Position numbers and translations under genes: made by a program
Assembly: GCF_018476525.1 (NCBI RefSeq)
Contig: NZ_JAHCST010000001.1
Location: forward strand, 312,069 to 376,068
Direction: 5' to 3'
DNA from: Acrocarpospora catenulata
GTDB lineage: Bacteria > Actinomycetota > Actinomycetes > Streptosporangiales > Streptosporangiaceae
Length of the DNA: 64,000 nt
Shown: positions 1 through 64,000 of the stretch, in pieces
Position numbering within the stretch: the first letter of the stretch is position 1
Layout: every line of letters begins with the position of its first letter
Notes under the pieces: model-generated
Database searches by the model: none
Told to the model about the DNA's origin: nothing
What the model saw: only the letters and a program-made list of their open reading frames with translations

Positions 1-275
1 CCGGAAGTCTTGGCGGTCTTTCTGGCCGGCTTCTTCTTTGCCGTTCCCTTACCGGGGGAGGGGGCCTGGTCGGCCAGGCTCACCCCGGCGTCGGTGAGCT
101 CGCGCAGTATCGCGCGGCCCTGCGCGGGGCTGACGCCCGCCTCGGCGAATGCCTGCCGTAGCTCGGTGAGGGAGAGGTGACCCTGCGTGCGCCCACGGTC
201 CAGCAACTGGTCGAGCGTCGACGGGGTCGCCCCAGACGAGCGTGCGGACGGCGAGGCCACGGCGGTTCGGGGCAT
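1..275 (-). CDS. RNA polymerase sigma factor, N-terminal region 1.1 (partial)
   Basis: The coding strand runs off the left edge, so only the first 91 codons are present. The ATG at 275 follows a strong GGAGGAGGTG ribosome binding site. Residues about 20-65 (DQLLDRGRTQGHLSLTELRQ and onward to LRELTDAGVSL) look like sigma-70 region 1.1, the autoinhibitory N-terminal module of primary sigma factors, and are followed by a Lys/Ala/Pro-rich stretch (TAKKKPARKTAK) like the linker of actinobacterial HrdB/SigA. In that family this module keeps free sigma off promoter DNA. I infer a housekeeping-type sigma factor; regions 2-4 that would prove it lie outside the window. Confidence 0.72.
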   Translation of the reverse strand, partial: MPRTAVASPSARSSGATPSTLDQLLDRGRTQGHLSLTELRQAFAEAGVSPAQGRAILRELTDAGVSLADQAPSPGKGTAKKKPARKTAKTS

Positions 276-457
276 GAAGACACCTCCTCCTTGACGGCGC
301 ACATAAAGTGGGCACATAGCGTGGTTCTGGTAGCTGGGAATCTGGCGGCACGGAGTCGTCGGCGGGTGGCTTGACGCTCCGGCATGCCCTAGCAATAACG
401 CCAGATACTGTGATTTGTTCCCGCGTTTAGCAAAGGACGGCGGGAAAACCTGAACCG

Positions 458-784
458 CTAGTTCCGCGGCTTGATGCTGATCGACACCTCGGGAATGGGC
501 ATCGGCTCGGCGCCCTGGAGGCGCTCGGGGGTCCAGTACTCGCCGACCGCGGCGGGGTCCTCGGACATGTGCTTGGACACCACGTCCGGGTCCGGGCTGA
601 AGCCGGGCGCGGGTCCTTCCTCGGGTTCGAGCGGGAGCGCCTCCGGGGTGGCCCCGGTGATCTGCTTCAGCTGGAGTTGCTCCTGGAGCCGGCCGGCCGA
701 GGCGGTGTGGGCCACGGCCACCCCACCCACGAGGATGACGCCGACGACTCCGGCGGAGAGCAGCATCCTGGGCGTGGGGATCAT
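458..784 (-). CDS. small exported or membrane-anchored protein, unknown function
   Basis: A 108-residue protein. I chose the ATG at 784 because GGGAGGA sits about 8 nt upstream; longer frames lack one. The N terminus (MIPTPRMLLSAGVVGVILVG) is a hydrophobic signal peptide or anchor followed by HTASAG, a plausible AxA cleavage site. The mature part is rich in Glu, Pro and Gln and has no domain I recognise. It is transcribed towards the sigma factor gene, and starts 52 nt beyond the menE stop codon. Function unknown. Confidence 0.6.
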   Translation of the reverse strand: MIPTPRMLLSAGVVGVILVGGVAVAHTASAGRLQEQLQLKQITGATPEALPLEPEEGPAPGFSPDPDVVSKHMSEDPAAVGEYWTPERLQGAEPMPIPEVSISIKPRN

Positions 785-836
785 GATGGCGTCCTCCCGA
801 GTAGCCGCCTTCTTACAGACGTATGACGAGTGCTGG

Positions 837-1925
837 TCACATCTGGTTCCGCAAGGCGACCATATCGGGTTTGCCGTTGGGCAGCAGTGGCACCTGCCGA
901 ACGTGCATGACCGCCCGGGGTGCGGCATATCCCGGCAAACGTTCCTTTGCGTAGGCGCGCAGGTCGGCCAGGCTCGCCGTACCGGCGACCACGGCGACCA
1001 CGATCTCGCCCCATTCGGGGTCGGGGCGGCCGAGCACGGCCACCTCGCGGACCCGGGGGTGGCCGGAGAGTACGGCGGCCACGGACCCGGCGGCGACCTT
1101 GTGGCCGCCGGTGTTGATCACGTCGTCGGCCCGGCCGAGCACGGTCAGCCGCCCGTTCTCCCAGGTCCCGAGGTCGGAGGTGACGAAGGGGCCGGTGGGG
1201 GGCGGGTCGAAGCGGTAGCCGGAGTAGAGCGTCGGGCCGTCGATCACGATCCGGCCGTCCGCCCGGATTTCGAGATCTACATTGTCAAGGGGGACGCCGT
1301 CGTACACGCAGCCGCCGCAGGTCTCGGTCATGCCGTACGTGGTGACGATCCCCGGATGCGCGGCCAGCAGGTCCGGGGGAGCCGCCGCGCCGCCGAGCAG
1401 GATGGTGCGGAAACCCGACAGATCGGCGTCGGCCAGGCGCCGCAGCTGGGTGGGGACCAGCGAGACGTGGTCGGCGCCGGACGCGGCCACCGCCGCCGGG
1501 TCGAAGCGTTCGTGGATCATCGGTTCTGTTCCGCCGAGCAGTGCTCTGAGCAGCACCTGCAACCCTGCCACGTGCGAGGTGGGCAGGCAGCAGAGCCAGC
1601 GGTCCCCGGCGCTCGCGCCGATCCGCTTGAGCGAGGCGGTGGCCGAGGCGATCAGGGCCGCCGCGCCCAGCCTGACCCCTTTGGGGGTGCCGGTGGAGCC
1701 CGAGGTCGCGATGATCACCGCCACCTCGCCGTCCACGCCTACGCCGTCGGGCAGACGCCGTACGCCGTCCGGAGTGACCAGGTGGGTGGGGCGCAGGTCC
1801 GCATACGACCCGCCGGGGGCCAGTGGCAGGATCGCGGGCCCGTCCTCGAACACGGCGGCCCGCAGCGCCTCCAGCAGCTGGGGACCCGGCGGGAGCAGCA
1901 GGGCGTGAACGGCACGATCAGGCAC
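837..1925 (-). CDS. menE: o-succinylbenzoate-CoA ligase MenE
   Basis: Adenylate-forming enzyme that makes o-succinylbenzoyl-CoA from o-succinylbenzoate, ATP and CoA in menaquinone synthesis. The AMP-binding P-loop IIATSGSTGTPKG is at residues 71-83, the core motif TYGMTETCGG near 200, the hinge region GRADDVINTGGHK near 268, and the C-terminal catalytic lysine is K352 (LLPNGKPDM). At 362 residues it matches the short actinobacterial MenE type, which lacks much of the N-terminal subdomain of longer acyl-CoA synthetases. Divergent from menC-menD, so the men genes here are split over two strands. Confidence 0.93.
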   Translation of the reverse strand: MPDRAVHALLLPPGPQLLEALRAAVFEDGPAILPLAPGGSYADLRPTHLVTPDGVRRLPDGVGVDGEVAVIIATSGSTGTPKGVRLGAAALIASATASLKRIGASAGDRWLCCLPTSHVAGLQVLLRALLGGTEPMIHERFDPAAVAASGADHVSLVPTQLRRLADADLSGFRTILLGGAAAPPDLLAAHPGIVTTYGMTETCGGCVYDGVPLDNVDLEIRADGRIVIDGPTLYSGYRFDPPPTGPFVTSDLGTWENGRLTVLGRADDVINTGGHKVAAGSVAAVLSGHPRVREVAVLGRPDPEWGEIVVAVVAGTASLADLRAYAKERLPGYAAPRAVMHVRQVPLLPNGKPDMVALRNQM

Positions 1926-2149
1926 GGCCCTCAGCCTAACCGTGAAATTGGGCCCGCCTCCGGCAGGTCGGCCCGGCCGCTTCGGGCAAACCCCACATAC
2001 GACTACGGAAGCCGGTTGCCGGGGTGAGGCCGATGTCCATGGCGGACCACGTGGGGATCGGCGCGGCGGCTCGGTGGGGTCGTCGGGGGAGTGCCAGGCT
2101 GGTCCTCGATGACCGCGCCCCCGGGAGGACAGCCCTGAACGACACGAAC

Positions 2150-3088
2150 GTGGAGACGATCCCCCGGGTTTTCAGCATCCCGATGCGCCTGCGGTTCCGT
2201 GGCCAGACCGTAAGGGAAGGGATGCTGCTGCGCGGACCGGCCGGGTGGGGGGAGTTCTCGCCCTTCCCCGAGTACGGTCCCGCCGAGTGCGCCCGCTGGC
2301 TGGCCTGTGCCAGGGAGGCCGCGTTCGACGGCTGGCCGGAGCCGCTGCGTACCGAGATACCGGTCAACTCGACCATTCCGGCGGTGCCGCCTGAGCAGGC
2401 CTTCGAGCTGGTCAAGGCGGCCGGGGCGGGCACCGCGAAGGTGAAGGTGGCCGAGCGCGGGCAGTCCCTCGCCGACGACCTGGCCAGGGTGGAGGCGGTC
2501 CGGGACGCGCTCGGCCCCGGCGGCGCGCTCCGGGTGGACGCCAACGGCGCCTGGACGGTGGAGGAGGCGGTCCGCGCCATCGCCGAGCTGGACCGGTTCG
2601 GCCTGGAGTACGTCGAGCAGCCCTGCGCCACCCTCGACGAGCTGGCCAGGGTCCGGCGCCGGGCCGGAGTGCCGATCGCGGCCGACGAGTCCATCCGCCG
2701 CGCCGAGGACCCGCTCCGGGTGCGCGCCGCCGAGGCCGCCGACATCGCGGTGGTCAAGGTGCAGCCGCTTGGCGGGGTGCGCGCCGCGCTGCGCGTGGTG
2801 GAGGCGTGCGGGCTGCCCGCGGTGGTCTCCAGCGCGGTGGAGACCTCGGTGGGACTCGCCGCCGGCCTCGCCCTGGCGGCCGCATTGCCGGAATTGCCGT
2901 ACGCTTGCGGCCTCGGGACCATGTCCCTCCTGACCGGGGACGTCGTCGCGGACCCACTGATCCCGGTGGACGGTGTGCTCACCGTACGGCGCCCGGAGGT
3001 GGACGAGGCCGCGCTGGCGGCAGTCGAGATCGAGTCGCCGCCGTGGTTTCGGCGGATGGAGGAAGCCGCCGCATGCCTGGCGCGCTGA
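2150..3088 (+). CDS. menC: o-succinylbenzoate synthase MenC
   Basis: Enolase-superfamily enzyme that dehydrates SHCHC to o-succinylbenzoate. Visible are the KxK acid/base motif (TAKVKVAERG), metal ligands in RVDANG, YVEQPC and AADESI, and the second catalytic lysine in AVVKVQPLGG. Family members begin near the sequence PRVFSIPMRLRFRG, so I placed the start at the GTG at 2150. A GGGAGGA at 2123 would instead fit the in-frame CTG at 2135, and the frame stays open back to 2024 (GTG) and 2033 (ATG) with residues unlike MenC. The start is therefore uncertain; the enzyme identity is not. menD begins 16 nt after the stop. Confidence 0.9.
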   Translation: METIPRVFSIPMRLRFRGQTVREGMLLRGPAGWGEFSPFPEYGPAECARWLACAREAAFDGWPEPLRTEIPVNSTIPAVPPEQAFELVKAAGAGTAKVKVAERGQSLADDLARVEAVRDALGPGGALRVDANGAWTVEEAVRAIAELDRFGLEYVEQPCATLDELARVRRRAGVPIAADESIRRAEDPLRVRAAEAADIAVVKVQPLGGVRAALRVVEACGLPAVVSSAVETSVGLAAGLALAAALPELPYACGLGTMSLLTGDVVADPLIPVDGVLTVRRPEVDEAALAAVEIESPPWFRRMEEAAACLAR

Positions 3089-3104
3089 AGGACGGAGGGG
3101 GCGC

Positions 3105-4766
3105 GTGAATCCCGCCACCGCGCTGGCGCAGGTGCTCGTGGACGAGTTGGTCCGCTGTGGGCTCACCGAGGTGGTGCTGGCGCCCGGGTCCCGGTCGGCG
3201 CCGCTGGCGCTGGCCGCGCACGCCGAGTCGCGGCTGCGGCTGCACGTGCGGATCGACGAGCGTTCCGCCGCCTTCCTGGCGCTCGGCCTGGCCAAACGCG
3301 CGGAGAAGCCGGTGGCGCTGATCTGCACCTCCGGGACGGCGGCGGTCAACTTCCACCCGGCCGTGGTGGAGGCGAGCGAGTCGGGGGTGCCGCTGCTGCT
3401 GCTCACCGCCGACCGGCCGCCGGAGCTGCGCGGCACCGGCGCCAACCAGACCATCGACCAGGTCAAGCTCTACGGCTCCGCAGTGCGCTGGTTCGCCGAG
3501 GTGGGGGTGCCCGAGGACCGGCCCGGCCAGGTGGCCTACTGGCGGTCGCTGGCCTGCCGGGCCTACCAGCGGTCGGCCGGGCCGATGGACCCGGGCCCGG
3601 TGCACCTGAACCTGGCCTTCCGCGAGCCGCTCATCCCCGACGGCGACGCCACCTGGTGCGAGTCGCTGGACGGCGACGTCACCGGGCCGTGGATCCGCGC
3701 CCGGGTGGCCCCGCCCTCGTCCGCCCTGCACATCCCGCCGACCCGGCGCGGCGTGCTGGTGGTCGGCGACGGCGCGGTCAACGTGCGCAGATACGTGGCG
3801 GCGGCGGGCATGGCCGGCTGGCCGGTGCTCTCCGAGCCCAGCGGCAACGGCCGGTACGGCGACCACGCCATCGCCGCCTACCACCACCTGCTGGGCGACC
3901 CGGGCTTCGCCGAGGCGCACCGGCCGGACGTGGTGGTCACCCTCGGCCGCCCGGGGTTGTCCCGGCCGCTGCTGTCCTGGCTGCGGCGGGCGCCGGAGCA
4001 CATCGTGGTGGCCCAGGACCTGACCCGCTGGCCGGACCCGACCCGCTCGGCCACCCAGGTCGCCCAGGCCGTGGAGATCACCGGTACGGCGGGCGACGAC
4101 GAGTGGCTGAGCTCCTGGCGGCACGCCGACCACCTCGCCCAGGGCGCCATCGACCGGGTGCTGGACGACGCGGCGCTGAGTGAGGGCCTGAGCGAGCCCC
4201 GGCTGGCCCGCGACCTGGCGGCGGCGCTGCCCAACGGCGCCCAGCTGTTCTGCGGCTCCTCACTGCCCATCCGGGACCTGGACCAGGCCATGCGGGCCCG
4301 CCGCGGCCTGCGGCTGCTGGCCTGCCGGGGGGCCTCCGGCATCGACGGCACGGTGTCGGCGGCGATCGGGGCGGCGCTGGCGCACAACGGCCCCTCCTAC
4401 GCGCTGCTCGGCGACCTGACGTTCCTGCACGACCAGAACGGCCTGATCATGGGACCCCGCGAGCCCCGGCCGGATCTCTGCCTGGTGGTGGTGAACAACG
4501 ACGGCGGCGGGATCTTCTCGATGCTGCCGCAGGCGTCGCTCGGGGTGCCCTTCGAGCGGATCTTCGGGACCCCGCACGGGGTGGACCTGGGGTACCTGGC
4601 GGCGGCCACGGGCACGCCGTACACACTGGTGGGGGAGGCCGACGAGCTGGCGCGGGCGATCAAGGGCGACGGGCTGCGGCTGGTGGAGGTGCGGACCGAC
4701 CGGGCCGCCTCGGTGCGGGTGCGGGTGGCGATGCGGGAGGCCGTGCGCGAGGCCCTGGGGTATTGA
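3105..4766 (+). CDS. menD: 2-succinyl-5-enolpyruvyl-6-hydroxy-3-cyclohexene-1-carboxylate synthase MenD
   Basis: ThDP-dependent enzyme that joins 2-oxoglutarate and isochorismate to form SEPHCHC, the first committed menaquinone step. The 553-residue product shows the N-terminal APGSRSAPLAL motif, the ThDP-activating glutamate in VRIDERSAAF, the substrate loop TADRPPELRGTGANQTIDQ, and the C-terminal ThDP/Mg motif NNDGGGIFSML. The GTG start at 3105 follows GGAGGGGG and opens directly with NPATALAQVLVDEL, where the family begins. It sits 16 nt after menC and is surely co-transcribed with it. Confidence 0.95.
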   Translation: MNPATALAQVLVDELVRCGLTEVVLAPGSRSAPLALAAHAESRLRLHVRIDERSAAFLALGLAKRAEKPVALICTSGTAAVNFHPAVVEASESGVPLLLLTADRPPELRGTGANQTIDQVKLYGSAVRWFAEVGVPEDRPGQVAYWRSLACRAYQRSAGPMDPGPVHLNLAFREPLIPDGDATWCESLDGDVTGPWIRARVAPPSSALHIPPTRRGVLVVGDGAVNVRRYVAAAGMAGWPVLSEPSGNGRYGDHAIAAYHHLLGDPGFAEAHRPDVVVTLGRPGLSRPLLSWLRRAPEHIVVAQDLTRWPDPTRSATQVAQAVEITGTAGDDEWLSSWRHADHLAQGAIDRVLDDAALSEGLSEPRLARDLAAALPNGAQLFCGSSLPIRDLDQAMRARRGLRLLACRGASGIDGTVSAAIGAALAHNGPSYALLGDLTFLHDQNGLIMGPREPRPDLCLVVVNNDGGGIFSMLPQASLGVPFERIFGTPHGVDLGYLAAATGTPYTLVGEADELARAIKGDGLRLVEVRTDRAASVRVRVAMREAVREALGY

Positions 4767-4862
4767 TACCGGTCTGCTGACAGTAGTCTGCAAGTCGGTT
4801 CTGACACGGTGTCCCTCGACGGCCGAGTCCCTTGACGTCCGACGCGATTACTGGGGTGAGTG

Positions 4863-5480
4863 ATGCACGTAGACGAGTGGCTGCAGACGATTCCGTCTGT
4901 CTGGGTCTACGTGCTGGTGGGCGGGATCATCGGGCTGGAGAGCCTGGGCATTCCGCTGCCGGGAGAGATCGTGCTGGTGAGCTCGGCGCTGCTGGCGGCC
5001 AAGGGGGTGGTCAGCCCGCTGATGGTGGGGATCTGCGCCAGCGTGGGGGCCATCGTCGGCGACTCGATCGGCTATGCGATCGGGAGGAAGGGCGGCAAAC
5101 CGCTCTTCGACCGGCTGGGGCGGCGCTTCCCCAAACACTTCGGCGAGGAGCACATCGACAAGGCCGTGGGCCTGTTCGCGCGGTGGGGCATGTGGGCGGT
5201 GTTTTTCGGGCGGTTCGTCGCGCTGCTGCGCATCCTGGCGGGGCCGCTGGCGGGGGCGCTGCGCATGTCGTACTGGCGGTTCCTGGTGGCCAACGTGCTG
5301 GGCGGCATCGTCTGGGCCGGGGGGACCACGGCGGCGGTCTACTACCTGGGGGTGGTGGCCGAGCGGTGGCTGAAGGGCTTCTCCTGGGTCGGCCTGGTGG
5401 CGGCCCTGCTGTTCGGCCTGGGCACCACCATTTTGGTGAAGCGGCGGATGAAGCGGGCGGTTAGCGTTCAATCAGGGTGA
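4863..5480 (+). CDS. DedA family membrane protein
   Basis: A 205-residue integral membrane protein of the DedA/SNARE-associated (VTT domain) family, whose members act as lipid flippases (undecaprenyl-phosphate or phosphatidylethanolamine) or in envelope homeostasis. The signature LPGEIVLVSSALLAAKG is near residue 35, followed by FFGRFVALLRILAGPLAGAL, the conserved FxGRF...R motif. About five hydrophobic segments are seen. The start is ATG 4863 or the GTG just before it at 4860; the Shine-Dalgarno signal is weak. The last 20 bp overlap the 3' end of the convergent GntR gene. Confidence 0.88.
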   Translation: MHVDEWLQTIPSVWVYVLVGGIIGLESLGIPLPGEIVLVSSALLAAKGVVSPLMVGICASVGAIVGDSIGYAIGRKGGKPLFDRLGRRFPKHFGEEHIDKAVGLFARWGMWAVFFGRFVALLRILAGPLAGALRMSYWRFLVANVLGGIVWAGGTTAAVYYLGVVAERWLKGFSWVGLVAALLFGLGTTILVKRRMKRAVSVQSG

Positions 5481-6204
5481 CTTCCAGGGAGTAGTGCGAG
5501 GCGCGGTAGGAGTGCGAGCCGTGCTCGACCGCGCGGCCCTGGTCGTCGTAGGTGGTGCGGACCATGGTGAGCAGGGGGGCGCCGCGCCGTTCGCTGAGCA
5601 GCCGGGCCTCGGCCGGGGCGGCCGCGCGGGCGCCGATGCGCTGGTTGGCCACCCGCATCCGTACTCCGGCGGCGCGTAGCAGCTCGTACAGGCCGCGTTC
5701 GGTGAGGTCGTCGGCGGTCAGCGGGGCCAGGCCGAGGGGCAGCCAGTTGCGTAGCAGGGCCAGCGGCTCGCCGGCGGCGAACCGGAGGCGCTCCACGTGC
5801 AGCACCTCGGCGCCCACGGGCACGGCCAGTACGGCGGAGACCGTCTCGTCGGCGGCGACGGTGCCGATGGACAGCACCCGGGTGGCCGGGTTCTGGCCGG
5901 CGCGGCGCAGGTCGTCGTAGAGGCTGGTGAGCTCGACGGAGCGTTTGACCTGGCCGTGCACGACCTGGGTGCCGACGCCGCGCTTGCGGACCAGCAGGCC
6001 TTTGTCCACCAGGTACTGGATGGCCTGCCGGATCGTCGGCCGGGACAGGCCGAGGCGGTCGGCGAGCAGGATCTCGTTGTCCAGCCGGGATCCGGGGGCC
6101 AGTTCGCCGTTCCGGATCGCCTCCGAGATCTGCTCGGCCACCTGGAAGTAGAGGGGTACCGGGCTCGACCGGTCAAGGTCGATCTCCAGCCGAGTCGCGT
6201 TCAC
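5461..6204 (-). CDS. GntR/HutC family transcriptional regulator with UTRA domain
   Basis: A 247-residue regulator. A winged-helix GntR domain covers residues about 13-78 (PLYFQVAEQISEAIRNGEL ... LSRPTIRQAIQYLVDKGLL) and a UTRA effector-binding domain about 95-240 (DDLRRAGQNPATRV ... VRTTYDDQGRAVEHGSHSYR). HutC-type members bind small carboxylates, sugars or amino-acid derivatives; the ligand here cannot be told from context. Overlaps the dedA 3' end by 20 bp. Starts at ATG 6204 and has no partner gene on its own strand, so its target is unclear. Confidence 0.88.
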   Translation of the reverse strand: MNATRLEIDLDRSSPVPLYFQVAEQISEAIRNGELAPGSRLDNEILLADRLGLSRPTIRQAIQYLVDKGLLVRKRGVGTQVVHGQVKRSVELTSLYDDLRRAGQNPATRVLSIGTVAADETVSAVLAVPVGAEVLHVERLRFAAGEPLALLRNWLPLGLAPLTADDLTERGLYELLRAAGVRMRVANQRIGARAAAPAEARLLSERRGAPLLTMVRTTYDDQGRAVEHGSHSYRASHYSLEVTLIER

Positions 6205-6289
6205 AGCGGCAGGTTAGCGGGGGCCAGAATGTCAAGACAAACTGCGCCCAGAAATATCGCGACTCGGCCAGATCCGCCGTTGCGCGGGC

Positions 6290-7012
6290 TCAGGTCAGGT
6301 TTCTGGCGAACTCCGCCAGCCGGGTCCGCCACACCGCCGCCTCCTCCTCGTCGGCGTCCTTGATGACGACGACCAGGCGGGCGCCGTGCCCGGTTCCGGA
6401 TGACAGCTCCCATTCGATGGGCCAGCCGGTGGCCTCCAGGGCGGCCTGGACCTTCTCGATCGGCTTGGTCATCTGGCGTTCGAAGCGGACCCCGCCGGGC
6501 ACGGACACGCCCTCGTCGAGGCCGAAGCGGGCCACGTAGTCCTCGTGCAGTTCGGCGAAGTTGCCCTCGATGACGGGGGCGGGGCGGCCGTCCAGCTGGG
6601 CGATCATCTTGTCCAGGCAGACCTGCCAGCCGGAGGCGTAGCTGGCGGCGCCGTACCGGTCGTCGAAGGTGTGGGTGAAGATGAGGCGGCAGCCGTCGTC
6701 CTCGGGGCGCAGCTCGAAGCGGACCAGGTCGTCGCTCTCCCGGTGGACCGAGGGCGGGGCGTGCTCACTGAAGGCGAAGACCCGGGGCGGGTCGAGCTCG
6801 GTGATCTCGGCCTTCAGGGTGGTGCCCGCGCCGTCGTCGAAGACGATCGTCCCGCCGGGGCGCAGGTCGAGTTCGACGGCGGTGAACGGGTACCAGCGGC
6901 TGAGGTGCTCGGGTTCGGTGATCGCGCGCCACACCTTGTCCACCGGGTGCGCCAGCAGGCGTTCCATCCTGAGCACGCTCCGCCCGTCCACCGTGTGCAG
7001 GGACTCGTTCAT
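6290..7012 (-). CDS. SRPBCC family protein (AHSA1-like)
   Basis: A 240-residue protein of the START/Bet v1-like SRPBCC superfamily, with the typical opening LHTVDGRSVLRMERLLAHPV and the motif VWRAITEPEHLSRWYP. Family members bind hydrophobic ligands in a deep cavity; many actinobacterial ones are co-encoded with an ArsR repressor and have no known substrate. The ATG at 7012 overlaps the stop of the upstream ArsR gene by 4 bp (ATGA), so the two are translationally coupled. The C-terminal 85 residues are a second, poorly conserved segment. Confidence 0.86.
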   Translation of the reverse strand: MNESLHTVDGRSVLRMERLLAHPVDKVWRAITEPEHLSRWYPFTAVELDLRPGGTIVFDDGAGTTLKAEITELDPPRVFAFSEHAPPSVHRESDDLVRFELRPEDDGCRLIFTHTFDDRYGAASYASGWQVCLDKMIAQLDGRPAPVIEGNFAELHEDYVARFGLDEGVSVPGGVRFERQMTKPIEKVQAALEATGWPIEWELSSGTGHGARLVVVIKDADEEEAAVWRTRLAEFARNLT

Positions 7013-7314
7013 GGATCCTCCATCGTGTCGAGGTGCTTGGTGAGAGCGTCGAGGCTGCCCGCCCACAGTCGGCGGTAGGGAGAGAGCCAGGCGTCGATCT
7101 CGGCCAAGGGTTCTGGGCGCAGTTCGTACCAGCGGCGCTGGGCGTCGATGCGCACCCTGACCAGGCCGGCTTCGCGGAGCACGCGCAGGTGTTTGGAAGT
7201 GCCGGGCTGGGTCAGGCCGAGCCGGCGGGTCAGCTCGCCGACCGGGTGGGGGCGCTCCAGCAGCAGATCGAGGATCCGCCGCCGGGTTGGTTCGGCGAGT
7301 ACGTCGAAGGTCAC
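7009..7314 (-). CDS. ArsR/SmtB family transcriptional regulator
   Basis: A 101-residue winged-helix repressor (FDVLAEPTRRRILDLLLERP, recognition helix LTQPGTSKHLRVLREAGLV). No Cys or His metal site is seen, as usual for the ArsR type paired with SRPBCC proteins. I chose the GTG at 7314: homologues start here, and a complete promoter (TTGAGG, 17 nt, TATATT) ends 7 nt before it, pointing to a leaderless message. An in-frame ATG at 7365 would place that promoter inside the gene. Likely represses itself and the downstream SRPBCC gene. Confidence 0.87.
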   Translation of the reverse strand: MTFDVLAEPTRRRILDLLLERPHPVGELTRRLGLTQPGTSKHLRVLREAGLVRVRIDAQRRWYELRPEPLAEIDAWLSPYRRLWAGSLDALTKHLDTMEDP

Positions 7315-7350
7315 GTTCCTGAATATATCGAGGCAGGAATATTCCCTCAA
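7315..7350 (-). promoter_or_regulatory. leaderless promoter and operator of the arsR-SRPBCC pair
   Basis: Read on the minus strand, TTGAGG (7350-7345), a 17-nt spacer and TATATT (7327-7322) lie 7 nt before the GTG at 7314. The spacer contains the perfect palindrome GGAATATTCC (7336-7345), which abuts and partly overlaps the -35 box, a position suited to repression by the ArsR protein. Confidence 0.7.
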
Positions 7351-7392
7351 CCGGATATAAGACATACTTTGTAAAGGCGGTAGCCTGGACGG

Positions 7393-8022
7393 ATGCCGTA
7401 CAAGACCATCGACGAGGTCGTCGAGCACGAGACCGAAGTACGGCGCTCCCGGTTCATCTGCGCGCTGGCCCCCGCCCCCGACGAGGCGGCGGCCCGCGCG
7501 TTCATCGCCGAACGGCGCCGGCTGTACGGCGACGCCACCCACAACTGCACGGCGTACGTGCTGGGCACCCGAGCCCAGAAGGCCGACGACGACGGCGAAC
7601 CGGGGGGTACGGCGGGCACCCCGATGCTGGAGGTGCTGACCCGGCGCGGGTACGCCGACATCGTGGCGGTGGTGACCCGCTACTTCGGCGGGATCCTGCT
7701 GGGCGCCGGGGGACTGGCGCGGGCCTACGGCGGGGCGGTCGGGGAGACCCTGGACCGGGTCTCGCCGATCACCATGGTGGAGGCGCGGCTGGTCACGGTC
7801 ACCATCTCGCACGCGCACGCGGGCCGCCTGGAGAACGACCTGCGCGCGGCCGGGCACGCTCCCCGCGATGTCTCCTACGCCGCGGAGGTGGCGTTCCGGG
7901 TGGCGGTGGCCGATCTGCCGTCCTTCACCGAGTGGCTGGCCACGGCGACCGCCGGGCGGGCCGCGGCGTTCTCGGGCGAGGAGGTGTTCGTGCCGGTCAG
8001 CCCTCCAGCGCGTACCGCATGA
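7393..8022 (+). CDS. YigZ family protein (IMPACT/UPF0029)
   Basis: A 209-residue protein with the N-terminal UPF0029 (Impact) domain: RSRFICALAPAPDEAAARAF, then GDATHNCTAYVLG, DDGEPGGTAGTPMLEVL and VVTRYFGGILLGAGGLARAY, all hallmarks of YigZ. A C-terminal ferredoxin-like UPF0029 domain covers about 140-205. The biochemical role in bacteria is not settled; a link to translation or RNA handling is suggested by the eukaryotic IMPACT homologue. The last 26 bp overlap the 3' end of the convergent isochorismate synthase gene. Confidence 0.9.
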   Translation: MPYKTIDEVVEHETEVRRSRFICALAPAPDEAAARAFIAERRRLYGDATHNCTAYVLGTRAQKADDDGEPGGTAGTPMLEVLTRRGYADIVAVVTRYFGGILLGAGGLARAYGGAVGETLDRVSPITMVEARLVTVTISHAHAGRLENDLRAAGHAPRDVSYAAEVAFRVAVADLPSFTEWLATATAGRAAAFSGEEVFVPVSPPARTA

Positions 8023-9226
8023 CCCGGAACTTGGCCTGGGCCTCGGCGAGCTCGCTCGCCGGGTCGGATTCGGCCATGATGCCGCAGCCGGCGAACAGGC
8101 GGGCGCGGTTGCCGCGGACCTGGGCGCAGCGCAGGGCGATGCCCCACTCGCCGTCGCCGCGCGCGTCGATCCAGCCGACCGGGCCGGCGTAGCGGCCGCG
8201 GTCCATCTCTTCCAGCTCCTTGATGACCTCCAGCGCGGTGGCGGTCGGGGTGCCGCCGACGGCGGCCGTGGGGTGCAGGGCGGCCACCACGTCCAGCACC
8301 GAGGCCCCGTCGGAGAGCTTTCCGGTGACGCGGGTGGCCAGGTGCTGCACGTTCGGCAGGACCAGGAGTTCGGGGCGCTCGGGCACGTCCAGGGTCTCGC
8401 AGAGCGGGGTGAGCGCGTCCCGCACCGAGGCGACGGCGCAGACGTGCTCATACTGGTTCTTCTCGGTTTCGAGGGCCTTGGGATCGCTGTCGGCGGGCGT
8501 CGTCCCGGCCAGGACGAGCGACTCGATGGCGCGCCCGGTGTGCCGGACCAGGAGTTCCGGCGTGGAGCCGATCAGGGCGTCGGTGTTCGGTCCGCTGATG
8601 GAGAAGGTGTAGCAGTCGGGGTAGCGGGTGCTGAGGCGGCCGAGTAACGCCCGGGGATCGATGCGGTGCGGGGCGGTGGCCATGAGATCGCGGGCGAGCA
8701 CCACCTTGTCCAGCCGGCCGCTCCCGATCTCCTTCACGGCGGTGCCCACCGCGTGCTCCCACTCCATCGCACTGAGCGCGCCGTCGTTGTAGCGGATGGG
8801 CCCGGGCAGGCGCACCGGAGTGACCAGATCCAGCGTGTCGTCACCGATCGTGGTCAGCCACGCCTTGCCGTCGCGCCGCGCGAGCACGGTCCTCGGCACG
8901 ACCAACGTCGAACCGGCGGCGCCGGGATCGAAGGTGAACGCCCCGAACGCGACCGGCCCCGACCCGGGCAGATCGACCGGGTCGTCAATGTCGGCGGCAC
9001 CGAAAAGCGCACTCAGCCAGGCCCTCGCCCACTCGAAACGCCCAGGTCCTGGGGGAATGATCGCGCGGGCCGCCTCCCCCCAGCCGACCAGTCCGTCGCC
9101 CTGGCGTATCCAGGCGAAGGGGGCGGTGTCGGGAAGCCGGGCGACGAGGTTGCCGGGGTCGTTCACCGGGGTAGTGCGAACGACTAAAGGACGATGCAGT
9201 CCGAGGGCGACACTCACCCGACCCAC
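7997..9226 (-). CDS. menF: isochorismate synthase (MenF/EntC type)
   Basis: Converts chorismate to isochorismate, the substrate of MenD 3 kb away. The chorismate-utilising domain spans about 150-405, with KVVLARDL, SPELLV-like STPELLVRHTGRAIESLVLAG, LHPTAAVGGTP, the catalytic EMDRGRYAGPVGW and AGCGIMAESDPASELAEAQAKF. Given the men genes nearby I infer a menaquinone role, although a siderophore (dihydroxybenzoate) role cannot be excluded by sequence. GTG 9226 and GTG 9217 are both possible starts. No other siderophore synthesis gene is present. Confidence 0.9.
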   Translation of the reverse strand: MGRVSVALGLHRPLVVRTTPVNDPGNLVARLPDTAPFAWIRQGDGLVGWGEAARAIIPPGPGRFEWARAWLSALFGAADIDDPVDLPGSGPVAFGAFTFDPGAAGSTLVVPRTVLARRDGKAWLTTIGDDTLDLVTPVRLPGPIRYNDGALSAMEWEHAVGTAVKEIGSGRLDKVVLARDLMATAPHRIDPRALLGRLSTRYPDCYTFSISGPNTDALIGSTPELLVRHTGRAIESLVLAGTTPADSDPKALETEKNQYEHVCAVASVRDALTPLCETLDVPERPELLVLPNVQHLATRVTGKLSDGASVLDVVAALHPTAAVGGTPTATALEVIKELEEMDRGRYAGPVGWIDARGDGEWGIALRCAQVRGNRARLFAGCGIMAESDPASELAEAQAKFRVMRYALEG

Positions 9227-9376
9227 TTTACGCAGAAACTGAACGTGTTCGACATTCGGGTCGTCGGTTGCGCCGGGACTCCAGGACGCCCGGACGTCCC
9301 GCGTCGTGTCAAGGCCCGGTCAGGGCAGGGCGTGCCTACCAGGGCAAATGCGGGCCCGCGGCTAGCTTGAGTGTCC

Positions 9377-10201
9377 ATGATCAAAAAGGTCGTTCCGGCC
9401 CTGGCGCTTGCCCTGACATTTCCTGGTACGGCGTTCGCCGATACCCCTGAACGGGGCGAGACGCCCCCACGGGTGGTGCTGGCGGCGTTGGGTGATTCGA
9501 TCAGTGTGGGGTTCAACGCGTGTGGGTTGTATCTGGCCTGCCGGTCCCGGTCCTGGTCGATCGGGGACGACAAGGACGTCAACAGTCATTTCCTGCGGCT
9601 GCGAGCGGATGGCGGGAAGGTCGGCCGGCGCGCGCTCGCGGTGCCGGGGGCGACGAGTGCCGATCTGCTCCGGCAGGTCCGGCGGGCGGTGCGGGCCAAG
9701 GCGACCTACGTGACGCTGCTGGTCGGAGCGCAGGACGCCTGCACCCCGACCGAGCAGCGGATGACCCCGGTGGAGACCTACCGGGAGCGCCTGGACATGG
9801 CACTGGCCGAGCTCTCTCCGACCGGCGCGCGGCTGGTGGTGGCCAGCATTCCAGATGTGTACCGGCTCTGGCAGGTCGCCAAGGACAAGATCACGGCCAG
9901 GGTGTTCTGGACAGCGGGCCGGGTCTGTCAGTCGATGCTGGCCCGCCCAGGCTCACTCGCGGCCCCCGACGAGGCCCGCCGGCAGCGGGTACGGGAGCGG
10001 GTGCAGGCCTACAACGCCGAGCTCGCGGCGGCCTGCCAGGCGTACGGCCCGGACTGCCGCTATGACGGCGGCGCGGTGTTCGACTACCCGTTCACGCTGG
10101 CCGAGGTGAGTCCCTGGGACTACTTCCACCCGAACACCAAGGGCCAGCGAGCCCTGGCGGAGGTCACGTTCCGGTCCTTGGACGTTCCGGTGAAGGTGTG
10201 A
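9377..10201 (+). CDS. secreted SGNH/GDSL family hydrolase
   Basis: A 274-residue secreted esterase or lipase-like protein. MIKKVVPALALALTFPGTAF followed by ADTP is a clear signal peptide with AFA cleavage. Block I is ALGDSIS with the nucleophile S41; block V is DYFHPNTKG with D248 and H251 completing the triad. At least six cysteines (for example NACGLYLAC and DACT) suggest disulfides, as in streptomycete secreted SGNH lipases. The substrate is unknown. A GTG at 9371 is an alternative start two codons upstream. Confidence 0.88.
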   Translation: MIKKVVPALALALTFPGTAFADTPERGETPPRVVLAALGDSISVGFNACGLYLACRSRSWSIGDDKDVNSHFLRLRADGGKVGRRALAVPGATSADLLRQVRRAVRAKATYVTLLVGAQDACTPTEQRMTPVETYRERLDMALAELSPTGARLVVASIPDVYRLWQVAKDKITARVFWTAGRVCQSMLARPGSLAAPDEARRQRVRERVQAYNAELAAACQAYGPDCRYDGGAVFDYPFTLAEVSPWDYFHPNTKGQRALAEVTFRSLDVPVKV

Positions 10202-10205
10202 CGGC

Positions 10206-10811
10206 CTAGAGCCAGCCGTTGTGGCGGGCCAGGCGGGCGGCCTCGATGCGGTTGCGGGTGCCGGTTTTGGCGATGGCGGCGGACAGGTAGTTGCGTACCG
10301 TGCTCTCCGAGAGATGGAGGCGGGTGGCGACGTCGGCGATGGTGGCGCCGTCGGCGGAGGCGGCCAGGACCTGGCGTTCCCGGTCGGTCAGCGGGTTGGG
10401 GCCGGTGCTGAGCGCGGTGGCGGCCAGGGCCGGGTCGACCACGCGTTCCCCGGCCAGCACCCGCCGGATCGCGGCGGCCAGTTCCTCGACCGGCCCGTCC
10501 TTGACCAGGAAGCCGTACGCCCCGGCCTCCATGGCGCGGCGCAGGTAGCCGGGCCGGCCGAAGGTGGTGAGGATCAGCACCCGGCAGGCGGGCAGCCGGT
10601 CGCGCAGGTCGGCGGCGGCGTCCAGGCCGCTGCGGCCGGGCAGTTCGATGTCCAGCAGCGCCACGTCCGGCCGGGCCGCCAGCGCGGCGGGCAGCACCTG
10701 GTCCCCGGCGCCGACCTGCGCGACGACCTCGATGTCCGGTTCCAGGCCGAGCAGCAGGGCCAGCGCGCCGCGCATCATGCCCTGGTCCTCGGCCAGCAAC
10801 ACCCTGATCAT
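10206..10811 (-). CDS. LuxR/NarL family response regulator
   Basis: A 201-residue two-component regulator: receiver domain with acidic pair E8/D9, phosphoacceptor D54 (VALLDIELPG), and K104 in FLVKD; NarL-type HTH in 138-198 (NPLTDRERQVLAASADGATI ... LHLSESTVRNYLSAAI). Its ATG overlaps the stop of the upstream histidine kinase gene by 4 bp. It is the last gene of a four-gene operon ATPase-permease-kinase-regulator; in such BceRS/LiaRS- or DesKR-like sets the regulator usually controls the exporter encoded with it. Confidence 0.93.
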   Translation of the reverse strand: MIRVLLAEDQGMMRGALALLLGLEPDIEVVAQVGAGDQVLPAALAARPDVALLDIELPGRSGLDAAADLRDRLPACRVLILTTFGRPGYLRRAMEAGAYGFLVKDGPVEELAAAIRRVLAGERVVDPALAATALSTGPNPLTDRERQVLAASADGATIADVATRLHLSESTVRNYLSAAIAKTGTRNRIEAARLARHNGWL

Positions 10812-11869
10812 GCCGGTACGGTCACCACCAGCCGGAACCCGTCGGCGCCTCCGGCGGTCAGGCTGCCCCCGGCGGCCTCGACGCGTTCCCGCAACCCGCC
10901 GAGACCGTTGCCCTCCCGGGCGCAGGAGGCTCCCCGGCCGTCGTCGGCGATCTCCAGGGTGATCGGGTCGGCCGTGGTGAGGGTGATCCGGCAGGTGCGG
11001 GCGCCGCTGTGGCGGAGCACGTTGGTGACCCCTTCGCGGACCGCCCAGCCGAGCAGGGCGTCGGTCTCCGGCGTCAGCCGTACGGGCTTGTCGGGGGCGG
11101 TGAGGGCGACGCCGGCGTCGGTGAGGGTGTCGAGGGCGGCGGCGAGTTCGGCCGCCAGACCCCGGCCGCGGTAGCCGGTGACGGCGGCGCGGACCTCGGC
11201 GAGGGCCTCGCGGCCGATGCGTTCGATGTCGGCGGCCTGCTGGGCGGCGGCCTCGCCGTCGGCGGGGGCCAGGCGGCGCACCACCTCGGCCTTGACGACC
11301 ATCACCGAGAGGGTGTGGCCGAGCAGGTCGTGCAGGTCGCGGGAGAAGCGCAGCCGTTCCTCCGAGACCGCCACCCGGGCCAGTTCGGCGCGGGTGGCGG
11401 TGAGCTCGGCGATGGTGTCCCACAGCTGGACGATGATCCACGGGATGAACCCGGCCAGGAAGACGCCCCATCCGGCGATCATCAGGCCGACCGCGTCCAG
11501 GTCCTGCTGGATCGCGACCAGCAGGGCCAGCCCGGTGAGGGCCAGCAGCACCATCATGCCCCCGGCCCCGCGCACGGTGGCTCCGGCGGCGACGGCGGTC
11601 ATGGTCAGCAGGAACGACCAGGCCCCCTGGAAGGTGAAGGCGAGGGCGACCGAGGTGATGGCCAGGGCGGGCAGGGCCAGGCGGACGGCCTTGCCGCGGT
11701 CGGTGAAGGCCAGGGTGGTGGTGCGCAGGTAGAGGGCGGCCGTGACGACGATGCCCGGCCAGGCCAGCCAGAGCGGGTGGTCCCGGCCGGAGAGGATGTC
11801 CAGGATGGGGAAGGCGACGAGCAGCACCCACACGTGGATACCGGCCCGGTCGCTGCGCACGGCGTCCAT
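10808..11869 (-). CDS. two-component sensor histidine kinase (HisKA_3 type)
   Basis: A 353-residue membrane kinase with about five N-terminal transmembrane segments (residues 12-150) and almost no extracytoplasmic domain, suggesting intramembrane sensing or sensing through the ABC exporter. The H-box is RFSRDLHDLLGHTLSVM with phosphoacceptor H180; the ATP lid carries EIADDGRGA and GNGLGGLRERV. Partner of the overlapping response regulator. It begins 18 nt after the ABC permease stop. Confidence 0.92.
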   Translation of the reverse strand: MDAVRSDRAGIHVWVLLVAFPILDILSGRDHPLWLAWPGIVVTAALYLRTTTLAFTDRGKAVRLALPALAITSVALAFTFQGAWSFLLTMTAVAAGATVRGAGGMMVLLALTGLALLVAIQQDLDAVGLMIAGWGVFLAGFIPWIIVQLWDTIAELTATRAELARVAVSEERLRFSRDLHDLLGHTLSVMVVKAEVVRRLAPADGEAAAQQAADIERIGREALAEVRAAVTGYRGRGLAAELAAALDTLTDAGVALTAPDKPVRLTPETDALLGWAVREGVTNVLRHSGARTCRITLTTADPITLEIADDGRGASCAREGNGLGGLRERVEAAGGSLTAGGADGFRLVVTVPA

Positions 11870-11887
11870 CAGACCACATCTCGCATG

Positions 11888-12613
11888 TCAGGTCAGGCGG
11901 CCGGCGCGGCGGAAGGCGTACCCGGCGTAGAGGGCGAACAGGGTGGACCAGGCGAGCAGGACGGCGGCCGAGCGGAGGTTGACGGTGTGGTCGAAGGCCA
12001 GGCTCCAGGAGAGGTTGGCGTAGCCGTTGACCGGGCTCCACTCGGAGATCGTGCGCAGCCAGCCGGGGAAGGTGGCGCTGGGCACCCACAGGCCGCCCAC
12101 GACGGACATGGCCAGGTAGCCGGCCAGGTTGGCGGCGGCGGCGTTCTGCGGGGTGAGCAGGTAGCCGTTGCCGAGGGCGAACAGGCTGAACGGGATGGTG
12201 CCGATCCAGAGCATGACGGCGATGGCCAGCCACTGGCCGGGGTTGAGGCGCACGTGGTGGACCAGGGCGCCGGCGGCCAGCACCAGGGCGAGGGCGGGGA
12301 CGACGATGATCGCGGCGGTGGCGGTCTTGCCGGCCGGGACGCGCCAGGGGGCGATCGGGATGAGGCGGAGTTGCCGGAGCCAGCCGGTCTGCTTGTCCTC
12401 GGCGGTGCCGGTGCCGTTGCTGAAGACGCCGCCGAGCGCGCCGTAGGCGGCCATGGCGATCATGGAGTACAGGGCGCCGTCGGCGCGGACCTCGGCGGGG
12501 ATGGTCAGGGTGCTGAAGATCAGGTAGAGGGTGACGGGGATGACCAGGCCCATCACCACGTATCCGGTGTCGCGGACGGTCTTGGCGGCTTCCAGGCGGA
12601 TGTAGGCGATCAT
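11888..12613 (-). CDS. ABC-2 type transporter permease
   Basis: A 241-residue permease with six hydrophobic segments and the ABC-2 pattern: YIRLEAAKTVRDTGYVVMGL at the N terminus, GTAEDKQTGWLRQLRLIP in the middle and AKxP-like LNPGQW. It overlaps the ATPase stop codon by 4 bp and is followed by the kinase/regulator pair. Members of this group export lipids, peptides or drugs; which one is not evident. Confidence 0.87.
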   Translation of the reverse strand: MIAYIRLEAAKTVRDTGYVVMGLVIPVTLYLIFSTLTIPAEVRADGALYSMIAMAAYGALGGVFSNGTGTAEDKQTGWLRQLRLIPIAPWRVPAGKTATAAIIVVPALALVLAAGALVHHVRLNPGQWLAIAVMLWIGTIPFSLFALGNGYLLTPQNAAAANLAGYLAMSVVGGLWVPSATFPGWLRTISEWSPVNGYANLSWSLAFDHTVNLRSAAVLLAWSTLFALYAGYAFRRAGRLT

Positions 12614-13335
12614 CGGTACCCCTCCGGGTCGGTCAGGGCGAGGAAGGCGTCCTCCAGCGGGCTGCCGGGGGTCAGGTGGGCAGCCTCGCGCAGGTCGGCG
12701 GCGGTGCCGTCGGCGACCACGCGGCCGTGGGCGAGGAGCACGATGCGGTCGGCGTGCCGGTCGGCCTCCTCCAGGTAGTGGGTGGCGAACACGATGGTCC
12801 TGCCGTCCTCGGCGAGGTGGCGCATGGCGGTCCAGAACTCGCGGCGGGCGGCCACGTCCAGGGCGGCGGTGGGTTCGTCCAGGATGAGCAGACGGGGGTC
12901 GCCGGCCAGGGCCATGGCCAGGCGCACGCGCTGGCGCTGGCCGCCGGAGAGGCGTTCCAGGCGTTTGCGTTCCAGGCCGCCGATCTGGGCGGTGGTGATC
13001 AGCTCAGGGAGGGGGAGGGGGGTGGGGTAGGTCGCGCGGGTGAAGGTGAGGAGCTCGCGGACGGTGACCCGGTTGGGGGTGCCTCCTTCCTGCTGCATCG
13101 CCCCGACCAGCCCGTTCCGTACGGCGTTCGCCGCCGTTTGCCCATAAACCGTGATCTGGCCTTGGTCCGGGGGGAGGAGGCCGAGCATCAGGGCGATGGT
13201 GGTGGACTTGCCGGCGCCGTTGGGGCCGAGGAGGGCGATGGTCTGGCCCTGGGGGATGGCGAGGGAGACGCCGGCTACGGCTCTCACGTCCTGATAGGAC
13301 TTGTGCACACCGGTGAGGGTGACTGCGTCTGTCAT
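12610..13335 (-). CDS. ABC transporter ATP-binding protein
   Basis: A 241-residue ATPase: Walker A LGPNGAGKST (36-45), a Q-loop region GAMQQEGGTPNRVTVRELL, signature LSGGQRQR (129-136), Walker B LLILDEPTAALD and H-loop ATHYLEEADRHADR. The ATG at 13335 is where the family starts; an upstream in-frame extension has no homology. First gene of the exporter/two-component operon. The YxEEA tail after the H-loop resembles drug exporter ATPases of the CcmA/DrrA type. Confidence 0.92.
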   Translation of the reverse strand: MTDAVTLTGVHKSYQDVRAVAGVSLAIPQGQTIALLGPNGAGKSTTIALMLGLLPPDQGQITVYGQTAANAVRNGLVGAMQQEGGTPNRVTVRELLTFTRATYPTPLPLPELITTAQIGGLERKRLERLSGGQRQRVRLAMALAGDPRLLILDEPTAALDVAARREFWTAMRHLAEDGRTIVFATHYLEEADRHADRIVLLAHGRVVADGTAADLREAAHLTPGSPLEDAFLALTDPEGYR

Positions 13336-13439
13336 GGTCAGGACGGTATTTCGGGGGGTGGTGGCCGGGGCAGGCCGTGGTCTCCCGAATCTCCTGGGAC
13401 AAATGTCCCAAGCGAATCTGGGCGCTCGGCTGGCGTCGT

Positions 13440-14156
13440 TTAGAAACCCCTCAGCAAGGTGGCCAGCTCGATCGGGCGGGAGAACATCGGCCAGTGGCTG
13501 GTGGGCAGTTCCCTGATGTCCCACTCCGGGCCGTTGATTCCGGTGAAGAAGGGGTGTCCCTGGGCCATCAGCTCCTGGATCTGGGGGAGCGGGAACGTGC
13601 AGCTCACCAGGGTTTTGGGGAGTTTGTCGACGGCGCCGGTGAGCGTGCAGGGCTGGTTGAGCGGGCCGAGCGGGTGGTCGGTGGCGCGGGCGGTGATCAG
13701 GGCTCTGGCCTCGGGGGTGAGGCCGTCGAGGCGGGTGCCGGCACGTTCGTGGGTTTCCAGGGGGACGAAGGGGACGCGGTAGCCGTCCACGACGGCGACG
13801 TTCTCCCGGCCCATGAGGTCGATCTGGGCCAGGCCGTTGGGTACGGGGCCGCTGTCGACGTACACCAGGCGGGCGATCCGGCCGGGGATGCGGTCGGCGG
13901 CGGCGGTGACCAGGCCGCCGTTGCCGCTGTGGCCGACCAGGACGACGTCGTGCAGGTCCTCGTAGGTGATGAGGTTGACCAGGTCGGCGATGTGATCGTC
14001 GAGGGTGAGGGCGGGGGAGTTGAGGTGCTCACGGTCGGCGACGCCGGTCAGGGTGACCGGGTAGGCGGTGTGGCCGTGGCGGCGGAGTTCGTGGGTGACC
14101 TGCTGCCAGGCCCAGGCGCCGAGCCAGAGGCCGGGGACGAGGACGTAGGTGCTCAT
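13440..14156 (-). CDS. alpha/beta hydrolase
   Basis: A 238-residue hydrolase related to plant hydroxynitrile lyase/esterase-like proteins: TYVLVPGLWLGAWAWQQV, nucleophile elbow VLVGHSGNGG (serine near residue 82), and a C-terminal histidine in LPTSHWPMFSRP. The ATG at 14156 follows AAGGAG. Divergent from the WYL regulator with only 65 bp between starts, and a shared palindrome lies there, so the regulator probably controls this gene. Substrate unknown. Confidence 0.86.
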   Translation of the reverse strand: MSTYVLVPGLWLGAWAWQQVTHELRRHGHTAYPVTLTGVADREHLNSPALTLDDHIADLVNLITYEDLHDVVLVGHSGNGGLVTAAADRIPGRIARLVYVDSGPVPNGLAQIDLMGRENVAVVDGYRVPFVPLETHERAGTRLDGLTPEARALITARATDHPLGPLNQPCTLTGAVDKLPKTLVSCTFPLPQIQELMAQGHPFFTGINGPEWDIRELPTSHWPMFSRPIELATLLRGF

Positions 14157-14192
14157 TCGCTGCTCCTTTGCTGGATGGTGGCTCGACTGTAG

Positions 14193-14223
14193 GGATATAT
14201 CCGGACAGAATCGGTCCTGATAT
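14193..14223. promoter_or_regulatory. palindromic operator between hydrolase and WYL regulator genes
   Basis: Arms ATATCCGGAC (14197-14206) and GTCCTGATAT (14214-14223) match in 9 of 10 positions around a 7-nt centre and run into the ATG of the WYL gene at 14222. The left arm also overlaps a perfect palindrome GGATATATCC (14193-14202). A dimeric repressor site is the simplest reading. Confidence 0.6.
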
Positions 14224-15172
14224 GTCGACGAATCGGGTTCTCGCGTTGCTGGAGTTGCTCCAGGCCCGGCCTGGACTGACCGGGCCGGAACTGGCCGCGC
14301 GGCTGGCGGTGGACGAGCGGACGGTACGGCGGTACGCGGCGCGGCTGACCGACCTGGGCGTGCCGGTCGAGGCGGATCGGGGGCGCTATGGGGGTTACCG
14401 GTTGTCGCCGGGCTACCGGCTGCCGCCGTTGATGCTGACGGAGGACGAGGCGGCGGCGGTGGTGCTGGGGTTGCTGGTGGGGCGGCACAGCGGGGTGGCC
14501 GCGGGGACGGAGAGCGCGCTGGCGAAGATCGAACGGGTGTTGCCGCGGGGGCTGCGGGAGCGGGTCCGGGCGGTGGAGGAGACGGTGGGGCTGACCTCCC
14601 GGCGTTTCGAGGGAAGGGCGTCCGGGTCGGTGTTGCTGTCGCTGGCGGAGGCGGTGCGCGGGTCACGGCGGGTGCGGGTGGCGTACCGGTCGTTCGGGGG
14701 GCGGGTGAGTGAGCGGGAGGTGGATCCGTACGGGCTGGTGTTCCATTCGGGGCGCTGGTACGTGACGGGGTTCGACCATGCGCGGGGCGAGGTGCGGACG
14801 TTCCGGGTTGATCGGGTGGGTGCGCTGGAGGTGCTGGGGGAGGGATTCGAGGCCCCGGAGGAGTTCGACCCGGTGGCCGCGGTGATGGACGGGCTGGCCA
14901 GGGTGCCGTACCGGTATGAGGTGGAGGTGGTGGTGCATGCGGAGCCGGCGGAGGTGCGGCGGCGGCTTCCGGCGTCGCTGGCGGTGCTGACGGAGGTGGA
15001 GTCGGGGGTGCGGCTGGTGGCCCGGGTGGAGCGCCTGGAGGGGATGGCGCAGGCGCTGGCGGGTTTGGGCTGGCCTTTCACGGTGGTACGACCGGCGGAG
15101 TTGCGGGTGGCGGTCGCGGAGCTGGCGGAGCGGTTGCGGTCGTGGGCGGGCGAGCCTGATCCCGACAAATAG
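14222..15172 (+). CDS. YafY family WYL-domain transcriptional regulator
   Basis: A 316-residue regulator: N-terminal HTH_11 (STNRVLALLELLQARPGLTG, ELAARLAVDERTVRRYAARL) and central WYL domain (VRVAYRSFGGRVSEREVDPY, GLVFHSGRWYVTGFDHARGE) with a WCX C-terminal domain (about 235-310). WYL domains sense nucleotides or small ligands in several regulators. The ATG at 14222 is preferred because the DNA-binding domain opens right there. Likely autoregulated and controlling the divergent hydrolase through the palindrome at the start. Confidence 0.9.
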   Translation: MSTNRVLALLELLQARPGLTGPELAARLAVDERTVRRYAARLTDLGVPVEADRGRYGGYRLSPGYRLPPLMLTEDEAAAVVLGLLVGRHSGVAAGTESALAKIERVLPRGLRERVRAVEETVGLTSRRFEGRASGSVLLSLAEAVRGSRRVRVAYRSFGGRVSEREVDPYGLVFHSGRWYVTGFDHARGEVRTFRVDRVGALEVLGEGFEAPEEFDPVAAVMDGLARVPYRYEVEVVVHAEPAEVRRRLPASLAVLTEVESGVRLVARVERLEGMAQALAGLGWPFTVVRPAELRVAVAELAERLRSWAGEPDPDK

Positions 15173-15201
15173 GATGTCCTTGACGAAAAGACTTGTCGGT
15201 G

Positions 15202-15214
15202 TCAGGCTGCCTGA
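15202..15214 (+). promoter_or_regulatory. palindrome just upstream of the HTH regulator start
   Basis: TCAGGC-T-GCCTGA is perfect and ends one nt before the ATG at 15216. A TTGACG (15180-15185) lies 16 nt upstream, where a -35 box would be, and CCGACAA (15162) / TTGTCGG (15193) form an outer inverted repeat. Likely an autoregulatory site. Confidence 0.45.
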
Positions 15215-15215
15215 T

Positions 15216-15812
15216 ATGGAAGAAGTGGCGGTCATTGAGGATCCGGCGGCGGCGGAGGCCTCACTGGACCCCATCCGCGCCCGGCTCCTCGCGGAGCTGG
15301 CGGTTCCCGGTTCGGCCACGATGCTGGCGGCGAAGACCGGTCTGCCCCGGCAGAAGGTGAACTATCACCTGAAGACGCTGGAGCGGCATGGGCTGGTCGA
15401 GTTGCTGGAGGAGCGGCGGAAGGGGAACGTCAACGAGCGGGTGATGCGGGCGACGGCCGCCGCGTACGTGATCTCTCCGGCGGCACTGCCGACCGTCCAG
15501 CCGGACCCGGCGCGGTCTCCGGATCGCCTGTCGGCGCGCTGGCTGCTGGCCGTGGCCGCGCAGCTGGTCCGCGACGTGGGGGCCCTGATCACGGGCGCCA
15601 CCGCGGCTCGCAAGCGCCTGGCCACCTTCGCCATCGACGGCACGGTCCGTTTCGCCTCGGCGGCCGATCGCGCGGCGTTCGCCGACGAGCTCGCCACCGC
15701 GGTCGCCGCGCTGGTCAGTAAGTACCACGACGAGTCCGCCGAGAACGGCCGTGACCATCGCATCGTGGTCGCGGTGCACCCCAGCGTCCCGCCCGAGAGC
15801 AGACCGGGCTAG
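15216..15812 (+). CDS. ArsR-like helix-turn-helix regulator
   Basis: A 198-residue protein with an N-terminal winged helix (DPIRARLLAELAVPGSATML, TGLPRQKVNYHLKTLERHGL) followed by an alpha-helical C-terminal half (RWLLAVAAQLVRDVGALITG ...). This layout is common in actinobacterial regulators that sit beside SRPBCC or monooxygenase genes, but no such partner is adjacent here. The ATG at 15216 is preferred to the in-frame start at 15174 because homology begins at EVAVIEDPAAAEASLDPIRA. Effector unknown. Confidence 0.83.
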   Translation: MEEVAVIEDPAAAEASLDPIRARLLAELAVPGSATMLAAKTGLPRQKVNYHLKTLERHGLVELLEERRKGNVNERVMRATAAAYVISPAALPTVQPDPARSPDRLSARWLLAVAAQLVRDVGALITGATAARKRLATFAIDGTVRFASAADRAAFADELATAVAALVSKYHDESAENGRDHRIVVAVHPSVPPESRPG

Positions 15813-15848
15813 GCGTCGGCCGCCTGTGGTTCAAGCGTCCTGGACAAG

Positions 15849-16139
15849 CTAGAGCGGGAAGGGGGCCGCGACGGGGAAGGCAGCTGCCGCATCGTGGCGA
15901 AAGGCCATGATCAGCAGCGTGGCGATCAGGGTGGCGATCAACAACCAGCTGACGGCGATGACCACTGTCGACCGGCGGGGGCGCCGCCGCCGGCGGCGGT
16001 CGCCACGGCGCCGTCCGTGTTCTCCGCGCGCCACGCGCTCGTTGAATGACTCCAGGCGCGCGGCGAGCCGTGGATCCTCATCGCTGAGGTGCCGCTCGAT
16101 CATCGCCAGCATTCGCTCTTCATCCTGCGACCAGGCCAT
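15849..16139 (-). CDS. DUF3040 domain membrane protein
   Basis: A 96-residue protein with the DUF3040 signature at the N terminus (WSQDEERMLAMIERHLSDED, PRLAARLESF), then an Arg-rich basic patch (GRRRGDRRRRRRPRR) and one transmembrane segment (VVIAVSWLLIATLIATLLIM). DUF3040 is confined to actinobacteria and has no known function. RBS GGGGAGGTG precedes the ATG. The typical family has two membrane segments; only one is clear here. Confidence 0.85.
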   Translation of the reverse strand: MAWSQDEERMLAMIERHLSDEDPRLAARLESFNERVARGEHGRRRGDRRRRRRPRRSTVVIAVSWLLIATLIATLLIMAFRHDAAAAFPVAAPFPL

Positions 16140-16356
16140 GGCGCACCTCCCCGGGATGCAAGGTGTGTGCCGACGTTCTGCCCAATCGGGAAGATCGTTA
16201 GCCGTTTGTCGGGCGGGTATTTACCGCGTGTTGACACCACCGGGCAGCTCGGCCCGTAAAGCCGGTCTGCCGCTGAACCGCCCTGGCATACAGCAAAAAC
16301 TCGGTGTGATCATGCCGACGCGGAACGCGGTTGAGCCCGGGGGCGGGTTGTCGCGA

Positions 16357-17967
16357 TCAGAGGGCGTTGAGGAAGCGGGCGGCGATCGGGGCGGCGACCT
16401 TGCCGCCTCCGCCGCCTCCTTCCACCACCACGGCGAAGGCGAGGTCGCCGCGGAAGCCGTGGAACCAGGCGTGGGACTCCAGGACGTCGCCGGTGCCGAA
16501 TTCGGCGGTGCCGGTCTTGCCGTGGGTGCCGGAGGGCAGGCCGGCGGCTTTGGCGGTGCCCTTGGTGACGACGGCGCGCATCATGGTGCGGAGCTGGTCG
16601 GCGACGCCGTCGGGGAGGGGCTGTTCGGTGGCCTTCTGCTTGAGGCCGGGGACGAGGGTGGGCGGGCGCCAGGTGCCGTCGGCGACGGCGGCGGCGACCG
16701 TGGCCATGATCAGGGGGCTGGTGGTGATCTTGGCCTGGCCGAAGGATTCTGCGGCGAGTTCGGCGTCGCTGGTGGCGCGGGGCATGCTGGCCGTGGTGGC
16801 GGGGACGCCGATGTTGAGGGGCTGGTTGAAGCCGAGCGCGGTGGCGGTGGCCTGCAGCTTGGCGGCGCTGAGGTGGTCCTTGGTCAGGGGGGCGAAGGTG
16901 GTGTTGCAGGAGTGGGCGTAGGAGTCGAGGAAGGTGAGGTTGCCGTAGGCGGCGTGGTCGCTGTTGCGGATCTTGAGGCCGCCGACGTTGGCGTCCTTGG
17001 GGCAGGTGACCTGCTCACCGGAGGTGAGGCCGTTGGCGAGCAGGCCGACGGCGGTGACGGTCTTGAAGGTGGAGCCGGGGGCGTAGTTGCCGTCCAGGGC
17101 GCGGTTGAAGCCGCCGACGTTGTTGACGACGGCGAGGATCTCGCCGGTGGAGGGGCGCACGGCCACCAGGGAGGTGGGCTTCTCCACGGCGGTTACGGCG
17201 TTGGCGGCGGCCTGCTGGATGGTCAGGTCGAGGCTGGTTTTCAGGGGTTTGCCGTCGGTGCCGTCGATGGTGGCCAGGGTTTGCTCGCCGGCCAGGATGT
17301 GGGTGGTGGGGGTGCCGGCGAGGCGGCGCTGGAAGGTCTCCTGGAGTCCGCCGCGGCCGACGGCCTGCCCGCGCCGGTAGGCGGGCCCGAGCTTCTTGAC
17401 GTCCTTGTCGTCGGCCTTGTCGAGGAAGCCGACGAGTTGCTGCACGGATCCGCCGACGTTGCCGCCGTCGATGCGGGCGCCTGCGGCGTCGGTGACGGCG
17501 GCGCGGGTGGGCCAGGTGGTCTTGAGTTTGAGGTGGGTGTTGCCGTCCAGGGCGGGGTGGACGGCTTTGGGGGTCCAGTCGACCTTCCAGTGGCGGTCGG
17601 CGACGGTGAGGTCGAAGGTGCCGTCGTAGGTCCACTCGCCGATGTTCTTGAGGGTGGCGGTGGCGGTGTACGCGGCGCTGGCGCGGTCGTCCTGGCCGGG
17701 GGTGACCTGGCCGAGGGTGATCTTGACGCCGGTGGCGTTGAGGTTCTTGGTGAGTTCGGCGTAGGCGGCGTCGAAGCCGGTGGTGGCCGGGGTGGCCAGT
17801 TCGGCCTTCATGGCGGTGAGGTCGCCGCGGGACCAGGCGGCGGTGAAGCGCTGGGCGGTTTCCTGGGGGGTGCCACGCGTGTGCAACAGGTACCAGGCGC
17901 CGCCGGCGGCCCCTCCTGCGACGAGTACGGCTGCCGTCGTGATGATGGCGATGGTGCGTCCGCGCAT
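16357..17967 (-). CDS. penicillin-binding protein with NTF2-like domain (PBP2a-like transpeptidase)
   Basis: A 536-residue membrane-anchored class B PBP. An uncleaved anchor (residues 5-28) is followed by an NTF2-like MecA_N domain (33-137, TPQETAQRFTAAWSRGDL), a dimerisation/linker region and the transpeptidase domain (265-535). The active-site motifs are S299-T-F-K302, S353-C-N355 and K484-T-G486. It crosslinks peptidoglycan outside the membrane. The MecA_N-type domain resembles that of low-affinity beta-lactam resistant PBPs, so intrinsic beta-lactam tolerance is possible. A Gly-rich loop (EGGGGGGK) near the end is unusual. Confidence 0.9.
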   Translation of the reverse strand: MRGRTIAIITTAAVLVAGGAAGGAWYLLHTRGTPQETAQRFTAAWSRGDLTAMKAELATPATTGFDAAYAELTKNLNATGVKITLGQVTPGQDDRASAAYTATATLKNIGEWTYDGTFDLTVADRHWKVDWTPKAVHPALDGNTHLKLKTTWPTRAAVTDAAGARIDGGNVGGSVQQLVGFLDKADDKDVKKLGPAYRRGQAVGRGGLQETFQRRLAGTPTTHILAGEQTLATIDGTDGKPLKTSLDLTIQQAAANAVTAVEKPTSLVAVRPSTGEILAVVNNVGGFNRALDGNYAPGSTFKTVTAVGLLANGLTSGEQVTCPKDANVGGLKIRNSDHAAYGNLTFLDSYAHSCNTTFAPLTKDHLSAAKLQATATALGFNQPLNIGVPATTASMPRATSDAELAAESFGQAKITTSPLIMATVAAAVADGTWRPPTLVPGLKQKATEQPLPDGVADQLRTMMRAVVTKGTAKAAGLPSGTHGKTGTAEFGTGDVLESHAWFHGFRGDLAFAVVVEGGGGGGKVAAPIAARFLNAL

Positions 17968-18030
17968 TAAGGCCCCCCTGTTATGTCGGTGGAGAGCCTA
18001 CCTTGCCCGTTTCGTTATCTTGGCTATTTG

Positions 18031-18672
18031 TCAGGCATTGGGGCGTTTCGCGTACGTGGGGACGTATTCCTGGCCGGAGAGGCGCTGGATGGCGGCCATC
18101 ACCTCGTCGGTGACCTGGCGGCGGTCCCGGGCGCGCCCGGGGTCGCCGGTGAAGGCCAGCGGTTCACCGATGCGTACGGCGATGCGGTGGAGCCGGGGGA
18201 GGCTGGAGCCGGGCGGGAGGACCTTCTCGGTGCCGATCATGGCGACGGGGAGGACGGGGGCGCCGGTGGTTAGGGCCAGCCAGGCGACGCCGATCTTGCC
18301 CTTGTAGAGGCGGCCGTCGGGGGAGCGGGTGCCCTCGGGGTAGATGCCGAAGAGCTCGCCGGCCTTGAGCACGCCGGCCGCGGCGTCCAGCATGTCCTGG
18401 GCGGCGGTGGCGCTGTCCCGGTCGATGGCGAGGTTGCCCTGCATGATCATCTTGGTGATGGGGTTGCCCGAGGTGAAGTACTCGTTCTTGGCCACGAACG
18501 TCACCCGGCGGGGGAGCAGCGCGGGCAGGAAGAAGGAGTCCAGCACCGACAGGTGGTTGGAGGCCAGAATGGCCGGCCCCTGTGCCGGAACGTGCTGCCG
18601 CCCGTCGATCCTCGCCCGCCACAGCACATGCACGGCCGGGGTGCTGAGAAATTTGGCGACAGTGTAGAACAC
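18031..18672 (-). CDS. lysophospholipid acyltransferase (PlsC family)
   Basis: A 213-residue 1-acylglycerol-3-phosphate acyltransferase-like protein acting at the inner leaflet in phospholipid synthesis. The catalytic NHLSVLD motif gives H40 and D45; block III is FGIYPEGTRSPDG with E113, G114; block IV is VLPVAMIGTEK. GTG 18672 is chosen for its GGAGGAG site; the long in-frame extension upstream runs through an intergenic hairpin and is not coding. Which acyl acceptor it uses is not evident. Confidence 0.9.
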   Translation of the reverse strand: MFYTVAKFLSTPAVHVLWRARIDGRQHVPAQGPAILASNHLSVLDSFFLPALLPRRVTFVAKNEYFTSGNPITKMIMQGNLAIDRDSATAAQDMLDAAAGVLKAGELFGIYPEGTRSPDGRLYKGKIGVAWLALTTGAPVLPVAMIGTEKVLPPGSSLPRLHRIAVRIGEPLAFTGDPGRARDRRQVTDEVMAAIQRLSGQEYVPTYAKRPNA

Positions 18673-18771
18673 GGGCACTCCTCCGAAAGACGACCAGGTC
18701 AAGCGTAGTTCCCCACACCGCCCACCACCCGCCGCGCCTATCCCGGCGCGCCGAATGCCGCGCCAGACGCC

Positions 18772-18806
18772 GAATGCCTCCGCGCACCTGGTGCGCGGAG
18801 GCATTC
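18772..18806 (-). terminator. perfect 17-bp inverted repeat, likely terminator
   Basis: Arms 18772-18788 (GAATGCCTCCGCGCACC) and 18790-18806 are exact reverse complements around a single T. No U-tract follows, as is usual for hairpin-only terminators of high-GC actinobacteria. It begins 8 nt after the stop codon of the small ORF at 18814-18924 and would also end transcripts from the PHP gene. Confidence 0.65.
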
Positions 18807-18813
18807 ACGAAGT

Positions 18814-18924
18814 TCAGGCCGGTGTGGTGGTCGCCTCCTCGGCGAGATGCACAACACGGCTCCAGCCGAACGGTATTCCGTGAAGGCGGTAAATGCGGCC
18901 CGGGGGACACATCCACACCGGCAC
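18814..18924 (-). CDS. putative small protein of 36 residues
   Basis: A short frame (GTG 18924, or ATG 18912 giving 32 residues) reading MPVWMCPPGRIYRLHGIPFG, then WSRVVHLAEEATTTPA and TGA. It lies 67 nt downstream of the PHP gene and ends 8 nt before a perfect 17-bp hairpin, the layout of a real short transcript. No clear Shine-Dalgarno is seen; TAACTA upstream could be a -10 box for a leaderless message. I do not recognise the protein. Codon use is mixed at third positions, so chance cannot be excluded. Confidence 0.4.
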   Translation of the reverse strand: MPVWMCPPGRIYRLHGIPFGWSRVVHLAEEATTTPA

Positions 18925-18991
18925 ATGTAGTTAACCACACAGCCAAAGTCCTTGTTCCCAGCAACATCCCGTCCGGCGCGCCGCGCCCGGA

Positions 18992-19837
18992 TCAGTTCAC
19001 CCGGGCCCAGAGGCCGTACGGGTCCCGTCCGGGGCGGAACCCGCAGGCCTCCGCCAGGTCCGCCGCCTCCCGGAAACCGTGCGCCACGGCCGAGGGGACA
19101 TGGGCGTCGCTTCCGAAGCTGACCGCTTCGCCGCCTTCTTCGTGCCACCAGGTCACGAGAACCGGGTGCAGGGGCACCCTTGTGTTGATCTCAAGAGCTC
19201 TGCCCGACTGCGCGGTCATCCGCAGCGCGTACCGAAACTCCTCCTCGAACGCCGTGGGGTCGAACGGGCCGACCTCCCGGCTCGGCCAGTGGCGGACGGG
19301 ATAGTCGATGTGGGTCAGCACGGAGAACACCTCGCTTCCGGCCACAAGCTTGGCGATCTCCGCCAGGTACTCCCGGACGACCTCGGCCGCGGGCCGCTGC
19401 CCGTACAGGTGCGACGGCTCGGCGAACCCGCCCCCGTCCGGAAGGCAGTGCAGGGAGCCGAGCACGCGATCGAACCGCCCGGCGGCGAGCAGCTTCGCGG
19501 TGGCCGCCGCGTGCCAATGAGGCTCCCCCAGCTCCAGGCCGCTGAGGATCCGAAGGTCCGGAAACCGTTCGCGGCACCTTTCGATCGCCTCCAGGTACCC
19601 ACCCGCGTCGAACGCCGGCGGAGTCAGCAGCCCGTCCGGCGTGCTCAAAGCCAGGAGATGGTCGTTTTCCTCCAGAACATCGGGCGTGACCCTCAAGACC
19701 GTGTAGTCGACGTGCTCGGTGAAGGCGATCGCGGGCAGCCCGAGCTCCACCGCCCGCGCGCAGGATCGCTCCATCGAGGCCAGTGGAGCGTCCCAGGACC
19801 ATTCGCTGTGCACGTGGCTGTCCGCAGGCAACATCAT
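18992..19837 (-). CDS. PHP domain phosphoesterase (histidinol-phosphatase-like)
   Basis: A 281-residue metal-dependent phosphoesterase. PHP motifs: DSHVHSEWSWDA (H8, H10), FTEHVDY, GLELGEPHWH, VLTHIDYP and FGSDAHVPSAVAHG, consistent with a trinuclear metal site in a TIM-barrel-like fold. It resembles HisK-type histidinol phosphatases in length, but no other his gene is present, so the substrate is open. Its start is 169 bp from the divergent helicase gene. ATG at 19837 or the next codon. Confidence 0.85.
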   Translation of the reverse strand: MMLPADSHVHSEWSWDAPLASMERSCARAVELGLPAIAFTEHVDYTVLRVTPDVLEENDHLLALSTPDGLLTPPAFDAGGYLEAIERCRERFPDLRILSGLELGEPHWHAAATAKLLAAGRFDRVLGSLHCLPDGGGFAEPSHLYGQRPAAEVVREYLAEIAKLVAGSEVFSVLTHIDYPVRHWPSREVGPFDPTAFEEEFRYALRMTAQSGRALEINTRVPLHPVLVTWWHEEGGEAVSFGSDAHVPSAVAHGFREAADLAEACGFRPGRDPYGLWARVN

Positions 19838-20006
19838 CGGAATCTACCGTTCTCGGCATATCAACCGTCCAGCGTTGCTTCGCCCCCCATGCGGTGATCC
19901 GCGTTAGGCCGTCCACAGTGCGTGAGCATTGGATGCTTTCCCGGTGAGTAATCCGATAATCTCGCGAGACCGACAGGGCCGGGAGCGGCTGGGCGAGGCG
20001 TAGGGG

Positions 20007-22205
20007 ATGATGCGGGAGGACGGGCAGTTCACGCCGAGGGAGGCGAACGCGCTCTGCCGGAGCGCCGAGGAGCTTCTCGCCAAGGCCGGAACTCTCCTAC
20101 GGGACCACGAGGTCGTACGCGGGCTCGCCGCCAGGACGCTGGGGGCGCTGCGCGTCGAGCGTGCCAGGGCGGAACTGGCGACGGTGCCGGTGGCGCGCAT
20201 CAAGGATGTCACCGAGGGTCGACTGCGGATCAGTGCCCTGGAAGAAGCCGGATACGCGACGGTTCTCGATGTCTGCGACGCCTCGGTGTACCGGCTTCAT
20301 CAGGTTCCCGGTATCGGGGTGCGCAGCGCGAGGCAGATTCTGGCGGCGGCCAACCAGATCGCCCAGGCCGCCGTCGACGCCGTGAGCATCCGCGTCGACG
20401 CCGACCGCCGTGATACCCCGACCACCGATCTGCTGATCGCGTTACAGACGCTGGTGCAGGCCGGCCCTGATCTGAACCGCACGGTGCGGGTCGCCCGCCA
20501 GTTCAGCGACCGGCTGGGGCCGCTGCTGGCCGTCACCCGCCCCGCCCGCAGTCGGCTGCGCGGCTGGATCGCCGGCTCGCGTCGCCGGGAGCGCGCTCAG
20601 GCGGCGCTGTCGGAGATCGCCGAGGTGCTGGCCGGAGCGCCCTCCGACATCGGGCTCCTGCTTGCCCAGGTCACCGCGGATCTGCTGATCCCGCCGGTGC
20701 CTGACGTGGTGGCGTGGGCGGACTTCGCGTACCGTCCAGCCGAGTATTACGCGCTGCTCACCGAACTGGCCGGTGAGCCTGTCACCGCCGGCCTCGGCCT
20801 GCTCCCCGACGATCTTGTCGCGCGTGTGATCGCGCAGGAACTCGACGATACGCATCGGCGGGTGTCCCTGCGCGGCTACCAGGCGTTCGGTGCACGCTTC
20901 GCGCTCGCCCAGGGGCGGGTGATTCTCGGAGACCAGATGGGTCTGGGAAAGACGATCGAGGCCATCGCCGCACTGGCGCATCTGAGAAGCGAGAACGCGA
21001 CCCATTTCCTGGTCATCTGCCCGACCAGCGTGCTGATCAACTGGGTGCGGGAAATCGAGAACAGAAGCGCCTTGCCCGCCTACGGGCTGCACGGCCCGTT
21101 CGCGTCGGAGGCGCAGGCGGAGTGGGTACGGCGGGGCGGGGTGGCCGTGGTGACGCTGGGAAGCGTACACCGGCTGGAGATCCCCACCGAGGTCGCCGTC
21201 GGCATGCTCGTCGTGGACGAGGCGCATCTGGTGAAGAACCGGCAGGCCCGGCGGTCCAAGGCGGTCGAACGGTGGTGCGGCCGGGTCGAACGGGTGCTTT
21301 TCCTCACTGGTACGCCGATGGAGAACCGCGTCGAGGAGTTCCGCACGCTCATCTCCTACCTGCGGCCCACCCTCGCCGAGAACTTACGGGCCTCGGACGT
21401 CGTCGCGGGCGCTCAGGCGTTCCGGAAGGCGGTCGCCCCGGCCTATCTGCGGCGTAACCAGGAGGACGTGCTCGCGGAACTACCCATGCGTGTGGACTCC
21501 GAGGACTGGATCGAGCTCAGTGACGCGGATGTGGCCGCCTACCGGGCGGCGGTGGTCCGGCGGAACTTCATGGCGATGCGACGCGCGGCCTACGCGGTGC
21601 CGGCCACGTCGGCGAAACTCAGGCGGCTGCTGGAGTTGGTGGAGGACGCGCGTGACAACAGTTTGAAGGTGCTGGTCTTCTCCTATTTTCGCGACGTGCT
21701 GGCCACAGTGGCCGAAGCGTTGGGCGGCGCCGTGCACGGCCCGATCTCCGGCGCTGTGACGCCCGCGCGCCGTCAGCAGATCGTCGATGCCTTCTCCGCC
21801 GCGGCCGGGCATGCGGTTCTGCTGAGCCAGATCGAGGCCGGTGGCACCGGTCTCAACATCCAGGCCGCCTCAGTGGTGATCCTTTGTGAGCCGCAACTCA
21901 AACCGAGCGTGGAAAGCCAGGCCGTGGCCCGGGTGCATCGGATGGGACAGATCCGCACGGTCCAGGTTCACCGGCTCCTGGCGGTGGACTCGGTGGATCA
22001 ACGGCTGCTGGAACTGCTCGACGCGAAGGAGAGGCTTTTCCAGGAGTACGCCCACCGTAGCGACCTCGCCGAACGTACGCCCGACGCCTTGGACATCTCC
22101 GATCAGTCGCTCGCCCAGCAGATTATCGAGGAGGAGCAGCGCCGCCTCATGATCACTTCGGATGATCTTAGGAACGCTGAGGCGCAGGACGCCGGGTCGG
22201 CGTAG
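20007..22205 (+). CDS. SNF2-family helicase/ATPase with N-terminal helix-hairpin-helix domain
   Basis: A 732-residue DNA translocase. Residues about 63-115 carry helix-hairpin-helix elements (LEEAGYATVLDVCDASVYRL, QVPGIGVRSARQILAAA), a DNA-binding module. The SNF2 core starts near 285 (LRGYQAFGARFAL): motif I GDQMGLGKT (308-316), Ia/Ib PTSVLINWVREI, motif II DEAH (404-407), motif III LTGTPMENR (433-441), and helicase C motifs V GGTGLNIQAA (612-621) and VI QAVARVHRMGQ (638-648). SNF2 proteins move on or remodel duplex DNA-protein complexes. Leads a co-directional trio with a glycosylase-like gene and a giant NTPase, so DNA repair or defence is a fair inference. Third-position GC looks lower than in flanking genes. 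Confidence 0.9.
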   Translation: MMREDGQFTPREANALCRSAEELLAKAGTLLRDHEVVRGLAARTLGALRVERARAELATVPVARIKDVTEGRLRISALEEAGYATVLDVCDASVYRLHQVPGIGVRSARQILAAANQIAQAAVDAVSIRVDADRRDTPTTDLLIALQTLVQAGPDLNRTVRVARQFSDRLGPLLAVTRPARSRLRGWIAGSRRRERAQAALSEIAEVLAGAPSDIGLLLAQVTADLLIPPVPDVVAWADFAYRPAEYYALLTELAGEPVTAGLGLLPDDLVARVIAQELDDTHRRVSLRGYQAFGARFALAQGRVILGDQMGLGKTIEAIAALAHLRSENATHFLVICPTSVLINWVREIENRSALPAYGLHGPFASEAQAEWVRRGGVAVVTLGSVHRLEIPTEVAVGMLVVDEAHLVKNRQARRSKAVERWCGRVERVLFLTGTPMENRVEEFRTLISYLRPTLAENLRASDVVAGAQAFRKAVAPAYLRRNQEDVLAELPMRVDSEDWIELSDADVAAYRAAVVRRNFMAMRRAAYAVPATSAKLRRLLELVEDARDNSLKVLVFSYFRDVLATVAEALGGAVHGPISGAVTPARRQQIVDAFSAAAGHAVLLSQIEAGGTGLNIQAASVVILCEPQLKPSVESQAVARVHRMGQIRTVQVHRLLAVDSVDQRLLELLDAKERLFQEYAHRSDLAERTPDALDISDQSLAQQIIEEEQRRLMITSDDLRNAEAQDAGSA

Positions 22206-22246
22206 GCCGGCCGGTTTTTGTCGGGGGCGGCTCGTAGGGTTCGAGC

Positions 22247-23371
22247 GTGGATGTGTTGGGTGAGCGGGCGTTGAACCGGGCCCTGCTGGCGCGTCAGGGG
22301 CTGCTGGAGCCGTTGGCCGGTGGGGTCGGCGAGGTGGTGGGCGCTGTCGGGGCGCTGCAGATGCAGTACTGGCCCGCGCTGGGTCCGGCGTTGTGGAGCC
22401 GGATGGCCGGGGTGGAGCCGGATGCGGGGTTCCGGGCGCATGCCGATGGGGCTGTGCTGACCGGGACCTTGTTGCGGGGGACGATTCACACGGTGGCGGC
22501 CGGGCAGTACGGGGCGTACGCGGCGGTGGCGGCGGCCTCGCGGGTGGCGCAGTGGCGTGCCGGAGGCGACCCTGGGCCGGGGGTCGGGGAGTTGCTGGCG
22601 GTGCTGCGCGAGCGGGGGACCTCGGCGCGGCCGGTCGCCGAGTTGGTGGAGATCGTCGAGAAGTGGGTGGCCGATCATCCCGGGGCGGTGAGTGAGGCCG
22701 AGGCGGCGGCGCAGCGGCAGTACAAGTGGTTCGGGCTGATGATCAGGGCTGGTTTCGTTCGGGTCCCCGCCGACGGGGTCTGGAGTCCCAAGACGCCCGC
22801 GCATTTCCTGCTGTCACCGGTCGTCGACCGGCCCGTCCTCGATGAGGCGCTGAAGTCGGTCATCCGCCTGCATCTGGCGGCCTTCGGCCCGGCCGCCGCC
22901 GAAGACGTCGCCCACTGGATCGGCTGGAACATCACGCCCGTGCGTGCCGCCCTCCGTCAGATGACCGAGTTGCTCCAATTCTCCGACGAGTCCGGCCGCA
23001 CCCTGTACGACCACCCCGACTCCCCACGCCCCGGCCCCGACACCCCCGCCCCGGTCCGCCTCCTGCCGTGGTTCGACAGCACCCTGCTCGCCTACGCCCC
23101 CGGACACCGCACCCGCCTGCTCCCCGAGCCCTACCGCGACTCCGTCTACGTCAAGGTCAACGGCCAGATCCGCCCCACCTTCCTGGTCGACGGCATGGTC
23201 GCCGGAACCTGGTCGCTGGCCGCGACCCGGCGCACCGCCACCCTGACGCTGACTCCCTTACAGCCCATCCCGCCCGCCACGCGCAGGAAATTGACCACCG
23301 AAGCGGAAAGGCTGACCGCGTTCTGCCATCCCGAAGCCGGTGACCATCAGGTCATTCTGGAATCCCAATAA
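22247..23371 (+). CDS. winged-helix DNA-binding protein, AlkZ-like DNA glycosylase family (HTH_42)
   Basis: A 374-residue protein of the HTH_42/AlkZ superfamily: RALLARQGLLEP opening, the QxQ catalytic signature Q38-M-Q40 (GALQMQYWPALGPALWSR) and LRGTIHTV (76-83), then a tandem winged-helix body and a C-terminal beta-barrel (RDSVYVKVNGQIRPTFLVDG). AlkZ and YcaQ unhook interstrand crosslinks or remove bulky alkylated bases; the related Brig1 attacks modified phage DNA. The GTG start at 22247 lies 41 nt after the helicase gene, suggesting one operon. Which lesion or modified base it acts on is unknown. Confidence 0.82.
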   Translation: MDVLGERALNRALLARQGLLEPLAGGVGEVVGAVGALQMQYWPALGPALWSRMAGVEPDAGFRAHADGAVLTGTLLRGTIHTVAAGQYGAYAAVAAASRVAQWRAGGDPGPGVGELLAVLRERGTSARPVAELVEIVEKWVADHPGAVSEAEAAAQRQYKWFGLMIRAGFVRVPADGVWSPKTPAHFLLSPVVDRPVLDEALKSVIRLHLAAFGPAAAEDVAHWIGWNITPVRAALRQMTELLQFSDESGRTLYDHPDSPRPGPDTPAPVRLLPWFDSTLLAYAPGHRTRLLPEPYRDSVYVKVNGQIRPTFLVDGMVAGTWSLAATRRTATLTLTPLQPIPPATRRKLTTEAERLTAFCHPEAGDHQVILESQ

Positions 23372-23494
23372 AACCTGACGTGGCTGAAACGAAGGCAGAG
23401 AATTCGGCGAATCTCTGCTGATGCCTGATTTCGGGCATCGCCGGCTTCGGCAGCGGTCGGCCAGGTCAATCACGAAGCACCAGGAGTGGGTGTG

Positions 23495-26400
23495 ATGTGG
23501 GCAGTCGTCCGGGTGATTGCTCTGGGATTGTTGACCGGAGGCATGGCGCTCGCCGCCAATCAAGTCCTCAACAACGGGCAACTGAGCTGGGCCTGGGTGG
23601 CTGTCGCCTTGTCGCTCGCACTTCTCACTGCCCTGTTCGCCGAGACGTTCACTCCGGCTCGAACGCCCGCTTCAGCAGCACAGGCTGAGCGGGATCTGGC
23701 CAGGGCCGTTCAGCGGCAGTGGCAGGAAGCGGCGACGAGGTCGGGCCTGATCGGGTCAGGGGAACTGCCCATCAGATGGGTGGTCGACGGGGAAGCCGGT
23801 GGGTCTACCGTCGCCGACCTCGAGGCGAGGTTCTGGTCATCGCCCGGCAAACGAATGGTGATTACCGGCGGGCCGGGTTCAGGGAAGACGAGCCTGGCCA
23901 TCCTGCTGTTGCTGCACATGCTGGAACGGCAGGAGAATGCCGGCCAGCCGGTACCTTTCCTGCTCGGGCTTGCCGATTGGAACCCGGACAGGGAGCCGTT
24001 TCATGATTGGCTGGCGGGCCGGATCATCGCCGAGCACCCCTGGCTGGCCAGTGCGACATTCGGCACCGACATGGCCAAGGTGTTGGTGGGTGCTCGCCGG
24101 ATTCTGCCGATTCTTGATGGATTCGACGAGGTTCCTCCATCCAGGCAGCGGTTGGTGGTCAGCGCGATTGAGGGGGCCTTGACGCCGGCCGATGCGTTGA
24201 TCATCGTCAGCCGGTCCAGGAATGGCCGGCAAGCTGAGCGTTTTCTCCGGAACCTGCGGCGCAGCGATCGCCTGGTGGTCAGGACGGTGCCGCTTCCGCC
24301 GCAGGAGGTGGCCAGGTATCTGCGGGAGACGCGTCCTGCGTCCGCCGGGTCCGAGGCGGGGTGGTCCGAGGTCCTGCGGGTTCTCTCCTCCCTCGAGATC
24401 GGCCCGCTGTCCCGGGCGCTGGCCAGGCCGCTCACGCTCCAGTGGTTCCGCGACGTCTACGGATCCGGCGAGGACTCTCCTGGCGAACTGCTCGATCCTG
24501 GCCGTTTCCCCCATGCCAGGGACATCGAGCGGTATCTGCTGAGCCGCTACTTCGCCGTGCGGTCCAGCGTGTCCTTCAAGCGGCGGTACGAGCCGGAAGC
24601 CGTCCAACGCTGGCTGCAGTTTCTTGCCGGTCACATGAGCGCCGGTCAGACGAGGGAACTGGAGTGGTGGCGGCTGCCCCAGGCGGTCTCCCGCTACGCC
24701 TACCTCGCCACCGGGTGGATCTCCGCCACGACCTGCCTGGTGCTGATTGGGACCTGGCTGGGCGCCTGGATTGATGCGCTGTCCATCCTGCCTTTGGCCG
24801 CGGCGGGCGGGTATCAGATCGCGTTCATGGCCGGGCGCCGGGCGACCCTCTTGGGCCATCGCCCCCGCAGTCTGCGGGGGACGGGCGGTCCGCGGTCCGA
24901 GGTGCGCAGGAGCCTGGGGGAGAGCGCGGCGTGGCTGTTCGGCGCCGGTGGTGCCGCAGCCGCTGTCATCGGCGCCCTCCAGTGGTCGATCCCCGATTTC
25001 GGCTACGGCTGGAACGTGGGGCTAATGGTGGGCTTGGCCGCCGGTTTGGCCGCCGCGATGGGAACGCCCGGCTTGCAGTACCTGCTGGCGGTCGGCCTGC
25101 TCGCGGCCAGGGGAAAGATCCCCTGGCGGTTGATGGTGTTCCTCGAACAGGCCGAACGGCAGGGTCTGCTTCAGCGAGTCGGATCGGTCTACCGATTCCG
25201 CTACCTGGAGCTTCAAGACCTGCTGGCCTACCGGCATGTCGACGCGGCCGACGTTGATCCCCTACTGGATCCGCGCGGGGAACGGAGTGAGCGCGACGCT
25301 GGGGAGCCGGCCGAGGTGAGCGCCGGGGAACCCGGCTCGCTGACCGCCCGACCGCCGGTTGACACTCCGGATGCGGGCGAGCCCGCCGTTGCGACGGAAC
25401 CGAGCGACATTCCGGGCCTTGTACCGCTTCCCGAGGTGGCTTTCCCCCGCACGAGCAAGATCGATCATGTCGTACGGGAGAAGGTCCGCGACGAGATCAT
25501 GGTCCTGCCGGAGGTACGGCTGAAGATCGTCGAATCCGGGCGGGGATGGCGCCGCGAGGCGATGGACGGCCTGGTCCGGCGGTTGCTGGCGGCCAACGCC
25601 GAGGCGATCGAACTGGCCGCGCAGTTCCACTACCAGCGGTACGCGAAGGCACGCGATGGCCTGGTCGAGGCGGCCCGCCTGCCGGCCTGGAGCCGTCCCG
25701 CCCACCTCTACCGGTGGCTGGCCTGGTGCGCGGGCGCGTCCGCGGCCTGGCTGGCAGGCATGATCTGGTTGCCGCTCCCGACCTTCCGGCTGCTGCTGGG
25801 AATCGCCTTGGCCGGGTACGCCGTCTTGGCCCTGATCATGTTCCTCTGGCGGAGTCTCCTCGCGGTATGGTCCTCGCGCGTCCGCAGGCCGGTTGAATCG
25901 GGTGGCGACCCGGAACAGGTTCGGGAACCCCGCCCGAGTTCCCTGCGGGACGGTCTGCGGGATGGTGCCCGGGCCACGGCCAGGATGCTGGCGCAGCCCC
26001 TGCCGCCGTTGCTGGCTGTGGGCCTGATCGTCACCTTCCCGTTTTCGGCGCCCGGGCCCGGGGCGGTGTGGTTCTGGGCGGCGCTGGCCGTCGCCGTGCT
26101 GGCCATCCTGATGTGGTGGGTGAGCGCCCCTTCCGCGCGGGTGCGGGTGATCCTGGCCGACCCCGACCCCGCCTCGTGGTTGCAGTTACCGCCCGGTCTG
26201 GTGCGGTTCCGGGTGGCCGCCCAGCAGGCCCACCAGGACTGGGTCCGAGCCCTGGTACGGGAGGGCCTGCTGCCCCTGATCCGGGCCGAACTCGGCGAAG
26301 AACGCGACGCGATGTCCACCACCCTGCCCGACATCGACCCCGGCCGGCTCGGCCGGTGGAGCAGGATCGACGAGTTCGTCCGCACGGCGGGCAGTGACTT

Positions 26401-27928
26401 CCTGGACGAGGTGATCGCCAGGCACGGCAGCGCCAGCATCGGCCTGAGCGGCGCGCGGGGGGCGGGCAAGAGCACCGCGCTGCGCCGGCTGTGCTCCCCG
26501 GACCGGCCGCAGACCGGCGGCCACCTCTGCGTGCTGGTGCACGCCCCGACCGCCTACGATCCCAAGGAGTTCATCACCCACCTGTTCCTGCGGGTGTGTG
26601 AGCAGGTCACCGGCGAGACCGGGGAGCGGGAACCCCGCTCTGCCCTGCGCGCCCGGCTGGTACGGGCGGCGCCGCTGGTGGCCGCCTTCGCCGGCACGCT
26701 GCTGCTGGCCGGCGCGTTGCAGTGGCAGCGCCTCCAGGCCGTGCTGGCCGGGGCGACGCGCGATCCGCTGGTGCTGGTCGGCGCGGCGGGGGTGGCGCTG
26801 ATCCTGGCCGGGCTGGCCGTGGCGTGGCGCAGGGCCCGCCGGTCGCCCCAGGCGCTCGGGTCCAGCGCCTCGGAGGTGGCGGCCCGCGCCCAGCTGCGGT
26901 CGCTGCGCTACCTGGAGGCGGTCACCCAGAGCAGCGGCGGGGAAATGGGCCTGCCGGGCGGTTCGAAGGTGGCCAGGCAGGCGGCCGTGCAGCGTACCGA
27001 GCACACGCGCGGCTACCCGCAACTGGTGGCCGACCTGCGGGAACTGCTCGGCCAGATCGCCCTGGACCGGCAGGACCGCAAGGGCAAGGTGATCATCGGC
27101 ATCGACGAGCTGGACAAGATCGGCAACGCCGAGGAGACCGAACGTTTCCTCAACGACCTGAAGGTCATCTTCGGCGTGTACGGGTGCTTCTTCCTGGTCG
27201 CGCTCTCCGAGGACGCCATCGCCGGGTACGAGCGGCGCAGCCTCGGCGTCCGCAACACCTTCGACAGCGCCTTCGACCGGATCATCCGCATTCCCGCGCT
27301 GAGCAGCGGCGAGTCCCACGCCCTCCTGGCCCGCCGGAACGTTCCCCTGCCGCTGCCGTTCGTCTGGCTGTGCCACGCCCTGACCGGCGGGGTGCCGCGC
27401 GACTTCCTGCGTACCGTGCTGGACCTGACCACGATCGCCGCGGCCGAGGACGAGACCGGGCTGGACTCGCTGGCGATCCGGCTGATCCGCCAGGACCGCG
27501 CGACCGTGCTGGCCGCCCAGCTGCGGGTGGCGGCGCGGCTGAGCGGCGGGCAGGCCGCCGAGGTCACCGGCTGGCTGGCGGAGTGCGCGGACGCCCCGCT
27601 CACCTCCGCCGCCTTGGACGACCTCGCGGAACGGCGTCTGCCGGGCGGGGAGCCGGGCGAGGCCGTGGTGGTTCAGTCCCGCGCCTACCTGTCGATTCTG
27701 GCCATGCTGATCCGGATCTTCATCGAAGCCCCGTGGTACGCGCTGGAGGAGTTGCGCACCGATCCCCGGCCGATCGACGACGTCGCCGAGACCCGCCTGC
27801 TGCTGGCGACCGATCCGCACCTGGCCTGGCACACCATCCAGCGGATCCGCAGGCAGGTGCGGTACGCCGCACCTGCGCCCCCGGCTGAGCCCGCGGAAGC
27901 GCCGGCCGGGTCGGAGCGGTCGGAGTGA
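23495..27928 (+). CDS. giant membrane protein with NACHT NTPase and KAP-type NTPase domains
   Basis: A 1477-residue protein joining two P-loop NTPases. An N-terminal membrane hairpin (1-20, 31-49) precedes a NACHT module: Walker A GGPGSGKT (125-132), Walker B LDGFDE (207-212), sensor SRSRNG and PL motif ARPLTLQWF. Membrane clusters follow (405-447, 479-538), then a Glu/Pro-rich linker (600-640) and more membrane pairs (739-789, 836-876). The C-terminal module is KAP-like: Walker A GARGAGKST (986-994), two membrane segments inserted between Walker A and B (1058-1112), and Walker B GIDELD (1202-1207), then SEDAIAGYERR. ATG 23495 sits 8 nt after AGGAG; GTG 23492 is possible. STAND/KAP proteins act as sensors or membrane-linked defence ATPases. 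The NACHT half has looser third-position GC than the KAP half. Confidence 0.85.
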   Translation: MWAVVRVIALGLLTGGMALAANQVLNNGQLSWAWVAVALSLALLTALFAETFTPARTPASAAQAERDLARAVQRQWQEAATRSGLIGSGELPIRWVVDGEAGGSTVADLEARFWSSPGKRMVITGGPGSGKTSLAILLLLHMLERQENAGQPVPFLLGLADWNPDREPFHDWLAGRIIAEHPWLASATFGTDMAKVLVGARRILPILDGFDEVPPSRQRLVVSAIEGALTPADALIIVSRSRNGRQAERFLRNLRRSDRLVVRTVPLPPQEVARYLRETRPASAGSEAGWSEVLRVLSSLEIGPLSRALARPLTLQWFRDVYGSGEDSPGELLDPGRFPHARDIERYLLSRYFAVRSSVSFKRRYEPEAVQRWLQFLAGHMSAGQTRELEWWRLPQAVSRYAYLATGWISATTCLVLIGTWLGAWIDALSILPLAAAGGYQIAFMAGRRATLLGHRPRSLRGTGGPRSEVRRSLGESAAWLFGAGGAAAAVIGALQWSIPDFGYGWNVGLMVGLAAGLAAAMGTPGLQYLLAVGLLAARGKIPWRLMVFLEQAERQGLLQRVGSVYRFRYLELQDLLAYRHVDAADVDPLLDPRGERSERDAGEPAEVSAGEPGSLTARPPVDTPDAGEPAVATEPSDIPGLVPLPEVAFPRTSKIDHVVREKVRDEIMVLPEVRLKIVESGRGWRREAMDGLVRRLLAANAEAIELAAQFHYQRYAKARDGLVEAARLPAWSRPAHLYRWLAWCAGASAAWLAGMIWLPLPTFRLLLGIALAGYAVLALIMFLWRSLLAVWSSRVRRPVESGGDPEQVREPRPSSLRDGLRDGARATARMLAQPLPPLLAVGLIVTFPFSAPGPGAVWFWAALAVAVLAILMWWVSAPSARVRVILADPDPASWLQLPPGLVRFRVAAQQAHQDWVRALVREGLLPLIRAELGEERDAMSTTLPDIDPGRLGRWSRIDEFVRTAGSDFLDEVIARHGSASIGLSGARGAGKSTALRRLCSPDRPQTGGHLCVLVHAPTAYDPKEFITHLFLRVCEQVTGETGEREPRSALRARLVRAAPLVAAFAGTLLLAGALQWQRLQAVLAGATRDPLVLVGAAGVALILAGLAVAWRRARRSPQALGSSASEVAARAQLRSLRYLEAVTQSSGGEMGLPGGSKVARQAAVQRTEHTRGYPQLVADLRELLGQIALDRQDRKGKVIIGIDELDKIGNAEETERFLNDLKVIFGVYGCFFLVALSEDAIAGYERRSLGVRNTFDSAFDRIIRIPALSSGESHALLARRNVPLPLPFVWLCHALTGGVPRDFLRTVLDLTTIAAAEDETGLDSLAIRLIRQDRATVLAAQLRVAARLSGGQAAEVTGWLAECADAPLTSAALDDLAERRLPGGEPGEAVVVQSRAYLSILAMLIRIFIEAPWYALEELRTDPRPIDDVAETRLLLATDPHLAWHTIQRIRRQVRYAAPAPPAEPAEAPAGSERSE

Positions 27929-27938
27929 CCGGTCAGGG

Positions 27939-28688
27939 TCAGATGCCGCGGCGCATCGCGCGGGTGCCGAGGGTGAGGCCGAGGGCGGCCACGGCGGTGG
28001 CGGCGAGGGTTCCGTACAGGACGGCCGGGGTGGTGAAGGCGCCGGTGAACAGGGCGCGTTCGGCTTCGACGATGTAGGTGACGGGGTTGAGGGCGGCGGC
28101 GGTCTGGAGCCAGGCGGGCCCGGCGTCGACGGGCAGGAGGACGCCGGACAGCAGCAGGAGGGGGAAGACGGTCAGCTGGGTGACGGCGTAGAAGAGTTCC
28201 CCGCCGGGGGCGGAGACGATGGCCAGGACGAAGGAGAGGGCGCCCAGGCCGACGCCGAAGACGATCAGCAGGGCCAGGCCGGTCAGCACGCCGGGCAGGT
28301 GCAGGTCCAGGCCGAGCGGGATGGCCAGGCCGATGAGGAGGCCGCCCTGGGCCAGCAGGACGACGAATTCCTTGAGCGTGCGGCCGACCAGCATCGCGGT
28401 ACGGCTGAGCGGGGTGACCAGCATGCGTTCCATCGAGCCGCCGATCAGCTCCACCAGCAGCGTGTATCCGGCCATCATCGGGCCCGACAGGCACATCATG
28501 ATCAGAATGCCGGGGACGAACCATTCCCAAGGGGCGCCGCCCAGGTCGGTGCTTCCGGACAGGACCGGGCCGAACAGGTAGAGGAAGAGCAGCGGCTGCA
28601 CCATCGTGAACAGCAGCCCGAACGGGTTGCGCCACGTGGGCGCCATCTCCCGCTCGAAGACCGTCACCGTGTCGCGGACAAATGACAT
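27939..28688 (-). CDS. ABC-2 type exporter permease (DrrB-like)
   Basis: A 249-residue permease with six membrane segments and the ABC-2 signature: FEREMAPTWRNPFGLLFTMV, GGSMERMLVTPLSRTAMLVG (a cytoplasmic loop typical of DrrB/NodJ exporters) and LNPVTYIVEAERALF. It follows the ATPase gene by 22 nt and completes a DrrAB-type drug exporter. Convergent with the giant NTPase, 10 nt between stop codons. Confidence 0.9.
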   Translation of the reverse strand: MSFVRDTVTVFEREMAPTWRNPFGLLFTMVQPLLFLYLFGPVLSGSTDLGGAPWEWFVPGILIMMCLSGPMMAGYTLLVELIGGSMERMLVTPLSRTAMLVGRTLKEFVVLLAQGGLLIGLAIPLGLDLHLPGVLTGLALLIVFGVGLGALSFVLAIVSAPGGELFYAVTQLTVFPLLLLSGVLLPVDAGPAWLQTAAALNPVTYIVEAERALFTGAFTTPAVLYGTLAATAVAALGLTLGTRAMRRGI

Positions 28689-28710
28689 GATCTATCCCTT
28701 TCGCGGGTGT

Positions 28711-29730
28711 TCAGGGGGTCGGCTCGGGTACCTGGGTGCCGGTTTCGCGGAGGCTGCGGCCGGTCAGGGCCAGGAAGACGTCGTCGAGGGTGGGGCGGGT
28801 GGTCTCGGCGGCGGCCACCTTGATCCCGGCCGTGTCCAGGGCCCGCAGGTACTCCGGCAGCGCGGTGTCGGCGCGCGTCACCCGGATGCGCAGCACGGGC
28901 GAGGTCGCGGAATGCGACCTGGTTGGGGGATCCGGGGTGGTCGCGGGGTCCGGGGTGGTCACGGTGCCGTTGAGGCGTTCGGCGATGGTGGCGGCGGGGG
29001 CCAGGTCGGCTTCGGTGGACAGGGTGAGGGTGAGGTGGTCGCCGGCGAGGTCGGATTTGAGTTGGGTGGCGGTGCCGTCGGCGATGATGCGGCCGTGGTC
29101 GATGATGATGACGCGTTCGGCCATGGCGTCGGCTTCCTCCAGGTAGTGCGTGGTGAGGAAGAGGGTGGTGCCGTGCTCGGCGCGCAGGCGCAGGATGTGC
29201 TCCCAGATGTTGGCGCGGCTCTGCGGGTCCAGGCCGGTGGAGGGTTCGTCGAGGAAGAGCAGGGCCGGCCGGTGCACCAGGCCGAGCGCGATGTCCAGGC
29301 GCCGGCGTTGCCCGCCGGAGAGGGTGCCGGGTTTGCGGGTGGCCAGCGGTTCCAGGTCCAGCTGGGTGAGCACCTCGTCGGCGCGGGTTCTGGCCTGGGC
29401 GCGGGTCAGGCCGTAGCAGCGGCCCTGGGTGATGAGTTCGTCGCGGACGCGGAAGTTCTCTCCGGCGCCGTTCTTCTGGCCGATGTAGCCGATTCGGGCG
29501 CGTACGCCTGCCGGGTCCTTGACGATGTCGCGGCCGGCCACGGTGGCGGTGCCGGAGGTCGGGGGCAGCAGGGAGGTGAGCATCCGCAGGCTGGTGGATT
29601 TGCCGGCGCCGTTGGGCCCGAGGAAGGCGACCAGCTGGCCGGCCGCCACGTCCAGGTCCAGGCCGCGTACGGCGTCGACGGCACCTCCTCTGACCTTGAA
29701 CCGGCGGGTCAGTCCGCGGGCATGGATCAT
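28711..29730 (-). CDS. ABC exporter ATP-binding protein (DrrA-like)
   Basis: A 339-residue ATPase of the daunorubicin-resistance DrrA type: Walker A LGPNGAGKST (37-46), IGYIGQKNGAG at the Q-loop, signature LSGGQRRRLD, Walker B LFLDEPSTGLD, H-loop TTHYLEEADAMAERV, and the C-terminal DrrA-specific extension (about 220-339) ending EPTP. Energises export with the downstream permease. A palindromic TetR-like operator sits 100 bp upstream of the ATG, so drug-responsive repression is likely; no regulator is adjacent on this strand. Confidence 0.92.
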   Translation of the reverse strand: MIHARGLTRRFKVRGGAVDAVRGLDLDVAAGQLVAFLGPNGAGKSTSLRMLTSLLPPTSGTATVAGRDIVKDPAGVRARIGYIGQKNGAGENFRVRDELITQGRCYGLTRAQARTRADEVLTQLDLEPLATRKPGTLSGGQRRRLDIALGLVHRPALLFLDEPSTGLDPQSRANIWEHILRLRAEHGTTLFLTTHYLEEADAMAERVIIIDHGRIIADGTATQLKSDLAGDHLTLTLSTEADLAPAATIAERLNGTVTTPDPATTPDPPTRSHSATSPVLRIRVTRADTALPEYLRALDTAGIKVAAAETTRPTLDDVFLALTGRSLRETGTQVPEPTP

Positions 29731-30029
29731 CGCCCCTCCTCGGGTCGGTTACGTGGGCATGCGGAAGAAAGCCCTGGTCGGGCTGTTGTGGTGGAGTGGA
29801 TTCAGTCTTGAACAGCCGAATGCGCTTTGGCAAACGTGTAACGTACATTCACGTTTGGCGTGACCTGCGAAAACGTCCCCATGGCGCGAGTGCCGTCACG
29901 CGACAGCCTCACGTCGAAACCCCCTTCGACCTGCGAACTCACGAAATATCGAAGAATTTTCGGAAATTTCCGTGAGGAGCGGCGGGAGGCCCCAAGGAGA
30001 GCGACGGGCACCGGGCAAACAAGGTGACG
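29731..30029. other. intergenic region upstream of the exporter
   Basis: This non-coding stretch holds the inverted repeat at 29831-29857 and an unusually AT-rich patch for this genome (29935-29975) with the perfect palindrome CGGAAATTTCCG at 29961-29972. I see no ORF with coding character apart from artefact frames running out of the adjacent repeat array. Confidence 0.6.
29831..29857. promoter_or_regulatory. TetR-type inverted repeat upstream of the DrrAB-like exporter
   Basis: CAAACGTG (29831-29838) and CACGTTTG (29850-29857) are exact 8-bp inverted arms around an 11-nt AT-richer centre (TAACGTACATT), about 100 bp upstream of the ATPase ATG at 29730. Size and symmetry fit a TetR-family dimer site. 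Confidence 0.6.
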
Positions 30030-30239
30030 GTTAAGCGGGTCCGGCAAGGCAGGCCGGGCAAGGCAGGTCCGGCAAGGCAGGTCCGGCAAGGCAGGTCCGG
30101 CAAGGCAGGTCCGGCAAGGCAGGCCCGGCAAGGCAGGCCCGGCAAGGCAGGCCCGGCAAGGCAGGCCCGGCAAGGCAGGTCCGACAAAGCAGGTCCGACA
30201 AAGCAGGCCCGACAAAGCAGGCCCGACAAAGCGGGTCCG
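30030..30239. repeat. 14-bp tandem repeat array, about 15 units
   Basis: Fifteen consecutive 14-bp units. Ten read GCAAGGCAGG(T/C)CCG or close (30044-30183), the next four switch to ACAAAGCAGG(T/C)CCG (30184-30239), and a degenerate unit (30030-30043) precedes them. The first and last units both end AAGCGGGTCCG. Because 14 is not a multiple of 3, every frame repeats after 42 nt as a 14-residue motif, so long open frames on the minus strand here are artefacts. The unit switch points to replication slippage in two waves. Confidence 0.95.
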
Positions 30240-30522
30240 GACGCACATGCGATATGCCGGATTGGACTGCTGAGGCCGGGTTTGGGTGGTGGCGCTGGGA
30301 GGTTAGCCAGGTGAAGAAGTACCGTCGGCGGTGAGGGTGGCGTGGGGTCGCCCGATGCTGGGGGTCCGGTGCTGGAGTTCGATACCGACATGCTGTGCGG
30401 CCGCTCGCGCGGCACATCGACGCTGGGGGTGCTGGAGTTCGATGCCGGATTGCAGGGCCGGAATCCAGGGCTGGAGCCAGGGCTGGAGTCGGGCCGGAGC
30501 CGGGGCTGGAGGAGAGCCGCGC
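30240..30522. repeat. degenerate repeats in the leader of the MBL-fold gene
   Basis: Two imperfect copies of a motif containing GTGCTGGAGTTCGAT(A/G)CCG lie at 30354-30387 and 30419-30447, followed by loose copies of CCAGGGCTGGAG at 30465-30510 that merge into the GGAGGAG ribosome binding site of the next gene. No separate gene is supported. Confidence 0.6.
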
Positions 30523-31314
30523 ATGACTGAGATGCGCCTCACGCACATCGGCGGGCCGACGGTTCTGATCGAGATGGGCGAGTGGCGGCTGCTCACCGAC
30601 CCGACCTTCGACCCGCCGGGGCGGCGCTACTTCTTCGGCCTGGGCACCAGCTCGTACAAGGTGGCCGGCCCGGCCATGCCGGCCAACGAGCTGCCGCCCA
30701 TCGACGCGGTCCTGCTCAGCCACGACCACCACGGCGACAACCTCGACGACACCGGCCGCGCCCTGCTGCCCTCGGCCCGTACGGTGATCACCACGGTGTC
30801 GGGGGCGCGGCGCCTGGGCGGGCGGGCACGCGGCCTGAAGCCGTGGGCGGCCACCCGCCTGGAGGCCCCCGGCCAGCCCACGATCGAGATCACCGCCACC
30901 CCCGCCCGGCACGGCCCGCCGTTCACCCGGGCGATCACCGGGGACGTGATCGGTTTCGCGCTGACCTGGAAGGGCCAGCGCCACGGCGCGCTGTGGATCT
31001 CCGGCGACACCGTCCTGTACGACGACGTGCGCCGGATCCCGGACAGGCTCCAGGTGGGCACGGCCCTGCTCCACCTGGGCGGCGTGCGTTTCCCCGTCAC
31101 CGGCCCGATCCGGTACACCATGACCGCCGCCGACGCCGTCGAACTGTGCGGCCTGATCCGCCCGCACACGGCGATCCCGATCCACTACGAGGGCTGGCAC
31201 CACTTCCGGCAGAGCCGCGAGTCGATGGAACGCGACTTCGCCGCCGCCCCGCCCGACATCCGCGACCGCATCCGCCGGCTCCCGATCGGCGTCACCACCG
31301 ACGTCACCGCCTGA
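30523..31314 (+). CDS. MBL-fold metallo-hydrolase (UlaG-like)
   Basis: A 263-residue beta-lactamase-fold protein. Metal motif LLSHDHHGDNLDD gives the H-x-H-x-D-H ligands; further histidines lie in ATPARHGPP, and the last in IPIHYEGWHHF; WISGDTVLYDD supplies the bridging aspartate. This pattern matches the UlaG/RomA-like group of cytoplasmic phosphoesterases or lactonases. ATG 30523 is preceded by GGAGGAG. The stop abuts the stop of the convergent TetR gene without spacing. Confidence 0.88.
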   Translation: MTEMRLTHIGGPTVLIEMGEWRLLTDPTFDPPGRRYFFGLGTSSYKVAGPAMPANELPPIDAVLLSHDHHGDNLDDTGRALLPSARTVITTVSGARRLGGRARGLKPWAATRLEAPGQPTIEITATPARHGPPFTRAITGDVIGFALTWKGQRHGALWISGDTVLYDDVRRIPDRLQVGTALLHLGGVRFPVTGPIRYTMTAADAVELCGLIRPHTAIPIHYEGWHHFRQSRESMERDFAAAPPDIRDRIRRLPIGVTTDVTA

Positions 31315-32385
31315 TCACCGGAGGTGGGGCGCGGCGGGTTCCGCCGGCGCGGCGCCGCCCGCGGCGGCGTGGCAGGCGCCCCGGCCTTCGGCGAGGAGCA
31401 CGAGGCGGCCGGATTCCACGCGGAGGGCCACTTCGGTGTCGTCACCGGCGTCGGGCAGCCCGGTGGCCGCGGCGAAGGACGGGTCGAGGATCACCTGGAG
31501 GCGGGGCAGGCAAGTGTGGGGAACGGCCTGGCGCAGGCAGGCGCACAGGTCGGCGATGGTGAGGCGGGCCAGGGGGGCCAGCTCGTCGGGGTCACCGGTG
31601 ACCAGCACGGCGGTGACTTCCCGGACGCCTTCCCCGCGGACGGCCTCCTCCAGGGCCTCCAGGCGGTTGACGCCGAGCACCGCGACCACCCCGTCCCGCA
31701 CCGGCCGCGCGGCCCCGCCCGTCACCACGTCCCGCCCGTACGGCAGGCTCCACGCCTGGTCGAGCGGGGTGATCCGGGGAATCCACGGCAGCACCGGCCA
31801 CCAGTCGTCCAGTTCGAGGCCGGCCAGGTGCCGGCAGGCGGCGACGACGTTGAAGGGTTCCACGAAGCCGGGCGCGGTGGCGGCCAGCTGGGCGGCGCCG
31901 TACAGGATGGTGAGGGTGGACTCGGCGAGCCGGACGCGGCGGCCGGGGGCGGGGGAGAGGTTCTCCAGGGTCAGGCCGAGCAGCAGGGCGTTGAGTTTCA
32001 TCAGCTGGGCGTAGGCGCGCCGGGTGGGCTCCTCGGCGAGGATCTCCGGCAGCAGGTCCTGCCCGAGGCGGGCGGCGCCCTCCGACAGGGGCAGGCGGCC
32101 CAGCCAGGCGCGGGCCAGCCCGCCGAGCGCGTCGGCGGGGCCGGATAACCCGGCGGGGGGCGGCTCCGGGGCGGTCTGCTCGGCGAGGTCGGCCAGGACG
32201 GAGAAGTAGAGGGCGCGTTTGCCGGGGAAGTTGGAGTAGACGGCGCCCCGGGTGAAGCCGGCCCGTTCGGCGATGCCGTCGATTTTCGCGCCGCGGAAAC
32301 CGCGTTCGGTGAATTCGTCCCTGGCGGCGGCCAGCACTTTCGCCCGGTTGCGCTCCTGGAGCTGCGCCCTGCTGAGCCGGCCCAA
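31315..32385 (-). CDS. TetR family regulator with long C-terminal extension
   Basis: A 356-residue regulator, about 150 residues longer than most TetR proteins. The HTH is at 17-63 (NRAKVLAAARDEFTERGFRG, AKIDGIAERAGFTRGAVYSN). Residues about 70-200 form a helical ligand domain; from about 225 on the sequence turns into alternating beta/alpha stretches (DGVVAVLGVNRLEALEEAV, VTAVLVTGDPDELAP, ALRVESGRLVLLAEGRG) that faintly recall a thioredoxin-like fold without a redox cysteine. The start is TTG at 32385 behind GAGGAGG. Divergent from clpX; its target could be itself, clpX or the nearby exporter. Confidence 0.86.
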   Translation of the reverse strand: MGRLSRAQLQERNRAKVLAAARDEFTERGFRGAKIDGIAERAGFTRGAVYSNFPGKRALYFSVLADLAEQTAPEPPPAGLSGPADALGGLARAWLGRLPLSEGAARLGQDLLPEILAEEPTRRAYAQLMKLNALLLGLTLENLSPAPGRRVRLAESTLTILYGAAQLAATAPGFVEPFNVVAACRHLAGLELDDWWPVLPWIPRITPLDQAWSLPYGRDVVTGGAARPVRDGVVAVLGVNRLEALEEAVRGEGVREVTAVLVTGDPDELAPLARLTIADLCACLRQAVPHTCLPRLQVILDPSFAAATGLPDAGDDTEVALRVESGRLVLLAEGRGACHAAAGGAAPAEPAAPHLR

Positions 32386-32485
32386 TCGTCCTCCTCATCG
32401 TGCCGCTATCCGGGAGTCGCTTTGCCGTACCCGGAACTTCAGGATACCGTGGCCATCTGGATGATGAGATCATTTGGGGAGTGGT

Positions 32486-33754
32486 GTGGCGCGCATCGGT
32501 GACGGCGGCGAACTGCTGAAGTGCACGTTCTGCGGGAAAAACCAGAAGCAGGTCAAGAAGCTCATCGCGGGCCCCGGCCGGATCTGCATCTGCGACGAGT
32601 GCGTGGAGCTGTGCAACGAGCTGATCGAGGAGGAGCGCCAGGAGGCCTCCCAGCACGAGCGGCCGGAGCTGCCCAAGCCCCGGGAGATCTTCGAGTTCCT
32701 CGAGCAGTACGTGGTGGGCCAGGAGCAGGCCAAGATGGCCCTGTCGGTGGCCGTCTACAACCACTACAAGCGCGTCAACGGGGGCAAGGCGGCGGCCGGT
32801 GAGGAGCCGGTGGAGCTGGGCAAGTCCAACATCCTGCTGATCGGTCCGACCGGCAGCGGCAAGACCTACCTGGCGCAGACGCTGGCCCGGATGCTGAACG
32901 TGCCGTTCGCGATCGCCGACGCCACCGCGCTCACCGAGGCCGGTTACGTCGGGGAGGATGTCGAGAACATCCTGCTGAAGCTGCTGATGGCGGCCGATTT
33001 CGACGTCAAGCGCGCCGAGCGGGGCATCGTCTACATCGACGAGATCGACAAGATCTCCCGCAAGAGCGAGAACCCGTCGATCACCCGGGACGTCTCGGGG
33101 GAGGGCGTGCAGCAGGCGCTGCTGAAGGTGCTGGAGGGCACCGTGGCCAGCGTGCCGCCGCAGGGCGGGCGCAAGCACCCGCACCAGGAGTTCATCCAGA
33201 TCGACACCAGCAACGTGCTGTTCATCGTGGGCGGCGCGTTCGCCGGCCTGGAGAAGATCATCGAGCAGCGCACCGACCGGAAGGGTGCCGGGTTCGGAGC
33301 GGTGCTGCGGCCGAAGGACCGCAAGGACGCGCTGGTCGGGGTGATGCCGCAGGACCTGGTCAAGTTCGGGCTGATCCCGGAGTTCGTGGGCCGCCTGCCG
33401 GTGGTGGCGACCTTCCAGGCGCTGGACGTGACGGCGCTGTCGCGCATCCTGACCGAGCCGCGCAACGCGCTGGTCCGGCAGTACCAGCGGCTGTTCGAGC
33501 TGGACGGGGTGGAGCTGGAGTTCGAGGAGGAGGCGGTGGCGGCCATCGCCGAGCAGGCGCTGCTGCGCCGCACCGGCGCCCGCGCCACCCGCGCCATCCT
33601 CGAGGAGGTCCTGCTCAACGTCATGTACGAGGTGCCGAGCCGGACCGACGTCGCCCGGGTGGTGGTGACCCGCGACACGGTGCTCAACAACGTCAACCCG
33701 ACCCTGATCCCGCGCGGCCACCAGGAGGACTCGCCCCACGAGAAGACCGCCTGA
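32486..33754 (+). CDS. clpX: ATP-dependent Clp protease ATP-binding subunit ClpX
   Basis: A 422-residue AAA+ unfoldase feeding substrates to ClpP. N-terminal C4 zinc finger (C13, C16, C36, C39; [20 protein letters not shown]), Walker A GPTGSGKT, Walker [11 protein letters not shown], the IGF-type ClpP loop region [10 protein letters not shown], sensor 2 [17 protein letters not shown] 32486 opens [13 protein letters not shown] exactly as the family does, behind GGGGAG. Full length and apparently intact. Actinobacterial clpX normally follows clpP genes; here a divergent TetR gene is upstream and no clpP is in the window. Confidence 0.96.
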
Positions 33755-33773
33755 TCCGCCTAGGATCGGTGGG

Positions 33774-35021
<1,248 letters not shown>

Positions 35022-35113
35022 TCCCGGGTCAGTCGGTCCCCTCTCCAGGCAGGTCAGCCAATCATGACCGGCCCGTGCCCGCCAGCTGACCCGTGCCCGA
35101 CAAATCTGAAGAT

Positions 35114-35266
35114 ATGGGGACAAGTCAGAATCAACTGGTTGAGTGTTTGCGGGCGGTGGACAACGAGCTGATCGCCCGGCTGGGCGCCGAGGTGGAACGC
35201 GAATGGCGGCTGAAGCTGCAGACGGCCCAGGAAGTGGTGGAAATCCTGTTGGCCGAAATGGGTTGA
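35114..35266 (+). CDS. putative small protein of 50 residues
   Basis: A short frame (MGTSQNQLVECLRAVDNELI, then ... EREWRLKLQTAQEVVEILLA and EMG) that would form two amphipathic helices. The third-position GC is close to that of neighbouring genes and it stands 30 nt upstream of the MerR gene in the same direction. The Shine-Dalgarno signal is weak (GAAGA). No family recognised; it could be a small regulator or partner of the MerR protein. Confidence 0.45.
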   Translation: MGTSQNQLVECLRAVDNELIARLGAEVEREWRLKLQTAQEVVEILLAEMG

Positions 35267-35296
35267 GTCTCCAGTAGGTGGAGGGTTGAGGCTGTC

Positions 35297-36208
35297 GTGG
35301 TGAGCGATCGGGAGGAACTTGTCACCATCGGGCAGCTCGCGCGGGGCACCGGCCTTTCGGTGCGCACCATCCGCTTCTGGTCCGACCAGGGCGTGCTGCC
35401 ACCGGCCCGCCGTACCACGGGGGGCTACCGGCTCTACGACGTGGCGGCGTACGGGCGGCTGGAGCTGGTGCGCACGCTGCGCGAGCTCGGCCTGGACCTG
35501 GACACGGTGCTGGCGGTGGTGGCGGGCAAGGAGAGCGTGGCGGAGATCGCCGCCGTACACGCCGACGCGCTGGACGCCGAGATCCGCACCCTGCGGCTGC
35601 GGCGTGCGGTGCTGCGCTCGATCGCCCGGCGAGGAAGCGACACCGAGGAGCTGAGTCTGATGCACCGTCTGGCCCGGCTGTCCGCGCGGGAGCGGCAGCA
35701 CATGATCGACGAATTCGTGGCCCGTACCTTCGCGGGCCTGGATCCTGACGCGCCCGGCGCGCACATCGCCGACGCGATGCGGCGGCTGCCGCCCGAACTG
35801 CCCGACGACCCGAGCGACGCCCAGGTGGACGCCTGGGTGGAGCTGGCCGAACTGGTCGGCGACGCGGATTTCCAGGCGCGGGTACGGCAGATGGCCGAAG
35901 CCGGGGCGCGTCCCGCCGAGCCGGAGTTCGAGGCCGGCGACCCGGCGGTGATCACCGCACGGGCCGGCGCCGCGCTGGCCGCCGGCATCACCCCGGACTC
36001 GCCGGAGGGTCAGGACATCGTCGGCCAGATCGTCGGAGCGGACCGGTCGCGCGAGTGGCGGCTGGAGGTGGCCGACCGGCTGGAGACCTTCACCGACCAG
36101 CGGGTCGAGCGGTATTGGGCGTTGCTGGGCGTGCTCAACGGTCTGGACCCGTTCCCGCCCGCCGCGGCGGCCTTCGAGTGGTTCATCGCCGCCCTGCGCG
36201 CCGGATGA
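35297..36208 (+). CDS. MerR family transcriptional regulator
   Basis: A 303-residue regulator. MerR-type winged helix at about 8-76 (LVTIGQLARGTGLSVRTIRF, WSDQGVLPPARRTTGGYRLY), a coiled-coil dimerisation helix to about 115, and a long helical C-terminal domain (120-303) typical of effector-binding actinobacterial MerR proteins rather than metal sensors; no cysteine pair is present. GTG 35297 or 35300 as start. Convergent with the DsbA-family gene, 9 nt between stops. Confidence 0.88.
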   Translation: MVSDREELVTIGQLARGTGLSVRTIRFWSDQGVLPPARRTTGGYRLYDVAAYGRLELVRTLRELGLDLDTVLAVVAGKESVAEIAAVHADALDAEIRTLRLRRAVLRSIARRGSDTEELSLMHRLARLSARERQHMIDEFVARTFAGLDPDAPGAHIADAMRRLPPELPDDPSDAQVDAWVELAELVGDADFQARVRQMAEAGARPAEPEFEAGDPAVITARAGAALAAGITPDSPEGQDIVGQIVGADRSREWRLEVADRLETFTDQRVERYWALLGVLNGLDPFPPAAAAFEWFIAALRAG

Positions 36209-36217
36209 TCCGGCCGG

Positions 36218-36835
36218 TCAGGTGAACTCAGGTGACCGGGTGCGGCTGCGCTTCAGCTCGTAGAAGCCGTCCGTCCCGGCCACCAGCAGCACCCCGTCCC
36301 ACAGCCGCCCGGCCGCCTCGCCGCGCGGGATCGGGGTGACCACCGGCCCGAAGAAGGCGATCAGGTTCCCGTCGGCGCCGGGGATGTGGATGACCGGCGT
36401 GCCGACCTCGTACCCGACCGGCTCCATGCCGGCGTGGTGGGAGGCGCGCAGGTCCTCGTCGAGGTCGTCGCGGTCGGCGGCCTCGGCCAGTTCGGCCGGC
36501 AGCCCGGTCTCGGCCAGCACCGCCGCGTACAGGTCGGGGCCGACGGGGACCTTGTCGTGGTGGATGCGGGTGCCGAAGGCGGTGTAGAGGTCGCGCAGCA
36601 CGGCGTTGCCGTACTTGCGCTCGGCGGCGATGGCCACCCGGACCGGCCCCCACGCCTTGCTCATGAACTCGAGGTACTGCTCCGGCAGGTCGCGGCCCTC
36701 GTTGAGCACCGACAGGCTCATCACGTGGAAGTCGATGTGGACGTCGCGGACCTTCTCCACCTCGAGCAGCCAACGGGAGGTGATCCACGCCCACGGACAC
36801 GCCGGGTCGAACCACATGTCCGCCGTCGTCGTCAT
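36218..36835 (-). CDS. DsbA family protein, mycothiol-dependent nitroreductase-like (Rv2466c family)
   Basis: A 205-residue thioredoxin-fold protein with a DsbA-type helical insertion. The active-site region [17 protein letters not shown] holds CPWA, so only the nucleophilic cysteine (C13) of the CxxC pair is kept. The rest ([56 protein letters not shown]) matches the mycobacterial Rv2466c group, which reduces nitro compounds or protein disulfides with mycothiol. A monothiol mechanism is inferred. Divergent from the MocR gene with 73 bp between starts. Confidence 0.87.
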
Positions 36836-36852
36836 CTGTCCCCCTCACCTGC

Positions 36853-36931
36853 GCCAATGATCCCGAATCACCCTATGAAAGGACATTGGCTGAGTGTAAG
36901 GTCCAATAATGGCAAATCCGATTGGGCCAAT
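36853..36931. promoter_or_regulatory. array of CCAAT/ATTGG half-sites, probable MocR operator
   Basis: GCCAATG (36853-36859) and CATTGGC (36884-36890) form a perfect 7-bp inverted repeat with centres 31 bp (three turns) apart. Further half-sites are CCAAT at 36903 and the palindrome ATTGGGCCAAT at 36921-36931 inside the coding start. TAAGGT at 36897-36902 may be the -10 box, 6 nt before the ATG at 36909, which implies a leaderless message. The array also covers the promoter of the divergent DsbA-family gene. Confidence 0.6.
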
Positions 36932-38351
36932 CGAGCTGCACGTGCACCCGGGCGGGGACCTGGCCGGGCAGATCTACCGGCAGCTGTTGGAGGCCATCCT
37001 GGACGGGCGGCTGCGCCCGGGTGAGCGGCTGCCCCCCACTCGCGACCTGGCCGACCAGGTCGGCGTCTCGCGGAACACGGTGACCGTGGCCTACGACCGG
37101 CTCTCCGCCGAGGGCTTCCTGACCGCCCGCACCGGCGCCGGCACCTTCGTCTGCCCCCGGCACCTGATCCACGAGCGCCCGCGCGCCGCCCCGCCGGGAC
37201 CGGGCCTGCGCCCCCGCCCGCTGTGGGAGTCCCTGGCGGCGGAGTACGCGCCGGACCCGCCGGAGGAGGTCAGGTACGACTTCCGCCCCGGCCTGCCCGA
37301 CCCCGAACTGTTCCCGCTGGCCACCTGGCGGCGCCTGATCGCCCGCGAGCTCCGCCACTCCGCCATGCGCGCACCCGGCTACGCCGACCCCGCCGGGCAC
37401 CCCGCGCTGCGCGAGGCCATCGCCCGCTACGTCGGGATGTCCCGCTCGGTACGCGCCGGAGCCGGCGACGTGCTGGTCACCCAGGGCGCCCAGCAGGCCA
37501 TCGACCTGGTGGGCAGGGTGCTGGTGGAACCAGGCGACCGGGTGGTGGTGGAGGAGCCCGGCTACCCGCCCGCCAGGGCGCTGTTCCAGTCGCTGGGCGC
37601 CGAGGTGGTGGGCGTGCCCGTGGACGCCGAGGGCCTGGACGTGTCGGCACTGCCCGAACGGGCCCGGGTGGCCTACGTCACCCCCTCCCACCAGTTCCCG
37701 TCCGGCGCGCCGCTCTCGCTGGCCCGCCGGGCCGCCCTGCTGGCCTGGGCCCAGCGGGCGGACGCGGTGATCGTCGAGGACGACTACGACAGCGAGTACC
37801 GGTTCGAGGGCCGCGCCCTGGAGCCCCTGCAGAGCCTGGACCGCTGCGGCCGGGTCGTCTACGTGGCCTCCTTCGCCAAGAGCCTGCTGCCGGTGCTGCG
37901 GCTCGGCTTCCTGATCGCGCCCGCCTCGCTGCAACCCGCCCTGCGCGCGGCCAAGCGGCTCACCGACTGGCACGGCGACCCCGCCTCCCAGGGCGCGCTG
38001 GCCGCCTTCATCGACGAGGGCCTGCTGGCCCGGCACATCCGCCGCACCACCCAGGAGTACGGGCTGCGCCGCGAGGCCGTACGGGCCGCGCTGGCCGAGC
38101 ACCTGGGCGGCGTGCTGGAGGTGATGCCCTCGGCGGCCGGGCTGCACCTGTGCACCCGCCCGGCCCCGGGAGCCCGCGTCGACATGGCCAAAGGGGTGGT
38201 CCGGGCCCGCCAGGCCGGGCTGCTGATCGACAGCGTGGCCCGGTTCTGCCTGCGCGAACCGGACCGGCCCGGCCTGATCATCGGGTACGGGCTGATCCGC
38301 CGGGAGGACATCGGCGACGGCGTGCGCCTACTGGCCGAGTGCCTCCGGTGA
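36909..38351 (+). CDS. MocR/PdxR family regulator (GntR HTH fused to aminotransferase class I domain)
   Basis: A 480-residue regulator. GntR winged helix at 15-82 (AGQIYRQLLEAILDGRLRPG, GVSRNTVTVAYDRLSAEGFL), then a fold type I PLP domain (115-480) with EEPGYP (215-220), DDYDSEYR (291-298) and the PLP-binding lysine K324 in SFAKSLLP. MocR proteins often control pyridoxal phosphate, GABA or taurine genes and repress themselves. No pdx gene is adjacent; the divergent DsbA-family gene is the nearest candidate target. The 3' end overlaps the siderophore-interacting protein gene by 24 bp. Confidence 0.92.
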   Translation: MANPIGPIELHVHPGGDLAGQIYRQLLEAILDGRLRPGERLPPTRDLADQVGVSRNTVTVAYDRLSAEGFLTARTGAGTFVCPRHLIHERPRAAPPGPGLRPRPLWESLAAEYAPDPPEEVRYDFRPGLPDPELFPLATWRRLIARELRHSAMRAPGYADPAGHPALREAIARYVGMSRSVRAGAGDVLVTQGAQQAIDLVGRVLVEPGDRVVVEEPGYPPARALFQSLGAEVVGVPVDAEGLDVSALPERARVAYVTPSHQFPSGAPLSLARRAALLAWAQRADAVIVEDDYDSEYRFEGRALEPLQSLDRCGRVVYVASFAKSLLPVLRLGFLIAPASLQPALRAAKRLTDWHGDPASQGALAAFIDEGLLARHIRRTTQEYGLRREAVRAALAEHLGGVLEVMPSAAGLHLCTRPAPGARVDMAKGVVRARQAGLLIDSVARFCLREPDRPGLIIGYGLIRREDIGDGVRLLAECLR

Positions 38352-39236
38352 GGCCGCCGTCTTTGGTGAAGCCCCGTCCACCCATTCGGCGGCCTGGGCC
38401 TGCTCGGCCTCGGTGAGGGAAGCGGCCGCGATCTTCTCCCGCGCCTCGGCCAGATCCTCCTCGGTGGGGGCGTCGTCCTGGGTCAGGCGGGCCCGCCAGT
38501 AGCCGGTGAACTCGATCGAGCGCCGGTCCAGGCCACGGTCCCCGATCAGGTGGCGGCGCAGCGTCCGTACCGTACCGGCCTCCCCGGCCAGCCAGGCGAA
38601 GGCCGAGCCAGGCGGGAAGCCGGCGGCGCGCACGGCGGTGGCCAGGTCGCCGCCGGCCGAGCGGTGCACCCAGGTGACGGCGGCGTGCCCGGGCAGGGGC
38701 TGCTCCTCGGCGGGGTCGGCGACCTCGGCGAACACCAGCGCCCTGGCCGTCTCCGGAAGGGCCGCCAGATGGGTGGCGATGGCCGGCAGGGCGGTCTCGT
38801 CCCCGGCCAGCAGGTACCAGTCGGCTGCGCCGAGGGCGCGTGAGTAGATGGCCTGCGGGCCGACCATGCCGAGGGTGTCGCCCACCTGGGCCGCCGCCCC
38901 CCAGCGGCCGGCCGGGCCCTCCTCGCCGTGGAGGACGAAGTCGATGTCGACGGTGCGGTCGCGCGGGTGGTGGGCGCGGATGGTGAAACTGCGCATCCAG
39001 GGGCGTTCCGGTTCGGGGATCGCCAGGAAGGACTGGTACCAGCGCATGCTGTCGGGATCGGGCTCCGGCAGCCTCGGCACCTGCTGCCCCGGCCTCGGGA
39101 AGCAGAGTTTGACCTGCTGATCGGGCGCCTCGAAGCCGAGATCGCCCAGGGTTTCCCCGGTGAAGGTGATCCGGGCCACGCGCGGCGTGACGCTGCGTAC
39201 CCCCACCACGTGAATGAGCGCCACCGGCAGATCCAT
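38328..39236 (-). CDS. siderophore-interacting protein (FAD-dependent ferric reductase family)
   Basis: A 302-residue protein of the SIP/ViuB family, which releases iron from imported ferric siderophores in the cytoplasm using FAD and NAD(P)H or ferredoxin. The FAD-binding domain shows MRSFTIRAHHPRDRTVDIDF and VLHGEEGPAGRW; the NAD-binding-like half shows LAGDETALPAIATHLAALP and the C-terminal GYWRARL. GAGAGGGG precedes the ATG. No siderophore transporter is adjacent. It ends inside the MocR gene 3' end. Confidence 0.92.
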   Translation of the reverse strand: MDLPVALIHVVGVRSVTPRVARITFTGETLGDLGFEAPDQQVKLCFPRPGQQVPRLPEPDPDSMRWYQSFLAIPEPERPWMRSFTIRAHHPRDRTVDIDFVLHGEEGPAGRWGAAAQVGDTLGMVGPQAIYSRALGAADWYLLAGDETALPAIATHLAALPETARALVFAEVADPAEEQPLPGHAAVTWVHRSAGGDLATAVRAAGFPPGSAFAWLAGEAGTVRTLRRHLIGDRGLDRRSIEFTGYWRARLTQDDAPTEEDLAEAREKIAAASLTEAEQAQAAEWVDGASPKTAASPEALGQ

Positions 39237-39310
39237 CGTCTTTCCCCTCTCTGTTCGGCTGTCCGGCGGAGAGGTTTACCAGGTGAGGCCGCGAAAATGT
39301 CAATAGGGTG

Positions 39311-39334
39311 CCGCGATTTTTCGCGGTGATTTTT
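39311..39334 (+). terminator. hairpin plus T-run upstream of the recombinase gene
   Basis: CCGCGA-TTTT-TCGCGG (39311-39326) followed by TGATTTTT reads like a factor-independent terminator in the plus direction. No plus-strand gene ends nearby, so it may instead be a leader attenuator of the recombinase gene or part of a recombinase-related site. Confidence 0.45.
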
Positions 39335-39386
39335 CGGGTGTGCGCGGCTGCGGCGGGTTCGGTGGCCCGGCCGGTACGATGCCGGC

Positions 39387-40352
39387 GTGACCCAGGTTCC
39401 GGAGCCGGTGGCCGTCGCGGAGGTGGCGCTGCCCGGCGATCTGCCGCCGCTGCTCGACCGGCTGAAGAAGGCCTGGCTGGTCTCCTTCACCTCACCGCAC
39501 ACCAGAGCCGCCTACGGCGCCGACCTGGACCAGTGGCTGGCCTTCTGCGCGGCGGCGGGCCTGGATCCGCTGCGCGCGGCCCGGGTGCACGGCGACGCCT
39601 TCGCCCGCTGGCTGGACGCCGGGCCCGCCCCCCTGGCCCCCCGCACCCTCGCCCGCAAGCTGTCGGCGATCTCCAGCTGGTACGGCTACGCCACCGAGGA
39701 GGGTGTGATCCCCGCCAACCCGTTCGCCCGGGTGCGCCGCCCGAAGGTGGAGCGCTTCCAGTCCGAGACGGCCGGGCTGACCGAGGAGGAGGCCCGGGCC
39801 ATGGTGGCCGCCGCCGACGCCGCCCCCGGCCTGACGGGGCTGCGCACCGCCGCGTTCATCCGGTTGATGATCGAGCTGGGGCCGCGGGTGTCGGAGGCGC
39901 TGGCGGCCACCCTCGCCGACCTGGGCCACCAGCGCGGGCACCGCACGCTGCGCATCGTCGGCAAGGGGCAGAAGACCCGGGTGCGGAACCTGCCGCCCGC
40001 CACGGCCGCCGCACTAGACGCCTACCTGGCCGCGCGGGCCGACGCCGCCGGGATCACGGTCGCCGAGTTGTCGGGGCCGCTGTTCGCCACCGCCTCCGGG
40101 CGGCCGTTGGACCGGGCCGACGCGTACCGGCTGGTGGTGAAGGTCGCGAAATCCGCCGGGCTGGCCGCCAAAGTCACCCCGCACGCGCTGCGGCATACTT
40201 TCGCCACCGTGGCCAGTGATCGGGGCGCCTCGGTGAAACAACTCCAGCATGCGCTCGGCCATGCCAGCTCTTCCACCACCGACATCTACATCCACAGCCG
40301 TGACCAGGTGGAACGTGATCCCTCCCAGCTGGTCGCCGCCGTCATCGGCTGA
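39387..40352 (+). CDS. tyrosine recombinase/integrase (XerC/XerD-like)
   Basis: A 321-residue site-specific recombinase. SAM-like core-binding domain at 20-112 (SFTSPHTRAAYGADLDQWLA), catalytic domain at 130-310 with R167 (LGPRVSEA), K193 (GKGQKTR), H266-x-x-R269 (HALRHTF), H292 (LGHASS) and nucleophile Y301 (TTDIYIHS). All residues needed for strand exchange are present. It is isolated from any phage or transposon gene. It could be a relic integrase or a specialised Xer protein; the housekeeping XerC and XerD genes would lie elsewhere. GTG start, no strong RBS. Confidence 0.88.
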   Translation: MTQVPEPVAVAEVALPGDLPPLLDRLKKAWLVSFTSPHTRAAYGADLDQWLAFCAAAGLDPLRAARVHGDAFARWLDAGPAPLAPRTLARKLSAISSWYGYATEEGVIPANPFARVRRPKVERFQSETAGLTEEEARAMVAAADAAPGLTGLRTAAFIRLMIELGPRVSEALAATLADLGHQRGHRTLRIVGKGQKTRVRNLPPATAAALDAYLAARADAAGITVAELSGPLFATASGRPLDRADAYRLVVKVAKSAGLAAKVTPHALRHTFATVASDRGASVKQLQHALGHASSSTTDIYIHSRDQVERDPSQLVAAVIG

Positions 40353-40355
40353 CGC

Positions 40356-41321
40356 TCAGCGGGACGCGGCCACCAGGGCGTCTCCGGCCGGGTGCCGGTA
40401 GTACAGGACCGAGCGGCCGGATCTGCGGCGGCCGATCAGGCCCGCTTCGGAGAGAATCCTCAGGTGGCGGCCCACCGAGCCGAGGCCCTGGCCGGTGAGG
40501 GCGACCAGCTGGGTGGTGGTCTTAGGGGTGGCGAGCAGTACCAGGACGGCGGCCCTGGCCGGGCCCAGCAACCGGCCCAGGGCGTCCGGCACCGGGGGCC
40601 GGTCCGTGGCGGCCAGGGAGCCGGCGCACGGGTAGACCACCGAGAAGCGGCGGTCGGCGTCCCAGGACACCCAGCCCTGCCGGGGCGTCACCGGTACGAA
40701 CATCAGCCGCGCGCCGGTCACGTCCCGGGGCGGATAGTCGTGGGTGTTGATCTGGAGCCGTTCCCCGCCCAGCCAGCGCATGCCCGGCCGCATGTCCGCC
40801 AGCGCCGCCGCCCAGCCGCCCTGCCCCAGCCGCCCGGTCCGCGCGACCACGTCGGCTTCGAGTACCCGTCGGCGCCGCGCCCAGTAGGGGGCGACCGTCT
40901 CCGTCCACACCCAGGTGATCAGCTCTGCCGCCCGGTGGGCCACATCCTCCCGGCGTAGCCCTTCCGGCACCGGGCCGCGCAGTGTCACTTCCAGATCCGC
41001 CTGGACGACCTCCGGTGGCGTGTCCCGTACCCGCGCGATCTCCTCAGGGAAGTCCGGGTTGCCGTCGCCCGGCGGGGTCGGCGTGAGGAAGTCCGGAATC
41101 CAGTTGCCGGAGCGGGCGACCCGTACCAGCAGGTCGGTGACCGGGTCGGCGGCCAGCCGGGCCCGGTAGGCGGGCAGGTGCGCCGCCAGCCAGGCCCGTT
41201 CCCCGGGATGGGCCGGACTCGCCTGGTCCAGCGCGAACAGGCACGCGGTCGCCTCCGCCGCAGCCGAGATCACAAACCGGCTCCCGGCCAGGGTGTCCGC
41301 GTCGACCTGCCACAATCCCAT
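40356..41321 (-). CDS. ArsR family regulator with DUF5937 N-terminal domain
   Basis: A 321-residue regulator in which the winged helix is C-terminal (about 240-315: GRLLGPARAAVLVLLATPKT, LVALTGQGLGSVGRHLRILS, EAGLIGRRRSGRSVLYYRH) and a large N-terminal DUF5937-like domain precedes it. This reversed order is common in actinobacteria; the sensed signal is unknown. Divergent from the MFS transporter gene, 137 bp apart, which makes that transporter its likely target. Confidence 0.86.
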   Translation of the reverse strand: MGLWQVDADTLAGSRFVISAAAEATACLFALDQASPAHPGERAWLAAHLPAYRARLAADPVTDLLVRVARSGNWIPDFLTPTPPGDGNPDFPEEIARVRDTPPEVVQADLEVTLRGPVPEGLRREDVAHRAAELITWVWTETVAPYWARRRRVLEADVVARTGRLGQGGWAAALADMRPGMRWLGGERLQINTHDYPPRDVTGARLMFVPVTPRQGWVSWDADRRFSVVYPCAGSLAATDRPPVPDALGRLLGPARAAVLVLLATPKTTTQLVALTGQGLGSVGRHLRILSEAGLIGRRRSGRSVLYYRHPAGDALVAASR

Positions 41322-41458
41322 GCCATCCCTCCCCGGGGAGGATAGGCGTTCCGGCAGCCGGGTCCGTCTCTTTCGCCGACCCGCGAAACCACGCGGGCGG
41401 TTTCGCCGTGGCGCGTAACGTTGGCGAGTCTCGGTGGGAAGGCCGGAAACTTCGCCGC

Positions 41459-42628
41459 ATGCGTACCTATCAGGAGCTTTTCCGGACCCGGGAGTTCGCG
41501 CCGTTCTTCGCGGTGGTGTCGGTGCAGATCGCGGCGTCCACGGTGAGCGGGCTGGCCCTGGGAACGTTGGTGTACGCGGCGACGGGTTCGCCGTTGTTGT
41601 CGGCGTTGAGCATGTTCGGGCCCTCGCTGGCCCAGCTGGCGGGGGCGGTGGCGCTGTTGTCGGCGGCCGACCGGCTGCCCCCGCGGGGGGCGATGGCCGC
41701 GCTGGCGTTGACGTTCGCGGCCGGTACGGCCGTGCTCGCCGTGGACGGGCTGCCGGTCTGGGCCATCTTCTTGATCATTTTCGGTCACGGGCTGGCGGCC
41801 TCGGTGGGCGGCGGCGTGCGGCTGGGGCTGCTCAACGAGATCCTGCCCGCGAACGGGTACCTGCTGGGGCGTTCGACCGTGAACATGGCGGTGGGCGTGC
41901 AGCAGATCGCCGGATACGCCGTCGGCGGCCTGCTGGTGACGGCGTTCTCCCCTCGGGGCACCCTGCTCACCGGCGCCGCACTGTACGCGCTGGCCGCTCT
42001 GATCGCCCGGTTCGGGCTGACCGCCCGCGCCCCCCGGGCCACCGGCCGCCCGTCCATCCGGCAGACCTGGCGCACCAACCGGCAGCTGTGGTCCTCCCGG
42101 CAGCGGCGCGTGCTCTACCTGGCCCTGTGGGTGCCCAACGGGCTGATCGTCGGCTGCGAGTCGCTGTTCGTCGCGTACGCGCCGGACCGGGCCGGGCTGC
42201 TGTTCGCCGGGGCCGCCGCCGGGATGCTCGCCGGCGACCTGGCGGCGGGCCGGTTGCTGCCGCCGCGCTGGCGGGGCCGGTTGGGCGCGCCGCTGCGGCT
42301 GCTGCTGGCCGCGCCCTACCTGCTGTTCGCGGTCGGCCCGGCCTTCCCGGTCGCGCTGGCGGCCGTGACCCTGGCCTCGGTGGGGTTCGCCGCGAGCCTG
42401 CTGCTCCAGGAGCAACTGCTGGCGCTCACCCCGCAGTCCATGACCGGGCAGGCGCTGGGCCTGCAGTCCTCGGGCCTGCTGGCCATGCAGGGCGTCGGCG
42501 CCGCGCTGGCCGGCGGTATCGCCCAGCTCGGGTCACCGGCGACGGCCATGACCGTGATGGCCGTCGCCTCGCTGCTGGTCACCCTGGCCCTGGCGCCAGG
42601 GCTCAGTGGTGGAACCCGATCCGGCTGA
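41459..42628 (+). CDS. MFS transporter
   Basis: A 389-residue, about 12-segment major facilitator protein opening MRTYQELFRTREFAPFFAVV, with a central cytoplasmic loop (RPSIRQTWRTNRQLWSSRQR). Related to actinobacterial drug-efflux-like MFS proteins; substrate unknown. ATG 41459 is chosen because the first membrane helix follows at the usual spacing; the in-frame GTG at 41408 lacks support. Probably regulated by the divergent ArsR protein. Its last 26 bp overlap the read-through tail of the glutamate decarboxylase remnant. Confidence 0.88.
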   Translation: MRTYQELFRTREFAPFFAVVSVQIAASTVSGLALGTLVYAATGSPLLSALSMFGPSLAQLAGAVALLSAADRLPPRGAMAALALTFAAGTAVLAVDGLPVWAIFLIIFGHGLAASVGGGVRLGLLNEILPANGYLLGRSTVNMAVGVQQIAGYAVGGLLVTAFSPRGTLLTGAALYALAALIARFGLTARAPRATGRPSIRQTWRTNRQLWSSRQRRVLYLALWVPNGLIVGCESLFVAYAPDRAGLLFAGAAAGMLAGDLAAGRLLPPRWRGRLGAPLRLLLAAPYLLFAVGPAFPVALAAVTLASVGFAASLLLQEQLLALTPQSMTGQALGLQSSGLLAMQGVGAALAGGIAQLGSPATAMTVMAVASLLVTLALAPGLSGGTRSG

Positions 42629-43133
42629 CGCGCGGGCCCCCGGTCAGCTCGCTGACGCTCTACCGGATGTCGTCGGCCAGCAGGGCGGCGGTGTCCCGGC
42701 TGACCCCGTGCCGGATCAGCACCCGCTGCACCACCGTCTCCTCCCGGTCGGCTGGCAGCGGGTAGGACGGCACCTGCCAGCCCTTGATGCGCAGGTGGGT
42801 GGACAGGTCGTACAGGGAGAAACCGGCGTCCTCGGCGGCGGTGTAGCAGATCGCGGGCAGCGCGCCCCGCCCCTCGTACAGCGGCTCGAAACAGCCCATC
42901 CGGGCCAGCTCTCCGGCCAGGTAGGCCGCAGTGTCGGCGCAGGTCTGGTGGATGGCGCGGTAGCCCTCGCGGCCCAGCCGGAGCAGGTTGTAGTACTGGG
43001 CGACAATCTCGCCGGCCGGGCGGCTGAAGTTGAGGGCGAAGGTGGGCATCTCGCCGCCCAGGTAGTTGACCTTGAACACCAGCCCGACAGGCTGGGGCCG
43101 GGCGAGCAGGCGCCTCTGCGGCGCGGCCGGACG
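42603..43133 (-). pseudogene. gad: 3' remnant of glutamate decarboxylase
   Basis: The frame encodes the C-terminal third of a PLP-dependent glutamate decarboxylase: FKVNYLGGEMPTFALNFSRP, then AGEIVAQYYNLLRLGREGYR, LRIKGWQVPSYPLP and VVQRVLIRHGVSRDTAALLA. The N-terminal two thirds, including the PLP lysine, are missing; a stop lies at 43134-43136 and no start is credible. At 42660-42662 an in-frame TAG follows DDIR; reading through it gives 18 more codons ending RIGFHH and TGA at 42603, which looks like the true family C terminus. So the remnant is both 5'-truncated and interrupted. It overlaps the MFS gene 3' end. Confidence 0.85.
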
Positions 43134-43271
43134 TCAGCTTCGTGTTTCTGCGGCCGGTGCGGGGATCCCGTCGGGTAATCTGGTCGCACCAACGCGTCCG
43201 AGGAGGTGAGACCGATTCCCGACAGGTCAAGGCCGGGTGCTCTCATCTCATTGGCTGCCGTCATCGGCGCG

Positions 43272-43312
43272 GTGAGTGCCTGAGCGCCCTTCGGCTTCGA
43301 AAGGCACTCATG
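43272..43312 (+). promoter_or_regulatory. 5' hairpin covering the RBS and start codon of the methyltransferase gene
   Basis: TGAGTGCCT (43273-43281) pairs exactly with AGGCACTCA (43302-43310), which contains the AAGG Shine-Dalgarno and the A of the ATG at 43310. The 20-nt interior can form a GCC-CTTC-GGC stem-loop. As RNA this would block ribosome access, a layout seen in translational attenuators and thermosensors. Confidence 0.5.
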
Positions 43313-44107
43313 TCACTCGACATCTCTTCACTGGATCATTCCGCCGTCGCCGGGCGGTTACGTGCCGCCGGGTGCGTCTTCGCCGAGGACGAGGCGGGGC
43401 TGCTCATCGCCACCGCGACCGGCCCTGAGGAACTGGCCGTCATGGTCGGACGCCGGGTCGCCGGCGAGCCGCTGGAACACGTTCTGGGCTGGGCGGAGTT
43501 CTGCGGTTTGCGTATTTCCGTCGGCCCCGGCGTTTTCGTACCGCGCCGCCGTACCGAGTTTCTTGTCGAACAGGCCGTGTCCCTCGCCCACGACGGCGCC
43601 GTGGTGGTGGACCTGTGCTGCGGATCCGGCGCGGTCGGCGCCGCGGTACTGGCCCACCGCCCCTCGATCGAGCTGCACGCCGTCGACATCGACCCCGAGG
43701 CCATCCAGTACGCCCGCCGCAACCTTCCCCACGGCCACGTCTACCGGGGCGACCTCTACACCCCGCTGCCGGAGGGACTACGGGGACGAGTGGACGTGCT
43801 GGTGGCCAGCACACCGTACGTTCCCACCGGCGCGATCGGCCTGCTTCCCCCGGAGGCGCGACTACACGAACCGCACCTGGCCCTGGACGGCGGCGCCGAC
43901 GGTCTCGACATCGTCCGCCGGGTGACCGCCGCCGCCCCGGACTGGCTGGCCCCCGGTGCCCACCTCCTCCTGGAAACCAGCGCGGGCCAGGCGGCGGCCG
44001 CGGTGACGGCGGTGACCCGCAGCGGCCTGATCCCCCACGTGGCCGGCTGCGACGAACTGGACGCCACCGTGGTGACCGGAGCCGTCGCTACCGCCCGCCC
44101 GGTGTGA
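43310..44107 (+). CDS. PrmC/HemK-like protein N5-glutamine methyltransferase
   Basis: A 265-residue class I SAM methyltransferase of the PrmC-related group. N-terminal helical domain (DISSLDHSAVAGRLRAAGCV), then GVFVPRRRTEFLVEQAV, SAM motif I VVDLCCGSGAVGAAV and AVDIDPEAIQYARRN. The substrate motif that is NPPY in HemK/PrmC reads STPYVP here (VLVASTPYVPTGAI), so the asparagine that holds the glutamine side chain is absent; substrate change or loss of activity is possible. Its ribosome binding site is buried in a hairpin. The 3' end overlaps the response regulator gene by 20 bp. Confidence 0.85.
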   Translation: MSLDISSLDHSAVAGRLRAAGCVFAEDEAGLLIATATGPEELAVMVGRRVAGEPLEHVLGWAEFCGLRISVGPGVFVPRRRTEFLVEQAVSLAHDGAVVVDLCCGSGAVGAAVLAHRPSIELHAVDIDPEAIQYARRNLPHGHVYRGDLYTPLPEGLRGRVDVLVASTPYVPTGAIGLLPPEARLHEPHLALDGGADGLDIVRRVTAAAPDWLAPGAHLLLETSAGQAAAAVTAVTRSGLIPHVAGCDELDATVVTGAVATARPV

Positions 44108-44750
44108 CCAGCCCGGACTCGTAGGCGTGGACGACCAGCTGGGCGCGGTCCCGAGCGCCCAGCTTGGCCATCGTCCGGCTGACGTGGGTCTTGACCGTGG
44201 CGTGGCTGATCGTCAGGTGCCGGGCGATCTCCTCGTTGGACATCCCGGTCGCGACCAGCGAGAGGACCTCCCGTTCCCGGTCCGTCAGCCGGTCCAGGCC
44301 AGGCCCGGACGTGGGCCTGGGCGGGGTGGCGACGTACTCCTCGATCAGTCGTCTGGTGACCGAGGGCGACAGCAGCGCCTCGCCCTTGGCCGCCACCCGT
44401 ACCGACTGCAGCAGGTCGGCCGGTTCGATGTCCTTGACCAGGAATCCGCTGGCCCCGGCGCGCAGCGCGGCGAAGACGTACTCGTCGAGGGCGTAGTTGG
44501 TGAGGATGACCACCCGCACCGAGTCGAGTCCGGCTTCGGCGCCGATTCTCCTGGTCGCCTGGATGCCGTCCAGCAGCGGCATGCGCACGTCCAGCAGAGC
44601 CACGTCGGGCAGCAGAGCGCGGCACAGCTCGACGGCCTCGCCGCCGTCGCCGGCCTCCGCGACGACGGTGATGTCGTCGGCCATCTCCAGCAGCGCCCGG
44701 AAACCGGCCCGGATCAGTGGCTGGTCGTCGGCCAGCAGCACCCGGATCAC
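44088..44750 (-). CDS. LuxR/NarL family response regulator
   Basis: A 220-residue regulator with receiver domain (D8/D9, phosphoacceptor D54 in VALLDVRMP, K105 region FLVKDIEP) and NarL-type HTH at about 152-212 (LDRLTDREREVLSLVATGMS, HLTISHATVKTHVSRTMAKL). The GTG start overlaps the kinase stop by 4 bp. The pair is divergent from a membrane protein/multicopper oxidase operon 175 bp away, its most likely target. Confidence 0.93.
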   Translation of the reverse strand: MIRVLLADDQPLIRAGFRALLEMADDITVVAEAGDGGEAVELCRALLPDVALLDVRMPLLDGIQATRRIGAEAGLDSVRVVILTNYALDEYVFAALRAGASGFLVKDIEPADLLQSVRVAAKGEALLSPSVTRRLIEEYVATPPRPTSGPGLDRLTDREREVLSLVATGMSNEEIARHLTISHATVKTHVSRTMAKLGARDRAQLVVHAYESGLVTPGGR

Positions 44751-45877
44751 GGCGCGGCCACGGTCGGCAGTACGGCCCGTACGGCGAAGCCGCCACCGGT
44801 CCGCGCTCCGGCGGTGAGCGAGCCGCCGAGGGCGACCGCGCGCTCGCGCATCCCGATCAAGCCCATGCCGTGCTCCGCCGTACCCGCATCGGTCGCTCCG
44901 TCGTCCTCGACAGTCAGCGTGATCATCTCAGGACCGTATTCGATCGTCATCGTGACGGAGGCGGCCCCGGCGTGGCGCAGCACGTTGGTGAACGCCTCCT
45001 GCACGATGCGGTAGGCGGCCCTGTCGACGTCCGCGGGCAGGTCCCTGCGTGTGCCGACCGTGACCGTCCGCACCGGCAGCCCCGCCGCCGCGGCCCGGTC
45101 CACCAGCCGGGGCAGCGTGGACAGCCCCACCTCCGAGCCGTCGGGATCGGCCTGGCGCAGGACGCCCAACGTGGCGCGGAGTTCGCGCATCGCCTCATGG
45201 CCCGACTCCTTGACCGCGAGCAGAGCCTGGCGGGTCAGCGCCGGATCACGCTCCAGCGACTGCAGGGCGACCGAGGTCTGCACGTTGATGACGGAGATGG
45301 TGTGCGTCAGCGTGTCGTGCAGCTCCTGGGCGATCCACAGGCGTTCCTCCCCGGCCCTGCGCAGCGCGGCCTCCTCCCTGGTCCGCTCGGCCTCGACCGC
45401 TCGCCGTTCCACCTCGCCCAGGTAGGCGCGCCGGTTCTTCGTCACCTCGCCGAACACCACCATCGCCACCAGCCAGCCGCTGAGCAGGCTGAGGCCACCG
45501 GGTTCCGGGTCGGGCTCGGCCAGCGCGACCAGGATCCCGATGCCGGCGACCAGCGTCACGGCGAGGCCGATCGCCAGGCGGCGCCGCCCCAGGGTGGCCG
45601 CCGTATAGATCGCGACCAGGGCGGGAACGAGGGCGAAGATTCCCGGATAACGCCAGCCGTAGTAGGCGGTGGCGCAGCCGACCGCGACCGCTCCCACCGG
45701 CACCGGAGCGCTTCGCCGCCAGGTGAGCGCCAGCGACGACACGACGATCAGCGTCAGGCCGAGCGAGTCCAGCGGGCGTTCCGTCAGACCGGAGCTGGAC
45801 AACCTCCCGTAGGTGCCGGCCACTCCGAGCGTGAGCACGGCCGCCGTGAGCAGCGCGTCGGTGTTCCAGGGCTTCAC
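44747..45877 (-). CDS. two-component sensor histidine kinase (HisKA_3 type)
   Basis: A 376-residue kinase with about five membrane segments (10-145) and little external sequence, a coiled coil (150-178), H-box WIAQELHDTLTHTISVINVQ with phosphoacceptor H187, and ATP-binding boxes YRIVQEAFTNVLRHAG, VEDDGATD and HGMGLIGMRERA. GTG start. Partner of the overlapping response regulator. Signal unknown; given the divergent multicopper oxidase, copper or redox stress is a guess only. Confidence 0.91.
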   Translation of the reverse strand: MKPWNTDALLTAAVLTLGVAGTYGRLSSSGLTERPLDSLGLTLIVVSSLALTWRRSAPVPVGAVAVGCATAYYGWRYPGIFALVPALVAIYTAATLGRRRLAIGLAVTLVAGIGILVALAEPDPEPGGLSLLSGWLVAMVVFGEVTKNRRAYLGEVERRAVEAERTREEAALRRAGEERLWIAQELHDTLTHTISVINVQTSVALQSLERDPALTRQALLAVKESGHEAMRELRATLGVLRQADPDGSEVGLSTLPRLVDRAAAAGLPVRTVTVGTRRDLPADVDRAAYRIVQEAFTNVLRHAGAASVTMTIEYGPEMITLTVEDDGATDAGTAEHGMGLIGMRERAVALGGSLTAGARTGGGFAVRAVLPTVAAP

Positions 45878-45948
45878 GCTGTCACGCTAGGCCACCGAGT
45901 CCGCGCTGCCGACCCGCGGACGGATGAGGCCGCGCCTACATCCCTGGT

Positions 45949-45996
45949 CGTACTGGCGCTCCGTAGCGCCATGCCGTACGCCCCGGGAGGTACGGC
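45949..45996. promoter_or_regulatory. two inverted repeats between the kinase and oxidase operons
   Basis: GGCGCT-CCGT-AGCGCC (45955-45970) and GCCGTAC (45973-45979) with GTACGGC (45990-45996) stand in the 175-bp divergent region. Either could be the binding site of the adjacent response regulator or form RNA hairpins in the oxidase leader. Confidence 0.4.
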
Positions 45997-46052
45997 GAAG
46001 CGCCGACCCCGGGCTGACGATCTTCCGGTCGTGGCGCGGCAGCATCAGGTCC

Positions 46053-46460
46053 ATGAGCGTTTCACCTGGTCTGGCCCAGGCCGACCGTACTCGTGCGCCC
46101 GGCTGGATTGTCTGGCCGCTGCGGTCGGCCGCCGTGCTGCACCTGCTCGGCGTGCTCGCCCAGGCCGCCCTCGCCGGACTGTTCGTGACCGGCGACGTCG
46201 ACATGCTCGCCTGGCATCGCACCAACGCCGGACTCACCCACGGCATGCTCTACCTCCAGCTGGTGGCCTCGATCCTGCTGTGGCGACCGGCACGGGGACC
46301 GGCGTGGCCCGCCCTGGCGGCGGCCGCGCTGGTGGCCGCCGAGACATTCCAGGTCATGGTCGGGCAGGACCGCGTCCTGGCGGTCCACTTCCCCCTCGGC
46401 ATGGCCGTCTTCGGTGCCACGGCCGTGCTCACCCTCCTGGTCTGGCGGGTGACCCGGTGA
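46053..46460 (+). CDS. four-helix membrane protein of unknown function
   Basis: A 135-residue protein with four hydrophobic segments (VWPLRSAAVLHLLGVLAQAA, LVASILLWRP, PALAAAALVAAETFQVMVG, LGMAVFGATAVLTLLVWRV) and a conserved-looking HFPLGM before the last. This resembles small actinobacterial membrane proteins annotated DUF6220 or similar. Its TGA overlaps the GTG of the multicopper oxidase gene by 4 bp, so the two are translationally coupled; it may serve membrane association or electron transfer for the oxidase. Start ATG 46053. Confidence 0.75.
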   Translation: MSVSPGLAQADRTRAPGWIVWPLRSAAVLHLLGVLAQAALAGLFVTGDVDMLAWHRTNAGLTHGMLYLQLVASILLWRPARGPAWPALAAAALVAAETFQVMVGQDRVLAVHFPLGMAVFGATAVLTLLVWRVTR

Positions 46461-47977
46461 TCTCCCGCCGGGGCTTTCTCTGGATGGTGGGCGGGGCCGG
46501 GTTCGCGGCCACCGGATGCGGTGTCCTCACCGGCGAGGTCGCCGGGGAGAGCCTGACGAGCGCGTTGCCGTTGCCCGCCAGGTTCACCGTGCCGCTCCCC
46601 ATCCCGGAAACCGCCGTTCCGGTACGGCCCGGGCAGTACGAGATCGTTCAGCGGGCCGCCAAGATGGAGATCATTCCCGGGACCACGACCGAGATCTGGG
46701 GGTACGGCGGCACGTTCCCCGGACCGACCTTCGACCTGCGCCGCGGCAGCCGTACCGTCATCCGGGTCCGCAACGAACTGCCCGTGCCCACCTCGACGCA
46801 CCTGCACGGCGGCGTCACCCCCGCGCACTCCGACGGCTACCCCACCGACCTGGTGGTCGCCGAGGGCCGGGGATTCCGCCCGCACGGCGGCGACCACGCC
46901 CAGCACGACCTGTCGCAGTGGACCTTCCACCACGGGGCCAGGGACTATGTGTACCCACTGGAGCAGCGGGCCGCGACGCTCTGGTACCACGATCACCGGA
47001 TGGACTTCACCGCGCCGCAGGTGTGGCGTGGCCTGGCCGGTTTCCTGCTGGTCAGGGACGAGGAGGATGACGCGCTGCCGTTGCCGAGGGGAGAGCGGGA
47101 CATCCCCTTGATGATCTGCGACCGGGCCTTCGAGGAGGACGGCTCGTTCCGCTACCCGTCACTGGATCCGACGCTGCTGGTCCGCCCCGGCGTGCGGGAC
47201 GCCTTCATGGCGGGAGTCGAGGGCGACGTCATCCTGGTCAACGGCGCCCCCTGGCCCTTCCTCGACGTCGACGCGGTCCGGTACCGGCTGCGGCTGCTCA
47301 ACGCCTCCAACGCCCGCCGCCTCCGGCTGCGGCTGACCCCCGGCGGCCGGTTCGTCCAGATCGGGAGTGATCAGGGGTTACTGGCCACGCCTCTCGCGCA
47401 CGACGAGATCACGATCTCCCCGGGGGAACGCTGCGACGTGATCGCGGACTTCTCCGGCTACTCTGCCGGCACCGAGGTGACCATGGTCAACACCCTGGGC
47501 GTGGGTGCGGCACGCGACATCATGCGGTTCCGCGTGCGGCGCGGCGCCCCGGACGACAGCAGGATTCCGGAACGACTTTCCCCGGTGGAGCCGGCCGGGG
47601 CGGCGGTCGCCGTACGCGCCTTCGACTTCCGCCGCACCGGCCAGGGCGGAGCCGGTGCCTGGACGATCAACGGGCGGCGCTTCCGGCCGGGGGAGCCGCT
47701 TGCCACCCCCCGGCTGAACACCAGCGAGATCTGGAGGTTCACCAGCGACTTCCACCATCCGGTACACGTCCATCTGGCGCGATTCCAGGTGCTCTCCAGG
47801 AACGGCCGGCCGCCCGCGCCGGCCGACGCGGGCTGGAAGGACACCGTGGACGTCCGACCCTACGAGGTTGTCGACGTCCTGGTCCGCTTCGAGGGCTACC
47901 GGGGGCGCTACATGATGCACTGCCACAACCTTGAGCACGAGGACATGGCGATGATGGCCGACTTCGAAGTGATCTGA
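46457..47977 (+). CDS. multicopper oxidase (CotA/bilirubin oxidase-like)
   Basis: A 506-residue three-cupredoxin oxidase. The N terminus SRRGFLWMVGGAGFAATGCG has a Tat twin-arginine motif and a possible lipobox cysteine (C21). Copper motifs are complete: HLHGG (H115, H117), WYHDH (H178, H180), HPVHVHLARF, and HCHNLEHEDMAM (H488, C489, H490, H494, M499) giving the T1 site with axial methionine. It oxidises phenols, bilirubin-like compounds or metal ions with O2 outside the membrane. Overlaps the membrane protein gene by 4 bp; possibly controlled by the divergent two-component system. Confidence 0.92.
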   Translation: MISRRGFLWMVGGAGFAATGCGVLTGEVAGESLTSALPLPARFTVPLPIPETAVPVRPGQYEIVQRAAKMEIIPGTTTEIWGYGGTFPGPTFDLRRGSRTVIRVRNELPVPTSTHLHGGVTPAHSDGYPTDLVVAEGRGFRPHGGDHAQHDLSQWTFHHGARDYVYPLEQRAATLWYHDHRMDFTAPQVWRGLAGFLLVRDEEDDALPLPRGERDIPLMICDRAFEEDGSFRYPSLDPTLLVRPGVRDAFMAGVEGDVILVNGAPWPFLDVDAVRYRLRLLNASNARRLRLRLTPGGRFVQIGSDQGLLATPLAHDEITISPGERCDVIADFSGYSAGTEVTMVNTLGVGAARDIMRFRVRRGAPDDSRIPERLSPVEPAGAAVAVRAFDFRRTGQGGAGAWTINGRRFRPGEPLATPRLNTSEIWRFTSDFHHPVHVHLARFQVLSRNGRPPAPADAGWKDTVDVRPYEVVDVLVRFEGYRGRYMMHCHNLEHEDMAMMADFEVI

Positions 47978-48025
47978 ACGTCCCCGCGCCTGTGCCCGAG
48001 GTACTCGATCGTGGTGGTGTCGAGG

Positions 48026-48529
48026 TCAGCCGACCACCTTTTCCACGAACGCGGTCACCCGGACCTGGGTGCGCTCGATCAGTTCCTCCAGGGTCCACGA
48101 TTCCTCGAAGCGGCCGCCCACCTCGGGGACCTTCTTGCCGCGGACGTACAGGGAGCAGGCCAGGTCGGTGCACATGTAGACGCCGACCGAGTGGTGTTCC
48201 CTCGTGGCGGGACCGGCCTTGCGGGCGGTCAGCAGGGAGACGCCGTTGCCGGGGTGGGTGGTCTGGCAGAGCGAGCACATGGTGTTCTGCAGGATGCTGC
48301 GGCGCTGCGCGGAGGAGCGCAGCGTGATTCCGACCAGCCGGCCCTGGTGCTCGGTGACCAGATAGCTGCGGTCGGGGGCGGAGCCGTCCGACCAGCCGAG
48401 GAAGTCCAGATCCGGCCAGGGCTGCCCGGCCAGGTCGCGCGGCATCGGCAGCCGGTTGGCCTCACCTTTGGAGCAGTTGACGAAGGATGTGCGGATCTCC
48501 CGCTCGGTTACCGGTTTCACCCGGCGCAC
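48026..48529 (-). CDS. FBP domain protein (treble-clef zinc finger, EF-G-binding-like)
   Basis: A 167-residue protein with the FBP_C domain: VTEREIRTSFVNCSKGEANR, then zinc ligands MCSLCQTTHPGN and MCTDLACSLYVRGKK, the paired cysteines of a treble clef. The same module in FusB-type proteins binds elongation factor G and rescues it from fusidic acid; in actinobacteria the role is untested. GTG 48529 or GTG 48520 is the start; neither has a good RBS. No partner gene is evident. Confidence 0.87.
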   Translation of the reverse strand: MRRVKPVTEREIRTSFVNCSKGEANRLPMPRDLAGQPWPDLDFLGWSDGSAPDRSYLVTEHQGRLVGITLRSSAQRRSILQNTMCSLCQTTHPGNGVSLLTARKAGPATREHHSVGVYMCTDLACSLYVRGKKVPEVGGRFEESWTLEELIERTQVRVTAFVEKVVG

Positions 48530-48539
48530 GTTACGTCAC

Positions 48540-48555
48540 GGCCCCGACCGGGGCC
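48540..48555. terminator. short GC hairpin with T-run
   Basis: GGCCCC-GACC-GGGGCC is followed on the plus strand by AACTGTTTTT. With the stronger hairpin at 48578-48611 it forms a double barrier between katG and the FBP-domain gene. Confidence 0.4.
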
Positions 48556-48577
48556 AACTGTTTTTCCCCTGGTCAGC

Positions 48578-48611
48578 CGTCCAGGCCGGCCCGTGCGGGC
48601 CGACCTGGACG
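48578..48611 (-). terminator. katG terminator hairpin
   Basis: Fifteen-bp stem, 48578-48592 against 48597-48611, with one G-U wobble and a 4-nt loop, starting 7 nt after the katG stop codon. Hairpin-only type without an adjacent U-tract. Confidence 0.7.
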
Positions 48612-48617
48612 TCGTGA

Positions 48618-50864
<2,247 letters not shown>

Positions 50865-50880
50865 CTAGATATCACGGTGT

Positions 50881-51318
50881 TCAGGAACTGCGGGCGCTGG
50901 AACAGCCGGGACACAGGCCCCAGTAGACGACCTCGGCCTCGTCGATCGAGAAGCCGTGGTCGTTGGAGGCGGCCAGGCAGGGCGCGTGACCCACCGCACA
51001 GTCGACGTCCGCGACGACACCGCACGACCGGCACACCAGGTGGTGGTGGTTGTCCCCGATACGTCCCTCGAACCTGGCCGGGTGGCCGGCCGGTTCGATG
51101 CGGCGTATGAGTCCCGCCGCGGTGAGCGTGTGGAGGGCCTCGTATACGGCTTGCAGGGAGATGTGGCCCACGCGGTCGCGCACGCCGGAGGCGATCTCCT
51201 CGACGTCCAGGTGGTCGCCGTTGCGGACGGTCTCCATCAGCGCGACACGGGCGGCCGTCACCCGCAGGCCGGCCCCGCGCAGCTCCTCGGCGGTGGTCGG
51301 AGTGTTGGGCGCGGTCAT
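50881..51318 (-). CDS. furA: Fur family regulator FurA (CatR-like)
   Basis: A 145-residue Fur-family repressor. Winged helix in residues 10-85 (LRGAGLRVTAARVALMETVR, HISLQAVYEALHTLTAAGLI), then a regulatory-metal histidine region DNHHHLVCRSCGVVADVDC with the structural zinc pair CRSC and a second pair CPGC (YWGLCPGCS) at the C terminus. In streptomycetes and mycobacteria this protein senses peroxide by cysteine oxidation and represses katG. The promoter TTGAAG-N18-TAGGTT ends 6 nt before the ATG, suggesting a leaderless message. Confidence 0.94.
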   Translation of the reverse strand: MTAPNTPTTAEELRGAGLRVTAARVALMETVRNGDHLDVEEIASGVRDRVGHISLQAVYEALHTLTAAGLIRRIEPAGHPARFEGRIGDNHHHLVCRSCGVVADVDCAVGHAPCLAASNDHGFSIDEAEVVYWGLCPGCSSARSS

Positions 51319-51380
51319 AGCCTCAACCTACCGCCATAAACACGAACTCTTCAAGACAATGAATAGTCCAAGTCTGGACT
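51319..51380 (-). promoter_or_regulatory. furA-katG promoter and candidate FurA operator
   Basis: On the minus strand: TTGAAG (51354-51349), 18-nt spacer, TAGGTT (51330-51325), six nt, then the furA ATG at 51318. Just upstream of the -35 is the perfect inverted repeat AGTCCA-AGTC-TGGACT (51365-51380), the best candidate binding site for FurA. Confidence 0.6.
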
Positions 51381-51448
51381 GTGGGGTTACCTTTGCTCCG
51401 TGGTGGTGTGATGTGCCCGGCGTGTACGACTGTGGGCGTTACCTTTGC
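51377..51448. repeat. pair of direct repeats upstream of furA
   Basis: GACTGTGGGGTTACCTTTGC (51377-51396) recurs at 51428-51448 as the same sequence with one C inserted (GGGCG for GGGG). The copies are 51 bp apart (about five turns) in the furA/VOC intergenic region. The first copy overlaps the palindrome at 51365-51380. Confidence 0.75.
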
Positions 51449-51490
51449 CTTGTTGCGGCGCCGGCGCCGCCCGCACCCTGCTTGAGGGGA

Positions 51491-51928
51491 TCACTCAACC
51501 GGGCCCAGGTGGACCTGGCCGCTCTCGTCGACGCGCCAGCCGGGGTTGTGGCAGATCTCCCAGACGACGCCGTTGGGGTCGGCGACGTGCCCGTGATAGC
51601 CGCCGAAGTCGGCACGCTGCGGGCTCTTGATCAAGGTGCCGCCCGCGTCGACGGCTTGCTGCACGACGGCATCGACCTCGGCCCGGGTGGCCACATTGTG
51701 GGACAGGGTGAGCCCGCCGAGTTTGCCGTCGGCCGGGGTGCCGTGCATGTCGGCCACGAAATGAGCGGTGTCGTAGAGCCCGAGCACCAGTCCGGGGGCC
51801 ACCTGGAAGAAGATGATCTCGCCCGGCACGTCGAGCAGCGGCGTCCAGCCCAGGCCGCCGCGGTAGAACGCGCGAGCGGCGTCCAGGTCGGCCGCCGACA
51901 GGGTGATGAAGTGAACTCGCTGGTCCAT
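51491..51928 (-). CDS. VOC family (glyoxalase/bleomycin-resistance fold) protein
   Basis: A 145-residue protein of two beta-alpha-beta-beta-beta modules: RVHFITLSAADLDAARAFYR at the start and GGYHGHVADPNGVVWEICHN near the end, with metal-ligand candidates His6 and Glu of the WEI motif. This subgroup covers many unassigned lyases and antibiotic-binding proteins. ATG 51928 is 10 nt from GGAAAGG; an ATG three codons upstream (51937) is too close to it. Substrate unknown. Confidence 0.88.
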   Translation of the reverse strand: MDQRVHFITLSAADLDAARAFYRGGLGWTPLLDVPGEIIFFQVAPGLVLGLYDTAHFVADMHGTPADGKLGGLTLSHNVATRAEVDAVVQQAVDAGGTLIKSPQRADFGGYHGHVADPNGVVWEICHNPGWRVDESGQVHLGPVE

Positions 51929-52052
51929 GGTCAACATGCCTTTCCGGGTGAACGGGTTCGCTTACCGCCGGTCGCGCAACCGTCCGGCCGTCCTGATGCG
52001 CAGGGCAATGCCTGTGACCGGCAGCTCTGGTCGTGACGGCCGACAGTGTGGA

Positions 52053-52196
52053 TCAAGCCGCCGCCGCCCGCGCGAGAAGCTCGGCGGCCAGTTCGCGCTG
52101 TTGTTCGGGATCCAGACGCATATGCACGGTGCCGACCGGCACCAGGATGATGTCCCCGGTGACCGGACAGGGCAGCAGATTGAGCGGGAGGGCCAT
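52053..52196 (-). CDS. putative small protein of 47 residues
   Basis: A short frame reading MALPLNLLPCPVTGDIILVP, then VGTVHMRLDPEQQRELAAEL and LARAAAA. It has a beta-like hydrophobic first half and an amphipathic helix at the end, with codon use like neighbouring genes. AGGAT lies 8 nt upstream of the ATG. No family recognised. It lies upstream of the VOC gene on the same strand (124 nt gap). Confidence 0.5.
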   Translation of the reverse strand: MALPLNLLPCPVTGDIILVPVGTVHMRLDPEQQRELAAELLARAAAA

Positions 52197-52431
52197 GACA
52201 TGCGATCCTGCCAGGCCCCACTGACAATTCCGCCCTGCCGCCGGGCCCGTGCCGCGGCAAAGTCGCCGGTCGGGTCGGCGTGGGACGGCGAGTCGTCCGC
52301 TGGCGGCGAATTCGGCCCGTGGCAGCCTTGGGTTTGTTCCAGAATCAGGGTCACTTGGGTGATGGCGTCATCTGCGAGCAGTTCCAGACCTCCGCGGGGC
52401 GTCGCCGCCGATCGCGTCGGAGGGAGGGTCA
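52197..52431. other. intergenic region, possible gene remnant
   Basis: No confident gene. A minus-strand frame contains a protein-like stretch (LELLADDAITQVTLILEQTQ, then GCHGPNSPPADDSPSHADPT) but has no credible start and runs into the antisense of the next gene. It may be a decayed gene or chance in high-GC DNA. The GGAGGGAGG site for the next gene is at its right end. Confidence 0.35.
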
Positions 52432-53019
52432 GTGGGGACGCCGTCCGAGCATCAAGCGTTCTGGATGGATGGCCGGGGAGACCGGGAGCGGGCGCACGCG
52501 GGGATCAGCCGCTATTCGGAGCTGGTCCAGGAGTACGTCGGGGCGTTCGCGGGTGTCTGGGGGGACGTCGCGCCGGTCGCGTTCGCCTGTGCGGCCTGGA
52601 TGGTGGCCACGCCACCGCTCGCCGATCCGGGATTCGTCCGCTGGCATCGGCGGATTCTCTCCGCCGAGTGCGTACGCAACAGCTGGGACGGCACGCTGAT
52701 CGCCCGGATCTCCATGGTCTCGCCGGCTCCGGCCGCCCTCACGGCTTCGCGGGCCTGGTGGCAGGACCGGGGATGGCACGGCTGGCCGGAGATCTTCGGC
52801 CAGTACGTGGAGCCCGCCGAGCGCGAACTGAGCAAGATCCCGTACCTACGCCCGGTCCTGCTGGTGGACGCGCCCCTTCCCCTCGACGACCTTCCCCCGG
52901 CCCCGGACGGCCCCGACGAGGGCCTGACCGAATCGGCACACCGGGCGCTGCTGGTCCTGGTACGAGAACTGAACGCCCTCGTCGAGCCGATCATCACCCA
53001 ACTCGACCAGATTCCCTGA
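52432..53019 (+). CDS. hypothetical protein
   Basis: A 195-residue soluble protein, Trp-rich and acidic, starting at GTG 52432 five nt after AGGGAGGG. Recognisable only as helical stretches (YSELVQEYVGAFAGVWGDVA; HRALLVLVRELNALVEPIIT at the C terminus) and a central segment with AWWQDRGWHGWPEIFGQYVE. No signal peptide, no membrane segment, no known motif. Ends 110 nt before a strong bidirectional terminator. Function unknown. Confidence 0.7.
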   Translation: MGTPSEHQAFWMDGRGDRERAHAGISRYSELVQEYVGAFAGVWGDVAPVAFACAAWMVATPPLADPGFVRWHRRILSAECVRNSWDGTLIARISMVSPAPAALTASRAWWQDRGWHGWPEIFGQYVEPAERELSKIPYLRPVLLVDAPLPLDDLPPAPDGPDEGLTESAHRALLVLVRELNALVEPIITQLDQIP

Positions 53020-53129
53020 TATGTCGGGAAGCCTTCCTGCCCGGCTGCTTCTGGCGCCGATGGTCGCTGATCGCGAGATCCCCGCCTCTCGGCTGCCGCG
53101 AAGACGCGCTGACCCTGAACAACGGCTGG

Positions 53130-53161
53130 CGGTCGCCCGCCCAGACCCGGGCGGGCGACCG
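53130..53161. terminator. bidirectional terminator hairpin
   Basis: Perfect 13-bp stem CGGTCGCCCGCCC (53130-53142) with its complement at 53149-53161 around a 6-nt loop AGACCC. It lies between two convergent genes (stops at 53019 and 53223) and can serve both. No U-tract. Confidence 0.75.
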
Positions 53162-53222
53162 TGGCGTCGGGCGCGAGGCCGCCACGCCGTCCGGCAGGGA
53201 GCCGTCACCGCGTTCGCCCGGG

Positions 53223-53573
53223 TCAGCCGGTCCCGCCGCCCGGCAAGAGCTGCAGGTCGGTGGTGACCGTGGCCAGCGAGGTGGCCACCGCGCGCAGGCG
53301 TTCGTGGACCTCCCGCTCGATGGCCTCGGCCCGGGCCCGAGCCTCGGCGATGATCACGTCTGCCTCGGCGCGGGCGGCGGCCACCAGCTCGGCGGCCTGT
53401 TCGGGGGAGGCCGCCCGGTGCCGCTCGTTCTCCCGGTGCAGTCGGGCGAGGGTGGCCTCCACCTGCCCGAGGAAGACGTCGACCTCCGCCAGGTCGTAGC
53501 CCTCGCGGAGGCGCACGGTGGTGAAGACCATGTTCCGCACGTCGTCGGCAGACAGCAGCTTGTGTCCGGTCAT
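53223..53573 (-). CDS. DivIVA-domain coiled-coil protein
   Basis: A 116-residue protein: DivIVA N-terminal signature (residues 5-42, SADDVRNMVFTTVRLREGYD, LAEVDVFLGQVEATLARL) followed by a coiled coil rich in Ala/Glu/Arg (60-100). DivIVA/Wag31 proteins mark curved membrane at poles and recruit growth machinery; this is a short paralogue, about a third of Wag31, and lacks the long C-terminal coil. Its ATG overlaps the stop of the ZIP-mIHF gene by 4 bp (53570-53573), implying coupled synthesis. Confidence 0.88.
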   Translation of the reverse strand: MTGHKLLSADDVRNMVFTTVRLREGYDLAEVDVFLGQVEATLARLHRENERHRAASPEQAAELVAAARAEADVIIAEARARAEAIEREVHERLRAVATSLATVTTDLQLLPGGGTG

Positions 53574-54718
53574 GGGATGGCCTTTCCGGTGTCGGAGATC
53601 GCGTCGAGCAGGGTGCGCCGCTGGCGGCGGGTCAGCTCGCCGAGGGTGTGGCGGGGGCCGATGCCGGTGGCCTTCAGCAGCGCGCTGACGTCGGCCTCCT
53701 CGTAACCGGGGAGGGCGCCGAGCAGCCAGGCGATGTAGGTGCCCCTGGTCACCAGGTCGGTGCGGTCCATCAGCTGGCTGAGGGACAGACGGCCGGAGGC
53801 GAGCGCCGCCCGCAGGTACCACCGGTCGACCGGGGAAGGGCTGGGGGTCGGCGTCGGCGTCGGGGCCGGTCTGGGGGTGGGCGACTGCACGGGGGTGCGG
53901 GCCATCGCGCCGCCGCCGGGGTGCGCGGCACCGGGCATCAAGTGCAGCAGACCCGTGACGGCGACCATCGCCCCCGCGGCGCCGCTCGCGATCCACAGGT
54001 ACCGCCGGGGCAGCCGCCCGTTCTTCTGGCGGCTGGACAGCATCTGCAGCCCCACCACCGCCGTACGCAACAGGACACCGGTCACCATGCCGAGCAGGAT
54101 CGGCACCAGGCGGCCGGGCAACGGGCGGATGGTGGCGATCACCACGCCCACCGCGGGGCTGGCGCAGGACAGGGCCAGCCAGGGCCCCAGCGGCTGGCGG
54201 GCCATGTCGAGCAGCGCGGCCAGCGCGAGCCCTTCACTGGCCGAGTGCACCATCAGGGCGATCACGATGACGGCCGAGGCGGAGACGGCCAGCGTCGCCC
54301 CCTCGATGGCGCGGTGCACGGCGAGCGCGGCGGCCGTGCCCATGCCGCCGAACAGCGCGGCGCTGACCACCTCCTTGACTCGGCGGTGCGCACCGGGGGA
54401 GTGCAGCCCGCGCCGGGCGGGGGTGAAGCCGCCTTGCCCGTGGCCGTGGCCGCCCCGGGTGAAATAGGTGACCACCACGAAGCCCATGGCGGTGGCCAGA
54501 CCCACCCACCAGAGCGGCACGCCGTTGTCGGTGGCGTGATGCCAGGCGTCAGGAAGCAGGTCGGCCAGCGCGGTCACCAGCATCAAGGCGGAGGCGACGG
54601 CCAGCCAACCGCTCAGCCGCCGATGTTCGAGCCTGGCCAGCCAGGCGCCGCCGAGGGTGGACAGTGAGACCAGACCGACGGCCAGCCAGGCCGTGGTTCC
54701 GGAGGATAGGTCGTCCAT
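53570..54718 (-). CDS. ZIP-family metal transporter fused to an mIHF-like domain
   Basis: A 382-residue protein. Residues 8-262 form about eight membrane segments with both ZIP metal motifs: HRAIEG (135-140) and HSASEG (158-163), plus a His-rich loop GGHGHGQGG (89-97). A Pro/Thr-rich linker (273-297) leads to a C-terminal domain (299-375): RWYLRAALASGRLSLSQLMD, then ALPGYEEADVSALLKATGIG and LGELTRRQRRTLLDAI, which matches the pattern of mycobacterial integration host factor (LPGxGK region, then RRVRGLGxxQRxxLL). ZIPs import zinc, iron or manganese. A CAGAGT/ACTCTG inverted repeat (54749-54772) lies upstream. Function of the appended domain is unknown. Confidence 0.8.
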   Translation of the reverse strand: MDDLSSGTTAWLAVGLVSLSTLGGAWLARLEHRRLSGWLAVASALMLVTALADLLPDAWHHATDNGVPLWWVGLATAMGFVVVTYFTRGGHGHGQGGFTPARRGLHSPGAHRRVKEVVSAALFGGMGTAAALAVHRAIEGATLAVSASAVIVIALMVHSASEGLALAALLDMARQPLGPWLALSCASPAVGVVIATIRPLPGRLVPILLGMVTGVLLRTAVVGLQMLSSRQKNGRLPRRYLWIASGAAGAMVAVTGLLHLMPGAAHPGGGAMARTPVQSPTPRPAPTPTPTPSPSPVDRWYLRAALASGRLSLSQLMDRTDLVTRGTYIAWLLGALPGYEEADVSALLKATGIGPRHTLGELTRRQRRTLLDAISDTGKAIP

Positions 54719-54789
54719 AAGGCACCACCTCTACCAGCAATGATTACCCAGAGTTGATATCCAGTTACTCTGAGCTTACACGCGCTTGG

Positions 54790-57051
54790 CTATTCCGAGC
54801 GCAACTGGGTGGCGAGGGGGAACCGCGCGGCCCGCCGGGCGGCGGGGGCGGCCAGCAGGTTGTTGACGGCCAGCGCGACCGGTGCCGCCAGCAGTACGGC
54901 GAACAGGGCCAGCGGCGGGACGTACAGCAGCGGGGTGAGGTCGGCCACCACCCGCCAGAGCGAGCGGCCCAGCGCGATTCCGAGCGGCATCCCGACCAGC
55001 AGGCCGATCACGGCCAGCGTGGTGGCCTGGGTGACCACGGCCAGTCGGCACTGCGCACGGGTGAACCCGAGCGCCCGCAGTACGGCCACGTCCTGGCGGC
55101 GCCGCCGGATCGCGGTGGCCAGCGCGTGGCCGTTGGCGGCGATGGCCAGCAGCGCCAGGAACCCGCCGAGGGCCAGGGGCGGGACGAGAATGTTGCCGAT
55201 CTGCTTGACCTGCATCGGCACCGCGGCCGGCTCCAGCCCGGCCGCCGTCCATTTGGCAAGGTCGGCCCCTGGACGCAGGGCGAACAGGCTGAAATGGAAC
55301 TTGAAGTAGCCGTCCGGGAACAGACGCTGGAATCCGTCGCCGGTCAGCCAGCCGCCCACGGCGTACCCGTTGTGCGGGCCCTCGGGCACGAAGGCGATCC
55401 CGGTCACCTGGAGCGAACCGGTCGCCCGGCCCTTGACCGGCAGCAGGTCGCCGATCTTGGCTCCGATCTGCCGGGCCGAGTCCGGGGCCAGCGCGATCTC
55501 CCCGGGCGCGCCCGGCATCCGACCGCTGAGCACGACCACCGGGAACGGCTGCTCGTGGGTGAACACCGGAACCGAGGCCGAGCGGGTGGAGATCACCCCG
55601 ACCCGGGTGTCGTTGATCGCACGTACGTCCGGGTCGCGGGACCACTCCGCCGGCGGCCGCGGGTTGAAGTCCTCCCCGCCCGCGCCGATCCAGCCCATCA
55701 ACTGGAAGGTCTGCCCGAAACGGGCCGGATCCCCGGCCGCGTCCACGGCGCCCGCCCGGAACGTGAACGCGGCCAGCACCCCCAGCACGCCCACGATCGC
55801 CCCCGCCAGCGCCGGCCGTACCGGCACGGCGGTGCCGCCCCGCCCAGGCTCCAGTGCCAGCCGGATGCCGAGCACCACCGGCGTCGGCAGTCCGAGCCGA
55901 TCCGCGGCCTTGGCGACGGCGGACGCCCGCCCCCGTCCCGCCCGCCGGGCGACCACGGCCAGCCCCGCCGACAGCGTGACCAGCACCACCATCAGCACGG
56001 CCACCGCCGCGAGCACCACCCCGTCCACCGACACCCCGGGGTACGGTTCCACCTCCTGCGCGCTGCCGATCGGAAACAGCGGCGAGACGGCCACGGCGGC
56101 CCCCGCGCCCAGCGCCACCCCGGCGATCGCCGCCAGCGCCGGACCGGTCACCGTGGCTGTCAGCGCCTGTCTGGGAGTCAGCCCGAGCACCCGCAACACC
56201 GCCAGATCCTCGGTGGAGGCCGCCGCGTACCGGACCACCGCCTGGCTGATCAGCACCATCGAGGCGGCCAGCGCGGCCAGCGCCATGCCGAGCAGCACGG
56301 TGCCCTCGAAGTCGCCCGCCTTCGCGTGCTTGGCGTTCATCGCGGCCATGTTGTTGATCTCGATGTCGTCCTGTCCGGTGAGCCTGGCGAAATCCCGCTG
56401 GAAGGCGGGTAGCCCGGCCTCGCCGTCGCTCAGCCTTACGACGGCGTTGTTCACCCCGCCCGAGTTCTGCATCAGCGCCGCATGATGTTTGACGGCGAAC
56501 GCCCGAGTGGTGATCAGTTCTGTGAAGTTCAACATGATCGGCGTGCGGACGACCCCCACGATCCGCAACGGTTGCCGGGCCCCGTCCGGCAACTTGGCGA
56601 CGACCTGATCCCCCAGCGCCAGCCCGGTCTCCGCCAGGAAAGGCTCCGGCGCCGTCGCCTCGTCCGGGCGCGTCTCGTCGGGTAGTCGTCCCGCCAGCAC
56701 CACCGCGGTCTCGAGCGAGGACATGAACTCCACATCCGTCGACGGAAGCGTGACCGCAGCCTCCGGGTACCCCTCCAGCGTGATGTCGGCCAACAGGAAG
56801 GAACCGACCGCCGCCACCCCCGGCAGCCGCCGAACCGCGTCCCAGTCGAAGTTCTGCTGATTGGGCTGCACCATCGCCGTCACCGGCTGCGTGACCGCCA
56901 GCAGCCGATCCATCGCCGACATCCCCCGCCGCGCCCCCGCCGTGGTCGCCATCACCGCCCCCGCCCCCAGGGCCACCAGCACCCCAAGCGCGACCAACGA
57001 CCGAACCCGCCGCCGCAGGTCCACCCTCAGCCACTCCCAGACAGCCGACAC
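54790..57051 (-). CDS. FtsX-like ABC transporter permease
   Basis: A 753-residue MacB/FtsX-type permease: one N-terminal membrane helix (RSLVALGVLVALGAGAVMAT), a large external domain (about 45-245), three helices in the FtsX core (250-365, DLAVLRVLGLTPRQALTATV), a second external domain (430-620) and a final FtsX core (630-740, RQDVAVLRALGFTRAQCRLA). Such permeases act in mechanotransmission or lipid/peptide export rather than classical transport. The cognate ATPase gene is not adjacent on either side, so it must be encoded elsewhere or upstream genes were lost. Confidence 0.9.
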   Translation of the reverse strand: MSAVWEWLRVDLRRRVRSLVALGVLVALGAGAVMATTAGARRGMSAMDRLLAVTQPVTAMVQPNQQNFDWDAVRRLPGVAAVGSFLLADITLEGYPEAAVTLPSTDVEFMSSLETAVVLAGRLPDETRPDEATAPEPFLAETGLALGDQVVAKLPDGARQPLRIVGVVRTPIMLNFTELITTRAFAVKHHAALMQNSGGVNNAVVRLSDGEAGLPAFQRDFARLTGQDDIEINNMAAMNAKHAKAGDFEGTVLLGMALAALAASMVLISQAVVRYAAASTEDLAVLRVLGLTPRQALTATVTGPALAAIAGVALGAGAAVAVSPLFPIGSAQEVEPYPGVSVDGVVLAAVAVLMVVLVTLSAGLAVVARRAGRGRASAVAKAADRLGLPTPVVLGIRLALEPGRGGTAVPVRPALAGAIVGVLGVLAAFTFRAGAVDAAGDPARFGQTFQLMGWIGAGGEDFNPRPPAEWSRDPDVRAINDTRVGVISTRSASVPVFTHEQPFPVVVLSGRMPGAPGEIALAPDSARQIGAKIGDLLPVKGRATGSLQVTGIAFVPEGPHNGYAVGGWLTGDGFQRLFPDGYFKFHFSLFALRPGADLAKWTAAGLEPAAVPMQVKQIGNILVPPLALGGFLALLAIAANGHALATAIRRRRQDVAVLRALGFTRAQCRLAVVTQATTLAVIGLLVGMPLGIALGRSLWRVVADLTPLLYVPPLALFAVLLAAPVALAVNNLLAAPAARRAARFPLATQLRSE

Positions 57052-57173
57052 AGGACCTATTCACCCGCAGACCTGCTCACCTCGCCCAGGGGGTTAACCC
57101 CCAGGACCCACTACAGAGATCGCGACAAGTCGAACAGACCTGCACATCATGATCCGTACGGTAGGAAGACATC

Positions 57174-57857
57174 GTGACTGACGATCAGCGACAGCACGGT
57201 CGACCGCAGGGCCGCTCGCGTGTGACCCGCGCCGTGGGAATCCTGGTTGCCGCCCTGGCAGTCGGCGCGGGATTCGGCGCGGCAACCTCCCTCGTGAACG
57301 CCCTCTCCCACAGCTACGCCGATCTTGAAAGCCGCGCCTACACCACCAGCGGGTGGTCAATCGCGGAAATCATCAGCGTGCTACTCGACTCCGGCTGGGC
57401 CTGGGCGGGCTTGGCCGTCGCAGTGGGCTGGCTGGTCACACGCACCGAGGAGAACCGCCCCGCAGGACTGTTGCGGGGCGCTGCCGCCGGCGCTCTGGCC
57501 CTGCTTGCGGCCACGGCCGCCTACAGCGTCGTGGACACCATCCGCAACGGCATGGACTTCCCCTGGTACCAATCCGAACCACTCGTGTGGTGGTTCGCCA
57601 GCGTCATCTTCGGAGCGCCCTTGGGCGCCATCGGTGCATGCGTCAAACGACCAGGAGTGATCGGTCTGCTCGCCAGATTGACCGTCCCGATCGGCGCCAC
57701 CGTACAAATGATTCTGCTGCCGCCCGGCAGAAACGAGGTGATCGAGACCATAGGAAAAACGATCGTATGGACGTTGGCCGCCACCAGTATCGGCTTCGCC
57801 GTCATCCGCTTCCTCCGCCTGGGTTGGACTCGCGGTTCTACGCGACGTGCTTCGTAG
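57174..57857 (+). CDS. membrane protein of unknown function
   Basis: A 227-residue protein with about six hydrophobic segments (first: RAVGILVAALAVGAGFGAAT) and a soluble basic N terminus (TDDQRQHGRPQGRSR). The topology and motifs (DFPWYQSEPLVWW, GAPLGAIGACVKRPGVIGLL) resemble actinobacterial DUF6518-type proteins, but I cannot assign a function. GTG start with AGGAAG 6 nt upstream. Codon use is less GC-biased than in neighbours, which together with the adjacent deletion scar hints at an acquired segment. Confidence 0.68.
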   Translation: MTDDQRQHGRPQGRSRVTRAVGILVAALAVGAGFGAATSLVNALSHSYADLESRAYTTSGWSIAEIISVLLDSGWAWAGLAVAVGWLVTRTEENRPAGLLRGAAAGALALLAATAAYSVVDTIRNGMDFPWYQSEPLVWWFASVIFGAPLGAIGACVKRPGVIGLLARLTVPIGATVQMILLPPGRNEVIETIGKTIVWTLAATSIGFAVIRFLRLGWTRGSTRRAS

Positions 57858-57918
57858 CCCCAGAACACCCTCGGTACCTTCACAAGGCCGACGATCCGCT
57901 GCGGGTCGTATCCACCTA

Positions 57919-58566
57919 TCAGCGGGGGCGGTCGACTCGTGCCTCATTCCACACCGGTTCGGGGGTCTCATAGACGGTTCCGTCTGTTCCGAAGATGAGG
58001 AAGCGGTCGAAGTCGGCGGCGAACCAGCGGTCGTGGGTGACGGCCAGGACGGTGCCGGCGAAGGAGGTCAGGCCCTGCTGCAGGGCCTCGGCGCTGGCCA
58101 GGTCGAGGTTGTCGGTCGGTTCGTCGAGCAGCAGGAGGGTCGCACCGGACAGTTCCAGCAGGAGGATCTGCAGCCGGGCCTGCTGGCCGCCGGACAGGGT
58201 CTCGAAGCGTTGGTCCCGGGCCGGCGCGAGTTCGTAGCGGGCGAGCGCGGCCATGGTTTCGTCCAAGGCGCGGGCGTACCCGGTCATCACCAGTTCGGCG
58301 GGGGTGCGGCCGTACAGGTCGGGTCGTGTGTGGGTCTGCGCGAAGTGGCCGGGCACCACCCGGGCTCCCAGCCGTGCCGAACCGGTGTGCCGCACGGAGG
58401 GTGCAGTGCCCTCCGTCGCTTCGGCCAGCAGTCGGAGGAACTGAGATTTGCCCGAGCCGTTCGAGCCGAGGACAGCCACGCGTTCGCCGTACCAGATCTC
58501 GATGTCGAAGGGCCGCATCAGTCCGGTGAGTTCCAGGCCTGCGCAGATGACGGCGCGACTGACCAT
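57919..58566 (-). pseudogene. ABC-F ATPase, C-terminal half only
   Basis: Only the second nucleotide-binding domain of an ABC-F protein remains (homology from about 58557 to the stop): AVICAGLELTGLMRPFDIEI, Walker A GSNGSGKS, signature LSGGQQARLQ, Walker B LLLLDEPTDNLDL and H-loop AVTHDRW. Intact ABC-F proteins need two such domains and the linker to work on the ribosome, giving antibiotic resistance or translation control. The first half (about 300 residues) is missing. The break coincides with the break in the TetR gene on the other strand, so one deletion removed both 5' ends. Confidence 0.85.
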
Positions 58567-59131
58567 GCGGCGGCTGGCCGAGCGCCTCGGCACCGGCTCC
58601 ACCACGCTTTACTGGCACGTGAAGACCAAGGACGACGTTCTCGATCTCGCCCTCGACGCGATCTTCGCGGCGGTCGAGATCCCGCGCTCGGGTGGTCGGG
58701 ACTGGCGCGCCGACATCACCGCGCTGATCACCGGATGGCATGCCGCCCTGCTGGAACATCCCTGGTCGGCGGCGCTGCTCGGCCGTCCGATGCTGGGGCC
58801 CAACGTGCTTGCCCGCAGCGAGTTCCTGTACGCCACCCTGCTGGGGGCCGGGGTCACCGAGCCGCAGCTGACCGCCGCCGCCTACGGCCTGTCCAACTAC
58901 GTCATCGGTTCGGCGCTCATGCAGGCGACGTGGACGACCCGCGAGGGCCAGGCCGTGCCGCAAAGCGCCCGTGATCACCTCTACGCCTACCGCGACCGCT
59001 ATCCGGTCCTGGCCACTCACGGCCCCCTCGTCGTGGACAGCGACTGGGATACCACCTTCTCCGTCGGTCTTGCCTGGCTTCTCGACGGCATCCAGGCAGG
59101 CGCGGTCGATACGCGGTCGTCGGATACATAG
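58559..59131 (+). pseudogene. TetR family regulator, 5'-truncated
   Basis: The frame starts inside the helix-turn-helix (LTMRRLAERLGTGSTTLYWH) and then runs through an intact TetR C-terminal domain (KTKDDVLDLALDAIFAAVEI ... VGLAWLLDGIQAGAV). The first helices of the DNA-binding domain, about 20-30 residues, are missing, so it should not bind DNA. An ATG at 58565 could still start a fragment. A TetR gene divergent from an ABC-F gene is a common antibiotic-response pair, and this is its remnant. Confidence 0.82.
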
Positions 59132-59198
59132 TCGCGGGTGTGACTATGTCGGTGTGGCCCATGGGACGGGGCGGTGGGGCGGCCTAGATTTTTCGAGC

Positions 59199-59996
59199 AT
59201 GAGGAGTGTGGAGAGGGATCTCGCTGGGCGTACGGCGCTGGTCACGGGGGCCGGGAGTGGGATCGGGCGGGCCTGTGCGCGGCGGCTGGCCGAGGCGGGG
59301 GCGCACGTGATCGTGGCCGATCTGAGGGGGGACGCGGCCGAGAAGGTGGCGGCGGAGGTCGGGGGGATCGCGGTGGCGGTGGATCTGGCCGAGCCGGGGT
59401 TTCTGGAGGGGATCCGGGATCAGGTGCCGGGGACGCCCGCCGGTGAGGATGTCCGGCTTTCGGTGGACATCATCGTCAACAATGCTGGATTTCAGCATGT
59501 GGCGCCTATCGAGGAGTTCCCACCTGAGGTTTTCGCGAAGATACTCAGGGTGATGGTGGAGGCGCCGTTCAAGCTGGTCAGGGCCGCCATGCCGTACATG
59601 AAGGAAGGCGGCTGGGGACGGGTGGTGAACATCTCCTCGGTGCACGGGATGCGGGCCTCGCCGTACAAGGCGGCGTACGTGACGGCCAAGCACGCGCTGG
59701 AGGGGCTGTCGAAGGTGATCGCGCTGGAGGGCGGCGCGTACGGGGTGACCTCGACGTGCGTCTGCCCGGCCTATGTACGGACGCCGCTGGTGGAGAACCA
59801 GATCGTGGCGCAGGCGGAGACCCACGGGATCGAGCCGGACGAGGTGGTGGAGCGGATCATGCTCCAGCCCGCGGCCATCAAGCGGCTGATCGAACCCGAC
59901 GAAGTGGCCGAGATGGTCGCTTATCTTTGTGCCCCGCAGGGATCGTTCATCACCGGTGTGTCGATCCCGATCGACGGTGGATGGAGCGCGCGCTGA
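59199..59996 (+). CDS. short-chain dehydrogenase, 3-hydroxybutyrate dehydrogenase-like
   Basis: A 265-residue classical SDR: NAD-binding TGAGSGIG (16-23), NNAG motif in VDIIVNNAGFQHVAPIEEFP, catalytic serine in NISSVHGMRASP and Y-x-x-x-K in AAYVTAKHALEG, then VCPAYVRTPLVENQI, a signature of D-3-hydroxybutyrate dehydrogenases that make acetoacetate in polyhydroxybutyrate use. The next gene, a GAF/PucR regulator, begins one nt after the stop and is co-transcribed. Start ATG 59199; GTG 59208 is an alternative. Confidence 0.9.
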   Translation: MRSVERDLAGRTALVTGAGSGIGRACARRLAEAGAHVIVADLRGDAAEKVAAEVGGIAVAVDLAEPGFLEGIRDQVPGTPAGEDVRLSVDIIVNNAGFQHVAPIEEFPPEVFAKILRVMVEAPFKLVRAAMPYMKEGGWGRVVNISSVHGMRASPYKAAYVTAKHALEGLSKVIALEGGAYGVTSTCVCPAYVRTPLVENQIVAQAETHGIEPDEVVERIMLQPAAIKRLIEPDEVAEMVAYLCAPQGSFITGVSIPIDGGWSAR

Positions 59997-59997
59997 C

Positions 59998-61830
59998 ATG
60001 AACGTTTTCCTCGAACTGCTCGCCCGGGAGGCTTCGGCGGTGGAGTTCGAGGGGCCCGTGCTGGCGGCCAGGGCGGCGGGGGCGGACGCGGCCACCCTGG
60101 AGGCGCTGGACCAGGACAAGATCGCGGCGCTCCGGGTGCGGGCGCTGCTGCGGCACCGGGCGCGCCGGGAGACCGAGCTGTCGGCCCTGTTCGACACGGC
60201 GGGCGACCTGGCGGGGCTGCGCGATCTGGACGCCGTGCTCGAGGCGATCGTGCACCGGGCGCGGCAGTTGCTGGGGGCCGACATCGCGTACCTGACCTTG
60301 AACGACCCGGAGCGCGGGGACACGTACATGCGGGTCACCGACGGGTCGATCTCCGCGCGGTTCCGGCAGCTACGGCTGGCGATGGGCGCCGGGCTCGGCG
60401 GACTGGTGGCGCAGTCGGGAACCCCGTACACGACGCCGGACTACTTCGCCGACGAGCGGTTCCGGCACACGACCACCATCGACGAGGCGGTCCAGGAAGA
60501 GGGCCTGGTCGCCATCCTGGGGGTGCCGCTCCGGCTGGGAACCCAGGTCATCGGGGTGCTGTTCGCCGCCAACCGGACCGCGCGGCCGTTCGTGCGGGAG
60601 GAGGTCGCGCTGCTGTGCTCGCTGGCCGCGCACGCCGCCGTGGCCATCGACACGGCCAGGCTGCTGGGGGAGACCCGGGCCGCGCTGACCGAGCTGAGCG
60701 AGGCCAACACGCTGATCAGGGAGCACAGCGACCTGATCGAGCGGGCCGCGGGGGCGCACGACCGGATGACCGGTCTGGTACTGCGCGGGGGCGGGATCGA
60801 GGACGTCGCGGCCGTGGTCACCGAGGTGCTCGGCGGGCGGCTGACCGTGCTGGACGGGGAGGGGCTGCCGCTGGTCGGGCCGGCCGAACTGGACGACGGG
60901 GTGGCCGAGGCGGCTCGCTCCTCGCGCGCGCTCGGGCGTACCGTGCGGCGCGGGGATGCCTTCGTGGCCTCGGTGGACGTGGCGGCGGCGCCGCTCTGCA
61001 CGCTGGTGCTCCGCACCGATCACCCGGTCGCCTCCGCCGACCAGCGCATCCTGGAGCGGGCCGCGCTGGTCACCGCGCTGCTGTTGCTGTTCCGGCGGAG
61101 TGTGGCCGACGCCGAAGGCCGGGTACGCGGCGAGCTGCTTGACGATCTCATCGCCCGCCCGGAACTGGACGGACTCTCCGACCGGGCCCGGCGGCTGGGC
61201 GTGCACCTGGAGCAGCCGCACGTGCTGGTGGTGGCCAGGCACGAGGGCGGCAGGGAACGGGCCGCGTTCTGGGCGTCCTCGCAGGCCGCGCTGACCGGGG
61301 GGCTGGCCACCGCGCGCGGCGACGAGGTGGTGCTGCTGTTGCCGGGGGACAAACCGGGTCTGCTGGCGCGGCGGGTCGCGGCCGAGCTCAGCCAGTCGCT
61401 CGGCTCCCCGGCCACCGCGGGAGGCGCGCTGGCGGGGGCGGTGCCGGAGGCGTACCAGGAGGCCGGAAGGTGCGCGGACGCGCTGCGCGCGCTCGGCCGG
61501 AGCGGCGACGGGGCGGGCGCGGCCGAGCTCGGATTCGTCGGGCTGCTCATCGGCGGCGGGCGGGACGTGGGGGCGTTCCTGACCGACGCGATCGGGCCGG
61601 TGGCCGACTACGACGAACGGCGCGGCACCCAGCTGATCCGGACCTTGGGCGCCTACTTCGGCACCGGATGTTCCCTGTCCCGTACGGCCGAAGCGTTGCA
61701 CATCCACGTCAACACCGTCACCCAGCGGCTGGACCGGGTGGGGAGGCTGCTCGGGGAGGGCTGGCAGGAGCCGGAGCGGGCCCTGGAGATCCAGCTCGCA
61801 CTGCGCGTGCACCGGCTGCGGCACCCGTGA
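59998..61830 (+). CDS. GAF-domain PucR family transcriptional regulator
   Basis: A 610-residue regulator. A GAF sensor spans about 75-220 (LDAVLEAIVHRARQLLGADI, GVPLRLGTQVIGVLFAANRT), a GGDEF-like CdaR region about 380-500, and a PucR C-terminal HTH_30 at about 545-605 (TLGAYFGTGCSLSRTAEALH, IHVNTVTQRLDRVGRLLG). It begins 1 nt after the SDR stop. In streptomycetes the same pair occurs, so control of hydroxybutyrate or acyl metabolism is likely. The GAF ligand is not known. Confidence 0.9.
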   Translation: MNVFLELLAREASAVEFEGPVLAARAAGADAATLEALDQDKIAALRVRALLRHRARRETELSALFDTAGDLAGLRDLDAVLEAIVHRARQLLGADIAYLTLNDPERGDTYMRVTDGSISARFRQLRLAMGAGLGGLVAQSGTPYTTPDYFADERFRHTTTIDEAVQEEGLVAILGVPLRLGTQVIGVLFAANRTARPFVREEVALLCSLAAHAAVAIDTARLLGETRAALTELSEANTLIREHSDLIERAAGAHDRMTGLVLRGGGIEDVAAVVTEVLGGRLTVLDGEGLPLVGPAELDDGVAEAARSSRALGRTVRRGDAFVASVDVAAAPLCTLVLRTDHPVASADQRILERAALVTALLLLFRRSVADAEGRVRGELLDDLIARPELDGLSDRARRLGVHLEQPHVLVVARHEGGRERAAFWASSQAALTGGLATARGDEVVLLLPGDKPGLLARRVAAELSQSLGSPATAGGALAGAVPEAYQEAGRCADALRALGRSGDGAGAAELGFVGLLIGGGRDVGAFLTDAIGPVADYDERRGTQLIRTLGAYFGTGCSLSRTAEALHIHVNTVTQRLDRVGRLLGEGWQEPERALEIQLALRVHRLRHP

Positions 61831-61950
61831 GACTTCGCGTGTCCGCACGCCATCACGCCGAGTTCAGCTATGTGGACCGCCGCCATAGGAGTGGGACGCA
61901 TTCGCCCATAAGTTAGCCCGAGGACGGCCGACGACGAAGGAGACGGCGGT

Positions 61951-62964
61951 ATGCGAAACGAGCGGATCACCACTTCCCGCCTCGCCCAGAATGTACTCAG
62001 TGTCGAGGGCGCGGCCGGGGAAGCCGTGTTGTTCGTGCACGGGAACGTATCCTCGGCGGCGTTCTGGCGGGATCCGATGCTCGCGCTGGCCGACGGCTAT
62101 CGGCCGCTCGCGGTGGATCTGCGCGGGTTCGGGGAGAGCGACCCGGCGCCGGTGGACGCCACCCGAGGGGTGCGGGACTACTCCGACGACGTGCTGGATC
62201 TGGTCGACACGCTGGGGCTCGACCGGGTGCACGTGGTCGGGTGGAGCCTGGGCGGCGGTGTGGTGCTGCAGGCCTTGCTGGACCGGCCGGAGGTGTTCGC
62301 GAGCGTGACCCTGGTCAACCCCGTCTCGCCGTACGGGTTCGGGGGGACCGAGGGGGAGGACGGAAAGCTGACCCATCCGGACGGGACCGGGTCGGGGGCC
62401 GGGGGCGCCAACCCGGACTTCGTGAAGCTGCTCGTCGAGGGGGATCGGGGGGACTCCTCGCCGCTGTCGCCGCGAAACGTGTTCCGGACCGCGTATGTCA
62501 AGCCGGGGGCGGTCATCGCGGACGAGGACTACTACGTGGAGTCCATGCTGACCACCCGGGTGGGGGAGGACCACTACCCGGGGGAGGCGGCGACCTCGGA
62601 GAACTGGCCGGGGGTGGCGCCCGGCACCAAGGGGGTCCTCAACACGATCGCCCCCACCCACTTCCGGCTGGATCTGGCGGCGGCTGCGGCCAAGCCGCCG
62701 ATCCTGTGGATCCGGGGGGCCGATGACGTGATCGTCTCCGACACCTCGCTGTTCGACCTGGCCTACCTGGGGGTCCTGGGCGTGGTGCCCGGGTCGCCCG
62801 GGACGCCCGCGCAGCCGATGGTGAGTCAGACCCGGGCGGCGCTCACCGCGTACGGGCCGTTCACCGAGGTGGTGCTGGCCGACTGCGGGCACAGCCCGCA
62901 CCTGGAGAAGCCGGAGGAGTTCCTGTCCGCGCTCCGCGCCCACCTCGCCGGAGCGGCGGCGTGA
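61951..62964 (+). CDS. alpha/beta fold hydrolase
   Basis: A 337-residue cytoplasmic hydrolase. Oxyanion region FVHGNVSSAAFW, LRGFGESDPAP, nucleophile elbow VGWSLGGGVVLQ (Ser near residue 98), acid in IRGADDVIVSD and histidine in ADCGHSPHLEKPEEF. A long lid insertion (about 125-220, rich in Gly/Asp/Tyr) is larger than in small esterases. Substrate unknown; the preceding genes hint at lipid or polyester metabolism. Starts at ATG 61951, 120 nt after the PucR gene, with GAAGGAGA upstream. Confidence 0.88.
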   Translation: MRNERITTSRLAQNVLSVEGAAGEAVLFVHGNVSSAAFWRDPMLALADGYRPLAVDLRGFGESDPAPVDATRGVRDYSDDVLDLVDTLGLDRVHVVGWSLGGGVVLQALLDRPEVFASVTLVNPVSPYGFGGTEGEDGKLTHPDGTGSGAGGANPDFVKLLVEGDRGDSSPLSPRNVFRTAYVKPGAVIADEDYYVESMLTTRVGEDHYPGEAATSENWPGVAPGTKGVLNTIAPTHFRLDLAAAAAKPPILWIRGADDVIVSDTSLFDLAYLGVLGVVPGSPGTPAQPMVSQTRAALTAYGPFTEVVLADCGHSPHLEKPEEFLSALRAHLAGAAA

Positions 62965-63018
62965 TCCTGGCGCGGGCCGGGTGTGGTCCTCTGCCACCCG
63001 GCCTGCGCCGACTACTCG

Positions 63019-64000
63019 TCACGGGATGCGGGCGAGGTCGATGATCACGTACTCGTCGCCGAGCGGGTAGGAGAGCAGGCGGCCGTCGCCCATTCCCGGT
63101 TCCACGGCGACCGACTCGCCCTTGGCGTCGGACCGGATGCCGAGGTCGGCGGAGCGGCCGGTGCGCAGGTCGTACAGGTCCTGGCCGGAGGAGCGGGAGC
63201 GGCGCACGGTCATGAAGCGGTCGGCGGCCAGGCCGCCGTAGGAGGGGCCGGGCAGATCGCGGTCCTGGGTTCCGTCGCGGAGGCGGGCGAAGCCGGTGGA
63301 GCCGCCGGGGCGGATTCCGCTGCACATCGTGATCCCGCAGCGCACCATGATCTCGCCCGGGTTGGCCGCCGCCAGGGCGCTCTCGCCGGTCTCCACGTTG
63401 GTCAGGCGCTGGAAGGCGATCTCCCCGTTCGGGGTGCGGTGGCCTGGGGTGCCGGCCCATGGCCAGCGCAGCAGGTGCAGGCCCGCGCCGTTGGGGAGCG
63501 CCGTCGCCGTGCCGCCGTCGAGGGGGAGCGTGTAGACGCCGCCGTCGGCCATGGAGAACACGATCCGGTCGCCGACGATGGCGAGGTGGTCGCTGATGCC
63601 GCGGATCGGGGGGTCGGTGTGGATCTCGCTGGGCGCACCGCCTTCGACGGGAACCGACCAGAGCCGCATATTTCCTGACTCGTACGTCATCCAGATGATC
63701 CGGCCGCTCCCCGGGGTGAACCCGGAGGCGAACACCCCCTTCGGCGTGCTGATCGAGGCGATCTTGCGGCTGGTCCCGTCCACCAGGTCGTAGGCGTAGA
63801 TCGCGTCGACCTTCTCGTGGCTCTCCCAGGTCTCCAGCAAGAGCGTCCGGTCGTCCAGGAAGACCCGGGGGCGGGCCTCGACATCCCCGGCGAGCTTGCG
63901 GGGCATGCGCCAGACCGCGTCAGGCCAGACCTGCTCGACGGTCTCCGTCGCCGGGGTCCAGGGCTTCGGCTCCGTGGCAGGGGAGGCCACCGCCTCCGAC
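63019..64000 (-). CDS. TolB/WD40-like beta-propeller protein (partial)
   Basis: The frame runs off the right edge, so the N terminus is missing. The visible 326 residues are repeating beta strands of a propeller (VDAIYAYDLVDGTSRKIASI, GRIIWMTYESGNMRLWSVPV, RIVFSMADGGVYTLPLDGGT), with a Cys pair in VRCGITMCSG. Such proteins are usually secreted or anchored by an N-terminal helix that would lie outside the window. Function unknown; a periplasm-facing sensor or scaffold is typical. Confidence 0.72.
   Translation of the reverse strand, partial: SEAVASPATEPKPWTPATETVEQVWPDAVWRMPRKLAGDVEARPRVFLDDRTLLLETWESHEKVDAIYAYDLVDGTSRKIASISTPKGVFASGFTPGSGRIIWMTYESGNMRLWSVPVEGGAPSEIHTDPPIRGISDHLAIVGDRIVFSMADGGVYTLPLDGGTATALPNGAGLHLLRWPWAGTPGHRTPNGEIAFQRLTNVETGESALAAANPGEIMVRCGITMCSGIRPGGSTGFARLRDGTQDRDLPGPSYGGLAADRFMTVRRSRSSGQDLYDLRTGRSADLGIRSDAKGESVAVEPGMGDGRLLSYPLGDEYVIIDLARIP

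What the first reader, a model, noticed from the sequence alone, without database searches (positions are those of the whole stretch)
23495..27928. NACHT and KAP NTPases fused in one polytopic membrane protein
The protein has two separate complete P-loop modules (Walker A at 125-132 and 986-994; Walker B at 207-212 and 1202-1207), and the second carries membrane segments between Walker A and B as KAP proteins do. NACHT and KAP modules are each known in anti-phage or stress systems, but I know of no described system built on this fusion. One ATPase could sense and the other act on the membrane.
Basis: partly seen in the sequence, partly recalled or inferred. Interest (0 to 1): 0.88.

Follow-up and report, generated by a model that had tools for sequence, protein, structure and literature searches.

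The report
NACHT–KAP-like double-ATPase membrane protein
One actinobacterial gene joins an immune-receptor-type ATPase switch to a second, membrane-threaded ATPase in a single protein; the fusion is real and shared by a family of related bacteria, and it may be a stand-alone anti-virus membrane alarm, but its function is untested.

Summary
Window 23495-27928 is one intact 1477-residue frame with two complete P-loop modules. The first half is a confident NACHT (50.4 bits, cut-off 26.7). The second is KAP-like: a membrane pair lies between Walker A and B in 11 of 11 homologues, but PF07693 scores 19.6 bits against 20. It is not an assembly error: 11 of 341 genomes of its family (Streptosporangiaceae) carry it, as one KAP clade (100/100); a 12th and three NACHT-KAP proteins fall elsewhere. 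No comparably long frame was seen outside the family in class and phylum samples. The gene is a solitary insert: in 6 informative relatives of 9 searched its neighbours are adjacent; the 11 genes lie in 10 contexts without a shared partner. The KAP core evolves slowly (dN/dS 0.23-0.32), NACHT and its membrane block faster (0.39-0.70). The same NACHT chassis carries WD40 or an M48 peptidase in that slot elsewhere. Best reading: a one-gene membrane alarm, a fast-evolving NACHT switch driving a conserved KAP-like membrane ATPase, perhaps abortive-infection defence. Function is inferred; both structure models were poor.

The parts
23495..27928 (+). NACHT-(membrane)-KAP-like fusion gene, 1477 aa
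23495..23659 (+). residues 1-55: two N-terminal membrane segments
   Evidence: hydropathy scan; both seen in 8 of 11 homologues, one in L066 and L067, none in L071
23822..24394 (+). residues 110-300: NACHT NTPase (Walker A 125-132, Walker B 207-212)
   Evidence: PF05729 E 3e-13; 11 of 11 members match
24692..25114 (+). residues about 400-540: membrane block after NACHT (two clear segments in the window protein, one to four in homologues)
   Evidence: number of segments uncertain
25085..25249 (+). residues 531-585: conserved block ending in YRFRYLELQDLLA; resembles the winged-helix end of STAND modules (resemblance recalled, not confirmed)
   Evidence: model pLDDT under 50 here
25442..26149 (+). 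residues 650-885: KAP-side N-terminal region with two to four membrane segments
26342..27850 (+). residues 950-1452: KAP-like P-loop NTPase and C-terminal region (Walker A 986-994, Walker B 1202-1207)
   Evidence: PF07693 19.6 bits, AAA_22 37.3 bits
26651..26833 (+). residues 1053-1113: membrane pair inserted between Walker A and Walker B
   Evidence: present in 11 of 11 homologues
22247..23371 (+). left neighbour, AlkZ-like protein; flank of the insertion, not part of the system
   Evidence: PF06224 E 5.9e-55
27939..28688 (-). right neighbour, ABC-2 permease; flank of the insertion, not part of the system

Best explanation
A single-gene, membrane-anchored STAND-type alarm. Shown: one protein holds a NACHT NTPase and a KAP-like NTPase with predicted membrane segments around and inside them; the gene is a solitary, patchy accessory insert; the KAP core is strongly conserved while the NACHT half evolves faster. 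Inferred: both ATPases face the cytoplasm; the faster-evolving NACHT half (with its membrane block) senses infection or a membrane change and, with ATP, switches and oligomerises; this drives the conserved KAP-like ATPase, itself threaded through the membrane, into an assembly that opens or depolarises the membrane and stops the infected cell, as is reported for PifA.
For: NACHT profile in 11 of 11 members and a KAP-type membrane insert in 11 of 11. KAP Walker A and B intact in 11 of 11; KAP core more alike than NACHT in 55 of 55 (non-independent) pairs, mean 60% against 40%. dN/dS in six (partly overlapping) pairs: KAP core 0.23-0.32, NACHT 0.39-0.64, post-NACHT membrane block 0.51-0.70. Flanks adjacent in 6 of 6 informative relatives (9 searched), stops -4 to 231 bp apart. 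10 contexts for 11 genes; 11 of 341 family genomes. The same chassis carries other C-terminal modules: M48 peptidase (L029), WD40 (L117). Precedents, read as passages: PifA is said to trigger membrane depolarisation and loss of ATP on T7 infection (PMC8594841, PMC9311878); Tmn is a KAP-family anti-phage NTPase with two transmembrane domains (PMC11846954); QatA (KAP) forms heptamers or octamers (PMC13279940); NACHT proteins protect E. coli from phages (PMC12169576).
Against: No phage test. No shared defence partner: of 38 neighbours scanned, no PADLOC family in the list shown (25 of 59) matches more than two. PADLOC has no convincing match for the fused proteins themselves: mad8 in 11 of 11 (best 3.7e-8; 29 residues round the P-loop in the window protein, extents in the others not shown), IetA in 3, PifA in 1. 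KAP membership is borderline; against PifA alone only the Walker A aligns. In the usual STAND layout the C-terminal slot is the sensor, and a relative has WD40 there, which argues for KAP as sensor. Slow evolution is a property of the KAP core: its N-terminal region and C-terminal stretch reach 0.56 and 0.64, above NACHT in some pairs. NACHT motifs are damaged in two members (L028, L067). Precedents are weak: PMC8594841 suggests that PifA may have another primary role, and PMC13279940 found some defence without QatA. Structure models were poor.
Confidence: 0.42

Rival explanations
1. Reversed roles: the KAP-like half sits in the usual C-terminal sensor slot of STAND proteins and monitors the membrane or a membrane-bound phage product, while the NACHT half with its membrane bundle is the oligomerising effector (pore).
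For: A relative with the same NACHT-membrane-block chassis has a WD40 propeller in that slot (L117); the described STAND layout is effector-switch-sensor from N to C terminus (PMC12169576, passages); no N-terminal effector domain was recognised.
Against: The KAP core is the slowest-evolving part, unlike what I would expect of a pathogen sensor; another relative has an M48 peptidase, an effector-like enzyme, in the same slot.
Confidence: 0.17
2. Not defence: an accessory envelope-stress or developmental membrane protein of actinomycetes.
For: No shared defence partner; long fused frames confined to one family in the samples; no convincing PADLOC match.
Against: Seen in only 11 of 341 family genomes and at changing sites, which fits a conserved developmental role poorly; the NACHT half evolves fast.
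Confidence: 0.27
3. Two functions merely joined: a neutral joining of two independent proteins with no coupling.
For: Both halves occur alone; a variable proline-rich linker joins them.
Against: The joined form is kept in an 11-member clade, and joined NACHT-KAP proteins occur in a second KAP clade.
Confidence: 0.1
4. Assembly error or chance reading frame.
For: None found.
Against: Eleven homologues from different assemblies have the same order in one frame.
Confidence: 0.01

Closest known systems
Bacterial NACHT proteins (bNACHT; STAND NTPases)
   Same: NACHT domain with Walker A and B, over the Pfam cut-off
   Different: Membrane segments, no recognised N-terminal effector, second NTPase at the C-terminus; PMC12169576 (passages) describes an effector-NACHT-sensor layout and its main text has no occurrence of KAP or transmembrane
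Tmn (KAP-family NTPase defence)
   Same: P-loop NTPase with two membrane segments (passages of PMC11846954)
   Different: No NACHT half in that description; sequence relation to Tmn not tested here
PifA of the F plasmid
   Same: P-loop NTPase of KAP type; weak PADLOC match at the Walker A (E 0.0021)
   Different: No NACHT half; the KAP-half profile against PifA alone aligns 23 columns, probability 11%
QatA of qatABCD
   Same: KAP-family NTPase, oligomeric (PMC13279940, passages)
   Different: Part of a four-gene operon; sequence relation not tested here
KAP displacing the STAND NTPase in Death-like-domain conflict systems (eLife 2021, PMC8195603, passages)
   Same: KAP and NACHT serve as alternative NTPase switches of conflict systems
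   Different: There one replaces the other; here both are in one chain
Orc/CDC6 systems of PMC10853773 (one passage)
   Same: Two-NTPase designs: Orc/CDC6 genes in operon with a KAP NTPase, and Orc/CDC6 fused to a STAND NTPase such as NACHT
   Different: There NACHT is fused to Orc/CDC6 and KAP is a separate gene; no NACHT-KAP fusion is described in the passage

Membership tests
NACHT / STAND NTPase | Profile match over curated cut-off | tested here: met
   PF05729 50.4 bits against 26.7; 11 of 11 members match at E <= 0.01
NACHT / STAND NTPase | Walker A and Walker B (DGxDE) | tested here: met
   Met in the window protein; altered in L028 (A and B) and L067 (B) among 11
NACHT / STAND NTPase | Effector-NACHT-sensor layout | tested here: inconclusive
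   No N-terminal effector domain found by Pfam; the C-terminal slot holds a second NTPase
NACHT / STAND NTPase | Winged-helix domain after NACHT | tested here: inconclusive
   Conserved block 531-585 in 11 of 11, but model pLDDT under 50 there
KAP P-loop NTPase | PF07693 over curated cut-off | tested here: not met
   19.6 bits against 20 for the whole protein, 16.8 for the half alone; 5 of 11 fused and 9 of 22 KAP halves match at E <= 0.01; the distant NACHT-KAP protein L081 passes with 25.5 bits
[quoted passage not shown] their place between Walker A and B is recalled) | tested here: met
   1053-1077 and 1089-1113 in 11 of 11
KAP P-loop NTPase | Profile-profile relation to accepted KAP proteins | tested here: inconclusive
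   Probability 93.7, E 2e-7, 62 columns around Walker B, against eight KAP proteins incl. PifA (two more, L108 and L109, were dropped because my Walker A pattern missed them). Controls: this half against NACHT 69.9, E 4.1e-5; accepted KAP against NACHT 81.4, E 1.2e-5; both Walker A only. Single proteins: PifA 11.3, own-genome KAP 63.6
Known anti-phage systems in PADLOC-DB 2.0 | Convincing match to a system protein | tested here: not met
   Weak matches only: mad8 in 11 of 11 (best 3.7e-8), IetA in 3, mad3 in 2, PifA and GajB in 1
Anti-phage defence | Protects against phage | not testable with these tools
   needs experiment
Tmn | Sequence relation to Tmn | not tested
   no Tmn sequence was fetched

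The most novel reading that the evidence does not exclude
A new architectural class of bacterial immune receptor: a modular, membrane-embedded NACHT chassis whose C-terminal slot is exchangeable (KAP-like ATPase, WD40, M48 peptidase), in which an ATP-dependent switch directly powers a second ATPase threaded through the membrane, so that two ATP-driven machines in one chain sense infection and break the membrane without any partner gene.
Probability: 0.22. Interest if true: 0.82.

Novelty: new variant of a known kind. Interest (0 to 1): 0.6.

Why it matters
KAP-family proteins block phages by unknown means (Tmn is so described in PMC11846954, passages). A natural fusion with a NACHT switch, in which one half evolves like a sensor and the core of the other like a motor, would make the sensor/effector question testable in one gene, and would show that STAND receptors can be built into the bacterial membrane.

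Tried and rejected
Assembly error: rejected. Defence island: the gene before the left neighbour is a SNF2 helicase that PADLOC labels DrmD (5e-161) or DpdE, but it reaches no NCBIfam DISARM or Dpd cut-off. Of 38 neighbours of the ten contexts (up to two a side; one of L073 left out because it runs off the stretch) PADLOC also matches at E <= 1e-10 single members to PD-T4-6 and mad6 (I take this to be the Ser/Thr kinase beside L072; the table does not name the member) and two members to mad3; 25 of 59 families were shown, and none of these matches more than two members. Operon precursor: in the 11 stretches of 8.6-20 kb fetched around stand-alone KAP genes no frame matches the NACHT or block profiles of the fused family; a divergent NACHT could be missed. 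Structure: both AlphaFold2 jobs had three sequences, pLDDT 46.0 and 42.5; the one Foldseek search (NACHT half) has ORC at the top, NLRP3 fifth (E 0.04) and one hit under 0.001, and is not used as evidence. Solved structures: nothing for the single protein (E <= 1), only short P-loop matches for the profile. Phage records: none; plasmid records: 61 with a match, the only one covering most of the protein is an 11.85 Mb Nonomuraea gerenzanensis record. L083, labelled in the tree as a long KAP protein, has a run-on frame upstream by my reading; it stayed in the tree, and L080 may be the same case. L118's C-terminal extension looks to me like a substrate-binding protein, but Pfam finds nothing there.

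Limits: searches scored only two or three candidates per genome, so counts are lower bounds; outside the family I judged fusion by the length of the open frame (654-955 aa), not by a NACHT search; the phylum search used the KAP core alone. dN/dS is Nei-Gojobori on six partly overlapping pairs at high G+C; synonymous change is lower in the KAP core as well. Segment counts come from a hydropathy scan that also flags some probably soluble stretches.

Full report
What is there. The window holds one intact reading frame at 23495-27928 (ATG with AGGAG upstream), 1477 residues. Pfam finds NACHT at 120-279 (E 3e-13, 50.4 bits, cut-off 26.7), AAA_22 at 980-1059 (37.3 bits, cut-off 27) and KAP at 979-1267 (E 5.9e-4, 19.6 bits, cut-off 20). 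No solved structure is related beyond short P-loop matches.

It is a real, shared fusion. The lineage is Streptosporangiaceae: G036 has a contig of the same 47,492 bases as Herbidospora galbida in the named collection, and G191 is 99.96-99.99% identical to Nonomuraea gerenzanensis over the stretch compared. Of 341 genomes of the family, 65 have a match to the KAP half at E <= 1e-20. In 11 of the 341 (own genome included) it sits in one frame with NACHT and the conserved block after it, within one well-supported clade. A twelfth genome (L076) has the same order with a distant KAP; three more (L063/L078, L079, L081) have NACHT-like plus KAP without the block. In a tree of 54 KAP domains the 11 form one clade (100/100), L076 falls outside it, and the three form another clade (98/95): NACHT-block-KAP needs two changes on the tree and NACHT-KAP one. 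In the NACHT tree the 12 also need two changes, but 11 of 28 inner forks are open. In samples of the class (12 of 394 genomes match at E <= 1e-15, 5 of them in this family) and phylum (4 of 396, KAP core only) frames long enough for the fusion occur only in this family; the other frames are 654-955 aa. Only two or three candidates per genome were scored, so counts are lower bounds.

Anatomy. A hydropathy scan over the 11 homologues gives two segments at the N-terminus (both in 8 of 11), one to four between NACHT and the conserved block at 531-585 (two clear ones in the window protein), two to four before the KAP core, and two between KAP Walker A and B in 11 of 11. That both NTPases face the cytoplasm is inferred, since the total number of segments is uncertain. 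The block at 531-585 resembles the winged-helix end of STAND modules as I recall them; the model there is too poor to confirm it.

How well is KAP supported? PF07693 is just missed by the window protein; 5 of 11 fused proteins and 9 of 22 KAP halves match at E <= 0.01, and the distant L081 passes the cut-off (25.5 bits). A profile of 22 halves against eight accepted KAP proteins including PifA gives probability 93.7 and E 2e-7 over 62 columns around Walker B; two further KAP proteins (L108, L109) had been dropped because my Walker A pattern missed them. Controls against NACHT give 69.9 (this half) and 81.4 (accepted KAP), Walker A only. Against PifA alone the result is 11.3, against the own genome's accepted KAP protein 63.6. 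I therefore call it KAP-like: the membrane pair is present, the sequence is divergent.

A solitary insert. The left neighbour (AlkZ-like) and right neighbour (ABC-2 permease) are convergent. I searched nine relatives; in six (G001-G004, G036, G089) close homologues of both lie side by side, stops -4 to 231 bp apart; the other three lack a close pair and say nothing. In the window 123 bp lie between the AlkZ-like stop and the ATG, and 10 bp between the two convergent stops on the right; I did not determine the exact ends of the insert. G004, G036 and G089 carry the fusion elsewhere in their genomes. The 11 genes lie in 10 different contexts (the two Herbidospora share one); by eye the neighbours are metabolic, regulatory and transport genes. 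A PADLOC scan of 38 neighbours shows no family that matches more than two of them among the 25 of 59 families listed; the strongest are the SNF2 helicase two genes upstream in the window (DrmD 5e-161) and one PD-T4-6/mad6 match. No phage record matches (E <= 1e-3), and the only plasmid record covering most of the protein is chromosome-sized.

Two halves, two rates. KAP core identity exceeds NACHT identity in 55 of 55 pairs (not independent; means 60% and 40%), KAP motifs are intact in 11 of 11, NACHT motifs are altered in two. dN/dS in six partly overlapping pairs: KAP core 0.23-0.32, KAP-side N-terminal region 0.09-0.56, C-terminal stretch 0.35-0.64, NACHT 0.39-0.64, post-NACHT membrane block 0.51-0.70, conserved block 0.33-0.58, first membrane pair 0.44-1.12. 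So it is the KAP core, not all of that half, that is slow, and in some pairs its flanking regions exceed NACHT. Synonymous change is also lower in the KAP core, and absolute values are uncertain at this G+C content. Third-position G+C is lower in the first half than in the second, which fits either separate histories or weaker constraint.

A chassis with a changeable end. Other proteins with the same NACHT-membrane-block chassis end there, or go on with a WD40 propeller (L117), an M48 peptidase (L029) or unassigned extensions (L118, L119). The own genome has further NACHT relatives on contig 2.

Mechanism. Shown: fusion, predicted membrane threading, solitary patchy insertion, unequal rates. 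Inferred: the NACHT half senses and switches, the KAP-like half acts on the membrane, the outcome is abortive infection. Precedents, seen as passages: PifA is said to cause membrane depolarisation and ATP loss on T7 infection (PMC8594841, PMC9311878), though PMC8594841 also suggests that PifA may have another primary role; Tmn is a KAP-family defence protein of unknown mechanism (PMC11846954); QatA forms heptamers or octamers, though part of the defence works without it (PMC13279940); NACHT proteins defend E. coli in an effector-NACHT-sensor layout (PMC12169576). Against: no shared defence partner, no convincing PADLOC match, and the C-terminal slot is the sensor slot in the usual layout, so reversed roles remain possible.

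Known or new. NACHT and KAP are each known. PMC8195603 (passages) reports KAP displacing STAND NTPases in conflict systems; PMC10853773 (one passage) reports Orc/CDC6 proteins fused to NACHT and Orc/CDC6 operons with a KAP gene. In PMC10907252, PMC7159879, PMC9122126 and PMC3710099 I saw passages only and no NACHT-KAP fusion. Most other papers in the search listings I did not open. No paper on this fusion turned up, in an open-licence library. I file it as a new variant of a known kind.

Noticed in passing
window 20007-22205 (+): SNF2-type helicase with helix-hairpin-helix; PADLOC labels it DrmD (5e-161) or DpdE, but no NCBIfam DISARM or Dpd cut-off is reached. Perhaps a stand-alone helicase over-called by PADLOC.
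   Followed up: partly
L105 8657-8851 against L070 8536-8645: Two near-identical assemblies of Nonomuraea gerenzanensis differ by a 92-bp tandem duplication in a 27-bp repeat array inside the NACHT half, which shifts the frame in L105: assembly slip or on/off variation.
   Followed up: partly
L029 7370-11764 (-), same gene as L120 1370-5764 (-): NACHT-membrane chassis fused to an M48-type peptidase with many hydrophobic segments, 1465 aa: a sibling fusion that deserves its own study.
   Followed up: partly
L117 2586-6269 (+): Same chassis fused to a C-terminal WD40 propeller, 1228 aa.
   Followed up: partly
L036 3-3674 (-): About 5.7 kb from a stand-alone KAP gene (9330-11315) lies a long frame whose visible start looks TIR-like by eye.
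   Followed up: no
window 30041-30240: Array of 14 copies of a 14-bp unit (CCGGCAAGGCAGGC), 94% matches.
   Followed up: no
window 23420-23439: Short hairpin (GATGCC...GGCATC, seen by eye) between the AlkZ-like gene and the fusion gene; the terminator scan found none.
   Followed up: no
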